From: Nonomuraea sp. PA05
GTDB lineage: Bacteria > Actinomycetota > Actinomycetes > Streptosporangiales > Streptosporangiaceae
DNA length: 64,000 nt
Assembly (NCBI RefSeq): GCF_008086045.1
Contig: NZ_VSEY01000022.1
Coordinates: forward strand, 1-64,000
Direction of reading: 5' to 3'
Under the pieces are notes generated by a model. The model did no database searches. It saw only the letters and a list, made by a program, of their open reading frames with translations, and was not told where the DNA came from. The translations under genes and the position numbers were made by a program. Shown one piece after another: positions 1-64,000 of this stretch; position 1 is the first letter of the stretch; every line of letters starts with the position of its first letter.

Positions 1-75
1 CTGCTCTTCATCGTCGTCACGGCCATCGTCCTCCCGCTCAACTACTTCCTCGGCAAGAGGCAGGTCGCCGCATGA
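1..75 (+). CDS. C-terminus of ABC sugar permease (partial)
   Basis: This is the last 24 codons of a gene that begins before the window. The visible residues are a hydrophobic stretch followed by the basic end GKRQVAA, as at the cytoplasmic end of the last membrane helix of MalF-type permeases. Its stop overlaps the start of the next permease in an ATGA junction, the usual arrangement of the two membrane subunits of a CUT1 carbohydrate importer. The assignment rests mainly on that coupling, because too little of the protein is present to classify alone. Confidence 0.75.
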   Translation: MLFIVVTAIVLPLNYFLGKRQVAA

Positions 76-899
76 GAACGCTCAAGAGACTCAGCGCCGA
101 GACGATCACCCTGGTCCTGGCCACCGCGATCTTCCTGGTGCCGTTCTCGTTCATGCTGCTGACCGCCGTCAAGGACCGGGCCCAGGCCGCCGACCTGGAC
201 TTCGCCTGGCCGACGAGCTGGCCGGTCGTGCGGAACCTCATCGCCGTCGTCGAGGCACGCGACTACGTGCTGCTGCGCGCGTTCGTCAACTCCACGATCC
301 TCACCGTCGCCTCCGTCGCGCTGATCGTGATCTTCGCCGCGATGGCCGCGTTCGTGCTGCAGCGCCGGGCCGGGAAGATCGGCTCGCTGGCGAACTTCCT
401 GGTGCTGTCCGGGCTGATCATCCCGCCCGCCATCGTGCCCACGATCTGGCTGCTGCAGGCGATCGGCCTGTTCAAGACGCTGCCCGGGCTGATCCTCGTC
501 GAGGTCGCCTTCGGGCTGTCGTACGCGGTGCTGCTGTTCCGCGCGTTCATCGCGGCCGTCCCGCGCGAGCTGGACGAGGCCGCCCAGATCGACGGGTGCG
601 GCGGCATGCGGCTGTTCTTCCGGGTGATCTTCCCGCTGCTGCGGCCGGTCACCATCACCGTCATCCTCACGACGTCGGTGGCCGTCTTCAACGACTTCGT
701 CAACCCGCTCTACTTCACCCCGGGCGACGACAACGCCACCGTCCAGGTGACCCTCTACAACTTCCAGAGCCAGTACAGCACCCAGTGGAACCTGCTGTTC
801 ATGGACATCGTCCTGATCACGATCCCGCCGCTGCTGCTGTTCGTCTTCTTCAACCGCAAGATCGTCGCCGGCATGACGGCCGGAGCCATCAAGGGATGA
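72..899 (+). CDS. ABC transporter permease, MalG/CUT1 type
   Basis: A 275-residue inner-membrane protein with about six predicted helices. The EAA loop that docks to the ATPase is clear around residues 165-190 (ELDEAAQIDGCG followed by RVIFPLLRP). It ends with the short basic tail typical of MalG-like subunits. It is translationally coupled to the preceding permease, so the pair should form the channel of a carbohydrate importer whose binding protein lies upstream of the window. The substrate cannot be told from the permease. The alpha/beta hydrolase 54 bases downstream may be co-transcribed. Confidence 0.9.
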   Translation: MRTLKRLSAETITLVLATAIFLVPFSFMLLTAVKDRAQAADLDFAWPTSWPVVRNLIAVVEARDYVLLRAFVNSTILTVASVALIVIFAAMAAFVLQRRAGKIGSLANFLVLSGLIIPPAIVPTIWLLQAIGLFKTLPGLILVEVAFGLSYAVLLFRAFIAAVPRELDEAAQIDGCGGMRLFFRVIFPLLRPVTITVILTTSVAVFNDFVNPLYFTPGDDNATVQVTLYNFQSQYSTQWNLLFMDIVLITIPPLLLFVFFNRKIVAGMTAGAIKG

Positions 900-953
900 C
901 ATGACCTGCCTTAACGCCGAACCGGGCGCGGCGGGACGCCACTGGAGAACCCC

Positions 954-1730
954 GTGATCAGAAGCCACGACTTCCGGCACCGCGGGCTCGCCCTGCGCGC
1001 CACGCTGCACCTCCCCGACGGCGGGGCCCGGCGGCCCGCCGTGGTGTTCGTCCACGGGTTCTCCAGCAACCGGATGGAGAACCGCTCATTCGTCCTGATG
1101 GCGCGGCTGCTGGAGGAGCACGGCATCGCGTCCGTCCGGTTCGACCTGTCCGGGCACGGCGAGAGCGACGGCGACTTCTTCGACGTCACCATCACCGGCG
1201 AGATCGCCGAGACCCGCTCCGTCATCGGGGCCGTGCGCGACCTCGGCTTCGCCGACCCCGGCCGGATCGCGCTGGTCGGCATGAGCATGGGCGGCGTCGT
1301 CGCCGGCATCGTGGCCGCGGAGGAGCCGGGCATCCGGGCCGCGTGCCTGTGGTCGCCGGCCGCCGTCGCCCCCTTCGAGGTGGGCGCCGGCTTCCTCAAG
1401 GGCCGCGACATCCGCGCCGAGCTCAAGGAGCAGGGCTATTTCGACGCCGACAGTCATCGCATGAGCCCGGCCCTGGTCGACGACATCGCCGGCCTCGACG
1501 TGTACGGCCGCTCCCGCCCGTACACCGGGCCGGTGCGCATCATCCACGGCGACCGCGACGACATCGCGCCGCTGTCCTACGCCCGCCGCTACCTCGACCA
1601 CTACACCGGCAACGCGGAGCTGGTGGTCGTCGAGGGCGCAGGCCACGGCTGGTCCACCGTGCCGCACCGCGCTCGGCTGCACCGGGCCACCTTGCGGTTC
1701 CTGCTCGCGCACCTGGAGCCCTCACCCTGA
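954..1730 (+). CDS. alpha/beta hydrolase
   Basis: A 258-residue cytoplasmic alpha/beta-hydrolase fold protein with no signal peptide. The oxyanion segment FVHGFSSNR lies near residue 30, the nucleophile elbow is VGMSMGG near residue 105, the acid is in HGDRDDIAP near residue 200 and the histidine is in GAGHGW near residue 228. The triad is therefore complete. The GTG start is chosen because GGAGA lies about seven bases upstream. It follows the sugar permease genes on the same strand and may act on an imported ester or glycoside, but that is inference. The family covers esterases and acyl hydrolases, and the substrate is unknown. Confidence 0.85.
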   Translation: MIRSHDFRHRGLALRATLHLPDGGARRPAVVFVHGFSSNRMENRSFVLMARLLEEHGIASVRFDLSGHGESDGDFFDVTITGEIAETRSVIGAVRDLGFADPGRIALVGMSMGGVVAGIVAAEEPGIRAACLWSPAAVAPFEVGAGFLKGRDIRAELKEQGYFDADSHRMSPALVDDIAGLDVYGRSRPYTGPVRIIHGDRDDIAPLSYARRYLDHYTGNAELVVVEGAGHGWSTVPHRARLHRATLRFLLAHLEPSP

Positions 1731-1939
1731 CGCCCACTGCGGATCAACGTCAAGGGCGACAGCCGGGCCGACATCCTGCGGGCCGAGCAGGCGCCTCTTC
1801 CGTGCGGAGTCCGGCCGCACTCCGAGCGAGGCCCGCGCGGGGCTCCCGTAGCACGCGGCGGCACCTCTCAGTCCTCGGGCCGTCAGGCGCCGGCGGTGGG
1901 CGCGTCCGTCCACGACCCGATCACTGAGCGGCACCTGCA

Positions 1940-1977
1940 CCGGAGGGCGGGCGCGCCGGGACGCGCCCGCCCTCCGG
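1940..1977. terminator. GC-rich hairpin between convergent genes
   Basis: A perfect 16-bp inverted repeat with a six-base loop lies between the hydrolase and the convergent peptidase gene. There is no clear U-run, as is common in high-GC actinomycetes, so it is read as a bidirectional terminator. Nothing else is recognised in the roughly 250 bases between the two genes. Confidence 0.7.
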
Positions 1978-1984
1978 GCCGGGG

Positions 1985-2959
1985 TCAGGTCCGTACGATG
2001 GCGACGGTGTCGATCCCGTTCCAGGCGAGGTTGGCGTTGTCCAGGAGCAGCTTGTCCACGTCGATGGAGTGCTCACTCCCGTCCGCGGAGTCGGCCACCT
2101 TGAACGTCGAAGGATGCACGGACCCGTCGGCGTGGACCACGCCGCCGTAACCGTGGATGGTCAGATAGTGCCGCAGGGTCGGCGTGGAGGTGTTCCACCA
2201 GGGCAGCTTGCCCGGGATCACCAGGACTATCACCGGTCTGCCGCGCGACAGGGATGTGACGATCCGGTCGATGCCCGCCTCGTAGGTCTGGCCGTTGGCG
2301 ACGTAGATCTCCTCCCACTTGTACTGCCAGTCGGAATCGGAGAGGTAGGAGTTGATCGTGCCGGGGATCCTGCCCGGCATGGTCACGCCGTAGAGGGTCT
2401 CGTCGGTCTGGAGCTTGACGGCCAGCTCCGACTGGGGCGGGGCCGAGATGCCGATCGTGGCGAGTGTGGTCTGTACGGCGCCCGGCCCGCACCAGTTGTC
2501 CCGTTCCTGCTGCTTGGCGGACAGTCTCATGTCGAGGGCCCGGACCGGGAGCTGCCACGCCCCGGCGATGCCGAAGGTGGCCTGGGTGACGACGTAGGGA
2601 CGGCTGAGGTCGGTGAAGGCGGTGTAGCAGGCCCTGCTGGCGTTGGTGGTCATCGTCGGGCACGAGTCGGAGATGTCGGCGCCGCCTCCGCCGAACCACA
2701 GGCGCAGGTTCACCTGGAAGTTGGTGTACGCGCCCGGGTTGACGAAGGCGACGCTGCGGACCTGCGTGCGGGCGTAGTTGAACTCCAGGCAGACCTGGTA
2801 GGCGGTGCCGTTGTACACGCGGGTGTCGCTGCAGGTCCTGTTCGCCGGCGACGGGTACTCGTGCCAGATCCCGGCCTGCGCGGGGAGTGCGGGCACGGCG
2901 ACGACCGCGACCACCGCCCCCGTAAGGAGCGCGAGTAACGCCGTGAGGATTCTTCGCAT
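1985..2959 (-). CDS. secreted C39-like cysteine peptidase family protein
   Basis: The 324-residue product has a Sec signal (two arginines, a long hydrophobic core, then a PAQA-type cleavage site near residue 28). After an N-terminal region of about 120 residues with paired cysteines comes a papain-like C39_2 segment: NWCGPGAVQTTLATIG near residue 155 supplies the nucleophilic Cys, and HYLTIHGYGG near residue 265 the His. An Asp in KVADSADG could complete the triad. This fold occurs in extracellular and surface proteins of actinomycetes. It lies just downstream of another secreted protein on the same strand and may be expressed with it. Peptidase activity is plausible from the residues but not certain. 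Confidence 0.75.
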   Translation of the reverse strand: MRRILTALLALLTGAVVAVVAVPALPAQAGIWHEYPSPANRTCSDTRVYNGTAYQVCLEFNYARTQVRSVAFVNPGAYTNFQVNLRLWFGGGGADISDSCPTMTTNASRACYTAFTDLSRPYVVTQATFGIAGAWQLPVRALDMRLSAKQQERDNWCGPGAVQTTLATIGISAPPQSELAVKLQTDETLYGVTMPGRIPGTINSYLSDSDWQYKWEEIYVANGQTYEAGIDRIVTSLSRGRPVIVLVIPGKLPWWNTSTPTLRHYLTIHGYGGVVHADGSVHPSTFKVADSADGSEHSIDVDKLLLDNANLAWNGIDTVAIVRT

Positions 2960-2985
2960 GGGTTCGCTTTCTCGGCAGGGGGTGC

Positions 2986-5466
2986 TTACGGCCGCGGGAT
3001 CGCGAACCGGTACAGCCGTTCATTGATCTTGTAGTAGAGGTGGCCGAAGCCGTCGGCCGTCAGCCCTTCCATCCCGGCCACGGTCAGCAGCACGGTCGCC
3101 GTCTTCGTCGCTCTGTCGACGCGGAAGATCTGGTCGCCGAGAGTGCCGTACACGTGGTCCGGGTCCTGCGCCACGGTGAGCAGCACCCCGTCACGCCAGG
3201 CGAGGCTCGGCCTGGCGGCGTAGTCGGGGTCGGGGAACAGGCGTTCCGTGGCGATCGTCCCGGGCTGCGCGGGGTCGAGGGTGAACAACGAGCCGCCCGC
3301 CAGGCCCCACAGTTCGCCGTCCACCTCCGCCAGGGCCGTGACGGCCTTGGGCGCCGTCAGCGGCAGGGGGTGCAGGCGCACGGCGCCGGTGGCGGGGTCG
3401 AAGGAGAAGAGCGTGGCCGAGGCTCCCGGCGCGTAGACGGGGTCCACGCCCAGCGCGCCGCGCGTGGACGTGCCGCCGAACAGCTTGCCTCCGGCGTAGG
3501 CCAGCGAGACGACGGACTGATTCTGGACGACGCAGAGGGTCCGCCCGGCAGTGCCCTGTTTCCAGACGGTCAGGGCGCCGCTGCGCTTGCCGTACTTCGG
3601 CACCGTGCCCATGTAGACGGCGCCGTCCGGGCCGCCGGCGAGCGCGTAAGGCCGGTCCTGCGGCGGCGGCCCGTTGCCCGGCTCGCAGTCGTCGGCCTTG
3701 TCGCCCGCCGCGCCCCCGGTGTACAGGAGCGCCGGCGGCCAGGAGCCGCCGGGGTCGTAGCCGTAGAGCTTGGCCGACGGGTAGACGCCGAGGTAGAGCC
3801 TCCCGTCGTGGGCCAGCACGCTGTCGGTCTGGTCGAGCCCGGCCAGCGTGGGCGTGTCGGGCCTGCTGTCGTCGCCGTCGCCGCGCAACGGGTCGTGGAC
3901 GCCGGTGCCGCCGGTCAGGTAGCCGCCGGTGTAGACGCGGCCGTCGGGGCCGGCGCCCAGCGCGTTGATGGCGGCCGGCAGCACGGGGGCGCCGGAGACG
4001 AGCCTGCTGCTGGAGCCGCCGGTCGCCGGGTCGTAGGTGAAGATCCTGGTGCCGTCCGCGGCCGCGCCGAGCGCCACGAGCGTGCCGCCTGACCAGGTGT
4101 AGCCGGTGACGTCGAGCCCGGGGCGGGCGGAGGTGGCCCGCACGGACCCGGTGGCCACGTCGTAGGAGTGCAGCAGCCCTTCCTTGACGAACCACACCTT
4201 GCCGTCGCGGGCAGGCGAGTGGTGCAGGTCCACGTCGGTGAGGGCGGTGTCGGTGACGGCGGCGTACGAGCCGCCGGCCTCGCGGGCGACGCGCAGGACG
4301 AGCAGCGTGCGGTCGATCCAGGCGAACAGCCTGCCCCCGGTCCAGGTCAGCCCGCCCACCATGGAGCTGTGCGCGTAGGCCGCCGGAAGCAGGTCGTCCA
4401 CCTGGCCGGTGACGTTGTCGAACCTGACCAGCCCGGCGTCCGTGCCGGTGCCGAGGTAGGTGGCGTTGGCGTCCGGGTCGTGGGCGAGGCTGCGCACGTA
4501 CTGCGCGTCGGCCACGATGGGCACGGCCCCGATCGTGGTGAAGGCGCCGTCGTCGTACTTGAAGTAGCGGCCGTCGTTGTACGTGCCGCCGTACACCTTC
4601 CCGCCCGCTCCCGGCTCCAGGTCCCAGATGAAGGAGTAGCCGCCCTCCGCGCGCCCGAGGTCGGTGACCGTGGACTGGCCGGGGACGTACCGGTACAGCT
4701 TGGAGTTCGGGTAGGTGCCGAGGTAGACGCTGCCGTCGGTGGCCGTGGCCGCTGCCCAGCCGCCGACGGTGGGCGTGGCCGCGCTGTCCGGGATGGTGAT
4801 CTTCCTGGTCACCTTCGCGGTGGCCAGGTCGATCTCCGCGAGTTGCGGGTTGACGCCGGCGGTGCCGGTGTAGAGGGCGTAGGCGCTGCCGTCCGCGAAC
4901 GTGGTGGCGTTGGGCGCGCTGCTTTCGATCTGCACACCCAGGTCGGTCAGGTCCTTGGTGATCAGCACCTCGTCCCAGTAGGCGGTGCCCACGTCGGCCA
5001 CGCCCGAGTAGATGAGAGCCGAGACGGTGGCGGTGCCGGTGGGGGCGACGCCCGTGGTCGTCACCCGGTTCCACCGCCGGCCCGTCGCCGAGGCGTTCGC
5101 GCCGCCGGCGAGGAGGCGGCCGGAGGCGTCCCTGAACCGCAGATACAGGTGTGCGTTGCCGGTTTCGGTCCAGACCTGAGCGTTGAGGGTGTAGCGCGTG
5201 CCGGCCGTGGCGGGCAGGCCGGGCATGCTCTCCCTGCCGTAGGCGGCGGCCGGGTCGGTGTCGATGACACGCGCGGTGGTGCGCCCCTCCCACACCGCGG
5301 GGCCGACGCCGCCCGGGCTGTGCGAGCCGCTCCACCCGACGAGCCCTTCGTCGAAGCCATCGTTGAGAATCCGCAGGTCGGCAGCGGTGGCCGGGGCTCC
5401 TGGCAAGGCCGTGAGCAGCGCCGCCAGGAGCGCCGTCGCGGCCGTCCCGCACAGGGCGCGTCTCAC
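2986..5466 (-). CDS. secreted propeller-like protein with N-terminal carbohydrate-binding-like domain
   Basis: The 826-residue product begins with a signal peptide (cut near TAAA, residue 29). Residues about 30-170 resemble a CBM4/9-type jelly roll, with NDGFDEGLVGW at its start. The rest is a run of short repeats with WTGG, YDPATG and VYxGTYPSAK motifs, as in YncE/WD-like beta-propellers. No catalytic residues are recognised. A role in binding extracellular polysaccharide, or as a scaffold, is inferred. The GTG start has an AAGG-type ribosome site. It lies 26 bases upstream of the C39-like peptidase gene and probably forms a secreted pair with it. Confidence 0.7.
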   Translation of the reverse strand: MRRALCGTAATALLAALLTALPGAPATAADLRILNDGFDEGLVGWSGSHSPGGVGPAVWEGRTTARVIDTDPAAAYGRESMPGLPATAGTRYTLNAQVWTETGNAHLYLRFRDASGRLLAGGANASATGRRWNRVTTTGVAPTGTATVSALIYSGVADVGTAYWDEVLITKDLTDLGVQIESSAPNATTFADGSAYALYTGTAGVNPQLAEIDLATAKVTRKITIPDSAATPTVGGWAAATATDGSVYLGTYPNSKLYRYVPGQSTVTDLGRAEGGYSFIWDLEPGAGGKVYGGTYNDGRYFKYDDGAFTTIGAVPIVADAQYVRSLAHDPDANATYLGTGTDAGLVRFDNVTGQVDDLLPAAYAHSSMVGGLTWTGGRLFAWIDRTLLVLRVAREAGGSYAAVTDTALTDVDLHHSPARDGKVWFVKEGLLHSYDVATGSVRATSARPGLDVTGYTWSGGTLVALGAAADGTRIFTYDPATGGSSSRLVSGAPVLPAAINALGAGPDGRVYTGGYLTGGTGVHDPLRGDGDDSRPDTPTLAGLDQTDSVLAHDGRLYLGVYPSAKLYGYDPGGSWPPALLYTGGAAGDKADDCEPGNGPPPQDRPYALAGGPDGAVYMGTVPKYGKRSGALTVWKQGTAGRTLCVVQNQSVVSLAYAGGKLFGGTSTRGALGVDPVYAPGASATLFSFDPATGAVRLHPLPLTAPKAVTALAEVDGELWGLAGGSLFTLDPAQPGTIATERLFPDPDYAARPSLAWRDGVLLTVAQDPDHVYGTLGDQIFRVDRATKTATVLLTVAGMEGLTADGFGHLYYKINERLYRFAIPRP

Positions 5467-5884
5467 GCGCCGCCGCCTTCCGGCTGCGCGGAGCGGCGCC
5501 GGGCCCGCGGCCGCTCCGCTCCGGGTAAGGGACTGTTCACGAGGATCTGCACAGCACCACCTCCGTGATGGCGTTCATTTGTGCGCGATAACGGTCCTGA
5601 CCGTAACCTTGCGAGCGCCGCCCGTCAATGCGATCACCGCCGGGAGTTCCCGAAACCCTCCCCAGCGTGGCCCGTCCATGATCCCGAGCCGGGTGGGCCC
5701 TCAGCACCTTGCCGAGGAACCCGCGCATGTGAGCCACGCAACGGTCGGAAAGCCGCCGCCCGGTGCGGGCCGGTACGGCGACGGGGGATCGAGCCAGCCC
5801 AGAACGAAGTTGCCGTCACCCAGCGGCCGGTCACCTGCAGCGCGCTGAACGAGCCCTCCGGCACACCGGCCTGGAAGACCGGCG
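5467..5884. other. gene-free stretch upstream of secreted-protein gene
   Basis: About 420 bases with no convincing coding frame on either strand. The left part must hold the promoter of the leftward secreted-protein gene. The right part runs into the truncated SDR. No repeats or RNA structures were recognised. Confidence 0.5.
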
Positions 5885-6535
5885 ATCACCGGCCGCTCGC
5901 CCGAACGCCTGGAGGGGGCCGCCCGCCGGCTGGGCGGTGACCGGGTGCTGCCCGTCCGGTCCGACGCCGGTGACGTGCCCGGCCAGGCGGCGCTCGCGGC
6001 GCGGTTGCGGCAGGAGTGGCCGCGGCTCGACGTCGTGATGAGCAACGCCGCCGACGTCACCCACCTGCCGATCGGGCAATGGACGGAGGAGGCGTTCGAC
6101 CGGCTTCTCGCCACCAACCTCAAGGGGCCGTTCTTCCTGGTCAAGGCGCTGCTGCCGCTGTTGTCCCGGCAGGCGTCGGTCATCCTCGTGGGCTCCGTCT
6201 CCGCCTTCGTCGGGCACGAGAACGCGGCGGTCTACGGCGCCGCCAAGGCCGGCCTGCTGTCCCTGTCGCGCGGGCTGACCTACGAGCTGAAGGAGCGGGG
6301 CGTTCGCGTCAACGGGCTGAGCCCGGGCCCGACCGTCACGGACACGTTCGCCGCGCTCGGCCCCGAGCGGCAGGCCGCCCTGTACGACGAGCTGCGGCGG
6401 ACCGTGCCGCTGCATCGCATCGGCACCGCCACCGAGCTGGCGAAGGCGGCGGTCTACCTGGCCTCTGACGAGTCCGCCTACACCGCCGGCACCGTCCTGC
6501 GCGTCGATGGCGGCATCGGAGAGCTCGCCTACTGA
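5885..6535 (+). pseudogene. short-chain dehydrogenase/reductase, 5'-truncated
   Basis: The open frame carries most of an SDR: the end of beta-2 (ITGRSPERL), the SNAAD form of the NNAG motif, the catalytic Ser in VGSVSA, YGAAKAG supplying Tyr and Lys, and a C-terminal VDGGIGEL. The frame is closed by a stop at 5846-5848, so the first 35 or so residues with the glycine-rich NAD(P) motif are absent. A GTG at 5945 could start a 196-residue product, but that would lack the cofactor-binding loop. I read this as a 5'-deleted gene. It stands alone, without a clear promoter or partner. Confidence 0.75.
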
Positions 6536-6742
6536 TTCCTCGATTCGCCAGCGGTCCCGCTCAGGCTGTCGGTGGCGTGAATGTGCGCGCGGTGGCCGCC
6601 CTGCTCGCCCCCGGCTGGGCATCGCTGGAAACGTTCATGGGGCCTCCTTCGCTTCCGTGACGGCCCGGGCTTCCCACATCTACGGAGGGCCCGCCACCCT
6701 GAGGTCGGCGGGCGCGCGAGTAGACGCTTGCGGGGCCTCCGC

Positions 6743-7096
6743 TCAGCTCTTCCGCTCACCCAGGACGCAGAACTCGTTGCCCTCCGGGTCGAGGAGAGTC
6801 ACCCAGTGCTGTTCGTCCTGCACGGTGCCGACGCGCCGGGCACCGAGGGAGAGCAGCCGGGCGACCTCGGCCTCCTGGTCGTCGGGGCGGAAGTCGGGGT
6901 GAAGCCGGTTCTTGGACGCCTTGCCCTCGGCGACAGGCACGAAGAGCAGCCCCGGCATCCGGTCCGGCTCGGGCCGGATCTCGATGATCTCCTCAGATTC
7001 GTCGACCACAACCCAGCCGAGAGCCTCGGCCCACCAGCGCCCGAGAGTGACAGGGTCGGCGGAGTCGACGATGATCTGTTCCCATTCCAGTGCCAT
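6743..7096 (-). CDS. VOC-family (glyoxalase/bleomycin resistance-like) protein
   Basis: A 117-residue single-domain protein with the VOC layout: the opening WEQIIVDSADP, the WWAEALGW helix, LFVPVAEGK in the middle and VTLLDPEGNEFCVLGE at the end. The paired betaalphabetabetabeta modules of this fold often bind a metal or small hydrophobic ligand. The ATG at 7096 is preferred over an upstream in-frame ATG because the domain begins there. Substrate unknown; monocistronic by appearance. Confidence 0.85.
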   Translation of the reverse strand: MALEWEQIIVDSADPVTLGRWWAEALGWVVVDESEEIIEIRPEPDRMPGLLFVPVAEGKASKNRLHPDFRPDDQEAEVARLLSLGARRVGTVQDEQHWVTLLDPEGNEFCVLGERKS

Positions 7097-7244
7097 GGGC
7101 TTGAGCATAGACAGGAGCGGCGGCCCGGCCCCGGCGGGGACGAGCCGAGATACGAGCAGAAGCGGCCAACGGTCGATAACCAAGCGGTGACGGCGCGCTT
7201 ACGACGGGTCTGACAGGCCCACACCTGCGGCGTAGAGTCAGGTC

Positions 7245-7445
7245 ATGCTGGACAATCCAGACGTGGCCAAACGCTTGGAGACGCTCGAAGCAGCCGTGTT
7301 GAAGCTGCGGCAGAAGCTCGAAGCCGATGAGAGCATCTACCGAATCCGCCAGGCGGGCGCGGCTGTGAGGGTGGCCGCTCAAGCTGTTGAGGACACCGCG
7401 TCGATGGCGCGCGTCCGCAGGAAGACGGGCAAGAAGAACACGTGA
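7245..7445 (+). CDS. small hypothetical protein, coiled-coil-like
   Basis: A 66-residue charged protein. Residues 8-30 (RLETLEAAVLKLRQKLEADE) form a likely coiled coil, and the end is very basic (RVRRKTGKKNT). No family is recognised. Codon use is less G/C-biased at third positions than in its neighbours, and the ribosome site is weak. It could be a real small DNA-binding or regulatory protein or a chance frame; the heptad pattern favours the former slightly. Confidence 0.4.
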   Translation: MLDNPDVAKRLETLEAAVLKLRQKLEADESIYRIRQAGAAVRVAAQAVEDTASMARVRRKTGKKNT

Positions 7446-7930
7446 GGGCGTCGGCCTGGCGACGCGCCTTGCGGGCCTGGCCGGCGGTGAACGTCCGGAC
7501 AGGCCCGTTCTGGCATCCGCCTACGATGGCGGGCAGGTCTTCTTTCCTGACTTGTAGCCAACGTCGCAGGCCTCGTCGTCGGAGTACCTTCCGGTCTGGC
7601 GGGCCGCACTTCGTTCCGGCCTCGAATCCATCCGTGTGGCCGTCGATGCAGATCGGCTTCTCATCCTTGTGGATCTTTCTCAAATGGGTGGCACGGCGTT
7701 CGAGGCCGCCGCGGCCTGAAGATGGTCGGGGCCGGCAGGCGCTTGAGGCGTCCGGTTCCCGACGGGCTGAACGCCCCGCAACGCTGCGGGGTTCGTGCGC
7801 GCGCCGCGCTGGAGCTGCCCGCCCGGCTCTGCCGCCAGCTGGCGCGAACACCCGGTGCCGCCGCGCTCGGACCCGTGGCGAGCTGATGAACCGACCCGAA
7901 CCCGGCTGGGACTCCGGCAACCCATGAAAG
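7446..7930. other. gene-poor stretch with degraded coding signal
   Basis: About 485 bases without a supported gene. On the minus strand, between roughly 7440 and 7690, a frame reads like a small basic protein with cysteines (IHKDEKPICIDGHTDG, then CGPPDRKV). It has no good start and runs out of the recognisable part without a stop. It may be a decayed gene, or the position where an immunity partner of the RHS protein would be expected. I cannot identify it. Confidence 0.3.
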
Positions 7931-7931
7931 A

Positions 7932-7961
7932 GGGGGACGTTCGAGCTGCCGAACGCCCCCC
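7932..7961 (-). terminator. hairpin terminator of RHS gene
   Basis: Just after the RHS stop, on the minus strand, a stem CGTTCG/CGAACG flanked by G5/C5 closes on a six-base loop and is followed by TCTTTC. This fits an intrinsic terminator for the leftward gene. Confidence 0.65.
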
Positions 7962-7970
7962 ATCCAGCCA

Positions 7971-10900
7971 TCAGTCATCCAGGTTGTAACTGTTGTGGTC
8001 GCACCCCCTCACCGGACATGCCCCCGCCTGCGGAGCCGCGCAGCCCTCGCACGGCGGCGGCACTCCGGCCGACCCGGTGTGCTCACCCTGCCCTCCGCTG
8101 GGCAGGTGCGTGCACCCGTACTCCGGCCTGGAGCCGGAGTCACATGTCCGTACGGGGCTGCGGCCGTCGCTGGTGAACAGCTCCTGGACGAAGTCGATGA
8201 CGGGATCCACGAGTCCGAACTGGTCCAGCACGTCCAGGGTGAGGAAGACGACCCCCACCCCCGGGATCAGCTGGCCGCCCTCCAGGATGGCCCCCTTGAC
8301 GCACGCCTGGCTGGTCCAGCCTTCCGACTCGCAGTCGATGACGACGCCCAGGGCGCCGGTGGCGTAGCCGATGCCGTCGGTCATCTCCACGAACTCGGTG
8401 ATCTTGGCGCAGCCGAGGGAGTCGGTGCACAGCTCCATGCCGAGTTCGGTGACGTCGAGCGCGGTGTCGGTGCCGTCGTTCACGCGTTCGGCGAGGTCCT
8501 CGACGGTGATGTCCTCATCGCCGGTGATGGTGGCGCGCTCGGGCCTGGGGCCGCAGGCGGGATGGTTGTTGCCCGAGCTGCCGGGAGCGCACAGCTCCTG
8601 GGCCGCCGGCGGCGGGTCGGGAGTCGAGGGTACGGGCTGGACGTTGATCCAGCCCTTGCCGTTGAACGAGCACTGGACCTCCTTGAAGGCGCACGCGTCG
8701 GGGATCAGGCCGCTGGGGTCGGAGAAGGCCGTGGGATTGTTGAGCCCGTAGGCGTAGGGGTTGAGGGTCTGTGGCCGGGCGACGTCGAAGAGCGGGTCGG
8801 GGGAGACGAATCGTCCCATCGAGGGGTCGTAGTACCGGGCGTTGAGGTAGTTCAGCCCGGTGGAGGCGTCCTCGATCTGGCCGATCCAGCCGCGGTCGGT
8901 GGCGGTCGTGCCGGTGCCGCGCGGCCTGCCGTACGGCTGGTAGGACCTGACGTGAGCGGCGGCCGTGGCGCCGGTGGGGACGCTGAGCTGGACCGATCCC
9001 TGATTGTCGGTGGCCAGGAACTCCACACCGCCGGCCGTGCGGATCGCGATGGGCGTGTCGTTGAACCTGTAGGTGCGCACCGCCTTCGATCCGGTGATCT
9101 CGTGGCCGTCGATGTAACGGGTCGTGCCCGCCGGGGTCTTGCGCTGCAGGCGTTCGCCGTCGGCGTCGTAGACGAAGCTGGAGCTTCCCGCGGCGAGGAG
9201 CAGCCGTTCGGGGCTCCAGGTGAGCGTCTCGGTCCGGCCTGAGACGGTACGGCTCGCCAGGTCGCCGTTGGCGTTCCACGTGTAGGTGTCGCCACCGACC
9301 GCGGTGGGGGCGTGCGGCCGGGCGCCGCCCGCGGCCGGATAGGTGTAGGCGATCGGCGTGCCGCCCTCGGCCCGCCGGGTGAGGTTGCCGTCCACGCTGA
9401 GGGTGTAGGCGTGGTCGTAGGCGTTGGCGCCGGTGCCGGGGGTGCCGGTCGCGCAGGTGCCCGTCGTGGTGAAGGCGCGGGTGAGGCGCCGGCGGTCGTC
9501 GTGGTCGAAGCACTCGCGCCACGACTGCCCGTTCAGGGTCGTGAGCCGGTCGACGACGTCGCCGAAGGTGTCGTCGTAGGCGAAGCGCAGGTCCTGCAGC
9601 GTGGTGCCGCCGCCGCCCGCCTTGATCGCCTTGACGCGCTGGTCGGCGTCGTACTCCGTCACCCGGCTGAAGGGCACGGACCTGGACCCGGACAGGTTCC
9701 ACACCGAGCGGGCCCGGTCGTCGTACAGGGCGGCCCAGACGTACTCGGCGGCGCCGGTCATGGTGGCGGCGAGGCCGACGTCGTTGTAGGTGGTGGTCAC
9801 GGTCTCGGCGGGAAGCCCTCCGACGGCCGGGTAGGTGACGCGGGTGGGGTGGTCGGCGGCGTCGTAGCCGTAGCCGACGGTGTAGCTGGCGTCGGGGAAG
9901 ATCCAGGTCTGGCCGGTGGGCCTGGCCCGGCCGTCGTAGCCGGTGACGTCGACCACGTAGGAGCTGCCGCCCTCCACGCGGGTGGTCTTGTCCAGCAGGC
10001 CCGTCTCCCCGGCCGCGTCGTACTCCCACTTGGCGAGCAGGGCGCCGGTGGGGGAGTCCCTGCGGCGTTCGGCGGGGCGGTCCAGCGCGTCGTAGAGGGT
10101 GTGCACCTGCGTGCCGGCGGCGCTGGTCGCTCTGGTCTGGTTCCCGGCCGCGTCGAATGCGTAGGTCCAGGCGCCCATGTCGGGATCGGTCATGGCGATC
10201 TTGCGTCCGGCGAGGTCGTAGGCGTTGGTGATGGTGTTGCCCGCCGGATCGGTGATGGTGGTGAGCCGGTCGGCCTTGTCGTAGCCGTACTGGGTGGGGC
10301 GCCAGGCGGCGCCGTCGCGTTCCTCCACCTTGGTCACGCGGCCGTGTGCGTCGCTGACCGTGCGGACGACTCCGCCCGCCAGAGGATGCGGGGTCGTCGT
10401 CACCGAGTCGTGCGTGTAGTCGGTGACGACCGAGCGCCGGGCGGCGCCCGCGGTCCACGAGATCTGCCAGACGGGACGGCGGAGCTCGTCATAAGCGGTC
10501 GTCTCGTCGTTCGCCCAGCCGCCCGCCGGGACGGGAAGCAGTCCGGCTCCGGCCGTGCCGGTCAGAGCCTGCGGCTGGGAGGTGGCGGCGACCAGGCCGC
10601 GCCCCTCGTACCGGGTGTCGGTGACGATCACCTTGCCGGATTCGGGGGACAGCACGTGGGTCTGGCGCGGGCGCAGCCAGCTGTCGTGCAGCACCCAGGA
10701 GTCCACGTACCTGGTGGTGTCCTGGAGCCTGCGGGTCCTGACCACGCCCGGCCTGGTCTTGCCGGGGTCGAGATCGTAGCTGAATTCGTAGGAGGCGGCG
10801 CCGCCCTGCTCCGTCGGCCGGTGCACGGTGCGCGTACGGCCCAGCGCGTCGTAGGAGAAGCTGGTCCGCGCGCCCCGCGCGTCGGTGGTCGCCTTCGGCG

Positions 10901-13900
10901 CCTGCCGGGGGCGGAACCAGGCCGTGGTGGTCCTGTGCCCCAGATGGTCGGTGACCGTCGTGGTCGCCGGATACCTGATCGCCGGGGTGTGGGCGGTCGT
11001 GGTGGTGTGCCCGTTGGGGTCGGTCACCTTCAGCGGCCGACCCAGCCTGTCGTAGGTCGTGGTGGTCGTCGCCCAGGTCGGCGCACTGGTGATCTTGACG
11101 CGTGCGCCGGTCCGGTCGCCGCGCGCCGTCGCCGCCGCGCCGAACGCTCCGCCGTCGTAGGCGTACTCCTCCCGGGCCAGCTCGGGCCCGTCGCACGTGG
11201 CGTTGCCGTAGCGGGTGACCGACGCGGGCAGGTCCAGCAGCCAGCGGTCGGCGTTCACCGTGGGCACGGTGACCGTGCACCGCTCGTCACCGGCCGAGGC
11301 CAGCCAGCCGTGTTCGATCACCTTGTCCGGCGTGCCCAGCAGCCCGTTGTAGACGGTCTGGGAGCGGCTGCGCACCAGAGCGCCGCCGGCGGGGTCGCGC
11401 CGCCGCTCCACCCGGTCGCTCGGCATGACGAACCAGGCGTCGTCCAGCGGATCGGGCCCGGCGGCGTCCACGGTGCGCTGCGCGTGGTAGCCGGTCACCG
11501 TGCCGTGCTCGACGCTGCCGTCGGCGCGCAGCTCCTGCTGGTCGAGCACCCCGCCGGCCAGCCAGTTCTCGTCGCTGACGTTGGTGACGGTGCCGTCCAG
11601 GCTGGAGGTCCTGGCCACCCGCGAGCCTGGCCCGGGGAACGGGTCCCCGGCCAGCCTGTCGCCGTTCATGCCGCGGAAGAGCCGGTATTGCGTACGCCCG
11701 CCGCCCTGCGTGACCAGCATGTCGGCGTAGCCGCGCCACTCCGACCAGGTCTGGTTGGCGTTGGAGACGAACTCGTCCCTGTCGTGGTGCCAGGCCGCGT
11801 TGGGGAAGCCCGCGCCGACCTGGTCGCCGTACTTGTAGGAGGTGATCATCGCGGGGCTGCCGCCGACGGTGTCACGCTGCTCCACCTGGGTCACCACGTA
11901 CTTGTGGAACACCGCGAACCCCGCGGTCCCGCCGTCCGGCGCGTGCCAGTGCGGGAAGCAGTCGCGGGTGTTGAGGTGCCAGTTCGGCGGATCGGGGATC
12001 GGGGTCGGGCACGGGTGCGGCCGGCCGTAGGTGACGATGACCTGCCCGCCGGTCTCGTTGGTCACCACGCCGACCCGGTAGTGCGGCATCGCCGACAGGC
12101 CGCCCGCCGTGTCGACCCGGTTGCTCAGCAGGGTCGGCCAGAAGGTCACCGGCGGCATCGTGATCCGCTCCTCCTCGGACATGCCCTTGCGCTGGATCGC
12201 GGTCAGATACAGCTTCTGGTCCCCGGTCCGGTTCGGGTCGGGGTCGGGGAAGGCGTGGGAGAGCAGGATGCGGTCCACGTCGGCGAACTTCTCCTCGCCC
12301 ACCTCGACCTGCGTGGTCAGCGAGACGTAGCGCAACGCGGTGAAGAACGTGGGGGAGTGCTCGGTGCACACCTCGGTGAAGCACATGAGGTCGACCGGGG
12401 TGTCGGGATAGCTCGCGGCCGTGGCCGCGGTCGGCTGTGAGCAGCCCGCCGCCAGGTCCACGCACCGGTAGTCGAGGTCGAAGGTGACCCGCGCCGACGG
12501 CTCGGTCTCGCCGGCGGCCCGCCGCTTGCCGTACTTGAGCAGCTCCAGCGCGCCGCCTCGGACGTACTCCGTGTGCTCGAAGCCGGGCCAGCCGTTCAGC
12601 GCGGCGTAGTGGTTGATCTCCTTGCGGTACTCGTACTGCTGGACGTTGTCGTGCGGGTCGATGACCAGGTCCAGGTTCCACCGCCACGCCTGCGCGCACC
12701 ACGGCAGCGGGGTCTCGGCGTTGCACGGCTCGCCCGCGTCGTCGCCGAACACCGGCACCGTCCACGCCGAGTGGGTCTCCACCCCGACGTCGGGGTTGAC
12801 GCCGCGGCCGAAGAAGTACTGCACGCCGTCAGGGGTCGTCACCTTCCAGTGCTCGCCGTCGTTGTCGCCGTTCTTCGCGCCGGTCAACTGCTCGATCCGC
12901 CATCGGGGGTCGTCCTTGAGCCGCCACTGCTTCGTCGGCGTCCCGGGCAGCGGCACCAGCTCCCCCGATCGGCCGTTGAGCGAGATGGTGGCGTTGTCGG
13001 ACTTCCAGCACAGGTCGTCGGAGCCCTGGCCGTCGGCGCGGCAGGAGTTGTAGCGGCGCTCGATGAAGGCGTCGGCGAAGTCCCCCCAGCCCAGCCCGAT
13101 CGGGCCGCTCTGGGTGTTCTTGCCCGACACCATGCCGTCCACCGCGCCGGAGGAGTAGCTCAGGCTCAGCGACGGCGTCGGGCCGGCGGGCGCCTGCTGC
13201 AGCGGCACGTCGTAGTTGTAGGTGAAGTTCCCCGATCCCGTGATGACCTGCCAGTCGCCGGAGAGCGCGAGCGGCGTCGCCTTGAACGAGCCCTCCTCGC
13301 CCTCGGGGCCGGCCGTGACCGCGAACAGCCCGGCGGGGACCTCCGCGCTCAGCTTGGTCCCGCTCTTCACCGACGGCACGACCGGGCGGTCGGTGCCGTC
13401 CTTGAGCGAGGGCGCGCGCCGGCGCTCGCAGGCGCCGGTCAGGGCGCACTCGGGAAGCCGGACGAGCTTGAGCCGGTCGGCGTATCCCGCGCCGTAGCGC
13501 TCGGCGAAGCCGGCGAAGTCGACGGAGACCCTGGTGGCCGCGGAGATCCGGAACAGCAGCCCCGGCAGGCCCGGCCGCTCTTCCAGCACCTCCACCCGCG
13601 CGGTCGTGCCGGCGGCCCCGCTCACCTCCAGCGGTCCGACGCGCTGCGCCTTCGCGTCCAGTCTCACCTCGGCCGACGTCGCGGCCGGAAGCTCGGTGCG
13701 TCGCGGCTCGGGCGCCGGGGTGCTGCGCACCTCGGGCGCCGACCGGATCGCGGTGACCCGTGGCGAGCCCGGCGGGGCGGCCGATCTCCCGAGCGCCGCG
13801 CGCCAGTCCAGCTCCGGCGGCGCCATTCGCGCGGCCGTGTCTCCGAGCGTGTCCCCGAGCGCGGGTGCGGTCAGGCCGCCGCATAACAGCGTGACAATGA

Positions 13901-13919
13901 TGAGGATTCTGCTGAGCAC
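7971..13919 (-). CDS. SpvB/RHS-repeat protein with variable Cys-rich C-terminal domain
   Basis: A 1982-residue secreted protein. A signal peptide (residues 1-22) is followed by a linker and an SpvB/TcaC-like region (GNFTYNYDVPLQ to GLGWGDF, about residues 230-290). YD/RHS repeats then run from about residue 950 to 1650 (many GYDxxxR and YDAxGNxT units), ending in the RHS core GLNYLNARYYDPSMGRF...DPSG near residue 1740. After the core come 241 residues unlike the rest, with 14 cysteines and a hydrophobic glycine-rich stretch (IGYATGALGVVI, LIPGVGVVFLTL). In polymorphic toxins this is where the toxin domain sits, encapsulated by the RHS cage. The GTG start follows AGGAG. It lies 63 bases downstream of the SARP-like gene on the same strand. 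Toxin activity is inferred from architecture only. Confidence 0.85.
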   Translation of the reverse strand: MLSRILIIVTLLCGGLTAPALGDTLGDTAARMAPPELDWRAALGRSAAPPGSPRVTAIRSAPEVRSTPAPEPRRTELPAATSAEVRLDAKAQRVGPLEVSGAAGTTARVEVLEERPGLPGLLFRISAATRVSVDFAGFAERYGAGYADRLKLVRLPECALTGACERRRAPSLKDGTDRPVVPSVKSGTKLSAEVPAGLFAVTAGPEGEEGSFKATPLALSGDWQVITGSGNFTYNYDVPLQQAPAGPTPSLSLSYSSGAVDGMVSGKNTQSGPIGLGWGDFADAFIERRYNSCRADGQGSDDLCWKSDNATISLNGRSGELVPLPGTPTKQWRLKDDPRWRIEQLTGAKNGDNDGEHWKVTTPDGVQYFFGRGVNPDVGVETHSAWTVPVFGDDAGEPCNAETPLPWCAQAWRWNLDLVIDPHDNVQQYEYRKEINHYAALNGWPGFEHTEYVRGGALELLKYGKRRAAGETEPSARVTFDLDYRCVDLAAGCSQPTAATAASYPDTPVDLMCFTEVCTEHSPTFFTALRYVSLTTQVEVGEEKFADVDRILLSHAFPDPDPNRTGDQKLYLTAIQRKGMSEEERITMPPVTFWPTLLSNRVDTAGGLSAMPHYRVGVVTNETGGQVIVTYGRPHPCPTPIPDPPNWHLNTRDCFPHWHAPDGGTAGFAVFHKYVVTQVEQRDTVGGSPAMITSYKYGDQVGAGFPNAAWHHDRDEFVSNANQTWSEWRGYADMLVTQGGGRTQYRLFRGMNGDRLAGDPFPGPGSRVARTSSLDGTVTNVSDENWLAGGVLDQQELRADGSVEHGTVTGYHAQRTVDAAGPDPLDDAWFVMPSDRVERRRDPAGGALVRSRSQTVYNGLLGTPDKVIEHGWLASAGDERCTVTVPTVNADRWLLDLPASVTRYGNATCDGPELAREEYAYDGGAFGAAATARGDRTGARVKITSAPTWATTTTTYDRLGRPLKVTDPNGHTTTTAHTPAIRYPATTTVTDHLGHRTTTAWFRPRQAPKATTDARGARTSFSYDALGRTRTVHRPTEQGGAASYEFSYDLDPGKTRPGVVRTRRLQDTTRYVDSWVLHDSWLRPRQTHVLSPESGKVIVTDTRYEGRGLVAATSQPQALTGTAGAGLLPVPAGGWANDETTAYDELRRPVWQISWTAGAARRSVVTDYTHDSVTTTPHPLAGGVVRTVSDAHGRVTKVEERDGAAWRPTQYGYDKADRLTTITDPAGNTITNAYDLAGRKIAMTDPDMGAWTYAFDAAGNQTRATSAAGTQVHTLYDALDRPAERRRDSPTGALLAKWEYDAAGETGLLDKTTRVEGGSSYVVDVTGYDGRARPTGQTWIFPDASYTVGYGYDAADHPTRVTYPAVGGLPAETVTTTYNDVGLAATMTGAAEYVWAALYDDRARSVWNLSGSRSVPFSRVTEYDADQRVKAIKAGGGGTTLQDLRFAYDDTFGDVVDRLTTLNGQSWRECFDHDDRRRLTRAFTTTGTCATGTPGTGANAYDHAYTLSVDGNLTRRAEGGTPIAYTYPAAGGARPHAPTAVGGDTYTWNANGDLASRTVSGRTETLTWSPERLLLAAGSSSFVYDADGERLQRKTPAGTTRYIDGHEITGSKAVRTYRFNDTPIAIRTAGGVEFLATDNQGSVQLSVPTGATAAAHVRSYQPYGRPRGTGTTATDRGWIGQIEDASTGLNYLNARYYDPSMGRFVSPDPLFDVARPQTLNPYAYGLNNPTAFSDPSGLIPDACAFKEVQCSFNGKGWINVQPVPSTPDPPPAAQELCAPGSSGNNHPACGPRPERATITGDEDITVEDLAERVNDGTDTALDVTELGMELCTDSLGCAKITEFVEMTDGIGYATGALGVVIDCESEGWTSQACVKGAILEGGQLIPGVGVVFLTLDVLDQFGLVDPVIDFVQELFTSDGRSPVRTCDSGSRPEYGCTHLPSGGQGEHTGSAGVPPPCEGCAAPQAGACPVRGCDHNSYNLDD

Positions 13920-13968
13920 GATGACTCCTGAGGGGGAGAAGTCAAAACAGGCTCAGTCTGAGCTTCCG

Positions 13969-13990
13969 CCGTCATAAGTCCGTCATAAGT
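13969..13990 (-). repeat. tandem 11-bp repeat, possible SARP-type box
   Basis: Two perfect tandem copies of ACTTATGACGG (minus strand) lie between the regulator and the RHS gene, overlapping the regulator stop codon. SARP regulators are known to bind direct heptamer repeats with an 11-bp period. The spacing and place fit a binding site of the adjacent regulator, but this is inference. Confidence 0.45.
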
Positions 13991-16946
13991 GCACTCGTTC
14001 GGCCTCCGGCGAGCCGACCTGAAGGAACAGGTCACGAGCACGCTCCCGGAGCCTCCGCGCGGCGGCGGCGTCACCGTGCACCTCGCTCAGCGCCCGGCAG
14101 GCGCGCGCCTCCCACAGCGGGGCGTCGAGGCCGGCGAAGGTGCTGATCGCCGTGGAGAGCTGGTCGATCGCCTGGCGGGCCTCCCCTCGCCGGTGGTGCA
14201 CCATGCCCAGCGCGACCCGGATCCTGCCATCGGTCAGCGGCTCGCCGAGCGGCCTGTTCAGCTCCAGGGCCTCCCGCAGCAGCCCGGTGGCCGCGCCCAG
14301 CGCCCCTGTCTCCAGCCGGACCAGGCCCAGGCCGTAGCGGGCCTCGGCCTCCTCCCGCGGATCGCGGAGCTCCTCGGAGATGCCCAGCATCTCCTTGAAC
14401 GCCGCCTCCGCCCCATCGATCTCCCCGTGCCCGAGACGAAGCTGGCCCAGCCAGTAGAACACCTCGGCCCGAATGCGCGGGTCACCGGCGCGCCCCGCCT
14501 CCAAGGCCTGCTCCAGGTACGGCAGCGCCCGGTCGAACGCGCCGATCTCCACCAGGAGCTGCCCGAGGGACCTGAGCAGGAGGATCTCCGCGCCACGGTC
14601 ACCCCGGGCGCGATGGGCCCGCAACGCGTCCTCGTGACGGACGACGGCCTGCTCGTAACGGCCGAGCATGCCGTCCACGTGGGCGGCCACCCCCAGGGCG
14701 TAGACGAGGCCGCGGGTCTCGCCGAGGTCGCGGAAGGTGCCGACCGACTCCTCCAGCACGACCACGGCTTCGGCGTACTGGTGCCGGTAGGCGCCCAGCA
14801 GCCCCAGGCCCATCAGCATGACCGCGGTTCCCCTGCGGTTGCCGCTCCTCCGGGTGGCGGCCAGGGCGCACCTGAGCGTCTCCTCCCAGTCGTCGTTGTG
14901 CGCCCGGGTGAGGAACAGGGTGTAGGAGCTGGCCACGAGATCCCAGCACAGCTCGTCCAAGCCGGCGTCCGCGGCCTGCCGCACCGCCATGACGAGGTTG
15001 ACCCGTTCGGTGTCGTACCAGGCCAGCGGGTCCTCGGTGATGGCCGCCGCCCGCTCCCGTACGGCGGGCGTCCAGCGCGGGGCGGTGCCGTGCAGTGTGG
15101 CGAAGTCGCCTCCGGACAGTACGGTGTGCGCCCGCTCGGCCAGGGCCAGCCAGCCGCCCAGGGCTCTGGCGACGGCCGGCGCCGGATCCTGCGTGCCGGT
15201 CTCCTTGGCGTACAGGCGGACCAGGTCGTGCAGGTGGTAGCGGGCGCCCGACACCGCGAGCAGCCGCGCCTCCACCAGCTCGGCGATGAGCGGGCGCACC
15301 TCGGCGACCTCGAGGTCGAGCAGCGCGGCGCAGGTCCAGGCGGCGACGTCGGGCGCGTAGAGGTGGGCGAGCAGGCGCAGCAGCCGCTGAGCCTGCTCGC
15401 TGAGGCCGCGGTGGCTGAGCGCGAGACTGGCGCGTACCTCGAGGTCGCTGTAGGAGAGCTCGTCGAGCCGCCCGCGCTCGTCGGCCATGGCGTCGACCAG
15501 GCGCTCCAGCGGCCAGTCCTGGGTGAGGAGCCGCGCGCCCGCGATGCGTAGGGCGAGGGGCAGCCCGCCGCACAACCGCGCGAGCCCGCGGGCCGCCCGC
15601 GGTTCGGCCGCGACGCGCTCGCGGCCCAGGACCCGGGTCAGCAGGCTCACCGCCTGGTCCACGCTCAGGACCTCCAGCTCGGTCAGCCGCGCTCCCGGCA
15701 GCCCAGCCAGCCTGCGGCGGCTGGTGATGAGCACGCCGCACCCCCGCCCTCCCGGGATCAGCGGACGGACCTGCGCCTCGTCCACCGCGTTGTCCAGCAC
15801 CACGAGCACGCGCCGGTCGGCCAGCCGCGACCGATACTCCTCGGCCCGCTCCTCCAGCCCGCGAGGGAGGTCGGCTTCCGGGAGGCTGAGGGCCCGGAGG
15901 AAGCGGGCGAGCACGTCGGCCGGCGTCATCGGGTACGCCTGGAGGTTCACGTAGAGCTGGCCGTCGGGAAAGCGGCCGGTCAGCCGGTGGGCCACGTGGA
16001 CGGCCAGCGTGGTCTTGCCCACCCCTGCCTGCCCGGCTATCGACACGACGGTGACCGCGTTGCCGGCGCCGCCCTCGCGTAACAGGCCATGGAGCTCTTC
16101 TGCGACGCCCTCCCTACCGGTGAAGTCCGAAATATCCGGCGGTAGCTGGCGTGGACGGACCGGGCTCACCACGGCCGGCTCGGGCTTCAAGGAGTCGTCG
16201 CCGGTCAGGATCGCCTGCTCCAGGCGCCGCAGCTCCGGGCCGGGCTCCAGGCCCAGCTCGGAGACGGACTCCTGGCGGGTGCGCTGGTAGGCGCGCAGCG
16301 CCTCCGCCGTACGGCCGTCGCGGTACAGCGCCAGCATCAGCAGGGCGCAGACGCGCTCCCTCAGCGGATGCTCCGCCGCCAGCGCCGCCAGCTCTCCCGC
16401 CACCTGGTGGTGACGGCCCAGCCTCAGCTCCAGATCCAGACACTCCTCCAGGACCTCGACCCGCCGCTCCTGCAGCCGCCGCGCCTCGGCCACCACCAGA
16501 TCGTTGTCCAGGTCGGGCAGCGGCTGGCCCCGCCACAGGGCCAGACCGGCGCGGAGCCTGGCCACCGCCTCGTCCCACTGCTGCCCCGCGCTCGCCCGCC
16601 TGCTCTGCTCCACGTGCCGCTCGAAGGTGAGCGTGTCCAGCTCGTCGGCCATCGCCCGCAGCAGGTATCCGCCGGGGCGGGTCTCGATCAGGTCGCCGGG
16701 CAGGCCGCCGCCGGTGAGCGTGTTCCGCAGCCGTCCCACCGCGTTCTGCACCTGCCGCCTGGCGCTGGCGGGCGGGGCGTGCGGCCAGGCCGACTCGATC
16801 AGCAGGTCGATCGAGACCAGCCGGTTGGCCCTGAGCAGCAGCACCGCGAGCAGCTCCCGCTGGCTGCGCCCGGAGACGCGCATCAGCCGGCCCGCCGCCG
16901 TCACCTCCAGCGGGCCGAGGATGCCGAACCACGCGACGCCGTACAC
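13983..16946 (-). CDS. SARP-like BTAD / NB-ARC / TPR transcriptional regulator
   Basis: A 987-residue AfsR-like regulator. Residues 1-95 hold an OmpR-type winged helix (FGILGPLEV, then SGRSQRELLAVLLL) and residues 95-245 the bacterial transcriptional activation domain (ALWRGQPLPDL). An NB-ARC ATPase follows, with P-loop IAGQAGVGKTTLA near residue 310 and VLVVLDNAVDEAQVRPLIPG as Walker B. The C-terminal 350 residues are TPR repeats. The family activates secondary-metabolite or secretion genes on binding ATP. The GTG start is set by the beginning of the winged helix. It is transcribed towards the RHS gene 63 bases on and is likely to control it. Confidence 0.9.
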   Translation of the reverse strand: MYGVAWFGILGPLEVTAAGRLMRVSGRSQRELLAVLLLRANRLVSIDLLIESAWPHAPPASARRQVQNAVGRLRNTLTGGGLPGDLIETRPGGYLLRAMADELDTLTFERHVEQSRRASAGQQWDEAVARLRAGLALWRGQPLPDLDNDLVVAEARRLQERRVEVLEECLDLELRLGRHHQVAGELAALAAEHPLRERVCALLMLALYRDGRTAEALRAYQRTRQESVSELGLEPGPELRRLEQAILTGDDSLKPEPAVVSPVRPRQLPPDISDFTGREGVAEELHGLLREGGAGNAVTVVSIAGQAGVGKTTLAVHVAHRLTGRFPDGQLYVNLQAYPMTPADVLARFLRALSLPEADLPRGLEERAEEYRSRLADRRVLVVLDNAVDEAQVRPLIPGGRGCGVLITSRRRLAGLPGARLTELEVLSVDQAVSLLTRVLGRERVAAEPRAARGLARLCGGLPLALRIAGARLLTQDWPLERLVDAMADERGRLDELSYSDLEVRASLALSHRGLSEQAQRLLRLLAHLYAPDVAAWTCAALLDLEVAEVRPLIAELVEARLLAVSGARYHLHDLVRLYAKETGTQDPAPAVARALGGWLALAERAHTVLSGGDFATLHGTAPRWTPAVRERAAAITEDPLAWYDTERVNLVMAVRQAADAGLDELCWDLVASSYTLFLTRAHNDDWEETLRCALAATRRSGNRRGTAVMLMGLGLLGAYRHQYAEAVVVLEESVGTFRDLGETRGLVYALGVAAHVDGMLGRYEQAVVRHEDALRAHRARGDRGAEILLLRSLGQLLVEIGAFDRALPYLEQALEAGRAGDPRIRAEVFYWLGQLRLGHGEIDGAEAAFKEMLGISEELRDPREEAEARYGLGLVRLETGALGAATGLLREALELNRPLGEPLTDGRIRVALGMVHHRRGEARQAIDQLSTAISTFAGLDAPLWEARACRALSEVHGDAAAARRLRERARDLFLQVGSPEAERVHL

Positions 16947-17112
16947 GTTGTCCTCCGGCTACGTCCTCCGACACGTTGCTTCACATGGTCAGATGCCGCT
17001 CGCATCGTAACGAGAACACGTCCACAGGTCTTGTCAGGACTTGCCGCACTTGCCGTGACCGAATTGTCCCCAAGCACTGGACGACGGTCGTTGCACCCCC
17101 CGGGAAGCCTGC

Positions 17113-17143
17113 TTGCCTTCGAGCGCGCTCGAATGTCTATCTT
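17113..17143 (+). promoter_or_regulatory. MerR-type promoter with 16-bp palindrome
   Basis: A perfect palindrome TTCGAGCGCGCTCGAA (17118-17133) sits between a -35-like CTTGCC (17113-17118) and a -10-like TATCTT (17138-17143), a 19-bp spacer. MerR activators act at just such over-long spacers with the dyad between the elements. Transcription would start at about 17150-17151, that is at the ATG of the SDR, giving a leaderless mRNA. The downstream MerR gene is the likely regulator. Confidence 0.65.
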
Positions 17144-17150
17144 CGCCATC

Positions 17151-18023
17151 ATGACCACGACAAACGGGACCAAGACCTGGATCATCACCGGTGCGAGCTC
17201 CGGGCTCGGCCTGGCGCTGGCCGAAGCGGCGCTGGCCGCGGGCGAGCAGGTGGCCGGCACGGCGCGGCGGGCCGGCCGGTTCGACGCGCTCCGGGCTCAG
17301 TACGGTGACCGGCTGCTGCCGGTCGAGCACGACGTGCGCGACACGGACGCCGCCGCGGCAGTCGTACAGCGCGCGCTCGACGCATTCGGGCACGTCGACG
17401 TACTGGTCAACAACGCCGGAGCCGGGCAGGTGGGCGCCGCGGAGGAGGTCACGGACGCGCAGTTGCGCGACATGCTCGAGCAGCACCTCTTCGGCCCGGC
17501 CGCTTACGTGCGCGCGGTGCTGCCGCACATGCGTGCGCGTCGCTCCGGTGCGATCGTGCAGATGAGCAGCCAGGGCGGGCGGATGTCCTTCCCCGCCGTC
17601 GGCAGCTACTCGGCCGGCAAGTTCGCCCTCGAAGGCTGGTCGGAGGCGCTGGCGGGCGAGGTCGCGCCGTTCGGCGTCCGCGTCCTCATCGCCGAGCCCA
17701 GCCGCTTCCGCACCGCCTTCAACGCCGCCGACGTACTCAGCACCGTGGACGAGCACCCGAGCTACGACGAGGTGCTCGGCGCCGTCCGCGCGAACATGGC
17801 CGGGGCCGACGGCATCCAGGAGGGCGACCCGGCACGCGCCGCCTCGGCCATCCGCGACATGCTCGACACGCCCGACGCGCCGCTCAGGCTTCCGCTCGGC
17901 GCCGAGGCCGTGCGCAATCTCACCCGAAGCTACAGCAACGCGCTCAGCGACGTCGCAAAGTGGGCGCAGGTAAGCCAGACGGCCGACTTTCCCGGCATGC
18001 CGCCGGCGCTACGCGCGTTCTGA
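17151..18023 (+). CDS. short-chain dehydrogenase/reductase
   Basis: A 290-residue classical SDR. It has TGASSGLG near residue 13 (NADP loop), NNAGAG near 88, Ser in QMSSQGG near 140 and YSAGK near 155, so all catalytic residues are present. The C-terminal extension of about 60 residues is typical of the oxidoreductases that follow this pattern in actinomycetes. ATG 17151 is chosen over 17133 because the dyad of the promoter covers 17133. It is followed after 19 bases by a MerR regulator, so it probably acts in response to a small electrophile or drug. Substrate unknown. Confidence 0.88.
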   Translation: MTTTNGTKTWIITGASSGLGLALAEAALAAGEQVAGTARRAGRFDALRAQYGDRLLPVEHDVRDTDAAAAVVQRALDAFGHVDVLVNNAGAGQVGAAEEVTDAQLRDMLEQHLFGPAAYVRAVLPHMRARRSGAIVQMSSQGGRMSFPAVGSYSAGKFALEGWSEALAGEVAPFGVRVLIAEPSRFRTAFNAADVLSTVDEHPSYDEVLGAVRANMAGADGIQEGDPARAASAIRDMLDTPDAPLRLPLGAEAVRNLTRSYSNALSDVAKWAQVSQTADFPGMPPALRAF

Positions 18024-18042
18024 GCTCCGTACTCTGTCGAAC

Positions 18043-18516
18043 ATGGCCACCGAAGACCTGATCGAGCGCATCCTCGCCGCCGGCCACGAACCGTCCGCAT
18101 CCGTCATCGACGCGCTGCACGAACTTCTCGACGACACCGCGATCGAGACCTCGGCGGCGCCCAAGAGCGTCGCCGAGGCCGCCCGCCTGATCGGCCTGTC
18201 CCCCCACACCCTCCGCTACTACGAGCAGGAGGGACTCCTGCGGCCGGCGCGCAACGCCTCCGGTTACCGCGAATACTCGGCGTTCGACCTGCGCCGCCTC
18301 ATCTTCCTCACCCGGATGCGGCTGTCGGGAATGACCATGCAGGATCTCAAACGCTACATCGCCCTCGTCGAGGATGGCCCGAGCACCATCCCGGAACGCC
18401 GGCGCATCATGCTCGACCAGCGCGACCGCATCGTGCGCCAGATCCGCGAGCTCACTCTCGCCCTGGAGACGACCGAATACAAGATCCGCGTCTACGACGG
18501 GCATCCAGAGGGCTGA
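18043..18516 (+). CDS. MerR-family transcriptional regulator
   Basis: A 157-residue regulator. About 40 N-terminal residues precede the MerR winged helix (EAARLIGLSPHTLRYYEQEGLL, residues 46-67, then YSAFDLRRLIFLTRMR). A C-terminal helix for dimerisation follows. There is no cysteine at all, so it is not a metal or redox-thiol sensor of the MerR/SoxR kind. Its effector is unknown. It shares a transcript with the SDR and probably binds the dyad in that promoter, which would make the unit autoregulatory. Confidence 0.88.
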   Translation: MATEDLIERILAAGHEPSASVIDALHELLDDTAIETSAAPKSVAEAARLIGLSPHTLRYYEQEGLLRPARNASGYREYSAFDLRRLIFLTRMRLSGMTMQDLKRYIALVEDGPSTIPERRRIMLDQRDRIVRQIRELTLALETTEYKIRVYDGHPEG

Positions 18517-18579
18517 GCGCTCGGCTTCGGCCCTGCGGTGACCACGATCGTGTCGTAGCCGTTGTGGCTCCCCGCCGTG

Positions 18580-20181
18580 CTACTCCAGGCCGCGCGGCGC
18601 TCGGGCGAGGACGGCGGTGAGGGCCTCGTCGAGCTCCCGCGCCGGGTCGCCGGCGGCGGTCCTGCTGCGCCACGCGATGACGGAGTCCGGTCGAACGAGT
18701 ACGGCGCCGCCGGCTTCGAGGCCGTAGCGGGTGTGCCAGGTGCCGGCCTCGTCCTGCAGTTCGTCGCCGATCCGGTGTGCGGTGATGGTGATGCCCTGCC
18801 TGCCGGCGACCTTGGCGGCGGCGTCCGTCCATGGGATCCCGGCCTCGTCGGTGAGCAGGACGAACTCCCGTCCGAACAGGTCGTGCGTGGACAGCGGCCG
18901 CCCGTCGCGGGTGAGTTCGACGTGCGGCGCGCGGCAGCCGGGCCGGCCGGTGGGGTTGCCGGGGTCCTCCTGAAGGCTTCCGTCGTCGTCCGGTTCGGTG
19001 CGGATGACCGGCGAGTGGTAGCGGAAGCCCAGGTATTCGCGGGGTGTGGGGACGGGCTGTGTCGGGTCGGAGGTCGCCAGGATGCGGCCTTCCGAGACCG
19101 ACTGGAGGGCGACCTCGCGTTCCAGGGTGATGTTGACGACCGGCCGGCGTTCGGTCTGGTAGGTGTCCAGGAGCGCCGGCCCGGCCTGGCCGGTGACCAC
19201 CAGGGCGAGGCGCCAGGCCAGGTCGTAGCCGTCCTGGATGGCGAGGTTGCCGCCTTGGCCGCCGACCGGCGGGCAGACGTGTGCGGCGTCGCCGGCGAGG
19301 AGGACGCGGCCGGCGCGGAACCGTTCGGCGAGCTGGTGGTTGAGCGCGAAGGGGCGGGCGTTGACGATGCGGCATTCCAGGTCGGGGATGCCGACGGCGC
19401 GGCGGACTCGCTCGAGGCACCGCTCTTCGGTGAAGTCGGCGTCGCTCTGCCCTTGATCGGGCAGGTAGTCGACCCAGAGGGTCAGGGTGGTGCCGTCGTA
19501 GATGATGCTGGTCCCGGTGCCGGGCAGGCCGATGATGGAGAATCGGCCTTCTTCGAAGTAGGCGGACAGGTCTGCTTCGAAGGTGATCACGTACATGTGA
19601 CCGACCTTGCCGCCGCCCTCGACGGCGATGCCCAGATGGTTGCGGATGGGGCTGGTGTAGCCGTCCGCGGCGACGAGGTAGTCGGCGTGCACGGTGTGCT
19701 CGCTGCCGTCGGCCGTGTCGCGGAGTGTCGCGGTGACCTGGTGGGCGTCTTGTGTCCAGGAGACGAGTTCGGTCCCGTAGCGCAAGTCGGCGCCGAAGTG
19801 CTCGGCGCGGGCGCGCATGAGTTTCTCGATGGTGGCCTGGGACAGGAAGCAGACGGGCGCCGGCGTAAGGGTCTTCAGCATGGCCAGCAGCGGCGCGGTG
19901 TCGATCTCGGCGAGTTCTGCGTCGACCAGGGTGGCGCCGTTGCGCAGTTGTGGCAGGGCCGCGGTGCCGATGGCGGCGCGGAGCTCTTCGTCCATGCCGG
20001 GGATGGTCGAGAGCAGTTCCATGGTGCGGGGGTTGAGTCCCCAGGCCTTCGGCAGCGTGGATGTGGTGGGCCGTCGTTCGACCAGGAGGGGTCTCACGCC
20101 CCGGGAGGCGAGTCCGAGTGCGGTGCTGAGGCCGGTGTAGGCGCCGCCCACGATGAGTACGGGAACCTTCTCGTTCGACAT
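18580..20181 (-). CDS. FAD-dependent aromatic monooxygenase (PheA/TfdB type)
   Basis: A 533-residue group A flavoprotein hydroxylase. It has the N-terminal ADP-binding motif VLIVGGAYTGLSTA (a slightly altered GxGxxG), the DG-type motif in the middle (DYLVAADGYTSPIR), and GDAAHVCPPVGGQGGNLAIQD near residue 310 binding the FAD phosphate. The C-terminal domain is thioredoxin-like. Such enzymes hydroxylate phenols or polyketides using NAD(P)H and O2. ATG 20181 is preferred because the flavin fold begins there and a purine-rich AGGGAG lies upstream. Two operator copies lie upstream, and the TetR gene next door is the likely repressor. Confidence 0.9.
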   Translation of the reverse strand: MSNEKVPVLIVGGAYTGLSTALGLASRGVRPLLVERRPTTSTLPKAWGLNPRTMELLSTIPGMDEELRAAIGTAALPQLRNGATLVDAELAEIDTAPLLAMLKTLTPAPVCFLSQATIEKLMRARAEHFGADLRYGTELVSWTQDAHQVTATLRDTADGSEHTVHADYLVAADGYTSPIRNHLGIAVEGGGKVGHMYVITFEADLSAYFEEGRFSIIGLPGTGTSIIYDGTTLTLWVDYLPDQGQSDADFTEERCLERVRRAVGIPDLECRIVNARPFALNHQLAERFRAGRVLLAGDAAHVCPPVGGQGGNLAIQDGYDLAWRLALVVTGQAGPALLDTYQTERRPVVNITLEREVALQSVSEGRILATSDPTQPVPTPREYLGFRYHSPVIRTEPDDDGSLQEDPGNPTGRPGCRAPHVELTRDGRPLSTHDLFGREFVLLTDEAGIPWTDAAAKVAGRQGITITAHRIGDELQDEAGTWHTRYGLEAGGAVLVRPDSVIAWRSRTAAGDPARELDEALTAVLARAPRGLE

Positions 20182-20212
20182 GCGGGCCGTCTCCCTCTGC
20201 GATTGGGGGTTC

Positions 20213-20263
20213 GCGGCAGTAACTGCCACATGACAGAGGTTAACCGGTGGCAGTAACTGCCAC
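20213..20263 (-). promoter_or_regulatory. two TetR-type operators upstream of monooxygenase
   Basis: Two near-identical dyads, GCGGCAGTAACTGCCAC (20213-20229) and GTGGCAGTAACTGCCAC (20247-20263), have starts 34 bp apart. Their core GGCAGTAACTGCC is a perfect palindrome apart from the central base. They occupy the promoter region of the monooxygenase gene, and a third related copy precedes the TetR gene. Confidence 0.8.
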
Positions 20264-20307
20264 TACTGTGGACGGTGTGACTCCGGTCTCAGCGGATGCG
20301 AGCGCTG

Positions 20308-20907
20308 TCAGGACAGGCGGGACGGGACGGGAACCGCGTCCGATCGCACCAGATCCAGCGCTTCGACCGTCAACTCGCGCAGGTCGGCCCGTCCGTCGGA
20401 CTCGAACCACTTGCGGTGGGCCAGGACGAACACCGAACCCGTCTGCCGTACGGCCAGTTCGGCGACGAGGTCGGCGGACCGGCCGGCGACGCGGGTGGCG
20501 ACCTCCCGCGCGAGGTCCGTCTCCCAGAGCTGGAGCATGTAGACGAAATGGGCCAGGACGGACGGCGTGTCGCGCGCGACCTTGTACGCGGTCATCAGCC
20601 GCTCCGGCATCCCGAGGTGCGAGCGCAGCAAGCTCTCCAGGATGACTCGCAGGACGTCGGGGAGTTCGGCGTCCTCGGGACAGGCGCGCAGATCCTTGAG
20701 CCCGGTCTCGAACATGATCGCGAAGCTGCTGAGGACCAGCGACTCCTTCGTCGGGTAGTGGCGGTACACGGTGCGCGCACCCACCTCGGCCACGGCGGCG
20801 ATCTCCTCCACCGTGGTCGCCGCGAACCCCTTGTCGCGGAAGAGCGCCAGCGCCGTCTCGGCGATCAGGTCCCGGGTCCGCTCCATCTTCCGTTCGCGCA
20901 GGGTCAT
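20308..20907 (-). CDS. TetR-family regulator
   Basis: A 199-residue repressor with the HTH at residues 10-56 (LIAETALALFRDKGFAATTV, then GARTVYRHYPTKESL). The remaining helices form the ligand pocket, with WETDLAREVATRVAG in the dimer region. ATG 20907 is chosen because the HTH begins there; the upstream in-frame extension is low-complexity and unlikely. It is transcribed towards the monooxygenase, with operator-like dyads before both genes, so it probably represses both and is released by an aromatic substrate. Confidence 0.9.
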   Translation of the reverse strand: MTLRERKMERTRDLIAETALALFRDKGFAATTVEEIAAVAEVGARTVYRHYPTKESLVLSSFAIMFETGLKDLRACPEDAELPDVLRVILESLLRSHLGMPERLMTAYKVARDTPSVLAHFVYMLQLWETDLAREVATRVAGRSADLVAELAVRQTGSVFVLAHRKWFESDGRADLRELTVEALDLVRSDAVPVPSRLS

Positions 20908-20948
20908 GAGGTGCTCCGTGTCTCGTCCGTCGGGCCCGATTCTGCCAC

Positions 20949-20975
20949 TCGGCAGCGACTGCCAGATGACAGCGG
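20949..20975 (-). promoter_or_regulatory. third operator copy, before TetR gene
   Basis: GGCAGCGACTGCC (20951-20963), followed by AGATGACAG, closely matches the downstream operator and its flank (GGCAGTAACTGCC then ACATGACAG). It lies about 45 bases upstream of the TetR start, as expected for autoregulation. Confidence 0.7.
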
Positions 20976-21148
20976 CGGCGCGCCCCGGGACGCCGGAGGG
21001 GGAGCGATCGCGGCAGGCCGGTGTCCGGCCGTGTACACCGGCCGGTCCCGTGGTGGTCGACGTCAAGCCGGCGCACCGCCAACGGTGGAGACGAACAACA
21101 GCGGGGAGCCCGGCGACGCTCCCGTCCGGCGGGGCGCGGTCGGCTGTC

Positions 21149-21829
21149 TCAGCCGTTGAAGACGAGCTCGGGCTGGTCACGGCGCTCGTACAGATCCCAG
21201 TACAGCGCGGCGATCCGCGCGGGCGTGGCCGTCGGGATGCCCTCGGGGCCGCCCTCGCCGATCCAGGCGTTGATCGCGACGTGCGCGGCGTACACACCGC
21301 TGCCGGCCAGCTCGTTGTGCAGGTTGAGTACCCAGTTCCGCAACGCCGCGGCGGCGGCGTTGACGTTGCCGAGCATGGGGACGGGGTGCACCGAGCCGCC
21401 GCCGGTGGTGACCAGCAGCGTCCCGGCGCCGGCCTGCCGCATGGCGGGCAGCACCGCCCGGGCGGCGGCCAGCGCGCCGTAGAGGGTGTACTCGATCTGC
21501 GGCTGCAGGTTGTCCACCGTCACCTCGGTGGGGACGGCCATGGTGAGGCCGGGCACCGGCGAGTGCGGCGCCGGGGAGTACTCCAGCACGTCGATGCCAC
21601 CGAACCGCTCGGCCGCCGCGTCGAGCGCGGCGGCCAGGGAAGGGCGGTCGAGCACGTCGGCGGGGAACGCGGCGGCCGTGACGCCCTCTGCTCCGAGCCG
21701 GGCGGCCAGGCTGTCCAGCTTGTCCTTGGTACGGGCGATCAGGGCGACGTCGAAGCCGTGGCCGCCGAAGGTGCGGGCAATGGCCAGGCCCAGGCCGGGG
21801 CCTGCGCCGACAATGGCGATGGTGGGCAT
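21149..21829 (-). CDS. SDR-fold protein lacking the catalytic Tyr-Lys pair
   Basis: A 226-residue Rossmann protein with VGAGPGLGLAIA (NADP loop), ADVLDRPSL and the order of elements of an SDR. At the place of YxxxK it reads LGNVNAAAAALRNW, so Tyr and Lys are both missing, and the NNAG motif is replaced by EYSPAP. It may be a binding or regulatory SDR, or act through a different mechanism. It lies 36 bases downstream of the quinone-reductase-like gene and is probably co-transcribed with it under the adjacent TetR protein. Confidence 0.8.
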   Translation of the reverse strand: MPTIAIVGAGPGLGLAIARTFGGHGFDVALIARTKDKLDSLAARLGAEGVTAAAFPADVLDRPSLAAALDAAAERFGGIDVLEYSPAPHSPVPGLTMAVPTEVTVDNLQPQIEYTLYGALAAARAVLPAMRQAGAGTLLVTTGGGSVHPVPMLGNVNAAAAALRNWVLNLHNELAGSGVYAAHVAINAWIGEGGPEGIPTATPARIAALYWDLYERRDQPELVFNG

Positions 21830-21865
21830 GATGAGATCTCTTTCGTCGTGCGGGGCCGGGCCGGG

Positions 21866-22804
21866 TCAGGAGCAGGTGACAGCGAGTTTGCCGAGCGCGC
21901 CGGCCCCGAAGTCGGCGAACGCCTGCGGGGCCTGCTCCAGCGGGTAGGTGGCGGTGATCGGGACACGCAACGCGCCGGAGGCGGCCTGAGCGGCCAGCGA
22001 GGCCAGGGTCTGTGCGCCGGCGTCCGCCATGATCGCGTGAACGGTGACGCCGGAACCCTCAACCGCGTCGCCGCTCAGCCCGAGGGTGGAGGCCAGGCGG
22101 CCGCCCGCACGCAGCAGGCCCGCGAGCTGAACACCGTCACCCGCCAGATGCAGCACGGCGTCCACCCCCTCCGGAGCAAGTGCGCGGACCTGAGCCGGCA
22201 GATCGCCGCTGAAGTCCACGAGGTCGATCGTGGCGCCGGACAGGCCGGCGACGAAGCCGGCCTCGGCGCCGGGCCGGGCGGTGGCGATGACGCGAGCGCC
22301 GCGGGCGGCGGCCAGCTGCACGGCCAGCGCACCCACCCCGCCGGTGGCACCGGAGATCAGCACGGTCTCGCCCCGGGCCGGGGCGACGGCCGTGATGCTG
22401 TCCAGCGCCGCGGTGCCGGCCAGGCCCAGCGCGCCCGCCTCCTGAACGCCCAGGCCCTGCGGGATGGGGGCGATGCCGTAACCGGCGGGCACGGTGACGT
22501 ACTCGGCCAGCGAGCCGGTGCCCAGGAACGGCTTCATCACCACGCCGAAGACCGCCTGCCCCAGCGTGAAGCCCTCGACGCCCTCGCCGAGCGCCTCGAC
22601 GGTGCCGGCGAAGTCCTTGCCCACCACCAGCGGGAAGCGGTGCTCCATCGCCCCTTGCAGGTAGCCGGCCGCGGTGGCGGCGTCGAAGCCGTTGATCGAG
22701 GAGGCGGCCACCTTGACCAGCACCTCCCCGGCCTCGGGCTGGGGTGTGGGGACGTCGGCCACGGACGGGGTCTGCGGGACGGAGTTCAGTGTCACGGCAC
22801 GCAT
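21866..22804 (-). CDS. NADP-dependent MDR oxidoreductase (quinone reductase-like)
   Basis: A 312-residue zinc-free medium-chain reductase. The N-terminal GroES-like domain has VLVKVAASSING and VVGKDFAGTVEALGEGV. The Rossmann part has ISGATGGVGALAVQLAAARGARVIATAR near residue 145. There are no structural-zinc cysteines. ATG 22804 is supported by AAAGG just upstream; a GTG three codons earlier would leave no spacing. It is divergent from a TetR gene across a region with two operator repeats. The TetR-controlled pair with the SDR-like protein suggests defence against quinones or electrophiles. Confidence 0.9.
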   Translation of the reverse strand: MRAVTLNSVPQTPSVADVPTPQPEAGEVLVKVAASSINGFDAATAAGYLQGAMEHRFPLVVGKDFAGTVEALGEGVEGFTLGQAVFGVVMKPFLGTGSLAEYVTVPAGYGIAPIPQGLGVQEAGALGLAGTAALDSITAVAPARGETVLISGATGGVGALAVQLAAARGARVIATARPGAEAGFVAGLSGATIDLVDFSGDLPAQVRALAPEGVDAVLHLAGDGVQLAGLLRAGGRLASTLGLSGDAVEGSGVTVHAIMADAGAQTLASLAAQAASGALRVPITATYPLEQAPQAFADFGAGALGKLAVTCS

Positions 22805-22824
22805 GAGCGGCACCTTTCAAGAAA

Positions 22825-22884
22825 TGGAACGGCCTACCCGTTTTCACGCCGAAGCTTAACAACAAAAGTGGGTAGGTCGTTCCA
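22825..22884. promoter_or_regulatory. divergent promoter with paired operator repeats
   Basis: TGGAACGGCCTACCC (22825-22839) and the inverted copy GGGTAGGTCGTTCCA (22870-22884) match at 14 of 15 positions once inverted. One lies next to each start codon in the 98-bp divergent region. This is the expected pattern when the TetR protein represses both itself and the oxidoreductase. The space between is AT-richer and should hold the promoters. Confidence 0.75.
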
Positions 22885-22902
22885 CTTGGGTAGGATGGGT
22901 TC

Positions 22903-23604
22903 ATGACCTCCGTTGACGAGCCCGGCTCGCCCTCAGACCGGCAACCCGGACCGGGACTGCGCGCCGACGCCGAACGCAACCGCGAACGCATCCTGACCGC
23001 CGCCCGCCGCCTGTATGCCAGCCACGGCCTCGGCGTCTCCATGGCCTGCATCGCGCGCGAGGCAGGCGTCGGCAAGGCCACCCTGTCGCGCCGCTTCGCC
23101 TCCCGCGAAGAGCTCATCAACGCTGTCTTCGCCGACCGTATGGACGCCTACGCCGCCGCCATCGCCACCGCGCTGGCCGCCCCCGACCCCTGGCGCGGCT
23201 TCGTCGGCTACGTCCAGGCCGTCTGCGCCATGCAGGCCACCGACCGCGGCTTCGCCGACGTCCTGGCCATGACCTTCCCCGCCGCCAAAGCGCTGGAGAA
23301 GCGCCGCGCGGAAACCTACAACGGCTTCCTCGACCTCATCGCGCGGGCCAAGGCCACCGGCCACCTGCGTGACGACTTCACCGACCGGGACATGGTCATC
23401 CTGCTGATGGCGAACGCCGGCGTCATCGCCGCCACCGCCGACGCCGCCCCTGACACCTGGCGCCGCCTGGCCGGCCAGATGCTGCGCGCCTGGGCCGTCC
23501 CCGGCGCCGACCTGCCGCCGCTGGAGCAAGCCCCCGCGCCCACCGCCCTGTATCGGGCGATGGTCCGCCTCACCCGCCCCGCCGCCGGCCCACCGAGCCG
23601 GTGA
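22903..23604 (+). CDS. TetR-family regulator
   Basis: A 233-residue regulator with an HTH at about residues 24-70 (RILTAARRLYASHGLGVSMA, then GVGKATLSRRFASREELI). Residues 75-190 form the ligand domain, ending in LRAWAVPGADLPPLE. The effector is unknown. The place divergent from the oxidoreductase and the matched inverted operators make it the local repressor. Its 3' end abuts an IS remnant. Confidence 0.9.
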   Translation: MTSVDEPGSPSDRQPGPGLRADAERNRERILTAARRLYASHGLGVSMACIAREAGVGKATLSRRFASREELINAVFADRMDAYAAAIATALAAPDPWRGFVGYVQAVCAMQATDRGFADVLAMTFPAAKALEKRRAETYNGFLDLIARAKATGHLRDDFTDRDMVILLMANAGVIAATADAAPDTWRRLAGQMLRAWAVPGADLPPLEQAPAPTALYRAMVRLTRPAAGPPSR

Positions 23605-23611
23605 CCTTTCA

Positions 23612-23728
23612 TCCGGATCTACAAGCGCCGCCTACGCACAGCCGGCCGGGAGGCTCGGGGTGCGGTTGTCGGTCGAAGGGACAGGGCAGTGCTGGGATGA
23701 CGCGCTGGCCGAGTCGTTCTTCGTCCGG
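23612..23728 (+). pseudogene. IS3-family transposase remnant
   Basis: In one frame the bases read SGSTSAAYAQPAGRLGVRLS and then VEGTGQCWDDALAESFF. This is the well-conserved C-terminal DDE segment of IS3-family OrfB (usual form: QYTS...LGVRLSVGRTGQCWDNALAESFFATLK), including the catalytic Glu. Nothing before or after continues the gene and no terminal repeats are seen. It is a scar of an insertion sequence between the TetR and PP2C genes. Confidence 0.75.
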
Positions 23729-23790
23729 CCCACGCCACTCCCTGGTTCGGGCAACGCGCCTCTCACCACGACCGCGTGACACACAGGTGG

Positions 23791-23922
23791 ATGAGCGGGG
23801 TGCTGCACGGCGCCACCTCGGCCGCGGTCGTCCTCGCCGGCGGCCTCCTGCTGAGCGATTCCCGGCCCAAGCCGCCCGCGCTGGAGCCTGGTGCGTTCGA
23901 GGGTGAGAGCGTGACCCGGTGA
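23791..23922 (+). CDS. possible 43-residue membrane peptide
   Basis: A short frame starting at an ATG preceded by AGGTGG. Residues 8-21 are hydrophobic (ATSAAVVLAGGLLL) and the tail is polar. It lies in IS debris and could be chance. No family recognised. Confidence 0.2.
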   Translation: MSGVLHGATSAAVVLAGGLLLSDSRPKPPALEPGAFEGESVTR

Positions 23923-23944
23923 GATCGCCCCGCAGGCGCGGTTC

Positions 23945-25990
23945 TCAGCCCTGAACGGGTAGCCGCAGCGCCATGACGGCGATGTCGTCCATGCCGGTGG
24001 TGGGCATGGCACTGAGCAACTGGTCGCAGAACTTGTCCACCGGCTCCTGCGCGGCCTGTTCCGCCAGGCGGCGCAGCCGCTGCAAGCCACGGTCGAGGTG
24101 CTCGCCCGGCCGCTCGACGAGCCCGTCGGTGTACAGCAGAACCGTGCTGCCTGGCGGCAGCGGCTCCGCCTTGGACGGGCGTGCCTGCTCATGCGGAAAA
24201 CCGAGCAGCGGGCTGACGGCGTCCTCCAGAAAGCGGCTCCGGCCGTCCGGGGTGACCAGCAGCGCAGGCGGGTGACCAGCCGAGGCGTAGTTCAGGCGAT
24301 GGCCGCCGTCGAGCTCTTCCACGCGGGCGTACACGCAGGTGGCGGTGACGTCGCCGGACAGCGACTGCATCGCGACGTTCAGCCTGCTCAGGATGTCGCC
24401 CGGCGGTTCACGGCGATCCATCGCCAGCGCGCGGAGCATGTTACGCAGCTGGCTCATCGCCACGGCGGCGCTCAGGTCGTGGCCGGACACGTCACCGATG
24501 ATCAGCGCCGGGACGCCGTCGGGCAGGACGAAGGAGTCGTACCAGTCACCGCCCACCTCCGCCGCGGACGGGCTGGCCCGGTAGCGGGCGACGATCTGCA
24601 GCCCGGGCAGGCGAGGCGGGTCGGCGAGCAGGCTGTACTGCAGGGCCAGCGCGATCTGCTGCGCGCGCTGGAAACGGATGGCCCTGCTCAGGGCGTCATG
24701 CGCGTGATCGAACATGCGATTCAGCAGGGTGATGTCGCCCCGGCTGACCGGCGGGCGGTCCCCGCACGTCACCACGTTGACCACGGCCGAAACCGTGCCG
24801 TCCACCACGACCGGCAGGATCAGCATGCCGTTGGCGCCGTTCGCCGTCAGCCAGGGCAGCGTGCCTTGGGGAGCGACCTGCGGCGGCGGCGAACCGGCGG
24901 GAAACGTCTTCAGCACGGGCCGTCGGCGCCGCGCGGCCGTGACGAAGGCGTTGCCGTCGGGAAGCTGCTCCTCGCTGTAGGGCGGCAGCCGCCGCACGCC
25001 GGGACGCGCGGCAGTGGCCACCCGCTCCACGATGAACGGGGCGCCACCGTGCTGCTCGCCGGTCAGGTCGGTGACGAGGTAGACGCCGCAGCCGTCGGCC
25101 AGCTCCGGCACGATCACGTCGGCCAGCGCGCCGAGCATCTCCTCCAGGCTCCGCAACTGCGCCGTGGCGTTGGCGGCCTGGTCGAGCAGGCGCTGGCGCC
25201 GCTGCTCCTGCCAATGCTGCTCGACGTCGACGCAACTGCCCACCCACTCCACCACCTGGCCGTGCTCGCGGACCGGCACCGCGCGAAGCTGGAAATGCCG
25301 GTAACCGTCACGGGTGCGCAGCCGGTAGACGTGCTCCCACATCTCCGTGGCCCCGCCGACGGCCCGTGACCAGGATTCGATCGTGGCCCGGCGGTCGTCC
25401 GGGTGCACCATCCGCAGCCAGCCCTGCCCGCGGTGCCCCTCCCACGGCTGCCCGGTCACCCGCTCCCAGCTCGGGCTCGGCTCCGACACGTACCCGTCCC
25501 TGCTGGTCACCCAGAAGACGTCCGCGCTGAGGCGCGTCAAGCTCTTGTAGCGCCGCAGGAAGCGGCGGCGCTCCTCGGCGAGGGCCGACAGCCGGTGCGC
25601 GGCGCAGGCCTGCTCGCTCACGTCCATCACCAGCACCAGCACGCCGTGCTCGCCGGGGGCGAAGGCGGCCCGCGACAGGCTGAAGGTGAAGAAATGCTCC
25701 CCCGGCTCCCGGCTCCCCGATATCGGCACCGCCGGCTCGGCCATGCTGACGACCGGCTCTCCCGTGGCGTACACCCGGTCGAAGCGCGCGCGGTAGTGCG
25801 GCAGCACGAAGGCGGCGAACGCCTCCTCCACCGGCATGCCACCCCGCGGATCGCTCACCTGCGACCGGTACATGGCGTTGCTGTAGACCAGCCGGTGCTC
25901 CGGCCCCCGCGTGACCGCCACCCCTACCGGCGCCAGATCCAGCATCTCGAACGGCAGCCCACTGTCCCTCGAAGCGCTGACAGCATCCAC
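23945..25990 (-). CDS. PAS-PAS-GAF-SpoIIE PP2C phosphatase
   Basis: A 681-residue cytoplasmic signalling phosphatase. A first PAS domain lies at about residues 15-130 (LAPVGVAVTRGPEHRLVYSN), a second at 150-265 (WVTSRDGYVSEPSPSWERVTG), a GAF at 275-430, and the SpoIIE catalytic domain at 450-681 (AAEVGGDWYDSFVLPDG, then IGDVSGHD with metal-binding Asp residues). The family dephosphorylates anti-anti-sigma factors in partner-switching stress pathways. No anti-sigma partner is encoded nearby. A second, broken copy of the same type lies just upstream. Confidence 0.92.
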   Translation of the reverse strand: MDAVSASRDSGLPFEMLDLAPVGVAVTRGPEHRLVYSNAMYRSQVSDPRGGMPVEEAFAAFVLPHYRARFDRVYATGEPVVSMAEPAVPISGSREPGEHFFTFSLSRAAFAPGEHGVLVLVMDVSEQACAAHRLSALAEERRRFLRRYKSLTRLSADVFWVTSRDGYVSEPSPSWERVTGQPWEGHRGQGWLRMVHPDDRRATIESWSRAVGGATEMWEHVYRLRTRDGYRHFQLRAVPVREHGQVVEWVGSCVDVEQHWQEQRRQRLLDQAANATAQLRSLEEMLGALADVIVPELADGCGVYLVTDLTGEQHGGAPFIVERVATAARPGVRRLPPYSEEQLPDGNAFVTAARRRRPVLKTFPAGSPPPQVAPQGTLPWLTANGANGMLILPVVVDGTVSAVVNVVTCGDRPPVSRGDITLLNRMFDHAHDALSRAIRFQRAQQIALALQYSLLADPPRLPGLQIVARYRASPSAAEVGGDWYDSFVLPDGVPALIIGDVSGHDLSAAVAMSQLRNMLRALAMDRREPPGDILSRLNVAMQSLSGDVTATCVYARVEELDGGHRLNYASAGHPPALLVTPDGRSRFLEDAVSPLLGFPHEQARPSKAEPLPPGSTVLLYTDGLVERPGEHLDRGLQRLRRLAEQAAQEPVDKFCDQLLSAMPTTGMDDIAVMALRLPVQG

Positions 25991-26256
25991 GGTGACCTCC
26001 CCCGATGGCCACGATCAATCAAGCCCTACCCGGCCAGGACCGTTCCGAACGACGATCCATGGTTCAGCAGGCAAGCGGATCCCGCCCTTCGGCGGGGTGC
26101 CGGGTCCGGCCCCGTTGACCCGCTGCGACGGTGTCGTTGTCGCCGGCCGGACGTGTGCGCCGTGGCGGCGTCGGCACGGTCGGGGCGCAGCCCTGTGCAC
26201 AGCAGGAGCCGCGGCGTTGGTTCAGTGCAGGAGCCATCTGGCGTCGTCCGCGAGCT

Positions 26257-26367
26257 TCAGCCGGGCGAAGAGGGCAGCGCGGTGGTGCGGCCGGGCAGGG
26301 CGAAGGCGTCGTACCGGTCGCCGCCGGCCTGGGACGCGTGCGGTGCGGGCCGGTAGCCGGCCGCCAT
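26257..26367 (-). pseudogene. fragment of a second SpoIIE-type phosphatase
   Basis: A 36-residue frame on the minus strand reads YRPAPHASQAGGDRYDAFAL PG-like sequence. It matches the start of the SpoIIE domain (usual form RYRPASEAAEVGGDWYDAF), here with W changed to R. A stop follows soon after and the rest of the domain is missing. The remaining bases from 25991 to 26256 and 26368 to 26409 show no gene. Confidence 0.65.
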
Positions 26368-26409
26368 CCGCACTCCTCGGCACCGACGGTGGCCGTGGCA
26401 GCGAGTGCG

Positions 26410-27534
26410 TCACCTGGTCCCGGCGGCACTGGCGGGCGTTGCCCGGGGCCAGGCCGGATCTCCGGCGACGCCGTTCGCGTGGACGGGCTTGGTGAGGAAG
26501 GCCGTCGTACTGTCCGACGACTCCGTGAGGTAACCCTGAGCGTGATAGAGGTCGATGTTGCGCCGGCTCCGGGCACCGGTGGACAGCACGACGCGGCGGC
26601 AGGAGGCGTCGGCCGCGGCTTCGGCCTCGCGTAGCAGCCAGCGCCCCACGCCCTGGCCGCGCAGATCGGGGACGACGCCGAGGCGGCCCACGTGCCAGTC
26701 GTCGTCCACGCGGCGCGTGCGCACCATGCCCAGGAGGCGGCCGTCCCGCCACAGGCCGGTGGTCTGCCAGGTGGCCAGCCAGGCGCGTACCTGCTCCAAC
26801 GACTCCTCCAGGGCGGGGATGGCCAGGGTGTCGTTCGCCAGCGCCTCCTCCAGCCAGCAGCAACGCTGGAGCACCAGCACTTCCGGAGCGTCGTCCGGGG
26901 TCAGCGCTCTCACGTACGCTCCCGGCACCGGTGCCGTCCCGGAACCTGAGCGGGTCCGCTCGCGCATCGGGCGCAGGGCGTGGGCGAGGCGGGCGAGTTC
27001 GTCCAGGACGCCGATGGCGGCCTGGTCGCGGCCGGTGTCCGGGCGGACCCGTCCGTCGTCGAGCGCGTCGGCGATGCGCAGGGCGACCGTGGCGCCCAGC
27101 GGCACCAGCCGCAGCGTGGTCACCACCTGCTTGGCATGCTGGACGGATCGGGTGCCGGCCGAGGTGTTGCCGTAGCTGACGAACCCCATCGGCTTCCACG
27201 CCCACTCCCGGCCCAGGTAGTCGAGGGCGTTCTTGAAGGCCGCGGGCATGCCGTAGTTGTACTCGGGAGTGATCGCGATGAAGCCGTCCGCCGCGTCCAC
27301 CATCGCGCTCCACCGCTTGGTGTGCCGGTGCCGGTAGAGGCCGGACGCCGGCTCTGCCTCCTCGTCCAGGAACGGCAGGGCGAGGTCGCCGAGGGCCACC
27401 GGCTGGAGCTCCACGCCGAGTTCGGTGGCCCGGGGCGCGATGGTGTCGATCAGCCACTGGCCGATCGCCGGGCCGAGGGCGCCGGGACGGGTGCTGCACA
27501 TGAGGACGAGGACCCGCAGAGGTTTCGTTGACAT
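26410..27534 (-). CDS. NADPH-dependent FMN reductase fused to GNAT acetyltransferase
   Basis: A 374-residue two-domain protein. Residues 1-185 are a flavodoxin-like NAD(P)H:FMN reductase (VLVLMCSTRPGALGPAIGQW binds FMN phosphate; ITPEYNYGMPAAFKNALDYL is diagnostic). Residues 205-345 are a GNAT domain with the CoA motif VVPDLRGQGVGRWLLREAE and LYHAQGYLTE. Each occurs widely alone; the fusion is unusual. It is divergent from a MarR gene whose operator-like sequence fills the short gap, so it is probably induced by a small aromatic or quinone-like compound that is reduced and acetylated. Confidence 0.88.
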   Translation of the reverse strand: MSTKPLRVLVLMCSTRPGALGPAIGQWLIDTIAPRATELGVELQPVALGDLALPFLDEEAEPASGLYRHRHTKRWSAMVDAADGFIAITPEYNYGMPAAFKNALDYLGREWAWKPMGFVSYGNTSAGTRSVQHAKQVVTTLRLVPLGATVALRIADALDDGRVRPDTGRDQAAIGVLDELARLAHALRPMRERTRSGSGTAPVPGAYVRALTPDDAPEVLVLQRCCWLEEALANDTLAIPALEESLEQVRAWLATWQTTGLWRDGRLLGMVRTRRVDDDWHVGRLGVVPDLRGQGVGRWLLREAEAAADASCRRVVLSTGARSRRNIDLYHAQGYLTESSDSTTAFLTKPVHANGVAGDPAWPRATPASAAGTR

Positions 27535-27551
27535 GGAAACGAACGTAGCTG

Positions 27552-27564
27552 GTAACTTGTTTAC
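27552..27564. promoter_or_regulatory. MarR-type dyad in divergent gap
   Basis: GTAACTTGTTTAC is an imperfect dyad that ends one base before the MarR start codon in a gap of only 30 bp between the divergent genes. No ribosome site precedes that ATG, so the MarR mRNA may be leaderless. Confidence 0.5.
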
Positions 27565-28029
27565 ATGTCAAAGAAAAGCTCGGGAGAGACGGTGCGCTGG
27601 CTCGATGCGGACGAGGAGCGCGCCTGGCGCGCCCTGCGCCGCATGATGATCGCGATCCAGTCGCGCACCGCGCACGACCTGGCCGCGATCGGCCTGTCGG
27701 AGCCCGACTACGAGGTGCTCAGCACGCTCTCCGAGCGCCCGGGCCGCACCAGCACGCTGCACGAGCAGGCCACCAAGATGGGCTGGTCGCGCAGCCGCCT
27801 GTCGAGGCACGCCACCCGCATGGAGACCCGCGGTCTGGTACGGCGCGAGCCCGACCCGGACGACGGCCGGGGCTGTTACCTGGTCCTCACCGAGCACGGC
27901 ATGGAAACGCTCGAGGCCGCCGCCCCGGCCCACCTGGAATCGGTCCGCCGCCATGTCATCGACCGGCTCACGCCCGCGGACCTGTCCGTACTGGAAGGCA
28001 TCGCCCGCAAACTGGAAGACCCTGCATGA
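27565..28029 (+). CDS. MarR-family transcriptional regulator
   Basis: A 154-residue MarR protein with the winged helix at about residues 45-110 (LSEPDYEVLSTLSERPGRTS, MGWSRSRLSRHATRMETRGL, RREPDPDDGRGCYLVLTEHG). The N-terminal and C-terminal helices form the dimer. Divergent from the reductase-GNAT fusion, which it probably represses. The effector is unknown, and the single cysteine in GRGCYL is not a conserved redox pair. Confidence 0.9.
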   Translation: MSKKSSGETVRWLDADEERAWRALRRMMIAIQSRTAHDLAAIGLSEPDYEVLSTLSERPGRTSTLHEQATKMGWSRSRLSRHATRMETRGLVRREPDPDDGRGCYLVLTEHGMETLEAAAPAHLESVRRHVIDRLTPADLSVLEGIARKLEDPA

Positions 28030-28133
28030 GCATCACCGGAGAACCCAAGCCGACCATGACGGTGACTGCTGTCATGTCGCACCCGTGACTGCGACGTCTA
28101 CGCCGGTACGCGCTCCTGCACAAAGATCGAACC

Positions 28134-28313
28134 ATGACGAACAGCAAGAACTCGCCCAACTGGACCGCCGGCATGTGGACTGGCATCGCGATCGGCATGG
28201 GCCTGGGTGTCACGCTGGACAACCTCCTGCTCGGCATTTCACTGTCCCTGTGTCTCGGGATCGCCCTCTCCTACGCGCTCGTGGCGTTGCCGTGGTCGGC
28301 GTCCTCTGCTTGA
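28134..28313 (+). CDS. small glycine-zipper membrane protein
   Basis: A 59-residue protein: a polar start (MTNSKNSPNW) followed by two hydrophobic segments with small residues every three or four positions (GMWTGIAIGMGLGVTL and LLLGISLSLCLGIALSYALV). This pattern is known in short conserved actinobacterial membrane proteins of unknown role. The ATG is the only good start in the frame. It follows the MarR gene by about 100 bases and may have its own promoter. Confidence 0.65.
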   Translation: MTNSKNSPNWTAGMWTGIAIGMGLGVTLDNLLLGISLSLCLGIALSYALVALPWSASSA

Positions 28314-28365
28314 GTGCCCCACCTCTCCAGCGGCGGCGCGGCATCAAGGCCACCACGGCTCCCGA

Positions 28366-31300
28366 TCAGTTCCGGGGCGCGATGCGGTAGGCCCGGATGA
28401 CGGTCTGCTCGACGGTGTTGCCTGCGACGTCGGCGGCCTTGGCCCGCAGGGAGACGAACCCTTCCGCGGCCGGGTGGTTCACCGTGACCTGGCCCTTGCG
28501 GATCAGGGCCGGGCTCCAGGTGGCGCCGTCGTCGAAGGAGACCTCCACGGTGAGGTCGCGCACCTCGCCGGCGGCCGAGCCAGGCTGTCGTTCCACACGG
28601 ACCGGTATCCGGCGGGTTTCGCCGCTGGGTGCGGTGTTTCGGGCATCCAGCGCGGGGGAGAAGCGGACGACGGAGACCGGCAGCGGGTTGTCGTCCTCGG
28701 TGCGCTCGGAGCGGAATGTCCAGGCGGCCGAGTTGCGGGTCGTCAGAGTGGCGGGTGCGCCCCGCTCGGTCTCCACGACCAGCCGGTAATCCGCTGCGCC
28801 CGGTGGAACGCGGAACCCTTTTCCGCCCATTTCGGAGTGTTCGGCCACCAGGACGCCGTCGCGGTAGAGCGCGACGCGCGCCCGGGTGGTGGCCGACCAG
28901 CCGGCGTGACCGGCGCCGTCACCGTACATGGGCACGTTCACCCGGATGGAGTCCCCGGAACGGGTCAGCCCGCCGGACTCCCCGCCTCCCACCAGGACGG
29001 GAGCGAAGACGCCAAGGTTCCACGATTCCCGGTAGGCGCGGCCGGGCGTGTAGCCGGTGAGGCTCGACTCCAAGGCGGTCTCACCGCTCTCGGGGCCGTC
29101 CTCCCAGAAGTAGCGCCGCCACTTCGCCCCGCCGTCGGCGTTGACGTACTCGATGCGCACGGACGGCGTGGCGAACGTCGTCCCGGTCAGCAGGCCGGAG
29201 ATCGGGCCGTCGGGCGGCTGTGCGGCGGCGGCGGCGCGGCCCCTGCCTCCGATCAGGTGGGCGGCGTAGGCGGTGTGGACGGCCGCCAGGTCACGGCCGG
29301 CCACCTCGCGGCGGAACCCGGTGACCATGCCGCCCTCGTGGAACCATGCGAGCCGGTAGACGCGGGAGCCGCCGGGCAGTGCCCACGTCCCGGTGATCTG
29401 GGTCAGCGACCCCTCGTAGGGACGATCGGGGCCGAGCTGCGCGGTCGTCAGGTTCTCGAACCGGTCCGGGACGACGGAGTAGGAGAACCTCCCGTCGCTG
29501 AAGGTGACCTGCGCGCCGGCCTGCACGGCCGACCGGTCCGGCACGGTGACCGAGATCGGCTTGCCCAGGCGGGCGTCCAGGTCGAGGGTCTGGTTGTCGG
29601 CAAGGTCGAGACCGGGGTGGATCAGCTGGGTGGTGTGGTCCCCGTCGAACAGGGTGCTCCTGATCATCCAGCCACCCCTGGGCAGGCGGAGCGTGACGGT
29701 GCCGTCGCCGGGGTCCTGCACGGTGATCTCCTTGCTGAGGCCGGAGGAGTCGGTCCGGTGCAGCGTGGTGAGGTAGTCGGCGGTCGGGCTGCCGTCACGG
29801 CCGGTGTGCCGGAGGGTCAGCGCGTAGGTCTCCTTCTCGTTCTCCACCGCCAGCGGCGTGTTCACCCGGACGTCACCGCCGGCGGCGACGAGGTGGCCGC
29901 CGAGGTGTCCCACCGGGGCCGCCGCGGTGTCGGCGGTGACCGAGACGTCGGCCTGCCCGCCCGCGGGCACCGTCACCGTCGCCGGTTCCACCGTGAACGG
30001 CTTCGCGTCGCCCTGGCCCTCCACGGACAGGTCGAGCGTCACCGGCACGGCTCCGTGGTTGCGGTATGTGACCTGCCGGGTGAGGGGCCGGTCGTCGTCG
30101 TGCGGCCACTGCCGCACGCCGAAGCCGACGCCGCCGGGCCCGGCGGTCACGGCCTGGGCCGTGGCCCGTCCCACGTCGGCCCGGCCCGCGCCCTGGTCGA
30201 AGACGCCCACGGCGGGGTTGGGCGATGCCGAACCCATCAGCGCCGACTTGATCGTGCCCGCGCTCCAGTCCGGGTGCTGCCCGGCCAGGATCGCGGCGGC
30301 CCCGGCGACGTGCGGGGTGGCCATCGAGGTGCCGGACATCGCGACGTAGGAGCCCTCACTGGACGGCGCGTCCGCGGCGCGGGCGGCGACGATGTCCGCC
30401 CCGGGCGCGGTGAGGTCGGGCTTGAGCGCCGAGTCGGCGGCGCGCGGGCCCCTGCTGGAGAACTCGGCCAGCTCGTCGGACTTGGTGACGGCTCCCACGG
30501 CCAGGGCCGCGTCGGCGCTGGCCGGCGACTCCACCGAGCGCTCGTTGCCGCTGTTGCCCGCGGCGACCACGAACAGCATGCCGTAGCGCTGGGTGAGCGT
30601 CTCCACCGCCGACTCCAGCGGATCGATCTCAGGGGTGTCGGTGCCGCCCAGGCTCAGGTTCACCACCTTCGCGCCCTGCTCGCCCGCCCACTGCATGCCC
30701 GCCAGGATCGCCGACTCCTCGCAGAGGCTCACGCATACCTTCCCGGCCAGGAGGCTGACCCCGGGCGCGACCCCCTGGTACGTCCCGCCGGAGGCGGCGC
30801 CGCTGCCGGCGATGGTGGAGGCGATGTGGGTGCCGTGCCCGTTGTGGTCCGCGGGGTCGGAGGATCCGGTGAAGTCGGCCTGCGCGCTCACCCGGCCGGC
30901 CAGGTCGGGGTGCGTGGCGTCCACGCCGGTGTCGAGCACCGCCACCTTCACTCCGGCGCCGGTGTGGCCCCGCTGCCACGCGGCGGGGGCGCCGATCTGC
31001 TTGACGCTGCTGTCCAACGCCGGCTTGCGCAGGCCGTCCAGCCAGATCTTGCCCACGCCGCCGGACAGGGCGTGCCCACCGCCGGCGACCCCGTTCCAGA
31101 ACTTCGCCCGGTCCTGCTCGGCGGACTGCACGGCCAGGCCGGACACCGCGCTCAGCTCGCGTCTCACCTGGGCGCCGGCCGCGGTCATCACCGAGCGGAG
31201 CCCGCCCGCGCGGGCCTGCCCCGCGCCGGTCACGATGAGCGGCAGGTCGCCGCGTCGGTCGTCGTAGCCGAACGCGAGGAGCGTCGTCACGTCGAACAGC

Positions 31301-31584
31301 CGCGGATCGAGCCGTCCCCGGCGCACCAGCGGGGCCGCGTCGCCGGGTAGGACGCGCAGCCGCCCGTCCCGCTCGTCGACGACGAACGTGATCCCGGCAC
31401 GGCCCGCGCCGGGCTCGACCTGGACGCCACCGCCCCCGCCGGTCAGCCTCACCCGGTCTCCGGTGATCAGCGTGACCGAGACGGGGGAGCCGTCCGGCAC
31501 GAGCCCGTCCTCGGCCACCGCGGCGCCCGGTGCGGCGAGCGCCACCACCATGGCCCCCGCCAGCAGCGAAAATCTGCTTCTCAT
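28366..31584 (-). CDS. secreted subtilisin-like serine protease (S8)
   Basis: A 1072-residue exported protease. Signal peptide residues 1-24, then a propeptide-like region to about 205. The catalytic triad is Asp in VAVLDTGVDATHPDL (near 217), His in NGHGTHIASTIAGSG (near 250) and Ser in MSGTSMATPHVAGAAA (near 425). About 600 residues follow with beta-sandwich-like repeats and a terminal Fn3-like segment (VRDLTVEVSFDDGATWSPA). It probably degrades extracellular protein. It is divergent from an ECF sigma gene across 123 bases with a large inverted repeat, so it may be under that sigma factor. Confidence 0.93.
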   Translation of the reverse strand: MRSRFSLLAGAMVVALAAPGAAVAEDGLVPDGSPVSVTLITGDRVRLTGGGGGVQVEPGAGRAGITFVVDERDGRLRVLPGDAAPLVRRGRLDPRLFDVTTLLAFGYDDRRGDLPLIVTGAGQARAGGLRSVMTAAGAQVRRELSAVSGLAVQSAEQDRAKFWNGVAGGGHALSGGVGKIWLDGLRKPALDSSVKQIGAPAAWQRGHTGAGVKVAVLDTGVDATHPDLAGRVSAQADFTGSSDPADHNGHGTHIASTIAGSGAASGGTYQGVAPGVSLLAGKVCVSLCEESAILAGMQWAGEQGAKVVNLSLGGTDTPEIDPLESAVETLTQRYGMLFVVAAGNSGNERSVESPASADAALAVGAVTKSDELAEFSSRGPRAADSALKPDLTAPGADIVAARAADAPSSEGSYVAMSGTSMATPHVAGAAAILAGQHPDWSAGTIKSALMGSASPNPAVGVFDQGAGRADVGRATAQAVTAGPGGVGFGVRQWPHDDDRPLTRQVTYRNHGAVPVTLDLSVEGQGDAKPFTVEPATVTVPAGGQADVSVTADTAAAPVGHLGGHLVAAGGDVRVNTPLAVENEKETYALTLRHTGRDGSPTADYLTTLHRTDSSGLSKEITVQDPGDGTVTLRLPRGGWMIRSTLFDGDHTTQLIHPGLDLADNQTLDLDARLGKPISVTVPDRSAVQAGAQVTFSDGRFSYSVVPDRFENLTTAQLGPDRPYEGSLTQITGTWALPGGSRVYRLAWFHEGGMVTGFRREVAGRDLAAVHTAYAAHLIGGRGRAAAAAQPPDGPISGLLTGTTFATPSVRIEYVNADGGAKWRRYFWEDGPESGETALESSLTGYTPGRAYRESWNLGVFAPVLVGGGESGGLTRSGDSIRVNVPMYGDGAGHAGWSATTRARVALYRDGVLVAEHSEMGGKGFRVPPGAADYRLVVETERGAPATLTTRNSAAWTFRSERTEDDNPLPVSVVRFSPALDARNTAPSGETRRIPVRVERQPGSAAGEVRDLTVEVSFDDGATWSPALIRKGQVTVNHPAAEGFVSLRAKAADVAGNTVEQTVIRAYRIAPRN

Positions 31585-31656
31585 ATCCTCTTCCAGCCGG
31601 TATCCCCAAGGCCCGCCGCGCGTGGCGGACCACCTGTACTCCGCCGCAGCCGCCGG

Positions 31657-31681
31657 CCGCTTTCACGGGGCGTGAAAGCGG
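31657..31681. repeat. 25-bp perfect inverted repeat in divergent promoter region
   Basis: CCGCTTTCACG, GGG, CGTGAAAGCGG: 11-bp arms around a 3-base centre, 27 bases before the ECF sigma start. It may be a repressor operator or a hairpin in the sigma mRNA leader. Confidence 0.7.
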
Positions 31682-31707
31682 AACGCCTCATCGGATGAGT
31701 AGGGGAT

Positions 31708-32325
31708 GTGACTGCCAATTCGACGGCTCCGGATCTCGCCGATCCACGGGGGACGATCAGCGACGAGGCTCTGGTGGAGCTGTCGCGCCGGACACCCGAA
31801 CGGTTCGGCGAGATCTACGACCGGTACGTGCGCGAGATCCACGCCTACCTGGGCAGGCGGCTCGACCGGCAGGCCGCGGACGATCTCACCGCCGAGGTGT
31901 TCCTGGCCGCGTTCAGGAAACGCGCGACGTTCGATCCCCGGCGTGGCACGGTCCGTCCCTGGCTGTACGGCTTCGCCGGCAACGTGATCGCGCTGCACCG
32001 GCGCGCCGAAGCCCGGCGGCTGGCGGCGTTGCAGCGCGGCGCCGGCACGGACGACGACCGGGAGGACGGCCACGAGGATCGCGTGGTCACCCACGTGGAC
32101 GCCGCGAGCACGAAGGGGCGGCTCGCGGCCGAACTGCGCGCGCTGCCCGACGGCGACAGGGACGTGCTGTTGCTGAGCGCACTGGGCGAGCTGAGCCATG
32201 AAGAGGTGGCCCAGGCGCTCGACATCCCGTACGGCACCGTCGGATCCCGCCTGTCCCGGGCGCGCAGAAAGCTTCGCGCCGCCCTGGGCGGCGTCAATCC
32301 CTTGCTTGGAGGCTCTGATGGATGA
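31708..32325 (+). CDS. ECF RNA polymerase sigma factor
   Basis: A 205-residue sigma-70 family member. Region 2 lies at about residues 25-95 (FGEIYDRYVREIHAYLGRRL, then DDLTAEVFLAAFRKRATFDP) and region 4 at about 140-195 (LPDGDRDVLLLSALGELSHE, then YGTVGSRLSRARRKLRAALG). There is no C-terminal extension. The GTG start follows AGGGGA. It overlaps the next gene by eight bases. The two downstream genes encode membrane/secreted proteins, the first taking the place usual for an anti-sigma factor. Confidence 0.93.
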   Translation: MTANSTAPDLADPRGTISDEALVELSRRTPERFGEIYDRYVREIHAYLGRRLDRQAADDLTAEVFLAAFRKRATFDPRRGTVRPWLYGFAGNVIALHRRAEARRLAALQRGAGTDDDREDGHEDRVVTHVDAASTKGRLAAELRALPDGDRDVLLLSALGELSHEEVAQALDIPYGTVGSRLSRARRKLRAALGGVNPLLGGSDG

Positions 32326-33358
32326 TTACCGGGCGGTGCGGGACCTGCTGCCTGCGCCGCCGTTGTCGCCCGAGGTCGAGCAGGCCGGGCGCGATCGGCT
32401 GGCCGCCGCCTTCGCGCAGGAGCGGGTACGGCGGGGCCGCAGGGCCGCCAGGTGGGGTGCGCCGGTGCTCGGCGTGGCCGGCGCCGCCGCGGCGGCGGCG
32501 ATCGTCATCGCGCAGATCGCGCCCGCCGCCGTGCCCGCCCCTCCTGGCGCGGCCGTCCAGGCGGACGGCAAGAGGTTCCTGCTGGTCGCGGCCGCTTCAG
32601 TGGCCGCCATGCCCGACGAAGGCGCGTGGTGGGGCAGCGTGGAGGTCCGCGGCCGCCAGTTCCGCGAGCCCGGCGGACGGTACGTCCTGCGTGAGAGCGA
32701 GTCGATCGAGACCTGGATTCCCGCGGACCCCGAAGGGCGCACCTGGTATCGCCAGACCCCACAGGGGATCAAGCCCGCGACGCCCCAGGACGAGGCGGCG
32801 TGGGCCGCCGACGGCTCGCCGGTGTCCTGGACGTACGACAAGCCCTCAGAGACCGGACGCTCCGGTGTCGTACGGTCCGGACCCGGTGAGCAGCGGACCT
32901 GGTCGAGCGAGGACTGGGACTTCCGCGTCCTCACGGCGGGCAAGCCGCTCACCAAGACGAGCGAGGTGCCCGACACCCCTGAGGGGCTGAAGGCGTTCTT
33001 CGCCGCCGACGACCGTACGACCATCGACACCGCGGCGCGGCTGCTGTTCTTCGCTCCGGTGACGAGCCAGACCAGGGCCGCCGCGTACCAGTTGCTGGCC
33101 TCCGTGCCGGGGGTCACCGCCGCCGGGCAGGTGAGCGATGTGCTGGGCCGGCCCGGGCAGGCGGTCGAGTACGAGTCCGGCGAGTTCGCGCCGCCGGACT
33201 TCGTGGGGGCGACCAGGACCCGGCTGGTGATCGACCCCGCCTCCGGCAGGCCCCTTTCCATCGAAGTCCGCTCCGCCGCGGACGGCTTGCTCCTGACGTA
33301 CACCGCGATCCGGGACAGCCGCTGGACGGATTCCAACCCGTTGAAGGAGAACGAATGA
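32318..33358 (+). CDS. CU044_5270-like single-pass membrane protein, putative anti-sigma
   Basis: A 346-residue protein with an N-terminal cytoplasmic region of about 45 residues (DDYRAVRDLLPAPPLSPEVE), one membrane helix at about 48-70 and a long external part. The external part resembles the actinobacterial CU044_5270 family (ATPQDEAAWAADGSPVSW, RAAAYQLLASVPGV). The topology and overlap with the ECF gene suggest an anti-sigma factor, but there is no HxxxCxxC zinc motif. The ATG is set by the cytoplasmic start and the overlap. Confidence 0.8.
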   Translation: MDDYRAVRDLLPAPPLSPEVEQAGRDRLAAAFAQERVRRGRRAARWGAPVLGVAGAAAAAAIVIAQIAPAAVPAPPGAAVQADGKRFLLVAAASVAAMPDEGAWWGSVEVRGRQFREPGGRYVLRESESIETWIPADPEGRTWYRQTPQGIKPATPQDEAAWAADGSPVSWTYDKPSETGRSGVVRSGPGEQRTWSSEDWDFRVLTAGKPLTKTSEVPDTPEGLKAFFAADDRTTIDTAARLLFFAPVTSQTRAAAYQLLASVPGVTAAGQVSDVLGRPGQAVEYESGEFAPPDFVGATRTRLVIDPASGRPLSIEVRSAADGLLLTYTAIRDSRWTDSNPLKENE

Positions 33359-34251
33359 GATTCACTCTTGCCCTTGCTGCTGGGCTGCTGTTCGCCGGCG
33401 TGGCCGCTGTTCCGGCGTCCGCCGACGCGCCGGAGGCGGCGTACTGGCGGGTCGAGGCGACCCACACCACGACCCACCCTCGCGCGGTCGGCAGCGGTTA
33501 CCACCTGACCCAGCGCAGGGTCAGCGTCGAGTGGCTGTCGCCGGAAGGCAGGAGCTGGAGCGGCTTCCGTGAGCTGGGAGCCAGACCTGCGACCAAGAAG
33601 GACGAGGCGGCCTGGCGCGCCGACGGATCTCCGGCCACCTGGGACTACCGCACGGAAGGCATGAAGATCCACCTGTCCGCCCAGCCCGGCAAGGGCTTCG
33701 TGCGGGCGGCCAAGGGGCGGCCCGACGGGTTCCGGCTGGGCGAGAGGTACGTGACTTACCAGCAGCTCCAGGCGCTGCCGACGGAGGCCGAAGCGCTCAG
33801 GAGGCAGCTGACCGCCGAGGTCGGCGCCTGGATCGACGAGGCCGCAGAAGAGGCGAAGACCACCGCCCCGAAGGCCACGAAGAACGACTGGCTGGTGAAC
33901 CTCGACCGATATGTCGCCCAGCGGGCGGCCGAGCTCCTGTACGCCAACCCGGTACCCGGCAAGGTCAGGGCCGCCGCCTACCAAGTCCTCAAGACCACCA
34001 AGGGCGTCGGCGACCTCGGCCGGAGCAAGGACCCGCTGGGCCGCTCCGGCCACAGGCTCGCCCTGCCCGTCTCGTCCAGCAAGGGGTCGGTGCTCAAACA
34101 GCAGCTCCTCGTGGACACCAGGACCATGACCCTGCTGGCCGAGTACACCGACCTCAGCTACGGCGGCAAGACGATGCTCGGCAAGTCCGGCGTGAAGACG
34201 TTCAAGGCCGGCTGGACGGACGACAAGCCCGCCGTTCCAGGCGTTAGCTGA
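33355..34251 (+). CDS. secreted paralogue of the ECF-linked membrane protein
   Basis: A 298-residue protein with a signal peptide (cut after ASA near residue 23). It shares with the preceding gene the segments ATxxDEAAWxADGSPxxW and RAAAYQVLKTTKGV, plus the general length of the external part, so the two are paralogues. Here the cytoplasmic and membrane parts are replaced by a secretion signal. ATGA-overlap with the previous gene makes a three-gene operon. Function unknown. It could compete with the membrane protein for a ligand, which is inference. Confidence 0.8.
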   Translation: MRFTLALAAGLLFAGVAAVPASADAPEAAYWRVEATHTTTHPRAVGSGYHLTQRRVSVEWLSPEGRSWSGFRELGARPATKKDEAAWRADGSPATWDYRTEGMKIHLSAQPGKGFVRAAKGRPDGFRLGERYVTYQQLQALPTEAEALRRQLTAEVGAWIDEAAEEAKTTAPKATKNDWLVNLDRYVAQRAAELLYANPVPGKVRAAAYQVLKTTKGVGDLGRSKDPLGRSGHRLALPVSSSKGSVLKQQLLVDTRTMTLLAEYTDLSYGGKTMLGKSGVKTFKAGWTDDKPAVPGVS

Positions 34252-34262
34252 CCCGGGCCTTC

Positions 34263-34296
34263 GCCGCGGCCCTGGCGTCCGCGCCAGGGCCGCGGC
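34263..34296 (+). terminator. terminator hairpin of ECF operon
   Basis: A perfect 15-bp stem (GCCGCGGCCCTGGCG and its complement) with the four-base loop TCCG begins 11 bases after the stop codon. It is followed by a pyrimidine-rich stretch. Confidence 0.8.
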
Positions 34297-34416
34297 TACC
34301 CCTCCTTGCGGCACGTGCCGACCAGCTCTGTGCGAGGAACCGGCCGTGGGCGAGCTCTGGTGCGAGATGGACCCGCTGCCTTCCCGGCCACTGCTGCGCC
34401 CACCGCGGCGCGACGG

Positions 34417-35970
34417 TCAGGCGCAGGTGTAGCCGGACGGCAGGGCGGTGTTGCCGTTGGGCCTGCTCGCCTGGAAGCCGAAGCCGGCGGTGCTGGCGCC
34501 GGGCGCGAGCGTGCCGTTGTGGCCGACACTTCTGGCCGTCACGGTCTGGCCGCTGGTGGTGACGGTGGCGTTCCACGAGCCGGTCAGCGTGTGCCCGGCC
34601 GGCAGGGTGAAGGTGACGGTCCAGCCGGTGATCGTCGAGGTGCCGGTGTTGGTGACGGTCAGCGGCTGGATCACATACCCGTTCCCCCACTGGGACTGGA
34701 CGGCCGGGGTGGCCGAGCAGGCGCCGCCGGTGCCTGCCCGGGTGGTGATCTGGACGGTGCCGGAGACGGGCGAGACGTTGCCCGCGGCGTCGCGCGCCCG
34801 GACCTGGTAGCGGTAGGTGGTGTTCGCGCTCAGGCCCGTGTCGGTGAACGAGGTGGTGGCCGAGGTGCCGGCCTGGGTGAACGTGCCGCCCGTCGCGTTC
34901 GGAGCGCGCAGGACGTCATAGCCGGTCACACCGGTGTCGTCAGTGGAGGCCGTCCAGGTCAGGCTGGCGCCGGTCGCGGTGGTGCCCGAGGCGGCGAGCC
35001 CGGCCGGGGTGGTCGGCGGCGTGGTGTCGGTCTGGCCGGTGGTCAGGCCGAAGAAGTCGACGGCGTAGCGGGCCATGCCGCTCTGCGGAAGGACGTGCCC
35101 GGCGCCCTGGATGCTGTACGCCTCCACCTGCACCCTGCCGGACGGGTCGGCGTACCGGCTGCGGGTCCAGCCTGCCTGCGGGGTGTCGGTGCCGGCCGGG
35201 GTCTGGCTCAGCCCGAACACGTTGGTCCACTGCTCGATCGACTCACGCAGCAGCGAGTAGGGCACGAGGGTGTCGCTGGTGCCGTGCCACAGTTGCACGC
35301 GCGGGCGGGGGCCGGAGAATCCCGCGTACGCCTGGCGGACCGCATCGCCCCACTGCTGAGGTGTCCGGTCCATGCTCCCGCCGGTGCACCTGCTGCTTCC
35401 TGGCGGGTAGTCGGCGGCGCCGGCGAAGCAGTTGAAGGGCACACCCATGAAGGAGGCCCCTGCCCTGAACACGTCCGGGTGGACGGCGAGCATGTGCTGG
35501 GTCATCATGCCGCCGGACGAGCTTCCGGTGGCGTAGACCCGATTCGGGTCTCCCTGATAGGTCCGCTCGACATGGTCGATCATCGAGATGATCGAGACCG
35601 GGTCGCTGCCGCCGCCGCGCTGCTTGGCGGCGTCCGACCAGGTGTCGAAGCAGTTGCCGAACCCCGCCGACTGGGTGGCGGTCGGGTAGATGACGATGAA
35701 GCCGTATCGGTCCGCCAGCGAGGCGAACTCACTGCCCTGGTAGAAGCCGGGGCCGGAGCCGCCGCAGCCGTGCATCGCCACCACGATCGCCGGGGAGGCA
35801 GGGTGCGAGTCCGGCACGTAGACGTGCATCCGCATGTTGCCCGGGTTGTCGCCGAAGCCGCTCACCTCCACCAGAGCGGCGGCGGCGGCCGGCGTTCCGG
35901 GTATCACGGTCATGACGGCAAAGAGCGCCGCGGCGCAGGCACCCGTCAGCGCCGTGGTCCATCGTCTCAT
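34417..35970 (-). CDS. secreted PHB depolymerase-family esterase with Fn3 and CBM2
   Basis: A 517-residue exported esterase. A signal peptide (cut near AAAA, residue 30) precedes the catalytic domain, about 35-310: VVAMHGCGGSG as oxyanion loop, GSSSGGMMT as nucleophile elbow, Asp in HGTSDTLVPY and His in GAGHVLPQ. An Fn3 domain follows (about 330-410, TPAGLAASGTTATGASLTW) and a CBM2 at the C-terminus (WGNGYVIQPLTVTNTG, WTVTFTLPAG). This layout is typical of acetylxylan or feruloyl esterases acting on plant polysaccharide. ATG 35970 follows GGAGGAG. It is divergent from a MarR gene with two operators. Confidence 0.92.
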   Translation of the reverse strand: MRRWTTALTGACAAALFAVMTVIPGTPAAAAALVEVSGFGDNPGNMRMHVYVPDSHPASPAIVVAMHGCGGSGPGFYQGSEFASLADRYGFIVIYPTATQSAGFGNCFDTWSDAAKQRGGGSDPVSIISMIDHVERTYQGDPNRVYATGSSSGGMMTQHMLAVHPDVFRAGASFMGVPFNCFAGAADYPPGSSRCTGGSMDRTPQQWGDAVRQAYAGFSGPRPRVQLWHGTSDTLVPYSLLRESIEQWTNVFGLSQTPAGTDTPQAGWTRSRYADPSGRVQVEAYSIQGAGHVLPQSGMARYAVDFFGLTTGQTDTTPPTTPAGLAASGTTATGASLTWTASTDDTGVTGYDVLRAPNATGGTFTQAGTSATTSFTDTGLSANTTYRYQVRARDAAGNVSPVSGTVQITTRAGTGGACSATPAVQSQWGNGYVIQPLTVTNTGTSTITGWTVTFTLPAGHTLTGSWNATVTTSGQTVTARSVGHNGTLAPGASTAGFGFQASRPNGNTALPSGYTCA

Positions 35971-36126
35971 TCGCGCTCCTCCTCTCCATGTCCGCGGCGC
36001 GCCGCCGATCGGTCCGCCGCGTATCGACCTCGGTCGCTGGAAAATAGAAGGGCCACGAGCCAGCGTCAATGCGCGCTCGGTACGCGTGCCCACCGGTTCA
36101 CCTGGTGGAAGGCCGTTCCCCCTGGT

Positions 36127-36158
36127 TATCAAGTAACTTGCTATCAAGGTCCTTGATA
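36127..36158. promoter_or_regulatory. tandem MarR-type operators
   Basis: TATCAAGTAACTTGCTA (36127-36143) and the perfect palindrome TATCAAGGTCCTTGATA (36142-36158) lie side by side, centres 15 bp apart, directly before the MarR gene. They share the half-site TATCAAG. The spacing would put two dimers on nearly adjacent turns. Confidence 0.8.
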
Positions 36159-36187
36159 AGGGTCTGGAAACTTTCATCGGGCCCGTC

Positions 36188-36721
36188 ATGAACGGGGCGC
36201 GATATCGTCGCCTGGTGACCGATCCGGGTGTCCCCGCGGCCGCTGCGCCGGACGCACCACCGCCTCGTGTGAGCTATCTGGTGTTCCGGCTGGAACGCCG
36301 CATCCGCGCCTGCCTGGATGAAGCGCTCGCCCGGCACGGCCTGACGACCACCGAATTCATGGCGCTCAGCGAGCTGCGCCTGCGCGACGCCCCGTCCTCG
36401 GCCGACCTGGCCCGCATCGCCTTCGTCACCCCGCAGGCGATGAACCTGGTCATCCGCGATCTCGAACAACGCGGCCTGATCCGCCGCGACCCGCATCCCC
36501 GTGGTGGCCGCGCCCTGCGTACCCGCCTTACCCCGAAGGGCCTGAGCACCCTCCGGCGATGCGACCGCTCCCTCGACAGCATCGAAGCCGTCATGCTCGC
36601 CGAGATCGACGACCCGGACCGTACGACACTCGCGGAAACGCTCACCCTGTGCGCACGAGCCATCCACCCCGGCACGCGGGCCCTGACCCCCGTCCTTCGC
36701 TCGGAGGAGCCACCACCGTAG
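36188..36721 (+). CDS. MarR-family transcriptional regulator
   Basis: A 177-residue protein with a poorly conserved N-terminal tail, then the MarR fold: YLVFRLERRIRACLDEALAR, the winged helix SADLARIAFVTPQAMNLVIR and RDLEQRGLIRRDPHP, then RALRTRLTPKG in the wing. A basic, arginine-rich recognition region is evident. It is divergent from the secreted esterase and preceded by tandem operators, so it probably represses itself and the esterase and responds to an aromatic such as a hydroxycinnamate, which is inference. Confidence 0.9.
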   Translation: MNGARYRRLVTDPGVPAAAAPDAPPPRVSYLVFRLERRIRACLDEALARHGLTTTEFMALSELRLRDAPSSADLARIAFVTPQAMNLVIRDLEQRGLIRRDPHPRGGRALRTRLTPKGLSTLRRCDRSLDSIEAVMLAEIDDPDRTTLAETLTLCARAIHPGTRALTPVLRSEEPPP

Positions 36722-36781
36722 CCCTGGCCCATGCGCGCAATCGTCACAGGCTGTCGGCGGGACGGGGAGGTGCGGGGGTTG

Positions 36782-36813
36782 TGCTCCGGCCTGACCTTGG
36801 CCGGGCCGGAGCA
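36782..36813. terminator. hairpin between convergent genes
   Basis: TGCTCCGGCC and its exact complement GGCCGGAGCA enclose a 12-base loop between the MarR gene and the convergent small secreted-protein gene. Confidence 0.6.
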
Positions 36814-36828
36814 GCTGTCGGAGGCCTG

Positions 36829-37161
36829 TTACCGCGTTTCGATGCCCGGATCGTAGCCACGCCGTGCGTTCGACGGGCAGCCGGCGATACTGTTGCCGGG
36901 CGGGGAAGTGACGCCCAGCCAGTTGCCGTACGCAGTCGTGTCCGGCCGCCAGGGGATATCGCACCGCAATTTGGCCCGGAACTGTCCGGTGCCTGAGCTG
37001 CACGTCGCGTAGCTCGATAGATTGGTGTTGTAGAAGTCGAAGCGGCAGTTCGTCGGTGCGGCCTGCGCGGGACCCGATCCCAGAAGGACGGATGCGGTAG
37101 CTGCAACAGTGAAGAAAACCGACAGCTTCGTTGCGTGACTCTTCAAGAAAGCTCCTCTCAT
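36829..37161 (-). CDS. small secreted Cys-containing protein
   Basis: A 110-residue protein with a signal peptide ending near AQA (residue 34). The mature part is about 75 residues with cysteines in CRFDFYNTNL, ATCSSGTG, LRCDIPW and AGCPSNARR. ATG 37161 follows AAGAGG. It is likely a disulfide-stabilised extracellular protein. It resembles the product of the next gene upstream in cysteine order and in the C-terminal CPxxxRR, so the two are diverged paralogues. Family not recognised. Confidence 0.65.
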   Translation of the reverse strand: MRGAFLKSHATKLSVFFTVAATASVLLGSGPAQAAPTNCRFDFYNTNLSSYATCSSGTGQFRAKLRCDIPWRPDTTAYGNWLGVTSPPGNSIAGCPSNARRGYDPGIETR

Positions 37162-37190
37162 AAAGCCTCTTGCCGGCAACACGGCTCCGA

Positions 37191-37517
37191 TCAGCTCTGG
37201 TCGCGCCCCGACTGGTGACGGCGCTGGCCCGCAGGGCACTCCACCCCGGACCAGGCCGGGTCGCTGAACGAATGGCGGGTCGGGCCGACGCGCTTGGCGC
37301 CGACGAGCCCGCCGCTGTCGACGCACCTGATCCAGGCGCGATAGTAGAACCCCTCCCAGACCCAGTCGCTTTCGCATCGCGTCTGGAACGAGGTGCTCGT
37401 CGTGAAGCCTTGGCAGAGGGTCTCGGCGCCGGCCGCGGCGGGAGCGGCGATGAGCGTTCCTGTGGCCGCCGCCAAGAGCACGAGCACCGTCGAGCAGGAC
37501 TTCACCACTTTGTGCAT
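37191..37517 (-). CDS. small secreted Cys-containing protein, paralogue
   Basis: A 108-residue protein with signal peptide (cut near AGA, residue 31). The mature part has four cysteines in the same order as the downstream paralogue: LCQGFT, TRCESDW, IRCVDSG and VECPAGQRR. It shares FYYRAWIRC with the paralogue's FRAKLRC. The two genes are 29 bases apart and probably co-transcribed. They are divergent from a SARP-like regulator, which is the likely controller. No family known to me. Confidence 0.65.
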   Translation of the reverse strand: MHKVVKSCSTVLVLLAAATGTLIAAPAAAGAETLCQGFTTSTSFQTRCESDWVWEGFYYRAWIRCVDSGGLVGAKRVGPTRHSFSDPAWSGVECPAGQRRHQSGRDQS

Positions 37518-37628
37518 GCCGATTCAATTCCTTTCTTCTGCGGATTCGACAAGAGAGGTGATTGCGTAAGACGCGTGAGCCTGCGATGTTTCACCCACGG
37601 TAAAGGGGATCGCCTTCATAAATCTTTC

Positions 37629-37644
37629 GCCATTCTTGAATGGC
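37629..37644. promoter_or_regulatory. 16-bp palindrome in divergent region
   Basis: GCCATTC, TT, GAATGGC is a perfect inverted repeat in an unusually AT-rich gap between the SARP-like gene and the small secreted-protein genes. It is likely an operator. Confidence 0.55.
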
Positions 37645-37714
37645 CATAGGCAAATGTGGTTCGATGGTTTTCGCCGCTGAACTTGCCGGGTTTCGCGCCG
37701 ATGGGGGATGCACA

Positions 37715-40618
37715 GTGGAGTTTCGGCTGCTGGGCGCGTTCGAGCTGATGGCCGGGGGTCGCAGTCTCGATCTTGGGCCGGCCAAGCAACGGATCCTGTT
37801 CGCGTCCCTGGCCGCCGATGCCGGGCACCCGGTGCCCACGGAGACACTCATCGACCGGATATGGGACGACGCCCCACCGCGCGAACCCCGCAAGGTCCTG
37901 CACACCTATGTCGCACGCTCCCGCCGTGTGCTGGAGCAGGCACGACATCTCGACAGAGAACAGATCGCGCTGGAACGCCGGGCGGACGGCTACCAGCTGA
38001 TCATGGACATCGATCGCATCGACCTTCACCGGTTTCGCCGGCTGGTCGAGCAGGCCCGCGCCCCTCACCCCCACCGGACGGAGCGCGCTGCCCTGCTGGG
38101 CGAGGCCGTCGGCCTATGGCGGGCATCCCCGCTGGACGGAATGGCTGGGGGGTGGGCGGCGCGGGTCCGCGAAGGGCTCCGCCAGCAGCGGCTGGGCGCG
38201 TTGACCGACTGGGCCGAGGCCGAGCTGGAGCTGGGCCGGCACTCGCCGGTGATCGAACGCCTCGAAGAGCTGATCGTCCACTACCCGCTGGCGGAATCCC
38301 TGGCGGCCCGGTTGATCCAGGCTCTGAGCCTGGCCGGCCGTGGTGCCGAAGCTCTGGAGGTCTACTCGCGGGTGTGCCGGCGAATCGACGACGAGCTCGG
38401 CGCCCAGCCCGGCCCCGAGCTGCGTGCACTGCACACGGCCGTTCTCCGCGGAGAAGCGGTCACTCTCGCCGCCGGCGCGCCGGACCCCGCACGGACGGTT
38501 CTCTCCGTGCGCAGGCCCGTACACCAGCCGCGGGATGTTGAGATGCCGGCGCGTCCGCGGCCGGCACAGCTCCCGGCGCGGGTGCCGGCGTTCGCCGGCC
38601 GCACCGGATACCTCAAGCGGCTGGACGCCATGCTGGGATCCGACGATCAGGTCCGGATCCAGGTCTCGGTGATCGCCGGCATCGCCGGAGTGGGCAAGAC
38701 CGCGCTGGCCCTGCATTGGGCGCATCGGGTGCGCCACCGATTCGGCGACGGGCAGCTGTACGTGAACCTGAGGGGCTTCGACCCGGGCGGGTCCTGCGTG
38801 AGCGCGGCGGAGGCGTTGACCGGATTCCTGGATGCGCTGGGGGTACCGCCGGACCGTGTCCCGCCCGACCCGGACGGGCAGGCCGGCCTGTACCGCAGCC
38901 TGCTGGCGGGCCGGCGGATGCTGGTGGTGCTGGACAACGCCCGCGACGCCGAGCAGGTTCGTCCGCTGCTGCCCGGCGCACCAGGCTGCCTGGTGGTGGT
39001 GACCAGCCGCAGCCAGCTCCGCGGCCTGGTCGCCGCGGAGGGCGCCCACCCGCTGAGGCTGGATCCGCTGTCCGATGCCGAGGCACGCGAGTTGCTCCTC
39101 CACCGCCTCGGGCCGGCGCGGGTGGCAGCCGAGCCCCACGTGGCGGATGAGATCGTCGCCTGGTGTGCGGGGCTCCCGCTCGCCCTGGTCATCGTGGCCG
39201 CCCGAGCCGCCACCCAGCCGGGCTTCCCCCTCACCGCGCTGGACGGCGAACTGCGCCAGGCTCGCAACCGGCTCGACGCCCTGGCCGGTCAAGACCCGGC
39301 CACCGATCCGCGGGCGGTGTTCTCCTGGTCCTACGACGCGCTGAGCTGCGAAGCCGCGCGGTTGTTCCGGTTCCTGGGGGTGCTCACCGGCCCGGACGTC
39401 TCCTTGCCCGCCGCGGCCAGCCTGGCCGGCGTGGCCGTGCACGAGGTCCGGCCGCTGCTGGCCGAACTGGCCGGCGCGCACCTGGTCATCGAGCACAAGC
39501 CCGGCCGGTACACCCTGCATGACCTGCTCCGCGCCTACACGGTCGAGCTCGTCCACGCCATCGACGGCGAACCTGACCGGCAGGAGGCGTTCCGCCGGTT
39601 GCTCGACCACTACCTGCACACCGCTCACGCCGCGACGCTGCTGCTGGCCCCACGCCGTCGCCCGATGGCACATGCTCCCGCCGCGCCGGGGGTGAGCGCC
39701 GAGGCGATCGCCGGGTCAGGACAAGCGCTGACCTGGTTCACCGTCGAACACCCCGTGTTGTTCGCGACCGTGGAGGAGGCGGCCGCCAAGGGACACGACG
39801 AAGACGTGCGGCACCTGGCCTGGGCGCTGAGCCCGTTCCTGCGATGGCGTGGCCTGCTTCTCGACTGGGCCACCGTCGAGCAGGCCGCCCTGGACGCTTC
39901 GCGCCGTCTGGCTGATCCTCGCGGACAGGCCCACGCCCACCGCCACCTCAGCCGCGCCTTCACCCTGCTCGGCCGCTTCGACCGCGCCCACACCCATGCT
40001 GCCGAGGCCCTCGGCCTGGCCGTCGATCTCGCCGATCAGCCCGGCCAGGCTCACGCACATCACGAGCTCACCTGGGCCCTGTCACGACAAGGGCGCTACA
40101 GGGAGGCACTCGACCACGCGGAGCAGGCCCTCGATCTGTTCCGAGCCGCCGGCCACCGCCCCGGACACGCCAAGGCGCTCAACGGGGTCGGCAACTGCCA
40201 CGCCCTGCTCGGATACCACAACCGGGCGCTCGTGTACTGTCGCCCCGCCCTCACCCTGTTCCAGGAACTCGGCGACTTCAACGGTCAGGCCGCGTCTCTC
40301 GACGGTCTCGGCTACGCACACCACCATCTCGGCCAGTACGACCTGGCCAAATGCTGTCACCGGCAGGCGCTCAAGCTGTACCTGGAGCTGGGCGATCGCA
40401 TCGGCGAGGTCGAGGCGCTGATCCGTCTCGGCAACGCCTGCCACTCCAGCGGCGATCTCGGCGCCGCCCGCGACACCTGGCGCGAAGCCCTCGTCATTCT
40501 CGATGAGCTCGCTCACCCCGACGCCGGATATGTCCGCGCCCAGCTCGCCGAGACCGAGCCGCACCCGACCGCGGGCGCGGGTCCCACTGGAGCACGGTTG
40601 TACTGGCCACACCGGTAG
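37715..40618 (+). CDS. SARP-like BTAD / NB-ARC / TPR transcriptional regulator
   Basis: A 967-residue regulator of the AfsR type. It has the winged helix at residues 1-95 (FRLLGAFELMAGGRSLDLG), BTAD at 95-240 (GLWRASPLDGMAG), the NB-ARC P-loop IAGIAGVGKTALALHWA near residue 320, MLVVLDNARDAEQVRPLLPG as Walker B, and TPR repeats from about 690 to 950 (HAHRHLSRAFTLLGRFDRAH and others). The GTG is chosen because GGGGGA lies eight bases upstream and the winged helix begins at once. It is divergent from the two small secreted-protein genes and may activate them. It is a distant paralogue of the regulator at 14-17 kb. Confidence 0.9.
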   Translation: MEFRLLGAFELMAGGRSLDLGPAKQRILFASLAADAGHPVPTETLIDRIWDDAPPREPRKVLHTYVARSRRVLEQARHLDREQIALERRADGYQLIMDIDRIDLHRFRRLVEQARAPHPHRTERAALLGEAVGLWRASPLDGMAGGWAARVREGLRQQRLGALTDWAEAELELGRHSPVIERLEELIVHYPLAESLAARLIQALSLAGRGAEALEVYSRVCRRIDDELGAQPGPELRALHTAVLRGEAVTLAAGAPDPARTVLSVRRPVHQPRDVEMPARPRPAQLPARVPAFAGRTGYLKRLDAMLGSDDQVRIQVSVIAGIAGVGKTALALHWAHRVRHRFGDGQLYVNLRGFDPGGSCVSAAEALTGFLDALGVPPDRVPPDPDGQAGLYRSLLAGRRMLVVLDNARDAEQVRPLLPGAPGCLVVVTSRSQLRGLVAAEGAHPLRLDPLSDAEARELLLHRLGPARVAAEPHVADEIVAWCAGLPLALVIVAARAATQPGFPLTALDGELRQARNRLDALAGQDPATDPRAVFSWSYDALSCEAARLFRFLGVLTGPDVSLPAAASLAGVAVHEVRPLLAELAGAHLVIEHKPGRYTLHDLLRAYTVELVHAIDGEPDRQEAFRRLLDHYLHTAHAATLLLAPRRRPMAHAPAAPGVSAEAIAGSGQALTWFTVEHPVLFATVEEAAAKGHDEDVRHLAWALSPFLRWRGLLLDWATVEQAALDASRRLADPRGQAHAHRHLSRAFTLLGRFDRAHTHAAEALGLAVDLADQPGQAHAHHELTWALSRQGRYREALDHAEQALDLFRAAGHRPGHAKALNGVGNCHALLGYHNRALVYCRPALTLFQELGDFNGQAASLDGLGYAHHHLGQYDLAKCCHRQALKLYLELGDRIGEVEALIRLGNACHSSGDLGAARDTWREALVILDELAHPDAGYVRAQLAETEPHPTAGAGPTGARLYWPHR

Positions 40619-40675
40619 AAGCTGCCGTCGGGCAGTTCGGCGGTGGGGCGAGGGTGCAGCCTGACCACCGCGGTC

Positions 40676-42310
40676 CTAACGGGGAGCCAGGATGCGCAGC
40701 TGCAGCATCGCCGCGAAGCGCTGCTCCGGGTCCTCCAGGTCGATCTCGCCCACCTCGGCCACCCTCCTGAGCCGGTAGCGCAGCGTGTTGGGATGGATGA
40801 AGAGCGCGGCGGCCGCCTTGCCCACGTCGCCGAGCGCGTCCAGCCAGGCCTCCAGCGACTGCACCAGCCCGGCGTTGTTGCACTCGTCGTACTCCATCAG
40901 GCGCGCGATCGCCCCGACCGGCCGCTCGCCGCGCGCCGCCGCGAGGTCGCGCAGCTCCAGGACCAGGGCGAGCGTCTGGACGTCGTCGAGGCGGGCCACC
41001 CGGAGCGCGGTGTGGCCCTCCCGCATCACCCGGAGCACCCGGTCGGCCTGCGCCTTCCCGCCGACGATGCCGCTGATGTCCGGCCCCGCCGGGGCGACCG
41101 CGACGATCGCGGGGAGGCTGCCGCCGACCCGGTCCACGAAGTCGGAGGCCAGGCGGACGGCCCGCTGCTCCGGGCTGCTGGCCGGGACGATGACGGGCAG
41201 CAGGCCGTACACGGTGCCGCCGACGGCCGCCACGACGGCGGACGGCACCGCGGCCGACAGGTGGACCGACAGGGCGTCCGCGAGCCGTTCGAGCTCGGCG
41301 GCCCTGCCGTGGTCGGCCCAGGCGTGCTCGTCGCCGGTGAGCAGGGCCGCGCTCACGATGACCAGGGTGCGGCCGGCCAGGCCCAGCCGGGCCAGCGCGT
41401 CCCGCGCGCCCGCGCCGCCTTCCAGGACCGTCGCCATCAGGTCGGCGCGCAGCCGCCGCCGGACGTCGGCGCCTGCGCGGATGCGCAGCAGGTGCAGCGC
41501 CACCAGCTTCGAGGCGTCGAGCAGGGCGTTGGTGCGCTCGCTGTCGAGGTCGCCGTCCATGGCGGCCCAGATCGAGCCGAGGATCTCGTCGCCGGCCCGG
41601 ACCGCGATGGCCACGCGCTGCACCGTCATCCCGTCGTAGCCGAGATCCTGCGGGGTGACGACGACCGGCCGCTGGTAGCGGTAGAGGTCGCGGAAGACGC
41701 CCAGCTCGGTCAGGCGGGTGGCGTACCGTTCGGGAACCTGCCGGCCGATGACCGTCTCGACGCGGGAGGCGTCCGCCTCGTCCTGCCGGCCGGAGAAGGC
41801 GAGCACGCGGGAGTTGCGGTCCTCGATGGTGATGGGGGCGTCGAGGAGCGCGGCCACGGCGTTGGCCACCGCGAACAGGTCGCCGGACGGGAGCCCGCCC
41901 AGCGACTCGTGCTCGGGCTCGCCGATGTCGCCCTCGGCGAGCATCGACCGGATGAGCGCGGTGATCTGCGCCCACGTGGCGCCCCGGCGCAGCCCGATCA
42001 GCGCCACGCCGCTGCGGGCGACCGCGTCGCGCACCTGCGGCGTCAGGGCGACCGGCGCCCGGACGACCAGGCCCACCGCGTCGTGGTCGCCGAGGGCGCC
42101 GAGCAGCCGGGGCAGCGTCTCGCCGGCCGGGTCGACGCCGATGCCGAGCACCAGCGAGCGCGGCCCGAGCACGGGCTCGTCGAGCGGGTCGTAGATGACG
42201 AGGCCGCTGATCTCCTCGCGCTGGTCGACGTCGCCGGCGACCAGCTCCAGCAGGGTGGCCCCCAGGTCGTCCAGGACCCGGCCGAGGCTGGCACGGGGAC
42301 GCTGGCTCAC
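40676..42310 (-). CDS. PucR-family transcriptional regulator
   Basis: A 544-residue regulator. The N-terminal region resembles the purine-catabolism regulatory domain (LGRVLDDLGATLLELVAGDV), the middle is GAF/GGDEF-like, and the C-terminus has the PucR HTH (AALFIHPNTLRYRLRRVAEV, about residues 500-520). The GTG start follows GGGG. It lies 47 bases downstream of the racemase gene on the same strand, at the end of the peptide-uptake gene set, and probably controls it in response to a metabolite of the pathway. Confidence 0.9.
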   Translation of the reverse strand: MSQRPRASLGRVLDDLGATLLELVAGDVDQREEISGLVIYDPLDEPVLGPRSLVLGIGVDPAGETLPRLLGALGDHDAVGLVVRAPVALTPQVRDAVARSGVALIGLRRGATWAQITALIRSMLAEGDIGEPEHESLGGLPSGDLFAVANAVAALLDAPITIEDRNSRVLAFSGRQDEADASRVETVIGRQVPERYATRLTELGVFRDLYRYQRPVVVTPQDLGYDGMTVQRVAIAVRAGDEILGSIWAAMDGDLDSERTNALLDASKLVALHLLRIRAGADVRRRLRADLMATVLEGGAGARDALARLGLAGRTLVIVSAALLTGDEHAWADHGRAAELERLADALSVHLSAAVPSAVVAAVGGTVYGLLPVIVPASSPEQRAVRLASDFVDRVGGSLPAIVAVAPAGPDISGIVGGKAQADRVLRVMREGHTALRVARLDDVQTLALVLELRDLAAARGERPVGAIARLMEYDECNNAGLVQSLEAWLDALGDVGKAAAALFIHPNTLRYRLRRVAEVGEIDLEDPEQRFAAMLQLRILAPR

Positions 42311-42357
42311 GCCCCGCAGTATAGGAGCCCCGGACGCGCGGTCCGATCGCCGGACGA

Positions 42358-43482
42358 TCAGAGGACGATCCACTCGACGGACCTGGTCACCGCTTCGAGC
42401 GCCTCCGGGATCGGCGTGACCCCCAGCCCGGGGCCGGTGGGCACGGCGATGTGGCCGTCGTCCAGGACGATCGGCTCGGTGATGTCGGTGCGGTAGAAGC
42501 GGTCGGAGGCCGAGACGTCGCCCGGCAGCGTGAACCCGGGCAGGCCGGCCAGGGCGACGTTGGCGGCGCGGCCGAGGCCCGTCTCCAGCATGCCGCCGCA
42601 CCAGACGGGGAGCCCGTGCGCCACGGCGAGGTCGTGGATCCGCCGGGCCTCCAGGTAGCCGCCGACGCGGCCTGGCTTGATGTTGATGATCTGGCAGGCG
42701 CCGAGCTTGATGGCCGCGGCGGCGGTCTGCGCCGAGACGATCGACTCGTCGAGACAGATCGGCGTCGCCACCTGCCGCGCCAGCGTGGCGTGACCGAGGA
42801 CGTCCTCCTCCTCCAGCGGCTGCTCGATCAGCAGCAGGCCGAACTCGTCGAGCCTGGCCAGGTGGCGGGCGTCGCGCAGCGTGTAGGCGGTGTTGGCGTC
42901 CACCTGGAGCAGCACGTCCGCGCCGAAGCGCTCGCGTACGGCGGCCACCGGGGCCAGGTCCCAGCCCGGCTGGATCTTCAGCTTGATGCGCACGTACCCG
43001 GCGTCCAGGTAGCCCTCGACGACCGTCAGGAGCTGCGGAATCGAGTCGTGGATGCCGACCGACACCCCGCTGGGGACGCGGTCGCGGACGACGCCGAGCT
43101 CGCGCCCGAACGAGCGGCCGAGCGCGCGCAGCTCCGCGTCGAGCACCGCCATCTCCAGGGCGGCCTTGGCCATGCGGTGCCCCTTGACCGGGTGCGTCAG
43201 GCCGGCGATCGCGGCGGCTCCCGAGCGCGCGATCGCGGCCTGGCCCTCGGGGGAGGAGAGCCGCGGGAGCAGGTGGTGGCGGAGCACGTCCACCTGGGAG
43301 CCGACGTACTCGCTGGAGTAGAGCGGGTCGGCCAGGGCGACGCACTCGCCCCAGCCCTCGGCCTCGTCCGTGACGGCCTTGAGGAGCAGGACGTCCCGCT
43401 CGGTCTGCGTGCCGAACGAGGTCCGGAACGGCGACACGAGCGGCATCGAGACGCGGCGAAGTTCGATTCCCCGCAGCTTCAT
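42358..43482 (-). CDS. enolase-superfamily racemase/epimerase (NSAR/OSBS or dipeptide epimerase type)
   Basis: A 374-residue MR/MLE-fold enzyme. The acid/base lysine motif KLKIQPG is near residue 165, metal ligands are Asp in QVDANTAY (near 194), Glu in EQPLEEED (near 220) and Asp in CLDESI (near 245), and the second lysine is in NIKPGRVGG (near 270). The capping domain begins with ELRRVSMPLVSPFRTSFGTQ. These features fit o-succinylbenzoate synthase/N-succinylamino-acid racemase best. The context of peptide uptake argues for racemising N-acyl amino acids or epimerising dipeptides rather than for menaquinone synthesis. It is ATGA-coupled to the GNAT gene. Confidence 0.88.
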   Translation of the reverse strand: MKLRGIELRRVSMPLVSPFRTSFGTQTERDVLLLKAVTDEAEGWGECVALADPLYSSEYVGSQVDVLRHHLLPRLSSPEGQAAIARSGAAAIAGLTHPVKGHRMAKAALEMAVLDAELRALGRSFGRELGVVRDRVPSGVSVGIHDSIPQLLTVVEGYLDAGYVRIKLKIQPGWDLAPVAAVRERFGADVLLQVDANTAYTLRDARHLARLDEFGLLLIEQPLEEEDVLGHATLARQVATPICLDESIVSAQTAAAAIKLGACQIINIKPGRVGGYLEARRIHDLAVAHGLPVWCGGMLETGLGRAANVALAGLPGFTLPGDVSASDRFYRTDITEPIVLDDGHIAVPTGPGLGVTPIPEALEAVTRSVEWIVL

Positions 43483-44345
43483 GGGGTTCTCCGGATCTGG
43501 TCGGTGTCAGGGCGGGCGGCAGGGCAGGCGGCAGGGCGGGTGACGAGGTAGCCGAGCTCGCGGTCGAAGTCGACGACGCGGCCGCCGGCGGCCATCAGCG
43601 GCTCCAGCTCGTCCCGGAGCCGGTGACGCCAGTCCCGGGCGGCGGCCATGTCGTGGGCGCGCAGTGCCTCGATGTCGGCCGGGGCCGCGACGCGGCGGCT
43701 CGACGGGCCGTCGGCCGGACGTTCGCAGGGCGTTCCCGAGCAGGCGGCGCGGACCCGCGGCGAGAGCAGCTCCCAGCGCACCAGGAGCCGGTCGGTGTCG
43801 TCGCCGCCGTTGATCGCGTCGTGCATCGCGCCGTAGAAGTTGGGCAGGTACTCCACCGGCAGCGCGCCCAGCTTGACGATGTTGAAGTAGGCGTTACGGC
43901 TGACCAGCGGGTCGAAGGTCCACTCGACCGCGACGATGCCGCGGGCGAGCGCCCAGGCGCGCTGGTGCAGCTTGAGCGCCATCCCGATGCCGCGGCCGGC
44001 CAGCCCCGGCGCCACCCCGGCGATGTGGCTGTGCAGGGTGCGGGCCGCCGGCTCCTCGTGGAAGCCGATGCAGACGCCGATCAGCCGGTCCCCGTCGTAG
44101 GCGCCGGCGACGTAGTTGCCGGCCTTCGTCAGCGCCCGCAGGAACTCCACCGTGATCAGGGGGTTCTCGGGGCGGCCCCAGATTTCCACCAGCAGGGCGA
44201 TCACGGCGTGGGCCTCGTCGAGGTCGCGCAGTTCCCGGACTGTCACGCCCGCCTGCGCGGCCCACCGTGCCGCGTCCCGCGCCGCCAGGCCGACGGTGGA
44301 GGCCTCGATGCCCAGGCTCCGCCCTTCGTGGGCCTCGATGCTCAT
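43479..44345 (-). CDS. GNAT-family acetyltransferase
   Basis: A 288-residue protein. The acetyl-CoA motif is GVAPGLAGRGIGMALKLHQR near residue 135, within an N-terminal GNAT fold (VRELRDLDEAHAVIALLVEI). The last 80 residues are not in the core fold. Large GNATs of this type adjoin racemase genes of the NSAR type in many bacteria, where the pair inverts D-amino acids through an acylated intermediate. It overlaps both neighbours by ATGA junctions. Confidence 0.82.
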   Translation of the reverse strand: MSIEAHEGRSLGIEASTVGLAARDAARWAAQAGVTVRELRDLDEAHAVIALLVEIWGRPENPLITVEFLRALTKAGNYVAGAYDGDRLIGVCIGFHEEPAARTLHSHIAGVAPGLAGRGIGMALKLHQRAWALARGIVAVEWTFDPLVSRNAYFNIVKLGALPVEYLPNFYGAMHDAINGGDDTDRLLVRWELLSPRVRAACSGTPCERPADGPSSRRVAAPADIEALRAHDMAAARDWRHRLRDELEPLMAAGGRVVDFDRELGYLVTRPAACPAARPDTDQIRRTP

Positions 44346-44791
44346 GCCTGCTCCTCCAGGAGTTCGGCGTTCAGCTCGCGCAGCAGCACCGTGCGATCGA
44401 GCAGCCGGCCGACGACGACGTGCTCGTGGGCGGCGTGGACGGCCATGACGAGCCCGGCGAGCATGTCGAAGCAGCCGGGGCCGCGCACCACGCCGCCGGC
44501 GAGCTCGTACGGGCGGGCCGCCGGGGTGCCGAGCGGCCAGACCGTGTCGTGGCGGGCCAGGAGCAGCGCCTGGCGGTCGCCGTCGCCGAAGCGCCACCGC
44601 GGGTGCGAGCTCCCGCCGGCGGTGATCCGCTTCGGCTCGGCGCCCGGCCGGCCGGCCCCGACGCGGGCCACGAGGCCGGCCGGCCTGGCGACCGTGGCGT
44701 GGCCGGAGGAGGGCGACTCGCTCCCGACGAGCTCTTCGAGGTCGGCGAGCGGCGCCTGGAGGCTGAGGGAGCCGCGCGAGGTGACCGGCAC
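44342..44791 (-). CDS. truncated M20-family metallopeptidase
   Basis: A 149-residue protein equal to the first 40% of an M20 carboxypeptidase: LLLARHDTVWPLGT holds the first zinc His and the catalytic Asp, and GPGCFDMLAG the bridging Asp (usual form FDMKAG). It then ends in a leucine-rich tail, LRELNAELLEEQA, where the EE general base and the remaining metal ligands should follow. So the active site is incomplete. The GTG start lies two bases after the serine hydrolase stop, and the stop overlaps the GNAT start. It may be a non-enzymatic relic kept for translational coupling. Confidence 0.7.
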   Translation of the reverse strand: MPVTSRGSLSLQAPLADLEELVGSESPSSGHATVARPAGLVARVGAGRPGAEPKRITAGGSSHPRWRFGDGDRQALLLARHDTVWPLGTPAARPYELAGGVVRGPGCFDMLAGLVMAVHAAHEHVVVGRLLDRTVLLRELNAELLEEQA

Positions 44792-44793
44792 GG

Positions 44794-46182
44794 TCAGCCG
44801 AGCTTCTTGGGGGTCGCGCGAGCGCCGTAGTGCACGTACTCCTCGCCGGTGGGCAGCGAGTAGAACGTCACCGGAGCCCACGACTCCATGCCCTCGGGGC
44901 GGACGGCGTACATGCCCGGCGAGACCGGGATCAGCTCGTACGTCTCCACCTGCTCGCCCTCCAGCTTGGCCAGGGGGCCCATCAGCGTCGTGCGCAGGGT
45001 CGGCTTGCCGTCCTGTTCGAACACCTCCATGCGCACCGACTCGCGCTCGTAGGTGCCCGCGTACGGCGCGAGGTCCGTCGTCACCGGCTCGGCCGGGGGC
45101 TCGAACGGCGCGGGCAGCCGCACCCCGGCGAGCTCGCCGAAGATCTCGTCGTAGAGCCCGGCGTAGAGGTCGCGGGTGCTGCCGCCGTTGGTGAGGAGGG
45201 CGACCGCGATGCCGGCCTCCGGCAGGACGCGCAGGAACGCCGCCTGGCCGATGGTGTTGCCGTCGTGGCCGTGGGCCCGGTGGCCGTTCCAGTCGCAGCG
45301 GAACCAGCCGAGGCCCCAGGAGTCGCCGAGCAGGTGCTTCTCGGGGCAGTCGGTCTGGTAGGCCGACATCGCCGCGGTGCTCTCCTCGCTGAGCACGCGC
45401 GTGCCGTCGGCGGCGAGCCCGCCGGCCAGGTGCATCCGGGCGAAGGCCAGCACGTCGGTGACGGTGGAGGTGATCAGGCCCGCCGGGCCGACCGCGCGCG
45501 GCAGCCCCCACACCGGCGCGACCACGGGCTCCTCGCCGCCCTTGACGTGGCCCATCGCGTGCGCGAAGACCATCGCCTCCTCCGGCAGGGTGGTGGTGCG
45601 GGTCAGGCCGAGCGGGACGAAGAGCTTGTCCCTGATCGCCTGGTCCCAGGTCTTGCCGGTGACGACCTCGATGATCCGGCCGAGCAGGGAGTATCCCGCG
45701 TTGCAGTAGGACCAGGTGACGCCGATCGGGTGGTTCTGCGCGGTGTCGGCCAGCAGCGCGACGTACTTCTCCAGCGCGTCGTCGCCCCGGCCGGTGTCGG
45801 TGAACAGGTCGCCGTCGATGCCGCTGGTGTGGGTCAGCAGGTGCCAGACGGTCACGGCCTCGGTGGTCTCCGGGTCGCGCAGCGCGAACCCGGGGAGGAT
45901 CTTGGCCACGGGCGTGTCGAGGGCGAAGCGGCCCTCGTCCACGAGCTGCATGATCACCGTCGCGGTCCACACCTTGGAGATCGAGCCGATCTGCCACACC
46001 GAGTCGGCGCCGGCGGGCTGGCCGGTGCCGGCGTGCAGGACGCCCGTCGCGGCGGTGACGAGCTCGTCGCCGCCGTCGGCGCCGAGCCGGAGTATGCCGA
46101 GCTGGGCGCCAGGGACGCCGTGCTTCCTCGCGAGCTCGTCGAGGCGGCTCTGCCAGTGGGCCTGGTCGATGGCGCTGGTCAT
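44794..46182 (-). CDS. serine hydrolase, class C beta-lactamase/D-aminopeptidase family
   Basis: A 462-residue protein with no signal peptide. The nucleophile is in IGSISKVWTA (SxxK, near residue 71) and the second motif is YCNAGY (YxN, near 160). GHDGNTIGQAAF stands where the third motif (HxG) is expected. A C-terminal beta-barrel-like domain of about 130 residues follows. Family members include D-stereospecific aminopeptidases and esterases. Overlaps the ABC ATPase gene by ATGA. A close paralogue begins the gene set at 52.9 kb (both have FTDTGRGDDAxEKY). Confidence 0.87.
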   Translation of the reverse strand: MTSAIDQAHWQSRLDELARKHGVPGAQLGILRLGADGGDELVTAATGVLHAGTGQPAGADSVWQIGSISKVWTATVIMQLVDEGRFALDTPVAKILPGFALRDPETTEAVTVWHLLTHTSGIDGDLFTDTGRGDDALEKYVALLADTAQNHPIGVTWSYCNAGYSLLGRIIEVVTGKTWDQAIRDKLFVPLGLTRTTTLPEEAMVFAHAMGHVKGGEEPVVAPVWGLPRAVGPAGLITSTVTDVLAFARMHLAGGLAADGTRVLSEESTAAMSAYQTDCPEKHLLGDSWGLGWFRCDWNGHRAHGHDGNTIGQAAFLRVLPEAGIAVALLTNGGSTRDLYAGLYDEIFGELAGVRLPAPFEPPAEPVTTDLAPYAGTYERESVRMEVFEQDGKPTLRTTLMGPLAKLEGEQVETYELIPVSPGMYAVRPEGMESWAPVTFYSLPTGEEYVHYGARATPKKLG

Positions 46183-46967
46183 GTCTGCTCCTTCAGGGTC
46201 GGGGTGAGAGGCGCGGTGCCTGTGTCCCTGGATGTCCGGTGCGCCGCTCCGGGGAGTGCGGCGAGGAGGTGGCGCGTGTACTCGTGCCGTGGCGTGCCGA
46301 GCACCTGCGCGGTGGGGCCGTGCTCGACGATCTCCCCGTTGTGCATCACGGCCACGCGGTCGGCGACGTAGCGGACGACGGCCAGGTTGTGGGAGATGAA
46401 CAGCATGGACAGGCCCAGGTCTCGCCGCATGTCGCGGACGAGGTTGAGCACGGCGCCCTGGACGGAGACGTCGAGCGCCGAGGTGATCTCGTCGGCCAGG
46501 ATCACCTCCGGCCGGGCGGCGAGCGCCCTGGCGAGCGCGACGCGCTGGCGCTGCCCGCCGGACAGCCGCCCTGGCAGGTCCGCGGCCCGGGCGGCGTCCA
46601 GGTGGACCAGCGCGAGCAGGCGTGCGATCTCCTCCTGGCGGGCCTGCCTGCCGAGGCGTCGCGGCATGGCCTCGGCGATGCTCTCGCCGACGGTCATGCG
46701 GGGGTCGAGCGAGGAGTACGGGTCCTGGAAGACCATCTGCACCGGGCGCACGCGGCCCTGGCCCGGCACCGGCCGGCCGTCCAGCAGGATCCGGCCGCCC
46801 GTCACGGGCGCCAGGCCGACGGCCGCCCGCGCCATGGTCGACTTGCCTGAGCCGGACTCTCCGACGAGGCCGACGATCTCGCCGTCGCCCACCTCCAGGC
46901 TGACGTCCCTGAGCACGGTGTGCGAGCCGTACCGCACGCGCACGTCGTGGAAGCCGAGGACGCTCAC
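46179..46967 (-). CDS. oligopeptide ABC transporter ATPase (DppF/OppF type)
   Basis: A 262-residue ATPase with Walker A GESGSGKST, Q-loop QMVFQDPYSSLDP, signature LSGGQRQRVALARAL and Walker B VILADEIT (E in place). The switch is SHN. It is one of the pair of ATPases that energise the peptide importer. The GTG start overlaps the stop of the fused permease-ATPase gene (GTGA), which shows coupled translation. Confidence 0.93.
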   Translation of the reverse strand: MSVLGFHDVRVRYGSHTVLRDVSLEVGDGEIVGLVGESGSGKSTMARAAVGLAPVTGGRILLDGRPVPGQGRVRPVQMVFQDPYSSLDPRMTVGESIAEAMPRRLGRQARQEEIARLLALVHLDAARAADLPGRLSGGQRQRVALARALAARPEVILADEITSALDVSVQGAVLNLVRDMRRDLGLSMLFISHNLAVVRYVADRVAVMHNGEIVEHGPTAQVLGTPRHEYTRHLLAALPGAAHRTSRDTGTAPLTPTLKEQT

Positions 46968-48868
46968 GCGCTCACCTCCTGGGTGCGGGCGGGAAGGGGC
47001 TGCCCGGCCTTGTGGCAGGCCACCCGGTTGCCCGCCGGGCCGGCCTCCAGCGCGGGCTCGACCGACCTGCAGTGGTCGTCGGCGAGCGGGCAGCGGGCCG
47101 CGAAGGCGCATCCGGCCGGCACGTGGGCGGGATCGACCGGCAGCCCGGGGATGACGGCGAGCGGCCGGGTCAGGTCGGTCTCCATGTCGGGCACGGCCGC
47201 GACGAGCGCCCGCGTGTACGGGTGCAGGGCCAGCGTCCGCAGGTCCTGCGCGGGCAGCTCCTCGACGATGCGGCCGGCGTACATGACCAGGACCCGGTCG
47301 CACACGTCGGTCACGACCGAGACGTCGTGGCTGATGAGCAGGAGGGCGGCGCCGGTGTCGCGGCGCGCCTCGGCGAGCAGGCCGAGGACCTGCTGCTGGA
47401 CCGTGACGTCGAGCGCGGTGGTCGGCTCGTCGGCGATGATGAGCCGCGGCGTCCCCATGAGGCCCATGCCGATCATCGCCCGCTGGCGCATGCCTCCGGA
47501 GAACTCGAAGGGGTGCTGCCTGGCGCGCCGCCCGGGCTCGCGGATCCTGACCGCGCGCAGGCGGTCCACCGCGCGGGCGAAGGCCGCCTTGCGGCTCAGG
47601 CCCTGGTGGAAGCGGCTCACCTCGGCCAGCTGCGACCCCACCCGGTGCGCCGGGTTGAAGGACGTCATCGGGTCCTGGAAGACCACGGCCAGCGACGTGC
47701 CGAGCCGCTTGCGCAGGGCCGCGGAGTCGCCGGCGGCCAGCAGGTCCTCCCCGGCGAAAACCAGGTGGCCCGCCTCGACGCGGATCGGCTCCTCGATGAG
47801 CCTGGCCACCGCCAGGGCCGTCATCGACTTGCCGGAACCGGACTCGCCGACGACGCCGACGGCCTCGCCCTCCCGGACGGCGAAGGTGACGCCGCGCACC
47901 GCGCGGATCGCGTTCCCCGCGCCGGAGGGGATCGTCACCCGCAGGTCGTCCACCGACAGGACGGCGCCCTCGGCGGGCGCCGTCACGGCGGGCGGACGGG
48001 TTCCGGCGACGGCGGTGGTCCCGGCCCGGCCCCGGCGGGCGGTGCCGGTGGCCTCGCCGAGGCCGAAGGCCGTCGCCAGGGCCTCGCCGGTGAGGTTGAA
48101 CGCCAGCCCCGCGACGATGACGGCGAAGCCGGGCCCGAGCGCGGCGAGGGGATTGGTGTAGATGCCGTTGAGCCCGTCCTGCATGAGCTTGCCCCAGTCG
48201 TAGGACGGGGCCTGGACGCCCAGCCCCAGGAACGACAGCCCGGCGAACGACAGCAGCACCCCGCCGGCGCTCATCGTCGCGTTGACGATCAGCGGCTCGG
48301 CGATGTTCGGCAGCACGTGGCGGCGCAGGACGCGAAGCCGGCTCACGCCCGCGATCCGGGCCGCGGCGACGTAGTCCCGCTGCGAGACGCCGGCGATGAG
48401 CGTGTGACACAGCCGCGCGAACGACGGCGCCCCCGCGAGCCCCACCGCGAGCGCCGCGCCGCTCTCGCCGACGCCGAAGACGACGGCGAAGAAGAGCACG
48501 AGCAGCAGCCCGGGGAAGGCCACCAGCACGTTGACGGCCCACGTGACCAGGCGGCCCAGCCGCGGCCCTGCCAGCATCGGCGCGGCTCCCAGGACGAGGC
48601 CCAGCACGATGCTGATCGCCGTCGCCCCCAGCGCCAGCACGATGGAGAGCCGGGTGGCCACGAGCACCCGGTAGAACAGGTCCCGGCCGAGGTTGTCGGT
48701 GCCGATCCAGTGCTCGGCCGACGGTCCGGCGAGCAGGTTGCCCGTGTCGACGACCGTCGCCCGCTCGCCCCACAGGATCGGCCCGAGCAGGGCCACCGAC
48801 AGGACGACGACCAGCAGGCCGAGCCCGGCCAGCCCTACGGGACGGCGCAGAAGGCGTGCCGCGCGCAT
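46964..48868 (-). CDS. fused peptide ABC permease (DppC) and ATPase (DppD)
   Basis: A 634-residue fusion. Residues 1-275 are a DppC-type permease (HWIGTDNLGRDLFYRVL, then RIAGVSRLRVLRRHVLPNI as EAA loop). A linker of about 35 residues leads to an ATPase, about 310-630: Walker A GESGSGKSM, VVFQDPMTSFNPAH, signature FSGGMRQRAMIGMGLMG, Walker B LIIADEPT, and the C-terminal peptide-type extension with cysteines (GCAFAARCPLADDHC). Usually the two are separate subunits, though fusions of this kind occur in actinomycetes. ATG 48868 lies a few bases after the DppB stop. Confidence 0.93.
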   Translation of the reverse strand: MRAARLLRRPVGLAGLGLLVVVLSVALLGPILWGERATVVDTGNLLAGPSAEHWIGTDNLGRDLFYRVLVATRLSIVLALGATAISIVLGLVLGAAPMLAGPRLGRLVTWAVNVLVAFPGLLLVLFFAVVFGVGESGAALAVGLAGAPSFARLCHTLIAGVSQRDYVAAARIAGVSRLRVLRRHVLPNIAEPLIVNATMSAGGVLLSFAGLSFLGLGVQAPSYDWGKLMQDGLNGIYTNPLAALGPGFAVIVAGLAFNLTGEALATAFGLGEATGTARRGRAGTTAVAGTRPPAVTAPAEGAVLSVDDLRVTIPSGAGNAIRAVRGVTFAVREGEAVGVVGESGSGKSMTALAVARLIEEPIRVEAGHLVFAGEDLLAAGDSAALRKRLGTSLAVVFQDPMTSFNPAHRVGSQLAEVSRFHQGLSRKAAFARAVDRLRAVRIREPGRRARQHPFEFSGGMRQRAMIGMGLMGTPRLIIADEPTTALDVTVQQQVLGLLAEARRDTGAALLLISHDVSVVTDVCDRVLVMYAGRIVEELPAQDLRTLALHPYTRALVAAVPDMETDLTRPLAVIPGLPVDPAHVPAGCAFAARCPLADDHCRSVEPALEAGPAGNRVACHKAGQPLPARTQEVSA

Positions 48869-48869
48869 C

Positions 48870-49880
48870 TCAGGCGGCTCCTATCGTCGAACGGGGGTCG
48901 AGCACCGCGAGCAGCACGTCGACGAGGGTGTTGATGAGCAGGACCCCGACGCCGTACACCAGGACGGTGCCCTGCACCAGGGGATAGTCCTTGGCGACGA
49001 TCGAGGAGACGATCGTGGAGCCGAGGCCGGGCCAGGCGAAGACGTTCTCCACCAGCACCGTCCCGGCCACGAGGGAGCTCAGCAGCATGCCGCCGAGCGT
49101 CAGGCTCGCCGTCACGGCGTTCGGCAGGGCGTGCACGAGCTGCACCCGCACGGGGGTGAGCCGCTTGGCCCGCGCCGTGCGGATGTAGTCGGCCTCCATC
49201 ACGGCCAGCATCTCGACGCGCACGATGCGCGAGAGCACCGCGGCGGGGCCGATCGCCAGCGCGAGCGTCGGCAGCACGTACGAGTTCCAGTCGTCGAGGC
49301 CCGCCACCGGGAAGAGCCTGGTCTGCACCGCCAGCAAGTAGACGAGCCCGACGGCGAGCAGGAAGTCGGGGATCGCGCCCAGCACCACGCTCGTCCCCGT
49401 GAACGCCAGCTCCGTGCGCCGGCCCCGCCCGCGCCGCGTGATCACCGCCATCACCACGCCCACCGGCACCGCGACGAGCAGCGACAGGACGAACGCGGCC
49501 ACGGCGAGCTGCACCGTCGCCGGCAGCCGCTGGCCGATCATCTCGCTAACGGGCAGCCTGCTGGTGATCGAGACGCCCAGGTCGCCCTGGAGCAGGCGGC
49601 CGAGGAAGCCGGCGTACTGCTGCCAGAGCGGGTCGAGCAGGCCGAGCTCCTGCTTCGTGGCCTGCACCAGGTCCGCGGGGGCGGTCGGCCCGAGCGCGGC
49701 CCGCACCGGATCGCCAGGAACCAGGTGGATCATCAGGAACGAGGCGGTCACCAGGACCCAGAGGGCCAGCAGCAGCCGTCTCGCCCGCCGCAGCGTGAAG
49801 CGGAACCACGGGTGCGACCACAGCCCGGCCGCCCTGCTCGCGAGGCCGGGCCGGACCGCCGCCTGCGTTGTGCTCTTCAT
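48870..49880 (-). CDS. peptide ABC transporter permease (DppB/OppB type)
   Basis: A 336-residue membrane protein with the DppB signature: a first helix followed by IHLVPGDPVRAALG, and the EAA loop RTARAKRLTPVRVQLVHALPNAV read in parts near residue 250. About six helices. It pairs with the permease part of the next gene. Its start lies four bases after the binding-protein stop. Confidence 0.93.
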   Translation of the reverse strand: MKSTTQAAVRPGLASRAAGLWSHPWFRFTLRRARRLLLALWVLVTASFLMIHLVPGDPVRAALGPTAPADLVQATKQELGLLDPLWQQYAGFLGRLLQGDLGVSITSRLPVSEMIGQRLPATVQLAVAAFVLSLLVAVPVGVVMAVITRRGRGRRTELAFTGTSVVLGAIPDFLLAVGLVYLLAVQTRLFPVAGLDDWNSYVLPTLALAIGPAAVLSRIVRVEMLAVMEADYIRTARAKRLTPVRVQLVHALPNAVTASLTLGGMLLSSLVAGTVLVENVFAWPGLGSTIVSSIVAKDYPLVQGTVLVYGVGVLLINTLVDVLLAVLDPRSTIGAA

Positions 49881-49884
49881 ATCG

Positions 49885-51489
49885 TCAGCCGAGCATCCGG
49901 ATGCTGGTCGGGACGATGCTGCCGATGATGGAGAGCTTCGCGCCCTTGACGAACGTCGGGACCACGTTGTTGGCGAACGGCACCACGTCGGCCGCCTTGT
50001 AGAGCGCCTGCTCGGCGGCGAACCAGTCCTTGCACCCCTCGGAGCCGTTCGCGCTCATCCCCTTGGTGGCGTGGGCGAGGTAGTCGGCGTTGTCGATGGA
50101 GGCGAAGTTCGTGCCCTTCGGGGCGGTGGTGCCGGAGACGAACGGCATGACCTGGTCGGGGGTGCTGACGTTGAGCGGCATCCAGACGATGTCCCAGGCG
50201 CCGGTGCCGAAGACCGCGCCGGACGCCTCGGTCTGGGTCTGCTGCTTGGCCGTGACCTCGGCCCCGGCCGCCTTCCACGCCGCCACCGCCAGCTCGGCCG
50301 CGGCCCCGCCGCCGGTGCCGAGCGAGTTCGGGTAGATGAAGGTGAGCGAGAGCTTCTTGCCGTCCTTGGCGCGGATGCCGTCCGGGCCCTTCGTCCAGCC
50401 GGCGGCGTCGAGGGCGGCTCCGGCGGCGGCGACGTCGAAGGACGGCACGTGGCCGGTCACGGCGTCGCCGACGCAGCCGAGCGGCTCCAGGGCGGCGAGC
50501 TGGGTCGGCGGCTTGCCCTTGCCGGAGGTCAGCGCGACCTGGAGCTGCTTGAGGTCGAGCGCCTGGGTCAGCGCCATGCGCACGGCCGGGTCGGCGGTGG
50601 CGTGACCGTCGCCCTGGTTGTACCACTGCTCGCCGATCAGCGCCTGCATGCCCACGGACTCCAGGCCCGCCCCGGTCAGGCGGTCGGCGTCCGGGCCGGT
50701 GATCTGGACGGCGCTGATGGTGCCGGCCAGCAGCTCGTTGGCGGACGTGGTCTCATTGGCGACGATCTTGACGACCACCTTGGCCGGCATGCCCGCTTCG
50801 GCCGTGGTGGCGCCGCCGGGGCCCCACGTGTAGCCCTTGCGCAGCTCGTAGGTGTACCGGGTCGACGGGACCGCCTCGGTGAGGACGTACGGGCCGGTGC
50901 CGTTCGTCCCGGCCTTGAGGGTGGAGCGGTCCTTCATGCCGGCGTCGCACACCATCGGCAGGTTCGCGAGCGAGGTCAGCACGAAGGGGGCCGGCGCGGC
51001 GAGCTTGAGGGTGACCGTCGAGCCCGAGGCGGAGGCGGTCGTCCCGGCCGGGATGAAGACGCCCAGGAACGGGCTCTTGTTGTCCGGGTTCACCACGTAC
51101 GTAACGTTGTCGACCACGGTCTTCGCCGTGAACGCCGTGCCGTCGGCGCAGGTGATCCCGTCCTTGAGCTGGAGGGTGACCGTGCTGCCTTCGACGGTCC
51201 ACGACGTGGCGAGCTGCGGCTGGATCGAGCCGTCCGCCGCGACGGACACCAGGTTGTCGTAGGCGTACTGCGTCAGGCCGAACAGGGCGCTGGTCGCCGA
51301 TCCCTGCGGGTCGAGGGCGCCCGGGTCCGAGGCGAGGTTGAGCGTGAAGGTCTTGCCGCCGGCGTAGGCGGCGGAGGAGGCGCCAGGAGCGGCGGCTCCG
51401 GGCGTGTCGCTGCCGCAGGCAGCCAGACCGAGGGAGCCGGTCAGCGTCAAGGCGAGCGCCGCGAGGGCCCTCGTGCGGGTGGGGGTCAT
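49885..51489 (-). CDS. peptide-binding lipoprotein of ABC transporter (SBP family 5)
   Basis: A 534-residue lipoprotein. The lipobox is LAAC at residue 25, and the mature part is a family-5 binding protein (FTLNLASDPGALDPQGSATS, then YDNLVSVAADGSIQPQLATS). It captures peptides or related molecules outside the membrane. It overlaps no gene but lies between the two halves of the transport set, 4 bases before DppB. Confidence 0.93.
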   Translation of the reverse strand: MTPTRTRALAALALTLTGSLGLAACGSDTPGAAAPGASSAAYAGGKTFTLNLASDPGALDPQGSATSALFGLTQYAYDNLVSVAADGSIQPQLATSWTVEGSTVTLQLKDGITCADGTAFTAKTVVDNVTYVVNPDNKSPFLGVFIPAGTTASASGSTVTLKLAAPAPFVLTSLANLPMVCDAGMKDRSTLKAGTNGTGPYVLTEAVPSTRYTYELRKGYTWGPGGATTAEAGMPAKVVVKIVANETTSANELLAGTISAVQITGPDADRLTGAGLESVGMQALIGEQWYNQGDGHATADPAVRMALTQALDLKQLQVALTSGKGKPPTQLAALEPLGCVGDAVTGHVPSFDVAAAGAALDAAGWTKGPDGIRAKDGKKLSLTFIYPNSLGTGGGAAAELAVAAWKAAGAEVTAKQQTQTEASGAVFGTGAWDIVWMPLNVSTPDQVMPFVSGTTAPKGTNFASIDNADYLAHATKGMSANGSEGCKDWFAAEQALYKAADVVPFANNVVPTFVKGAKLSIIGSIVPTSIRMLG

Positions 51490-51526
51490 GCGGGGTCCTT
51501 ATTCCGGAGGGTGCGGGCGGGAGATC

Positions 51527-52906
51527 TCAGGCGCGGGCGACCACACGGCCGTAATGGACGTACTTCGCCAGGCCCGCGTCGTCGCGGCCGATGAAGGCGA
51601 AGACCAAGTGGATGCCTTGGGCCGGTTCGAGCGAGATCAGCGAGTCACCCTCGAAGGCCACGAGCTGAGTGCGCATCGGCTTCCCGCCGATCTCGGCGAT
51701 GACGTCCTTGGGCACCCGGTCGAGCCAGATCGCGCCGTCGGCGTCCTGGCTGACGGTGATGTCGTAGATCGTGTCGGAGTAGCGGCCCAGGTAGGGGGTG
51801 GGGTCGATCGTCCTGGGCTCAGCCGGCGGCACGGGGCGGCCCGGCAGGGTGAGGCCGGTCAGCTCCTTGAGCAGGTGCGCCAGCACGTCGGTGAAGATGC
51901 CGAAGACGTCGCCGCCGTTGGTCAGCAGCGCGATCGCGACGCCGTGCTCGGGCGCGACCCGCAGGAAGGCCGCCTGGCCGATCGTCCCGCCGTCGTGGCC
52001 GACGACGGTGTGCCCGTCGTGCTCCTCGATCTCCCAGCCGAGCCCCCACGCGGTGCCCATGCCGCTGAGCCGGGGCAGCTTCACCTGCGGCTGCCACATG
52101 GCGGCCACGGTGCCGGGCCGCAGCACGGCGGAGCCGTCCGGCGCGGCGCCGTCGGCCAGGTGCATGGCGACGAAGGCGAGCAGGTCGCGCGGGGTCATGG
52201 CGAGCATCGAGCCGGCCGGGGCGTTGGAGCGGGCGAGCGCCCAGACCGGCGCCGCGACCGGCTCGCCGTCCTCGCCCGGAACGTGGCCGACGGCGGCGCG
52301 GTGCAGGATCGCCTCGTACGGGCTCGGCGCGACGTGCGTGAGCCCGAGCGGCGCGACCAGCCGCTCGGCCAGCACCTCGTCGAACGGCTTGCCGCGCAGC
52401 ACCTCGACCAGGCGGCCGAGCACCACGAAGCCGGTGTTGTTGTAGGAGAACACCTCGCCCGGCGCGAAGAGCTGCGGGATGTCGTGGATCGAGGCGAGGT
52501 ACTTCTCGATCGCGTCGTCGCCCCGGCCGGTGTCGGTGAAGATGTCGCCCTCGAAGCCCGAGACGTGGCACAGCAACTGCCGGGTGGTGATCGCGGCGGC
52601 CGCGGCCTCGTCGCCGACGCGGAAGCCCGGCAAATACGTCCGCAGCGGCGCGTCGAGGTCGACCAGGCCCTCGTCGGCGAGCTGCATGACCAGCGCGCTG
52701 GTCCACAACTTCGTGATCGAGCCGATCTGGAAGAGCGAGCCGGTGGTCGCCTCCACGCCGGTGGCCCTGCTCAGGACGCCGCCGGCGGCGGTGAGCACCT
52801 GGCCCTGGGTGAGCACGGCGACCGAGGCGCCCGGCACCCCGCGCTCGGCCACGATCTGGGCGAAGTGGTCATCGAGCCAGCTCTGCACATCTTCCGGCGA
52901 CATCAT
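51527..52906 (-). CDS. serine hydrolase, class C beta-lactamase/D-aminopeptidase family
   Basis: A 459-residue protein related to the hydrolase at 45 kb. SxxK is in IGSITKLWTS near residue 66, YxN is YNNTGF near 155, and GHDGGTIGQAAF stands in the third-motif position. The C-terminal domain is alike. No signal peptide, so it acts in the cytoplasm on imported material. Two ATGs in a row leave the first codon uncertain. It is the first gene of the leftward set, and its promoter should lie in the bases just upstream, next to the recombinase-like remnant. Confidence 0.87.
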   Translation of the reverse strand: MMSPEDVQSWLDDHFAQIVAERGVPGASVAVLTQGQVLTAAGGVLSRATGVEATTGSLFQIGSITKLWTSALVMQLADEGLVDLDAPLRTYLPGFRVGDEAAAAAITTRQLLCHVSGFEGDIFTDTGRGDDAIEKYLASIHDIPQLFAPGEVFSYNNTGFVVLGRLVEVLRGKPFDEVLAERLVAPLGLTHVAPSPYEAILHRAAVGHVPGEDGEPVAAPVWALARSNAPAGSMLAMTPRDLLAFVAMHLADGAAPDGSAVLRPGTVAAMWQPQVKLPRLSGMGTAWGLGWEIEEHDGHTVVGHDGGTIGQAAFLRVAPEHGVAIALLTNGGDVFGIFTDVLAHLLKELTGLTLPGRPVPPAEPRTIDPTPYLGRYSDTIYDITVSQDADGAIWLDRVPKDVIAEIGGKPMRTQLVAFEGDSLISLEPAQGIHLVFAFIGRDDAGLAKYVHYGRVVARA

Positions 52907-53099
52907 GCGGCTGAGGCTAGAAGGCGACCCCCGTCGCCGTACTCAGCCGATCGGACAACTCGGCCTGACCGGGTTTGTCCGATCCGACAAGACCCTCGCC
53001 GGCCGGGTCGCGTGGCTCTGAAGACCCTTGGGTTCATGGCTGAGGACAGTTCGCGGCTCGGCTGCCGGTCCGGGAACCATGGCCGTTGCTTCGCATCGT

Positions 53100-53317
53100 C
53101 GGCTCCTGCGTCCAGCTCGGCGATGCTGGTGTCGTGGTCGCGGAGCATGCGCATGACGGGTGGCCGGGGTGATTACCAGGAGGGAGGCGATCTCGCGCAG
53201 GCTGAGGTCCTGGTCGCGCATCTCCCGGGCCAGGGTGACGGCTCGCTTGAGTTCGGGGCGCCGCGTGGCGCGGGCGTAGCCGATCTTGGCGTGTCCGGAC
53301 GTCTGGGTGCCGGTGGC
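53100..53317 (-). pseudogene. frameshifted HTH/recombinase-like remnant
   Basis: On the minus strand a frame reads KIGYARATRRPELKRAVTLA, then REMRDQDLSLREIASLLVIT and PAT. A one-base slip then continues as VMRMLRDHDTSIAELDAG. Together they look like the C-terminal HTH part of a recombinase or similar DNA-binding protein. The start is missing and the frame is broken. The rest of the stretch from 52907 to 53636 has no gene. It marks the left side of the arsenic island. Confidence 0.5.
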
Positions 53318-53636
53318 GGGGCAAGCGTTCTGCGCGCGTCCACCGGAGATGGCAGGCCGTTCTCACGCCCAAGCCTGAGCTTACTTTGTAAAGGCGCCAG
53401 GATGGGCGTGCCATCCGGGTTCAGCTCCCGGCCAACCGCGTCGAGCCCGCTGGAACACCGACGGTCGGCGACCGCCCTGCCGAGATCCCTGACCACATCG
53501 ACGCAACGACGGGGCAGCGCTCGGACCCTGAGGTTCATTGCCTGCCTCGGTGGCCAGTGTTTACCGAATTCTGGCCGACGACAGCGCGATTCCTCGATCC
53601 CCTGTGGCGATCGCCGGGGTTCCGCTCTCAACATGT

Positions 53637-53652
53637 ATCGACTATCGTCGAT
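53637..53652 (+). promoter_or_regulatory. ArsR-type operator
   Basis: ATCGAC, TATC, GTCGAT is a perfect palindrome ending five bases before the start codon of the ArsR gene. A bound repressor would block transcription start. Confidence 0.65.
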
Positions 53653-53657
53653 TAACG

Positions 53658-53993
53658 ATGAATGAGGAGAAGGGGCCGCTGCCGCGTGCGGAGGCCGAAG
53701 AATACGCGAGCTGGTTCAAGGCGCTGGCCGACGCCACCCGCATCCAGATCGTGTCGCTGCTGGCCCGGCGGCGCACGCCGATGAGCGTGGGCGAGATCGT
53801 GACCGCCTCCGGGGTGGGCCAGTCCACCGTCTCGCACCACCTGAAGATCCTGGCCGAGGTGCGGTTCGTGCTGGTCGAGAAGCAGGGCACCTCCAGCCTG
53901 TACCGGATCAACGAGAGCTGTGTGGGCTGTTTCCCGACCGCCGCTGACGTCGTCATGGGCAACCCTGTCCCGGCCGCGCCCACCTGCGAATGA
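53658..53993 (+). CDS. arsR: ArsR-family repressor
   Basis: A 111-residue winged-helix protein: ADATRIQIVSLLARRRTPMS, GVGQSTVSHHLKILAEVRFV and LVEKQGTSSLYRINESCVGC. It lacks the classical ELCVCDL site in the recognition region; instead cysteines sit in CVGC at residues about 95-98 and near the C-terminus (PTCE). C-terminal cysteines are used for sensing in some ArsR types, including methylarsenite sensors. The gene stands 12 bases before the methyltransferase fusion, which it should control. Confidence 0.88.
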   Translation: MNEEKGPLPRAEAEEYASWFKALADATRIQIVSLLARRRTPMSVGEIVTASGVGQSTVSHHLKILAEVRFVLVEKQGTSSLYRINESCVGCFPTAADVVMGNPVPAAPTCE

Positions 53994-54005
53994 AGGAGCC
54001 TGGTC

Positions 54006-55226
54006 ATGGCGCACGATGAGATCGTCGACCACTACTCCGCCCTGGCCCGCGCCGCGGACGCCGGCCGGACGGTCACCGACTGCGGGCAGGACGCGTTCGA
54101 GCAGGGCCGTTTTGGCGCGGCCGGCTACGACGACCTGGCTGTGCTACCCGAGGGGGCGGTGCGGGCCAGCCTGGGCTGCGGCAATCCGGTGGCCGTCGCC
54201 GAGCTGCAGCGCGGCGAGACGGTGCTCGACCTCGGCTCGGGCGGCGGCATCGACGTGCTGCTGTCGGCGCGCCGCGTCGGCCCCGAGGGCCGGGTCTACG
54301 GGGTGGACGCCAGCACGGACATGCTCGCCCTGGCCCGGCGCAACGCCGAACAGGCCGGTGCGGCCGGCGTGGAGTTCCTGCACGGCACGATCGAGCAGGT
54401 GCCACTGCCGGACCGGGTGGTGGACGTGATCATCTCCAACTGTGTGATCAACCTGTCCGGCGACAAGGCGACCGTGCTGGCCGAGGCGTTCCGGGTACTG
54501 CGGCCCGGCGGCCGGTTCGGCGTCAGCGACGTCGTCGCCGCGCACGTCCTGGATGAGCAGGCGCGGCAGCGGGCCGAGCAGCGCATCGGCTGCGCGGCCG
54601 GATCGCTCACCGTGCGGGAGTATCGGGACCTGCTGGCCGCGTCGGGGTTCGTTCAGATCGCCATCATGTTGAGCGCCGATCACGGCGACGGGGTGCACTC
54701 GGCCATCGTCCGGGCCGTCAAGCCCGCCATCGGGCCCGGCCTGGAGATCCGGCCGATGCGCGAGGGCGACGCCGAGCAGGTGCTGGCCATCTACCAGGCC
54801 GGGCTGGACACCGGCCAGGCCGGCTTCGAGACCACCGCGCCCAGCTGGGAGGGCTTCACCGCGAGCCGGTTGCCGCGCCTGCGGTACGTCGCCGTGGACG
54901 GCGACCGCGGCGAGGTGCTCGGCTGGGTGGCGGCTTCGGCGGTGTCGTCCCGCCCGGTGTATGCGGGCGTGGTCGAGCACAGCATCTACGTCCACCCCGG
55001 CTGCCAGGCCCACGGCATCGGCCGGGCGCTGCTGGCGGCGTTCATCGCCGCCGCCGAGGACGCCGGCGTATGGACGATCCAGTCCGGCGTCTTTCCCGAG
55101 AATGCCGCCAGCCTGTCCCTGCACCAGGCGCTCGGTTTCCGGGTGGTCGGCACGCGCGAGCGCATCGGACGCCACCGCGACGTCTGGCGTGACGTGCTGC
55201 TGATCGAACGTCGCAGCGATGTCTGA
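54006..55226 (+). CDS. arsenite methyltransferase fused to ArsN1-type N-acetyltransferase
   Basis: A 406-residue two-domain protein. Residues 1-235 are ArsM: SAM site LDLGSGGGIDVLLSA, and cysteines in TDCGQD (about 26), LGCGNP (58), SNCVINLSGDK (about 144) and RIGCAAG (about 198), matching the As(III)-binding set of the family. Residues 245-406 are a GNAT of the phosphinothricin-acetyltransferase/ArsN1 type (IRPMREGDAEQVLAIYQAGL, HSIYVHPGCQAHGIGRALL, NAASLSLHQALGFRVVGT). ArsN1 acetylates the amino group of arsinothricin. In most genomes the two are separate. It lies 12 bases after an arsR, with AAGGAG before its ATG. Confidence 0.9.
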   Translation: MAHDEIVDHYSALARAADAGRTVTDCGQDAFEQGRFGAAGYDDLAVLPEGAVRASLGCGNPVAVAELQRGETVLDLGSGGGIDVLLSARRVGPEGRVYGVDASTDMLALARRNAEQAGAAGVEFLHGTIEQVPLPDRVVDVIISNCVINLSGDKATVLAEAFRVLRPGGRFGVSDVVAAHVLDEQARQRAEQRIGCAAGSLTVREYRDLLAASGFVQIAIMLSADHGDGVHSAIVRAVKPAIGPGLEIRPMREGDAEQVLAIYQAGLDTGQAGFETTAPSWEGFTASRLPRLRYVAVDGDRGEVLGWVAASAVSSRPVYAGVVEHSIYVHPGCQAHGIGRALLAAFIAAAEDAGVWTIQSGVFPENAASLSLHQALGFRVVGTRERIGRHRDVWRDVLLIERRSDV

Positions 55227-55775
55227 CCGTCGATCAGCAGCACGCCCTGGTCACCGCAGCCCGCACCATCGCCGCCGAGTTCGCCGGCACCTTCGGCACC
55301 TTCGGCACCTTCGGCACCGAGACCATCGAGCGGTTCTTGCACACCAGCTACGACCAGTTCGCCGGCCGCGCCGTCATCGCCAGCTACCTGCCGCTGCTGG
55401 CCGAGCGGTTCGCCCGCCAGCGGCTGCGCGCTGGCCCGCACCGAGGGCAAGGACGCCAGTGCCCTCGGCTGGTCCGGCGGCACCGAGCCCGGCGAGCTGA
55501 TCAACGCGGCCGTCGTGGAGGCGATGCACGAGCGCGGCATCGGCGTCACCGGCGAGTTCCCCAAGCCCTGGACCAGCGAGATCGTCCAGGCTGCCGACGT
55601 GGTGGTCACCATGGGCCGCGGTGATGTCTGCCCGGTCCACCCGGGCAAGCGCTACCTGGACTGGGACCTGGACGCCCCCGACGGCAAGACGATCGAGCAG
55701 ATCCGCCCGACCCGCGACGATATCGAACGCCGGGTCCGCGCCCTGCTGGCCGACCTCGGCGTCCCGGAAGGCTGA
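55219..55775 (+). pseudogene. broken arsenate reductase with three-helix N-terminal domain
   Basis: The region encodes the pieces of an actinobacterial ArsC with a three-helix dimerisation domain: AARTIAAEFAG and TIERFLHTSYDQFAGRA, then AERFARQRLR. A two-base frame slip leads to ALARTEGKD. The segment that should follow, with the catalytic CVHNAGRSQ loop, is absent, and the text resumes at GGTEPGELINAAVVEAMHER and ends in TMGRGDVCPVHPGKRYLDWD. The first cysteine of TMGCGDACP is also lost (GR). There is a 9-bp triplication (ggcaccttc x3) at about 55290. No good start codon. Inactive. Confidence 0.8.
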
Positions 55776-55808
55776 GAACAGGCTCACGTACCCAGCAGGA
55801 AGAGACGT

Positions 55809-55824
55809 ATGTCAATATAGACAT
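55809..55824 (+). promoter_or_regulatory. ArsR-type operator
   Basis: ATGTC, AATATA, GACAT forms a 16-bp dyad in an AT-rich patch upstream of the second arsR. The element ATGTCAA recurs before two other operons of the island. Confidence 0.65.
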
Positions 55825-55863
55825 GCACCTATTTCGATGAGCATCTATACGGAAGGGCAGTGG

Positions 55864-56250
55864 ATGGAACTGCTAGAGATTCTGGAGTGCAGCCCGCCGC
55901 TGACCCGTGAGCCGCTGGACGCCGGGCAGGCGGCCGGGGTGGCGCGCGTGTTCAAGGCGCTGGGCGACCCGGTACGGCTGCGCATCCTGTCGATCGTGGC
56001 CAGCCGTGCCGGCGGCGAGGTGTGCGTGTGCGACATCACCGACGCCTTCGAGCTGTCCCAGCCGACCATCAGCCACCACTTGAAGGTGCTCAAGGAGGTC
56101 GGCCTGCTGACCTCCGAGCGACGCGCCTCCTGGGTGTACTACCGGCTGGTGCCCGAGACGCTGGGCGAACTGTCGGCGCTGCTGACCCTGCCCACCAGCG
56201 GGCCTGCCGACGGGTCCGCCCGCGTGACGGCCGCTGCGGCGGCACAGTGA
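55864..56250 (+). CDS. arsR: ArsR-family arsenite-responsive repressor
   Basis: A 128-residue ArsR with the classical metalloid site EVCVCDIT near residue 57 in front of the recognition helix (ELSQPTISHHLKVLKEVGLL). Further cysteine in LECSP. ATG 55864 is preferred over an ATG at 55837 because GGAAGGG lies just upstream of it and the family begins with MELLEILE. The stop overlaps the next ATG (TGATG), so it is coupled to the ACR3 gene. Confidence 0.92.
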   Translation: MELLEILECSPPLTREPLDAGQAAGVARVFKALGDPVRLRILSIVASRAGGEVCVCDITDAFELSQPTISHHLKVLKEVGLLTSERRASWVYYRLVPETLGELSALLTLPTSGPADGSARVTAAAAAQ

Positions 56251-57371
56251 TGTCGGCTCAACCTGCACAGGCCACCGCGCCACCCGCCGGGGTAATCGGC
56301 GCTCTGTCGATGCTGGATCGGTTCCTGCCGGTGTGGATCATCGCCGCCATGGGTGCAGGGCTGCTGCTCGGCCGGCTGGTGCCCGGCCTGGACACCGCGC
56401 TGGACGCCGTCAAGATCGGCGAGATCTCGCTGCCGATCGCGCTCGGCCTGCTGCTGATGATGTACCCGGTGCTGGCCAAGGTCCGCTACGACCGGCTCGG
56501 CACCGTCACCGGCGACCGCCGCCTGCTGATCTCCTCCCTGCTGCTCAACTGGGTGCTCGGCCCGGCCCTGATGTTCGCCCTGGCCTGGATCTTCCTGCCC
56601 GACCTGCCCGAGTACCGCACCGGCCTGATCATCGTCGGGCTGGCCCGCTGCATCGCCATGGTGCTCATCTGGAACGACCTGGCCTGCGGCAACCGCGAGG
56701 CCGCCGCCGTCCTGGTCGCGCTCAACTCCCTCTTCCAGGTGATCGCCTTCGGTGCGCTGGGCTGGTTCTACCTGCAGGTGCTGCCCGGCTGGCTCGGCCT
56801 CCCCCAAGCCGCGCTGCAGGTCTCAGCCTTCGACATCGCCTTCTACGTGCTCATCTTCCTCGGCATCCCCCTGCTCGCGGGCTACGCCTCACGCAAGCTC
56901 GGCGAACGCGCCCGCGGTCGCGACTGGTACGAGCAGCGCTTCCTGCCGCGCATCGGCCCGATCGCCCTGTACGGGCTGCTGTTCACCATCGTCATCCTGT
57001 TCGCCCTGCAAGGCCACACCATCACTTCCCAGCCCGGCGACGTGGCCCGCATCGCGCTGCCGCTGCTGGCCTACTTCGCCCTCATGTGGGGCGGCGGCTT
57101 CGCGGTCGGCAAGGTGATCGGCCTGCCGTACGACAAGACGACCACGCTCGCCTTCACCGCCGCCGGCAACAACTTCGAGCTGGCCATCGCCGTGGCGGTC
57201 GGGGTCTTCGGCGTCACCTCCGGCCAGGCCCTGGCCGGTGTGGTGGGCCCGCTCATCGAGGTCCCCGTCCTGGTCGCCCTGGTCTACGTCAGCCTGGCCG
57301 GCCGCCGCCTGTTCCGCACCGCAGAGGAGCCCGCCCGTGCCTGCGAGCGCCCCCGAGACCGCCACCGGTAA
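56250..57371 (+). CDS. acr3: ACR3-family arsenite efflux permease
   Basis: A 373-residue membrane protein with ten predicted helices. Family marks: ARCIAMVLIWNDLACG (near residue 130, with the essential cysteine) and FTAAGNNFELAIAVAVGVFG near residue 300, with Glu in the conserved place. It exports As(OH)3 using the proton gradient. It is coupled at both ends: one base overlap with arsR and 35 bases overlap with arsC. Confidence 0.95.
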   Translation: MSAQPAQATAPPAGVIGALSMLDRFLPVWIIAAMGAGLLLGRLVPGLDTALDAVKIGEISLPIALGLLLMMYPVLAKVRYDRLGTVTGDRRLLISSLLLNWVLGPALMFALAWIFLPDLPEYRTGLIIVGLARCIAMVLIWNDLACGNREAAAVLVALNSLFQVIAFGALGWFYLQVLPGWLGLPQAALQVSAFDIAFYVLIFLGIPLLAGYASRKLGERARGRDWYEQRFLPRIGPIALYGLLFTIVILFALQGHTITSQPGDVARIALPLLAYFALMWGGGFAVGKVIGLPYDKTTTLAFTAAGNNFELAIAVAVGVFGVTSGQALAGVVGPLIEVPVLVALVYVSLAGRRLFRTAEEPARACERPRDRHR

Positions 57372-57765
57372 GCCGTCGGTCCTGTTCGTCTGCGTGCACA
57401 ACGCCGGCCGCTCCCAGATGGCCGCCGGCTGGCTCACCCACCTGGCCGCGGGCCGGATCGAGGTCCGCTCCGCCGGGTCCGCGCCCGCCGACCAGATCAA
57501 CCCGGTCGCGGTCGAGGCGATGGCCGAGGTGGGCATCGACATCACCGGCGAGCGGCCCAAGGTGCTCACCATGGACGCGGTCGAGGCCTCCGACGCCGTG
57601 ATCACCATGGGCTGCGGCGACGCCTGCCCGATCTTCCCCGGCAAGCGGTATGAGGACTGGACGCTCGAGGACCCGGCCGGGCAGGGAATCGAGGCCGTGC
57701 GGGCGATCCGGGACGAGATCAAGGGACGCGTCGGCAAGCTGATCGCCGAACTGCTGCCCGCCTGA
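57337..57765 (+). CDS. arsC: arsenate reductase, LMW-phosphatase family
   Basis: A 142-residue enzyme. The P-loop VLFVCVHNAGRSQMAAGW supplies the nucleophilic Cys and anion-binding Arg, and TMGCGDACPIFPGKRYEDW carries the two resolving cysteines and the catalytic Asp follows. It reduces arsenate to arsenite with thioredoxin or mycothiol, feeding ACR3. The GTG start inside the end of the ACR3 gene has GAGGAG at the right distance. It shows what is missing in the broken copy upstream. Confidence 0.95.
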   Translation: MPASAPETATGKPSVLFVCVHNAGRSQMAAGWLTHLAAGRIEVRSAGSAPADQINPVAVEAMAEVGIDITGERPKVLTMDAVEASDAVITMGCGDACPIFPGKRYEDWTLEDPAGQGIEAVRAIRDEIKGRVGKLIAELLPA

Positions 57766-57843
57766 CGGCACGTCTCGCCCACCGGCCGCGGGACCGGAGG
57801 AAACACCTGGCCCTGCGGCCGGGCAGCCGCGTAGCGTCGCGAG

Positions 57844-58110
57844 GTGGACACTACGAACAGCGGGATCAGCGCGGGCGGGTTGACCACGCTGGGCGCCGAG
57901 CTGGCGCAGCTGGTGTGGAGCGGCTGCAGCGCGCCGGCCCACGGCACGCTGGCGATGCTGGACAGGCAGATCGTGGCCCGCAACCAGGAGGTGGCGCTGG
58001 TGCGCGTCACCGGGTCGATCAGCGGCCTGTGCTGGTGCACCGTCGCAGCGGTGCCGATGGTGCAGCAGGGGTTCGAGCTGTTGCAGGCACGCAGCATCTC
58101 CTACCGCTGA
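57844..58110 (+). CDS. hypothetical protein downstream of arsC
   Basis: An 88-residue protein from a GTG start. It has three cysteines (WSGCSAPAH, LCWC), a short hydrophobic region and no recognised domain. Third positions are G/C-rich. It follows arsC after 78 bases and may belong to the same transcript. It could be an arsenic-related small protein or a chance frame. Confidence 0.35.
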   Translation: MDTTNSGISAGGLTTLGAELAQLVWSGCSAPAHGTLAMLDRQIVARNQEVALVRVTGSISGLCWCTVAAVPMVQQGFELLQARSISYR

Positions 58111-58788
58111 CCATTCCTGCGTGTCGTCCGGGACCGCCGCAGCGCTGGAGGGGTGTCGGCGTCCTGCACACGCTGAGGCTGGCCGGCGTACGCGCCTCAC
58201 GCGGCGTGGACGGCCCCGGAACCTGGCTGGCCGGCCACGACCGGAGCGGTCTGCTGCAGCGGCACTTCCTGGTCAACGCCGGCGACCATGACACCTTCCG
58301 CCTGAATGTGGACCTGGACGACCTGACCGGCGAGACACCCGCCGATGTGCTGCCGGCGATGCGTCTGCTGGCGGACTTCGTCCCGGAGAACACACCCGTG
58401 CTGACGGCCCGGTCCACGCTCCTCGCTGGCAGCCCGAGGAGACCGAGCCGGCGCCGCACGCCCGCGCCGGCAGATCCGCATCCTGGAGGCGCTACAGGTG
58501 ATCCAGGCCCACAGCTGTCAGCGCATCGTCATCCCAGAACCGGGCCGCACCTCAAGTGAAGAACTCCGGCAGCTCGCGCATCTGGCCCGGCTGCCGCGGG
58601 GCCCTCGCACCGAGGCGACCTGGACGTATGCGAACTTCCCGATGTCCGCCGGCGGCGAGTTCCCGGTCGCCGTCATGCACGAGCTGCATGCGCAGGTGGG
58701 CGGCCGCCAGATCCCCTTGACCATGTACCGATGCGTGACCTACCTCGCCGCGCGGATGGCCGACCCCGCCGAAGCGGCGGCGGCCAGG
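58111..58788 (+). other. decayed coding region
   Basis: About 680 bases where stretches read like protein in changing plus-strand frames: first AGDHDTFRLNVDLDDLTGET and ADVLPAMRLLADFVPENTPV, later a frame with ILEALQVIQAHSCQRIVIPE. No single frame, start or family emerges. I take it as one or two broken genes of the island. Confidence 0.4.
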
Positions 58789-59172
58789 TCAGGCGTGGGC
58801 GGGTGCGGCCATCGGGGTGAACAATTCCCCGAGCCGGGCGACCTGGCCAGGGATGATCCAGTAGTAGACCCAGGTGCCGCGCCGCTCGCTGCCGATCAGC
58901 CCGGCGGTGCGCAGCACCTTCAGGTGGTGGCTGATGGTGGGCGCGGTCAACTCGAAGGCGTCGGTCAGATCGCACACGCACGCCTCACCGCCGGCGTGCG
59001 AGCCGATCAGGGACAGCAGCCGCAGCCGCACGGGGTCGGCCACAGCCTTGAGCAGCACGGCCAGCTCGGCGGCGTCGCCTTCGCCGAGCGGCTCGCGGGC
59101 GATCGGCGCGCAGCACGCCCCGCCGCCGGCCTGCGGGCCGGCCTGGGCGAGAGGCAGGGTGGTGGCGGTCAT
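58789..59172 (-). CDS. arsR: ArsR-family arsenite-responsive repressor
   Basis: A 127-residue ArsR with the metalloid site EACVCDLT near residue 62, the recognition helix ELTAPTISHHLKVLRTAGLI, and an N-terminal cysteine pair (GACCAP). ATG 59172 follows GGGAGG. It is the last gene of the leftward set oxidoreductase-MFS-arsR, 20 bases after the MFS gene. Confidence 0.92.
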   Translation of the reverse strand: MTATTLPLAQAGPQAGGGACCAPIAREPLGEGDAAELAVLLKAVADPVRLRLLSLIGSHAGGEACVCDLTDAFELTAPTISHHLKVLRTAGLIGSERRGTWVYYWIIPGQVARLGELFTPMAAPAHA

Positions 59173-59192
59173 GCGGAAGCCTCCCGGTCGCA

Positions 59193-59843
59193 CTACTGGT
59201 TCGATGCCTGTCTAAATGATAGGCGGTGGTAGAGGGTCAGTGACACGGCGGCGATCAGGCAGGCGAGGGTGACGCCGATCATGACCCATCCGTATCCGGC
59301 CGTATGCGCAAGCGCCAGGGCGGCGGCCGGTGCGGCGGCCTTGGCCAGGGTGACGGGCAGGGCCAGGCGGCCGGACAGGCTGGCGTAGGCGGTGGTGCCG
59401 TAACGCTCGGTCAGCAGATGCGGCTTGATGATGGTGCCCACCCCGAAGCCGAGCCCGAACAGCAGCACCGCCCCGACCGCGCCGGCGGCGGACGCTCCGA
59501 TCAGCGGCAGCAGCAGGGCGGCCACGGCCTGCAGGGCGAAGATTACGGCGGCGATCAGCGCGGCGGGCAGGCGGCGCTGCAGCCCGGTGGTGATCAGCCT
59601 GCCGGTGACCGACAGCACCCCGAGCAGTCCGGCCACGCTCGCGGCCGGCAGCGGGGCGTGGCCGAGGTGGATCAGGTAGGTGATGAGCAGGACCGAGATG
59701 GTGGCCACGCCGATCCCGATGGTCTGGGTGACGGCCAGCGCCGCCACCAGCCGCCGATCACTGCCCGAAGGGCTGCCGGGCGGGGCTTGTGGGCCGTTCG
59801 CGCCGCTGCTCGGAGCAGCGGCGCGAGGATCGGCGGCGGGCAT
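59193..59843 (-). CDS. half-size MFS transporter
   Basis: A 216-residue membrane protein with about six helices (LVAALAVTQTIGIGVATISV, LLGVLSVTGRLITT, LFGLGFGVGTIIKPHLLTER, SLTLYHR). This is the length and pattern of the C-terminal half of an MFS carrier; the N-terminal half is missing. The ATG at 59843 follows GAGGAG, so it is expressed as it stands. It may function as a dimer or be a relic. Next to the FAD oxidoreductase and arsR, it may export an arsenic species. Confidence 0.75.
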   Translation of the reverse strand: MPAADPRAAAPSSGANGPQAPPGSPSGSDRRLVAALAVTQTIGIGVATISVLLITYLIHLGHAPLPAASVAGLLGVLSVTGRLITTGLQRRLPAALIAAVIFALQAVAALLLPLIGASAAGAVGAVLLFGLGFGVGTIIKPHLLTERYGTTAYASLSGRLALPVTLAKAAAPAAALALAHTAGYGWVMIGVTLACLIAAVSLTLYHRLSFRQASNQ

Positions 59844-59896
59844 GAGGCTCTCCTCACGCAAATGCGGCAGAGCGGGCAAAGGGGTGCTCGGGCGGG

Positions 59897-61330
59897 TCAG
59901 CCGCAGCATCCGCCGCCCTGGGCGGCCCCCGTGGTGGCTCCGGTGGTGGCTCCGGTGGTGGCTCCGGTGGTGGCCAGCGGCAGCGGGGTGCCGAGCAGGC
60001 CGCCGCTGATCCCGGTGGCCAGGCCGACCCGCTGCTCCTGGGCCTCGGCCAGGCTGGAGGAGCACACGCCGGTCTCGGGCAGGTCCAGCTGCACCTGCCG
60101 GGCGGCCTCCCAGTCGCCGGCCAGCGCCGCGACGACCGAGCGGGCCTGCTCGTACCCGGTGGCCAGCAGGAAGGTAGGGGCGCGGCCGTAGCTCTTGACG
60201 CCGATCGCGTAGTAGCCGCCCTCGGGGTGGGCGAGCTCGTCGGCGCCGTGCGCCGGGACGGTGCCGCAGGAGTGCGCGTTCGGGTCGATCAGCGGCGCGA
60301 GCGCGCGGGTGGAGCCGAGGATCGGGTCGAGGTCCAGGCGCAGCTCGCTGGCGATGGCGTGGTCGGGACGGTATCCGGTCGCGCTGACGATCTGGTCCGC
60401 CGTCACGCTCTGCTCGTGGCCGGACGGGTCGCGGCTGATCACCCGTACCTGCTCGCCGTTGCGCTCGACGGCGTGCGTGAAGAAGCCGGTGAGCAGGCGG
60501 ATACGGCCGCTTTCGACGTGGGCGTGCAGGCGGGTGCCGAGCGCGCCGCGGGCGGGCAGCGCGTCCGCCTCGCCGCCGCCGTACGTACGGGTGGCGTTGC
60601 CCGCGCGGATCGCCCAGGTGATCGGAGTGTCCTCGAGCTGGGCGAGGGCGAGCAGCGTGGTGGCGGCCGAGTGACCGGCGCCGACGACCAGGACGTGCTT
60701 GCCGGCGTAGCGGTCGCGGTCGGCGCCCAGCACGTCGGGCAGCGCGTGGTCGACCAGGTCCGCCGCGTCGGCCTCGCCGCGGGCGGGCAGGCCGGACGCG
60801 CCGAGCACGTTCGGGGTGGCGTAGGTGCCGGAGGCGTCGATGACCGCGCGGGCGTGCAGCTCGCTCCCGTCGGCCAGGCGGATCAGGAACGGCGCCTGCT
60901 CACGGCCGGCGGTGCGGACCCGGTCGTAGCCGAGCCTGCTGATCGCGCTCACCTTCGCTCCCGTACGGATCCGGGACCCCAGCAGCTTGGCCAGCGGGGC
61001 GAGGTACTCCTCGATCAGCTCGGCGCCGGTGGGCAGCCATTCGGGGTCGGGAGCGCTCCAGCCGTCGGCCTGGAGCAGGCGGCGTGCGGCGGCGTCGATG
61101 TTGTACGTCCACGGGCTGAACACCCGCACATGGCCCCACTGGGCCACCGACGCGCCCGCCTGCTCACCCGATTCCAGCACCACGAAGTCGAGGCCCCGTT
61201 CGGCGAGGTGGGCCGCGGCGGCCAGGCCGATCGGGCCGGCGCCGATGACCACGATGGGCAGATCGCCAGGCTGTGAAGCCTGGCGGCTGGGCTCCAGTTC
61301 GACAGCGGTGGGACCGCAGCATCCGCTCAT
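59897..61330 (-). CDS. FAD-dependent oxidoreductase with CCG ends
   Basis: A 477-residue flavoprotein. VVIGAGPIGLAAAAHL near residue 30 binds FAD, VLVVGAGHSAATTLL near 215 binds NADPH, and VSATGYRPDHAIASE is the FMO-type linker. Unusual are the ends: the start MSGCCGP and the finish GGGCCG, joined to the body by four TTGA repeats. The double CC could bind As(III) or protect it during oxidation or transfer. ATG 61330 follows GAGGAG. First gene of the leftward unit with the half MFS and arsR. Its likely job is arsenic-related redox chemistry, which is inference. Confidence 0.85.
   Translation of the reverse strand: MSGCCGPTAVELEPSRQASQPGDLPIVVIGAGPIGLAAAAHLAERGLDFVVLESGEQAGASVAQWGHVRVFSPWTYNIDAAARRLLQADGWSAPDPEWLPTGAELIEEYLAPLAKLLGSRIRTGAKVSAISRLGYDRVRTAGREQAPFLIRLADGSELHARAVIDASGTYATPNVLGASGLPARGEADAADLVDHALPDVLGADRDRYAGKHVLVVGAGHSAATTLLALAQLEDTPITWAIRAGNATRTYGGGEADALPARGALGTRLHAHVESGRIRLLTGFFTHAVERNGEQVRVISRDPSGHEQSVTADQIVSATGYRPDHAIASELRLDLDPILGSTRALAPLIDPNAHSCGTVPAHGADELAHPEGGYYAIGVKSYGRAPTFLLATGYEQARSVVAALAGDWEAARQVQLDLPETGVCSSSLAEAQEQRVGLATGISGGLLGTPLPLATTGATTGATTGATTGAAQGGGCCG
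59931..59975. repeat. 12-bp tandem repeat coding for TTGA units
   Basis: The unit gtggtggctccg is repeated 3.75 times without error inside the 3' end of the oxidoreductase gene, giving a (TTGA)n linker before the CCG tail. Perfect copies suggest recent slippage and a length that may vary between strains. Confidence 0.85.
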
Positions 61331-61436
61331 GGTGCTTCTCCTCATCGTTACGCGCGACCATGCCGGTCCGCGCTGTTTCGAAGGCTGTCTAAGTAGCTTC
61401 GATGGCAGGATGCCCGACAGGTTAGAGGCATGTCAA

Positions 61437-61454
61437 ATTAGATAGGTATCTAAT
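61437..61454 (-). promoter_or_regulatory. ArsR-type operator upstream of oxidoreductase operon
   Basis: ATTAGATA, GG, TATCTAAT is a perfect 18-bp palindrome in an AT-rich gap between arsO and the leftward oxidoreductase gene. ATGTCAA lies just beside it (61430-61436). Confidence 0.75.
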
Positions 61455-61480
61455 CAGCGAGCATGCGGAAATGGTGTCGC

Positions 61481-62566
61481 CTACGCGCGGGCGCGCTGAC
61501 GGGCTCCGCGCAGATGACGGGCGAGCGCGGCGACGACGTGGCGGGCGTCGGCGCCGACCCCGCGCAGCGTGTTGGAGGAGGGGGTGCGCTGCCACTCCAG
61601 GCCCAGGTAGCCGAGGCCGGGATGGGTCAGGGACAGGCCGTGGCGCTGGCGCGGGAGCCCGTCGGCGTCCAGCGCGTCCAGGCCGGTGAGGTAGGGCAGG
61701 TCCGGCCGGTAGCCGGTGGCCAGCAGCACCACATCGGCGCGCTCGCGCCCGTCGTCGGGCCAGATCACGTGATCGCCGTCGAGCCGGGTGAACATCGCCC
61801 GGCGTCTGTAGCGGCCCTCGCGCAGCGCCCGGCGGTAGCGGCCGTCATCGAGCACCGGCGAGGGAGGCGGATTCTGCGCGCGGGCCAGCGGCAGCCGGTC
61901 GAACCCGGTCACGCGGAACCAGAAATGCAGGTCCCGCCCGAGCGGACGCTGTTCGACGAACCGGAGCGGCGCCCGGCTGGCCAGCGTCACCCGCCGTTCG
62001 GCCGCCAGCTCGTGGGCGACCTGGACCGCCGAGTTGCCCGCCCCGACCACGACGACGTGCTCGCCAGGCAGGGCGACCGGCGAGCGGTAGTCGGCGACAT
62101 GTAGCACCGGGCCGGCGAAGGCGTCCAGGCCGGGCAGGGCGGGCCGGTGCGGGCGGCCGAAGGAGCCGCTGGCCGCGATCAAGGCAGGGGCGGTGAAGGT
62201 CTCGCCGTCCCCCAGGCGCACGGCGAACCCGTTCCCGCCGATCTCGACGACTTCGACGCGAGCGCCGGTGCGCAGCTCGGCGCCGCGCTCGACCAGGGCG
62301 GTGGCATAGCGTTCCAGGTAGGCGACCACCTCATCGCGGCGCGGGTAGCGCTCGGGGTCGCCGCCGAAGGCCATGCCGGGCAGGTTGCTGTAGCGGGCGG
62401 GCGAGAACAGGGCGAGGCTGTCGTAGTAGCGCGGCCAGGACCCAGCGGCCCGGTCGGAGGCTTCCAACAGTATGGGTCGTAGCCCCTGTTCCAGAGCGGC
62501 GTGCGCGGCGGCCAGGCCGGACTGTCCGGCTCCGGCGATCAGGATGCGGTCGTTGTCGATGGGCAT
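61481..62566 (-). CDS. arsO: ArsO-like flavin monooxygenase
   Basis: A 361-residue flavin-binding monooxygenase. ILIAGAGQSGLAAAHAALEQ binds FAD, VVVVGAGNSAVQVAHEL binds NADPH, and LLATGYRPDLPYLTGL is the ATG motif. Such genes occur often in actinobacterial ars clusters as ArsO, a putative monooxygenase whose substrate is not firmly known. Divergent from an arsR across 83 bases with an inverted repeat. Confidence 0.85.
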   Translation of the reverse strand: MPIDNDRILIAGAGQSGLAAAHAALEQGLRPILLEASDRAAGSWPRYYDSLALFSPARYSNLPGMAFGGDPERYPRRDEVVAYLERYATALVERGAELRTGARVEVVEIGGNGFAVRLGDGETFTAPALIAASGSFGRPHRPALPGLDAFAGPVLHVADYRSPVALPGEHVVVVGAGNSAVQVAHELAAERRVTLASRAPLRFVEQRPLGRDLHFWFRVTGFDRLPLARAQNPPPSPVLDDGRYRRALREGRYRRRAMFTRLDGDHVIWPDDGRERADVVLLATGYRPDLPYLTGLDALDADGLPRQRHGLSLTHPGLGYLGLEWQRTPSSNTLRGVGADARHVVAALARHLRGARQRARA

Positions 62567-62577
62567 GCCGCAGAACG

Positions 62578-62619
62578 TACCGTCATTTTCTAATATGTCA
62601 ATAAGTCGGTATGACGGTA
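62578..62619. promoter_or_regulatory. ArsR operator region with inverted repeat
   Basis: TACCGTCAT (62578-62586) and ATGACGGTA (62611-62619) are exact complements with an AT-rich 24-bp centre that holds ATGTCAA. It lies in the gap between arsO and arsR and can serve both. Confidence 0.7.
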
Positions 62620-62649
62620 GAGTGCGGCGGAACAGGAGGGAGCGCAGGC

Positions 62650-63009
62650 ATGGCCGAGATCACGGCAACACCAGCAACGCCGACGGACGCGTCGACGGGC
62701 AGGACGGCGGGTGCGGCGTGCGCGCCGCAGCTGCCGCAGGCTGCCCAGGACTTCCTCAAGGCCCTGGCCAACCCCGGACGCCAGCAGATCATGCTGCTGT
62801 TCGCCCAGGGCGCCGAGCTGTCGGTCAACCAGGTCGCCGAGCGCTCCGGCATCAGCCAGTCCGCCGCCTCTCAGCAACTCGCCCTGCTGCGCCGCGGCGG
62901 CATCGTCACTTCCCGCCGCGACGGCAAGGAGGTGCTGTATCGGGGCGACCGCGACAGCGTTGGCCGTATCCTCGGTGATCTGCAGGGTTATCTGAAATTC
63001 TGCTGCTGA
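62650..63009 (+). CDS. arsR: ArsR-family repressor
   Basis: A 119-residue ArsR of a different subtype: no CVCD site, but cysteines near the N-terminus (AACAPQ) and a terminal CC (YLKFCC). HTH: QVAERSGISQSAASQQLALL, then RRGGIVTSRRDGKEVLYRGD. ATG 62650 is taken because AGGAGGGA lies upstream; an ATG at 62611 lies inside the operator. It probably controls arsO and itself. Confidence 0.88.
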   Translation: MAEITATPATPTDASTGRTAGAACAPQLPQAAQDFLKALANPGRQQIMLLFAQGAELSVNQVAERSGISQSAASQQLALLRRGGIVTSRRDGKEVLYRGDRDSVGRILGDLQGYLKFCC

Positions 63010-63025
63010 CTGCCCGTCGCGCCGG

Positions 63026-63693
63026 TCACGGCGGTGGGCAGGCGGCGAATCCCAGCTCCAGATGGCGGTTCATGTCGAGCTCGAAGCGGTTGTACAGGTT
63101 CAGGTGCGACCGGAACAGAGCGGTCAGCCCGCGCCGGTCGGCCGGGCTCAGCCGCTTGGTCCAGGCCGGATCGCGCAACACCATCTGGATCAGATGCGTG
63201 TTGAGGTAGGCGATGGCGGCGGCGAGCAGGTGCAGCGCCAGCGCCGAGACCTCGGCGTGCTCGCGGTTGTCGCCGGTCAGATCGCCGGCCTTGCCGTAGA
63301 ACAGGTCCTTGCTGGCGGGATTGAAGTTCTCCACCACGTTCAGCCCCTCGCCGATCTCGCGCCTGAGTTCCTCGTCGGCGAGGTACTCGCAAATGAAGAT
63401 CGTCCTCGATTGCCTGGTAGGTGGGGTGCTTGGGGCCGCCATGGGTGAAGCGGCGCAGCATCTGGTGCGACTCGGCGGTGCGCAGCCGCAGCGCGGTCGC
63501 GTACTTGATCATCTGATCGTCATCGCGGGCGATGAGATCCCAGTCGATGGTCTTGTTCGACAGCACCGTCTCCAGGCGCGGGCCACGCCTCGTCCTCGCC
63601 TGTCCCGGGTCGGTGCAGCTTGAAGTCCAGCAGCTCGGAGAAGGCGAACCCGACGATCGAGGTTATGTGGACGAAGTCAAGCGAGGGTCCATG
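63026..63693 (-). pseudogene. Tn3-family transposase remnant
   Basis: The minus strand carries the last 220 residues or so of a Tn3-type TnpA in three frames: DFVHITSIVGFAFSELLDFK, then SNKTIDWDLIARDDDQMIKY and LRRFTHGGPKHPTYQAIE, then, after a short deletion, RTIFICEYLADEELRREIGE, NPASKDLFYGKAGDLTGDN and LSPADRRGLTALFRSHLNLY. The order and spacing agree with intact family members. At least two frameshifts make it inactive. It ends 17 bases from the last arsR, so it is the edge of the arsenic island. Confidence 0.85.
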
Positions 63694-63759
63694 TGTCGGC
63701 ATGCAAGAAGATGCGCCACGAGGTACGGATGAAAATGCACTGCTGTGCGTGACTAACAC

Positions 63760-64000
63760 CTACTGAGAGCCTGGGATCTGGCTGTCCTCGTGATCGCCGT
63801 CGAGGCTGGCGATCGCGTGGATATCTGCCTCCGACATGCCCAGGACTCGGTGATCTCCTTGGCGAGAACAGGAAGCGGATTCAGCCTGCCGTTGCGAAGC
63901 ATGTGGATGGTGGACATCGACCTGGCGGTTTGCATGGCCATGTCCCTCACCGGAATCCCGCGCAGGTCCATCAGTCTGCTGAATACCGCTGAGAACGGAT
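63760..64000 (-). pseudogene. frameshifted XRE-type HTH regulator (runs off the window)
   Basis: Reading leftward from the edge: LMDLRGIPVRDMAMQTARSM, STIHMLRNGRLNPLPVLAKE and ITE, an XRE-like helix-turn-helix. At about 63846 one base slip leads to VLGMSEADIHAIASLDGDHE, which continues the domain to a stop at 63760. In the first frame translation would end at 63753 with unrelated sequence. So the gene is broken, unless the slip is a sequence error. Confidence 0.6.

Follow-up and report, generated by a model that had tools for sequence, protein, structure and literature searches.

A single-chain ArsM-GNAT protein in an ars cluster of Nonomuraea sp. PA05, with repeated loss of the ArsM half among its relatives

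Introduction

The locus considered here raises the question of why an arsenite methyltransferase (ArsM) and a GNAT-type acetyltransferase should share one polypeptide, and what such a protein would do for its host. It lies in a 64,000-nucleotide stretch of Nonomuraea sp. PA05 (contig NZ_VSEY01000022.1, positions 1 to 64,000, assembly GCF_008086045.1), referred to below as the window. Arsinothricin (AST) blocks glutamine synthetase; N-acetylation abolishes this activity, and the enzyme tested on it was PpArsN1 of Pseudomonas putida (PMC6465285). The arsinothricin pathway is described as ArsL followed by ArsM (PMC8552651). Fused arsenic-resistance proteins are on record: some arsN genes are joined to arsC or arsD (Chauhan 2009, cited by PMC6205960), an ArsR-ArsM fusion has been described (PMC10190100), and further ars fusions are listed in PMC6205960 or related papers. 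These resemble the present gene in joining arsenic-resistance proteins, with arsN among the partners. Searches of the open-access literature turned up neither an ArsM-GNAT nor an ArsM-ArsN fusion, and no ArsM-acetyltransferase fusion appears in passages of PMC9144182, PMC12607644 and PMC6514093.

The fusion gene and its surroundings

The fusion gene occupies most of an uninterrupted stop-to-stop frame (53994-55226, plus strand) and contains no frameshift that would divide it into two genes. It belongs to an ars cluster, with an arsR gene upstream and an arsR, an acr3 and an arsC-type gene downstream (Table 1). The start codon of the upstream arsR was our choice inside a longer open frame (53538-53993). 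The arsC-like gene that follows the fusion is broken, its C-terminal part being recognised by model in the frame 55227-55775 and its N-terminal part by eye in the frame 55193-55624, and no catalytic Cys-loop was seen in 55193-55775. The minus strand near the cluster also holds an MFS-like frame that scores below the cut-offs.

Table 1. Coordinates of the fusion gene, its halves and the neighbouring ars genes in the window
Feature	Position	Strand	Remarks
arsR, 111 aa, C88/C91/C110	53658..53993	+	ends 12 bases before the fusion gene
arsM-GNAT fusion gene	54006..55226	+	406 aa, ATG start, stop codon included
ArsM half, residues 1-240	54006..54725	+	NF008823 267.7 bits; likeness to solved ArsMs 4KW7, 4FR0, 5EVJ
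GNAT half, residues 246-406	54741..55223	+	ArsN1/PAT superfamily, from NF040503 score, trees and ligand-site table
Broken arsC-like gene after the fusion	55193..55775	+	parts in two frames
Second arsR	55621..56250	+	domain is residues 107-184 of the open frame
acr3 arsenite efflux pump	56022..57371	+	TIGR00832 433.1 bits, cut-off 282.8; model covers residues 95-423
arsC-type reductase, LMW phosphatase fold, CVHNAGRSQ loop	57238..57765	+	102.9 bits, below 157.6 cut-off
Third arsR	58789..59193	-	opposite strand to the fusion gene
FAD/NAD(P) oxidoreductase, ArsO-like	59897..61345	-	54.2 bits, far below ArsO cut-off 425

The first-pass annotation had read the gene as one chain in which an arsenite methyltransferase with all four expected cysteines is joined to a GNAT domain of the phosphinothricin acetyltransferase (PAT)/ArsN1 type. 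The methyltransferase name holds as a family assignment. The arsenite methyltransferase model NF008823 (PRK11873) scores the full-length protein at 265.8 bits and residues 1-240 at 267.7 bits, above the NCBIfam cut-off of 263, and the cysteines C26, C58, C146 and C196 are present, which we take to be the arsenic-site set as in CmArsM. The half also contains the SAM motif DLGSGGG. Unlike the ArsMs it resembles, it stops near residue 240, where the chain passes directly into the GNAT domain. The fusion is the sole strong ArsM match in the source genome (881.8 bits, the runner-up reaching 49.5). The ArsM half falls far short of the two models for ArsMs of arsinothricin biosynthesis (124 bits with a cut-off of 500, and 77 bits with a cut-off of 240).

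The acetyltransferase models match residues 248-402. With the GNAT half scored by itself, the best of the ArsN1/PAT models is ArsN1 family A (NF040503), with 117.3 bits and a cut-off of 170, followed by ArsN1 family B (NF040504; 84 bits, cut-off 210) and phosphinothricin acetyltransferase (NF040502; 45 bits, cut-off 300). The annotation of this half therefore stands as superfamily likeness within an ars cluster and falls short as ArsN1 membership, and the name ArsN1 suits the predicted domain only as a likeness.

Distribution of the fusion and of its parts

Within the family (Streptosporangiaceae), 78 of 341 genomes have a full-length span, defined as one place running from query residue 6 or lower to residue 400 or higher, and 286 of the 341 have some match at E<=1e-30. 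This recurrence, together with the 406-aa open frame, upholds the single-chain reading and shows that the fusion is neither a chance event nor an assembly slip. Among the 395 other genomes of the phylum no fusion was found at E<=1e-70, a threshold that weaker fusions could escape, and the furthest extent there was to query residue 312, stops included (genome G362). When one genome per species was searched, the best 80 loci listed included six full-length loci (Nonomuraea, Microbispora, Acrocarpospora) and two further partial loci of the fusion group (L015, L016). One locus outside the family (L130:450-2050) has three genes in a row: the arsR orthologue, an internally deleted arsM and a GNAT that is not fused. 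Three Paenibacillaceae loci matched arsM and GNAT as two neighbouring, unfused genes, two Paenibacillus plasmids likewise have the two genes adjoining, and the one GNAT scored from these arsM neighbours reaches 228.6 bits against the ArsN1a cut-off of 170 and is thus a true member of that family.

Of 111 stretches scanned, 78 have an ArsR orthologue (identity above 55%, C88 and C91 mostly present), 18 have another ArsR and 15 have none; the orthologous gene adjoins many fused, split and GNAT-only relatives.

Phylogeny and ligand-site residues of the GNAT half

A tree built from 90 GNATs groups the fused rows with their derivatives on a single branch of 53 rows (support 100/98), which is nested in a larger clade of 71 rows (100/98) that is mostly linked to arsR or ars genes. 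The sister of this clade includes an NCBI-labelled Pseudomonas ArsN1a and the Paenibacillaceae neighbours (99/89). The 90-GNAT tree and a denser tree agree that the window GNAT falls in the clade sister to ArsN1a and not within ArsN1a; long branches, including that of Klebsiella locus L188, were flagged in this placement. PpArsN1 groups with ArsN1b, where its aligned part scores 249.9 bits. The GNATs of the fusions thus form, by sequence kinship, a third, mostly ars-linked clade besides ArsN1a and ArsN1b. Because this clade is sister to ArsN1a, the first-pass concern that the domain might cluster with unrelated amino-acid acetyltransferases falls away.

Eleven annotated stretches were read around clade members that are unfused or, in one case, fused to ArsR. 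Ars genes lie near the GNAT in 10 of them, counting an Agreia stretch that has arsR, an aquaporin gene and an LMW phosphatase only; the exception is an unfused relative on a Clavibacter plasmid, with no ars gene in the 6.7 kb around it. Two further stretches are unannotated. The linkage to ars or arsR spans several actinobacterial families and a Klebsiella plasmid. That plasmid, pKPN-498, carries a clade GNAT (L188:7986-8483, 49.7% identity) adjoining arsR, arsH and arsABC, and 1040 Klebsiella plasmid records have some match.

Seven ligand residues are given for PpArsN1: I31, F33, R75, A76, R77, A124 and V158 (PMC6465285). Three are retained in the window GNAT (F33, R77, V158) and four are altered (I31A, R75S, A76S, A124F), so that the ArsN1 substrate residues, whose absence had been named as grounds for doubt, are kept in part. 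Four ArsN1a rows share the residues of the window GNAT at several of these places (A31 in 3/4, S75 in 3/4, F124 in 4/4, R77 in 4/4).

ArsN1 family A is the nearest named family, having these residues (A31, S75, F124, R77), the ars setting and the Paenibacillus arsM neighbour in common with the window GNAT, which differs in its score (117 bits, below the cut-off of 170) and its separate clade. PpArsN1 (5JTF/5WPH, family B) shares the superfamily and residues F33, R77, Y80, Y89 and V158; it is unfused, stands in another clade further away than ArsN1a, and differs at positions 31, 75, 76 and 124.

These data bear on the proposal that the GNAT acetylates a non-arsenical glutamate mimic such as phosphinothricin or methionine sulfoximine, or otherwise supports arsenate resistance, its place among ars genes serving regulation. 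Acetylation by PpArsN1 extends to L-PPT and, weakly, to methionine sulfoximine (PMC6465285), a review credits arsN, alongside arsC or arsD, with arsenate resistance (PMC12607644), and the window domain falls below both ArsN1 cut-offs and differs at R75 and A124. The proposal is nevertheless unlikely, since linkage of the clade to arsR and ars genes recurs in several actinobacterial families and on a Klebsiella plasmid, and its sister group is ArsN1a; this kinship and the ars-cluster setting argue for an arsenical substrate.

Arsinothricin production or resistance

The first-pass annotation suggested exposure to, or handling of, arsinothricin-like compounds. Production by the source organism was considered and set aside, as neither an ArsL model nor an ArsL protein finds a convincing match in its genome: the best score against the model is 28.2 bits with a cut-off of 450, and ArsL of a Pseudomonas amygdali plasmid gives no match in the source genome at E<=1e-10. 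Handling in the sense of making arsinothricin is therefore unlikely, and resistance is likelier than production. In the family, ArsL-like proteins of 33-38% identity occur in 8 of 338 genomes, and in 18 of 338 at E<=1e-10. Two genomes of the genus of the window (L240, L241) encode ArsL-like radical SAM proteins (37% identity) that end in RCCVRC, and by eye their genes adjoin a cation antiporter-like gene.

On the P. amygdali plasmid, arsQ, arsL and arsM are clustered with an aquaporin gene and arsN1b, the aquaporin gene lying between arsM and arsN1b. The arsQ-arsL-arsM pathway (PMC8552651) resembles the present locus in containing an ArsM and, in P. amygdali, a nearby arsN1b; it differs in that no ArsL was found in the source genome and in that the ArsM of the window lies far below the models for that pathway.

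Fusion, splitting and other partners of the GNAT

Among 20 further loci, arsR, arsM and GNAT are separate neighbouring genes in three (L213-L215), the order is GNAT-arsR-arsM in four (L216-L219), and the GNAT is unfused in several others. A quick ArsM tree places all the fused ArsMs it contains, except that of L181, on one branch (support 99) together with the seven unfused ArsMs of L213-L219. The separate genes of L213-L215 fall among fused rows in both this tree and the denser GNAT tree, a pattern compatible with a single fusion that was later split as well as with several fusions.

GNATs of the clade have further partners. An ArsR-GNAT fusion, annotated as ArsR, lies inside an ars cluster on a Rhodococcus plasmid (L210:3599-4483), and ArsC-GNAT fusions occur in two Streptosporangiaceae genomes (L220:1521-2447, L229:1514-2401). 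In L228:1690-3006 one open frame holds an AadA-like nucleotidyltransferase part and a clade GNAT. A different fusion, a single-chain ArsM-ArsN2, is present in a member of the Gemmatimonadaceae (L081:5884-7275; ArsN2 134.6 bits, cut-off 125).

It has to be asked whether the two halves might act in sequence, hydroxyarsinothricin (AST-OH) being N-acetylated and As-methylated in either order on one chain to give harmless N-acetyl-arsinothricin, with no toxic intermediate released. The proposed step of ArsM in the arsinothricin pathway is the methylation of trivalent AST-OH to AST (PMC8552651), arsM and arsN1 are neighbours in Paenibacillus and stand one aquaporin gene apart, as arsM and arsN1b, in the Pseudomonas arsQ/arsL cluster, and a fusion of ArsM with ArsN2 arose elsewhere. 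A coupled reaction of this kind is nonetheless quite improbable in view of the many loci where ArsM is lost or damaged and the GNAT kept (below), the fusion of clade GNATs to ArsC and ArsR as well, and the distance of the ArsM half from the biosynthetic models (124 against 500 and 77 against 240 bits).

Loss of the ArsM half

The new finding is an evolutionary one: the ArsM half has been repeatedly deleted or degraded with the GNAT kept, often together with the orthologous arsR. Fifteen genomes (L147-L161) among the 80 loci scanned have the GNAT with little or no ArsM, and L222 makes sixteen; beside these 16 loci stands an orthologous ArsR in 11, another ArsR in one and none within the stretch in four. 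In seven more loci (L162-L167, L169) the ArsM carries deletions or has lost cysteines. L016 and L149 come from the same genome, as do L015 and L167. The reverse case is seen in L170 and L171, which keep ArsM and have no GNAT match, and an interrupted GNAT half (G149:C544) adds a third locus with loss of or damage to the GNAT. Many loci were chosen since they looked incomplete, and these counts are therefore not rates.

On the 90-GNAT tree the ArsM state changes 12 times among the 53 rows, or six times if complete losses only are counted, and the starred branches alone force at least three changes for the GNAT-only label and six for the damaged label, counts that do not separate gain from loss. 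The leaders of the GNAT-only proteins point to loss in the lineages concerned, as N-terminal remnants of ArsM were detected in 8 of the 12 tested (of 16 loci, the test set including the near-copies G181 and G182). Four of the 12 beat all 5000 shuffles, four more were equalled by 8 to 41 of the 5000, and four gave nothing; three of three unfused controls were free of an ArsM remnant. The leaders of L221 and L226 were rejected as methyltransferase remnants, the likeness being by eye only and Pfam giving no methyltransferase match.

In the intact fusions C58 is conserved in 50/50 rows, C146 in 49/50, C196 in 50/50 and C26 in 42/50 (49 of the 50 rows are distinct, L009 and L099 being one gene). 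By the crude NG86 method, dN/dS of the ArsM half exceeds that of the GNAT half in 20 of 25 disjoint pairs of intact fusions, with medians of 0.245 (ArsM) and 0.224 (GNAT) for the disjoint pairs and of 0.373 and 0.265 for the 1219 usable of 1225 pairs. The ArsM half of intact fusions is still under purifying selection, and the gap between the halves is accordingly modest. That the GNAT has repeatedly outlasted ArsM speaks for two activities that can be separated.

The ArsM half might also be decaying in the window itself, leaving a GNAT that is useful alone. Close relatives do decay repeatedly, as in L164 versus L093 (ArsM dN 0.18, GNAT dN 0.009), but L163 versus L090 is a counter-example (ArsM dN 0.026, GNAT dN 0.036 outside the L163 deletion), and the window retains the four cysteines and an intact SAM motif, passes the model cut-off and has no other strong ArsM match in its genome, which makes decay there very unlikely. 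That an assembly error or frameshift merged two genes, for which nothing speaks beyond the broken arsC-like neighbour, has practically no chance of being correct and was ruled out by the identical span in 78 of 341 family genomes.

Proposed role

The explanation to which we incline, at somewhat better than even confidence, is a bifunctional arsenic-resistance enzyme derived from an arsR-(arsM)-GNAT unit with two separable activities, in which the GNAT is the part kept more firmly by selection and the ArsM half is optional. The favoured role is protection against an arsenical antibiotic encountered in soil, arsenic methylation being a second, separable activity. ArsR would release the unit once a trivalent arsenical binds its C-terminal cysteines. 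Judging from its family and conserved residues, the ArsM half would methylate trivalent arsenicals with SAM and its cysteines. The GNAT half, given its kinship with ArsN1a and its ars-cluster setting, would transfer an acetyl group from acetyl-CoA to the amino group of an organoarsenical resembling an amino acid; the likeliest substrate would be arsinothricin or hydroxyarsinothricin, which in acetylated form should no longer block glutamine synthetase. By analogy with PpArsN1 (PMC6465285) the protein is probably a dimer through its GNAT domain. The fusion may be of use mainly in placing both activities under one promoter and on one message, in equal amounts, and we infer that the chain is not an obligate two-step machine.

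A bolder version would make the clade a third class of organoarsenical-antibiotic acetyltransferases, a C-terminal module traded among ArsM, ArsC and ArsR, with the ArsM fusion disarming hydroxyarsinothricin in two coupled steps and with fused and ArsM-free relatives marking soils or neighbours with different arsenical antibiotics; the odds are well against this combination.

Conclusions

Arsinothricin is a broad-spectrum antibiotic, and the known resistance enzymes carry the name ArsN1. The mostly ars-linked clade described here is spread among actinobacteria and occurs on Klebsiella plasmids. It lies outside the named models, and in the database records read its members are therefore labelled "N-acetyltransferase" or "GNAT", and in one case "putative phosphinothricin N-acetyltransferase". 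Relatives in fused, split, half-decayed and ArsM-free states form a natural series with which it can be tested which activity selection retains. If the clade does acetylate arsenical antibiotics, resistance to them would be wider than present models show.
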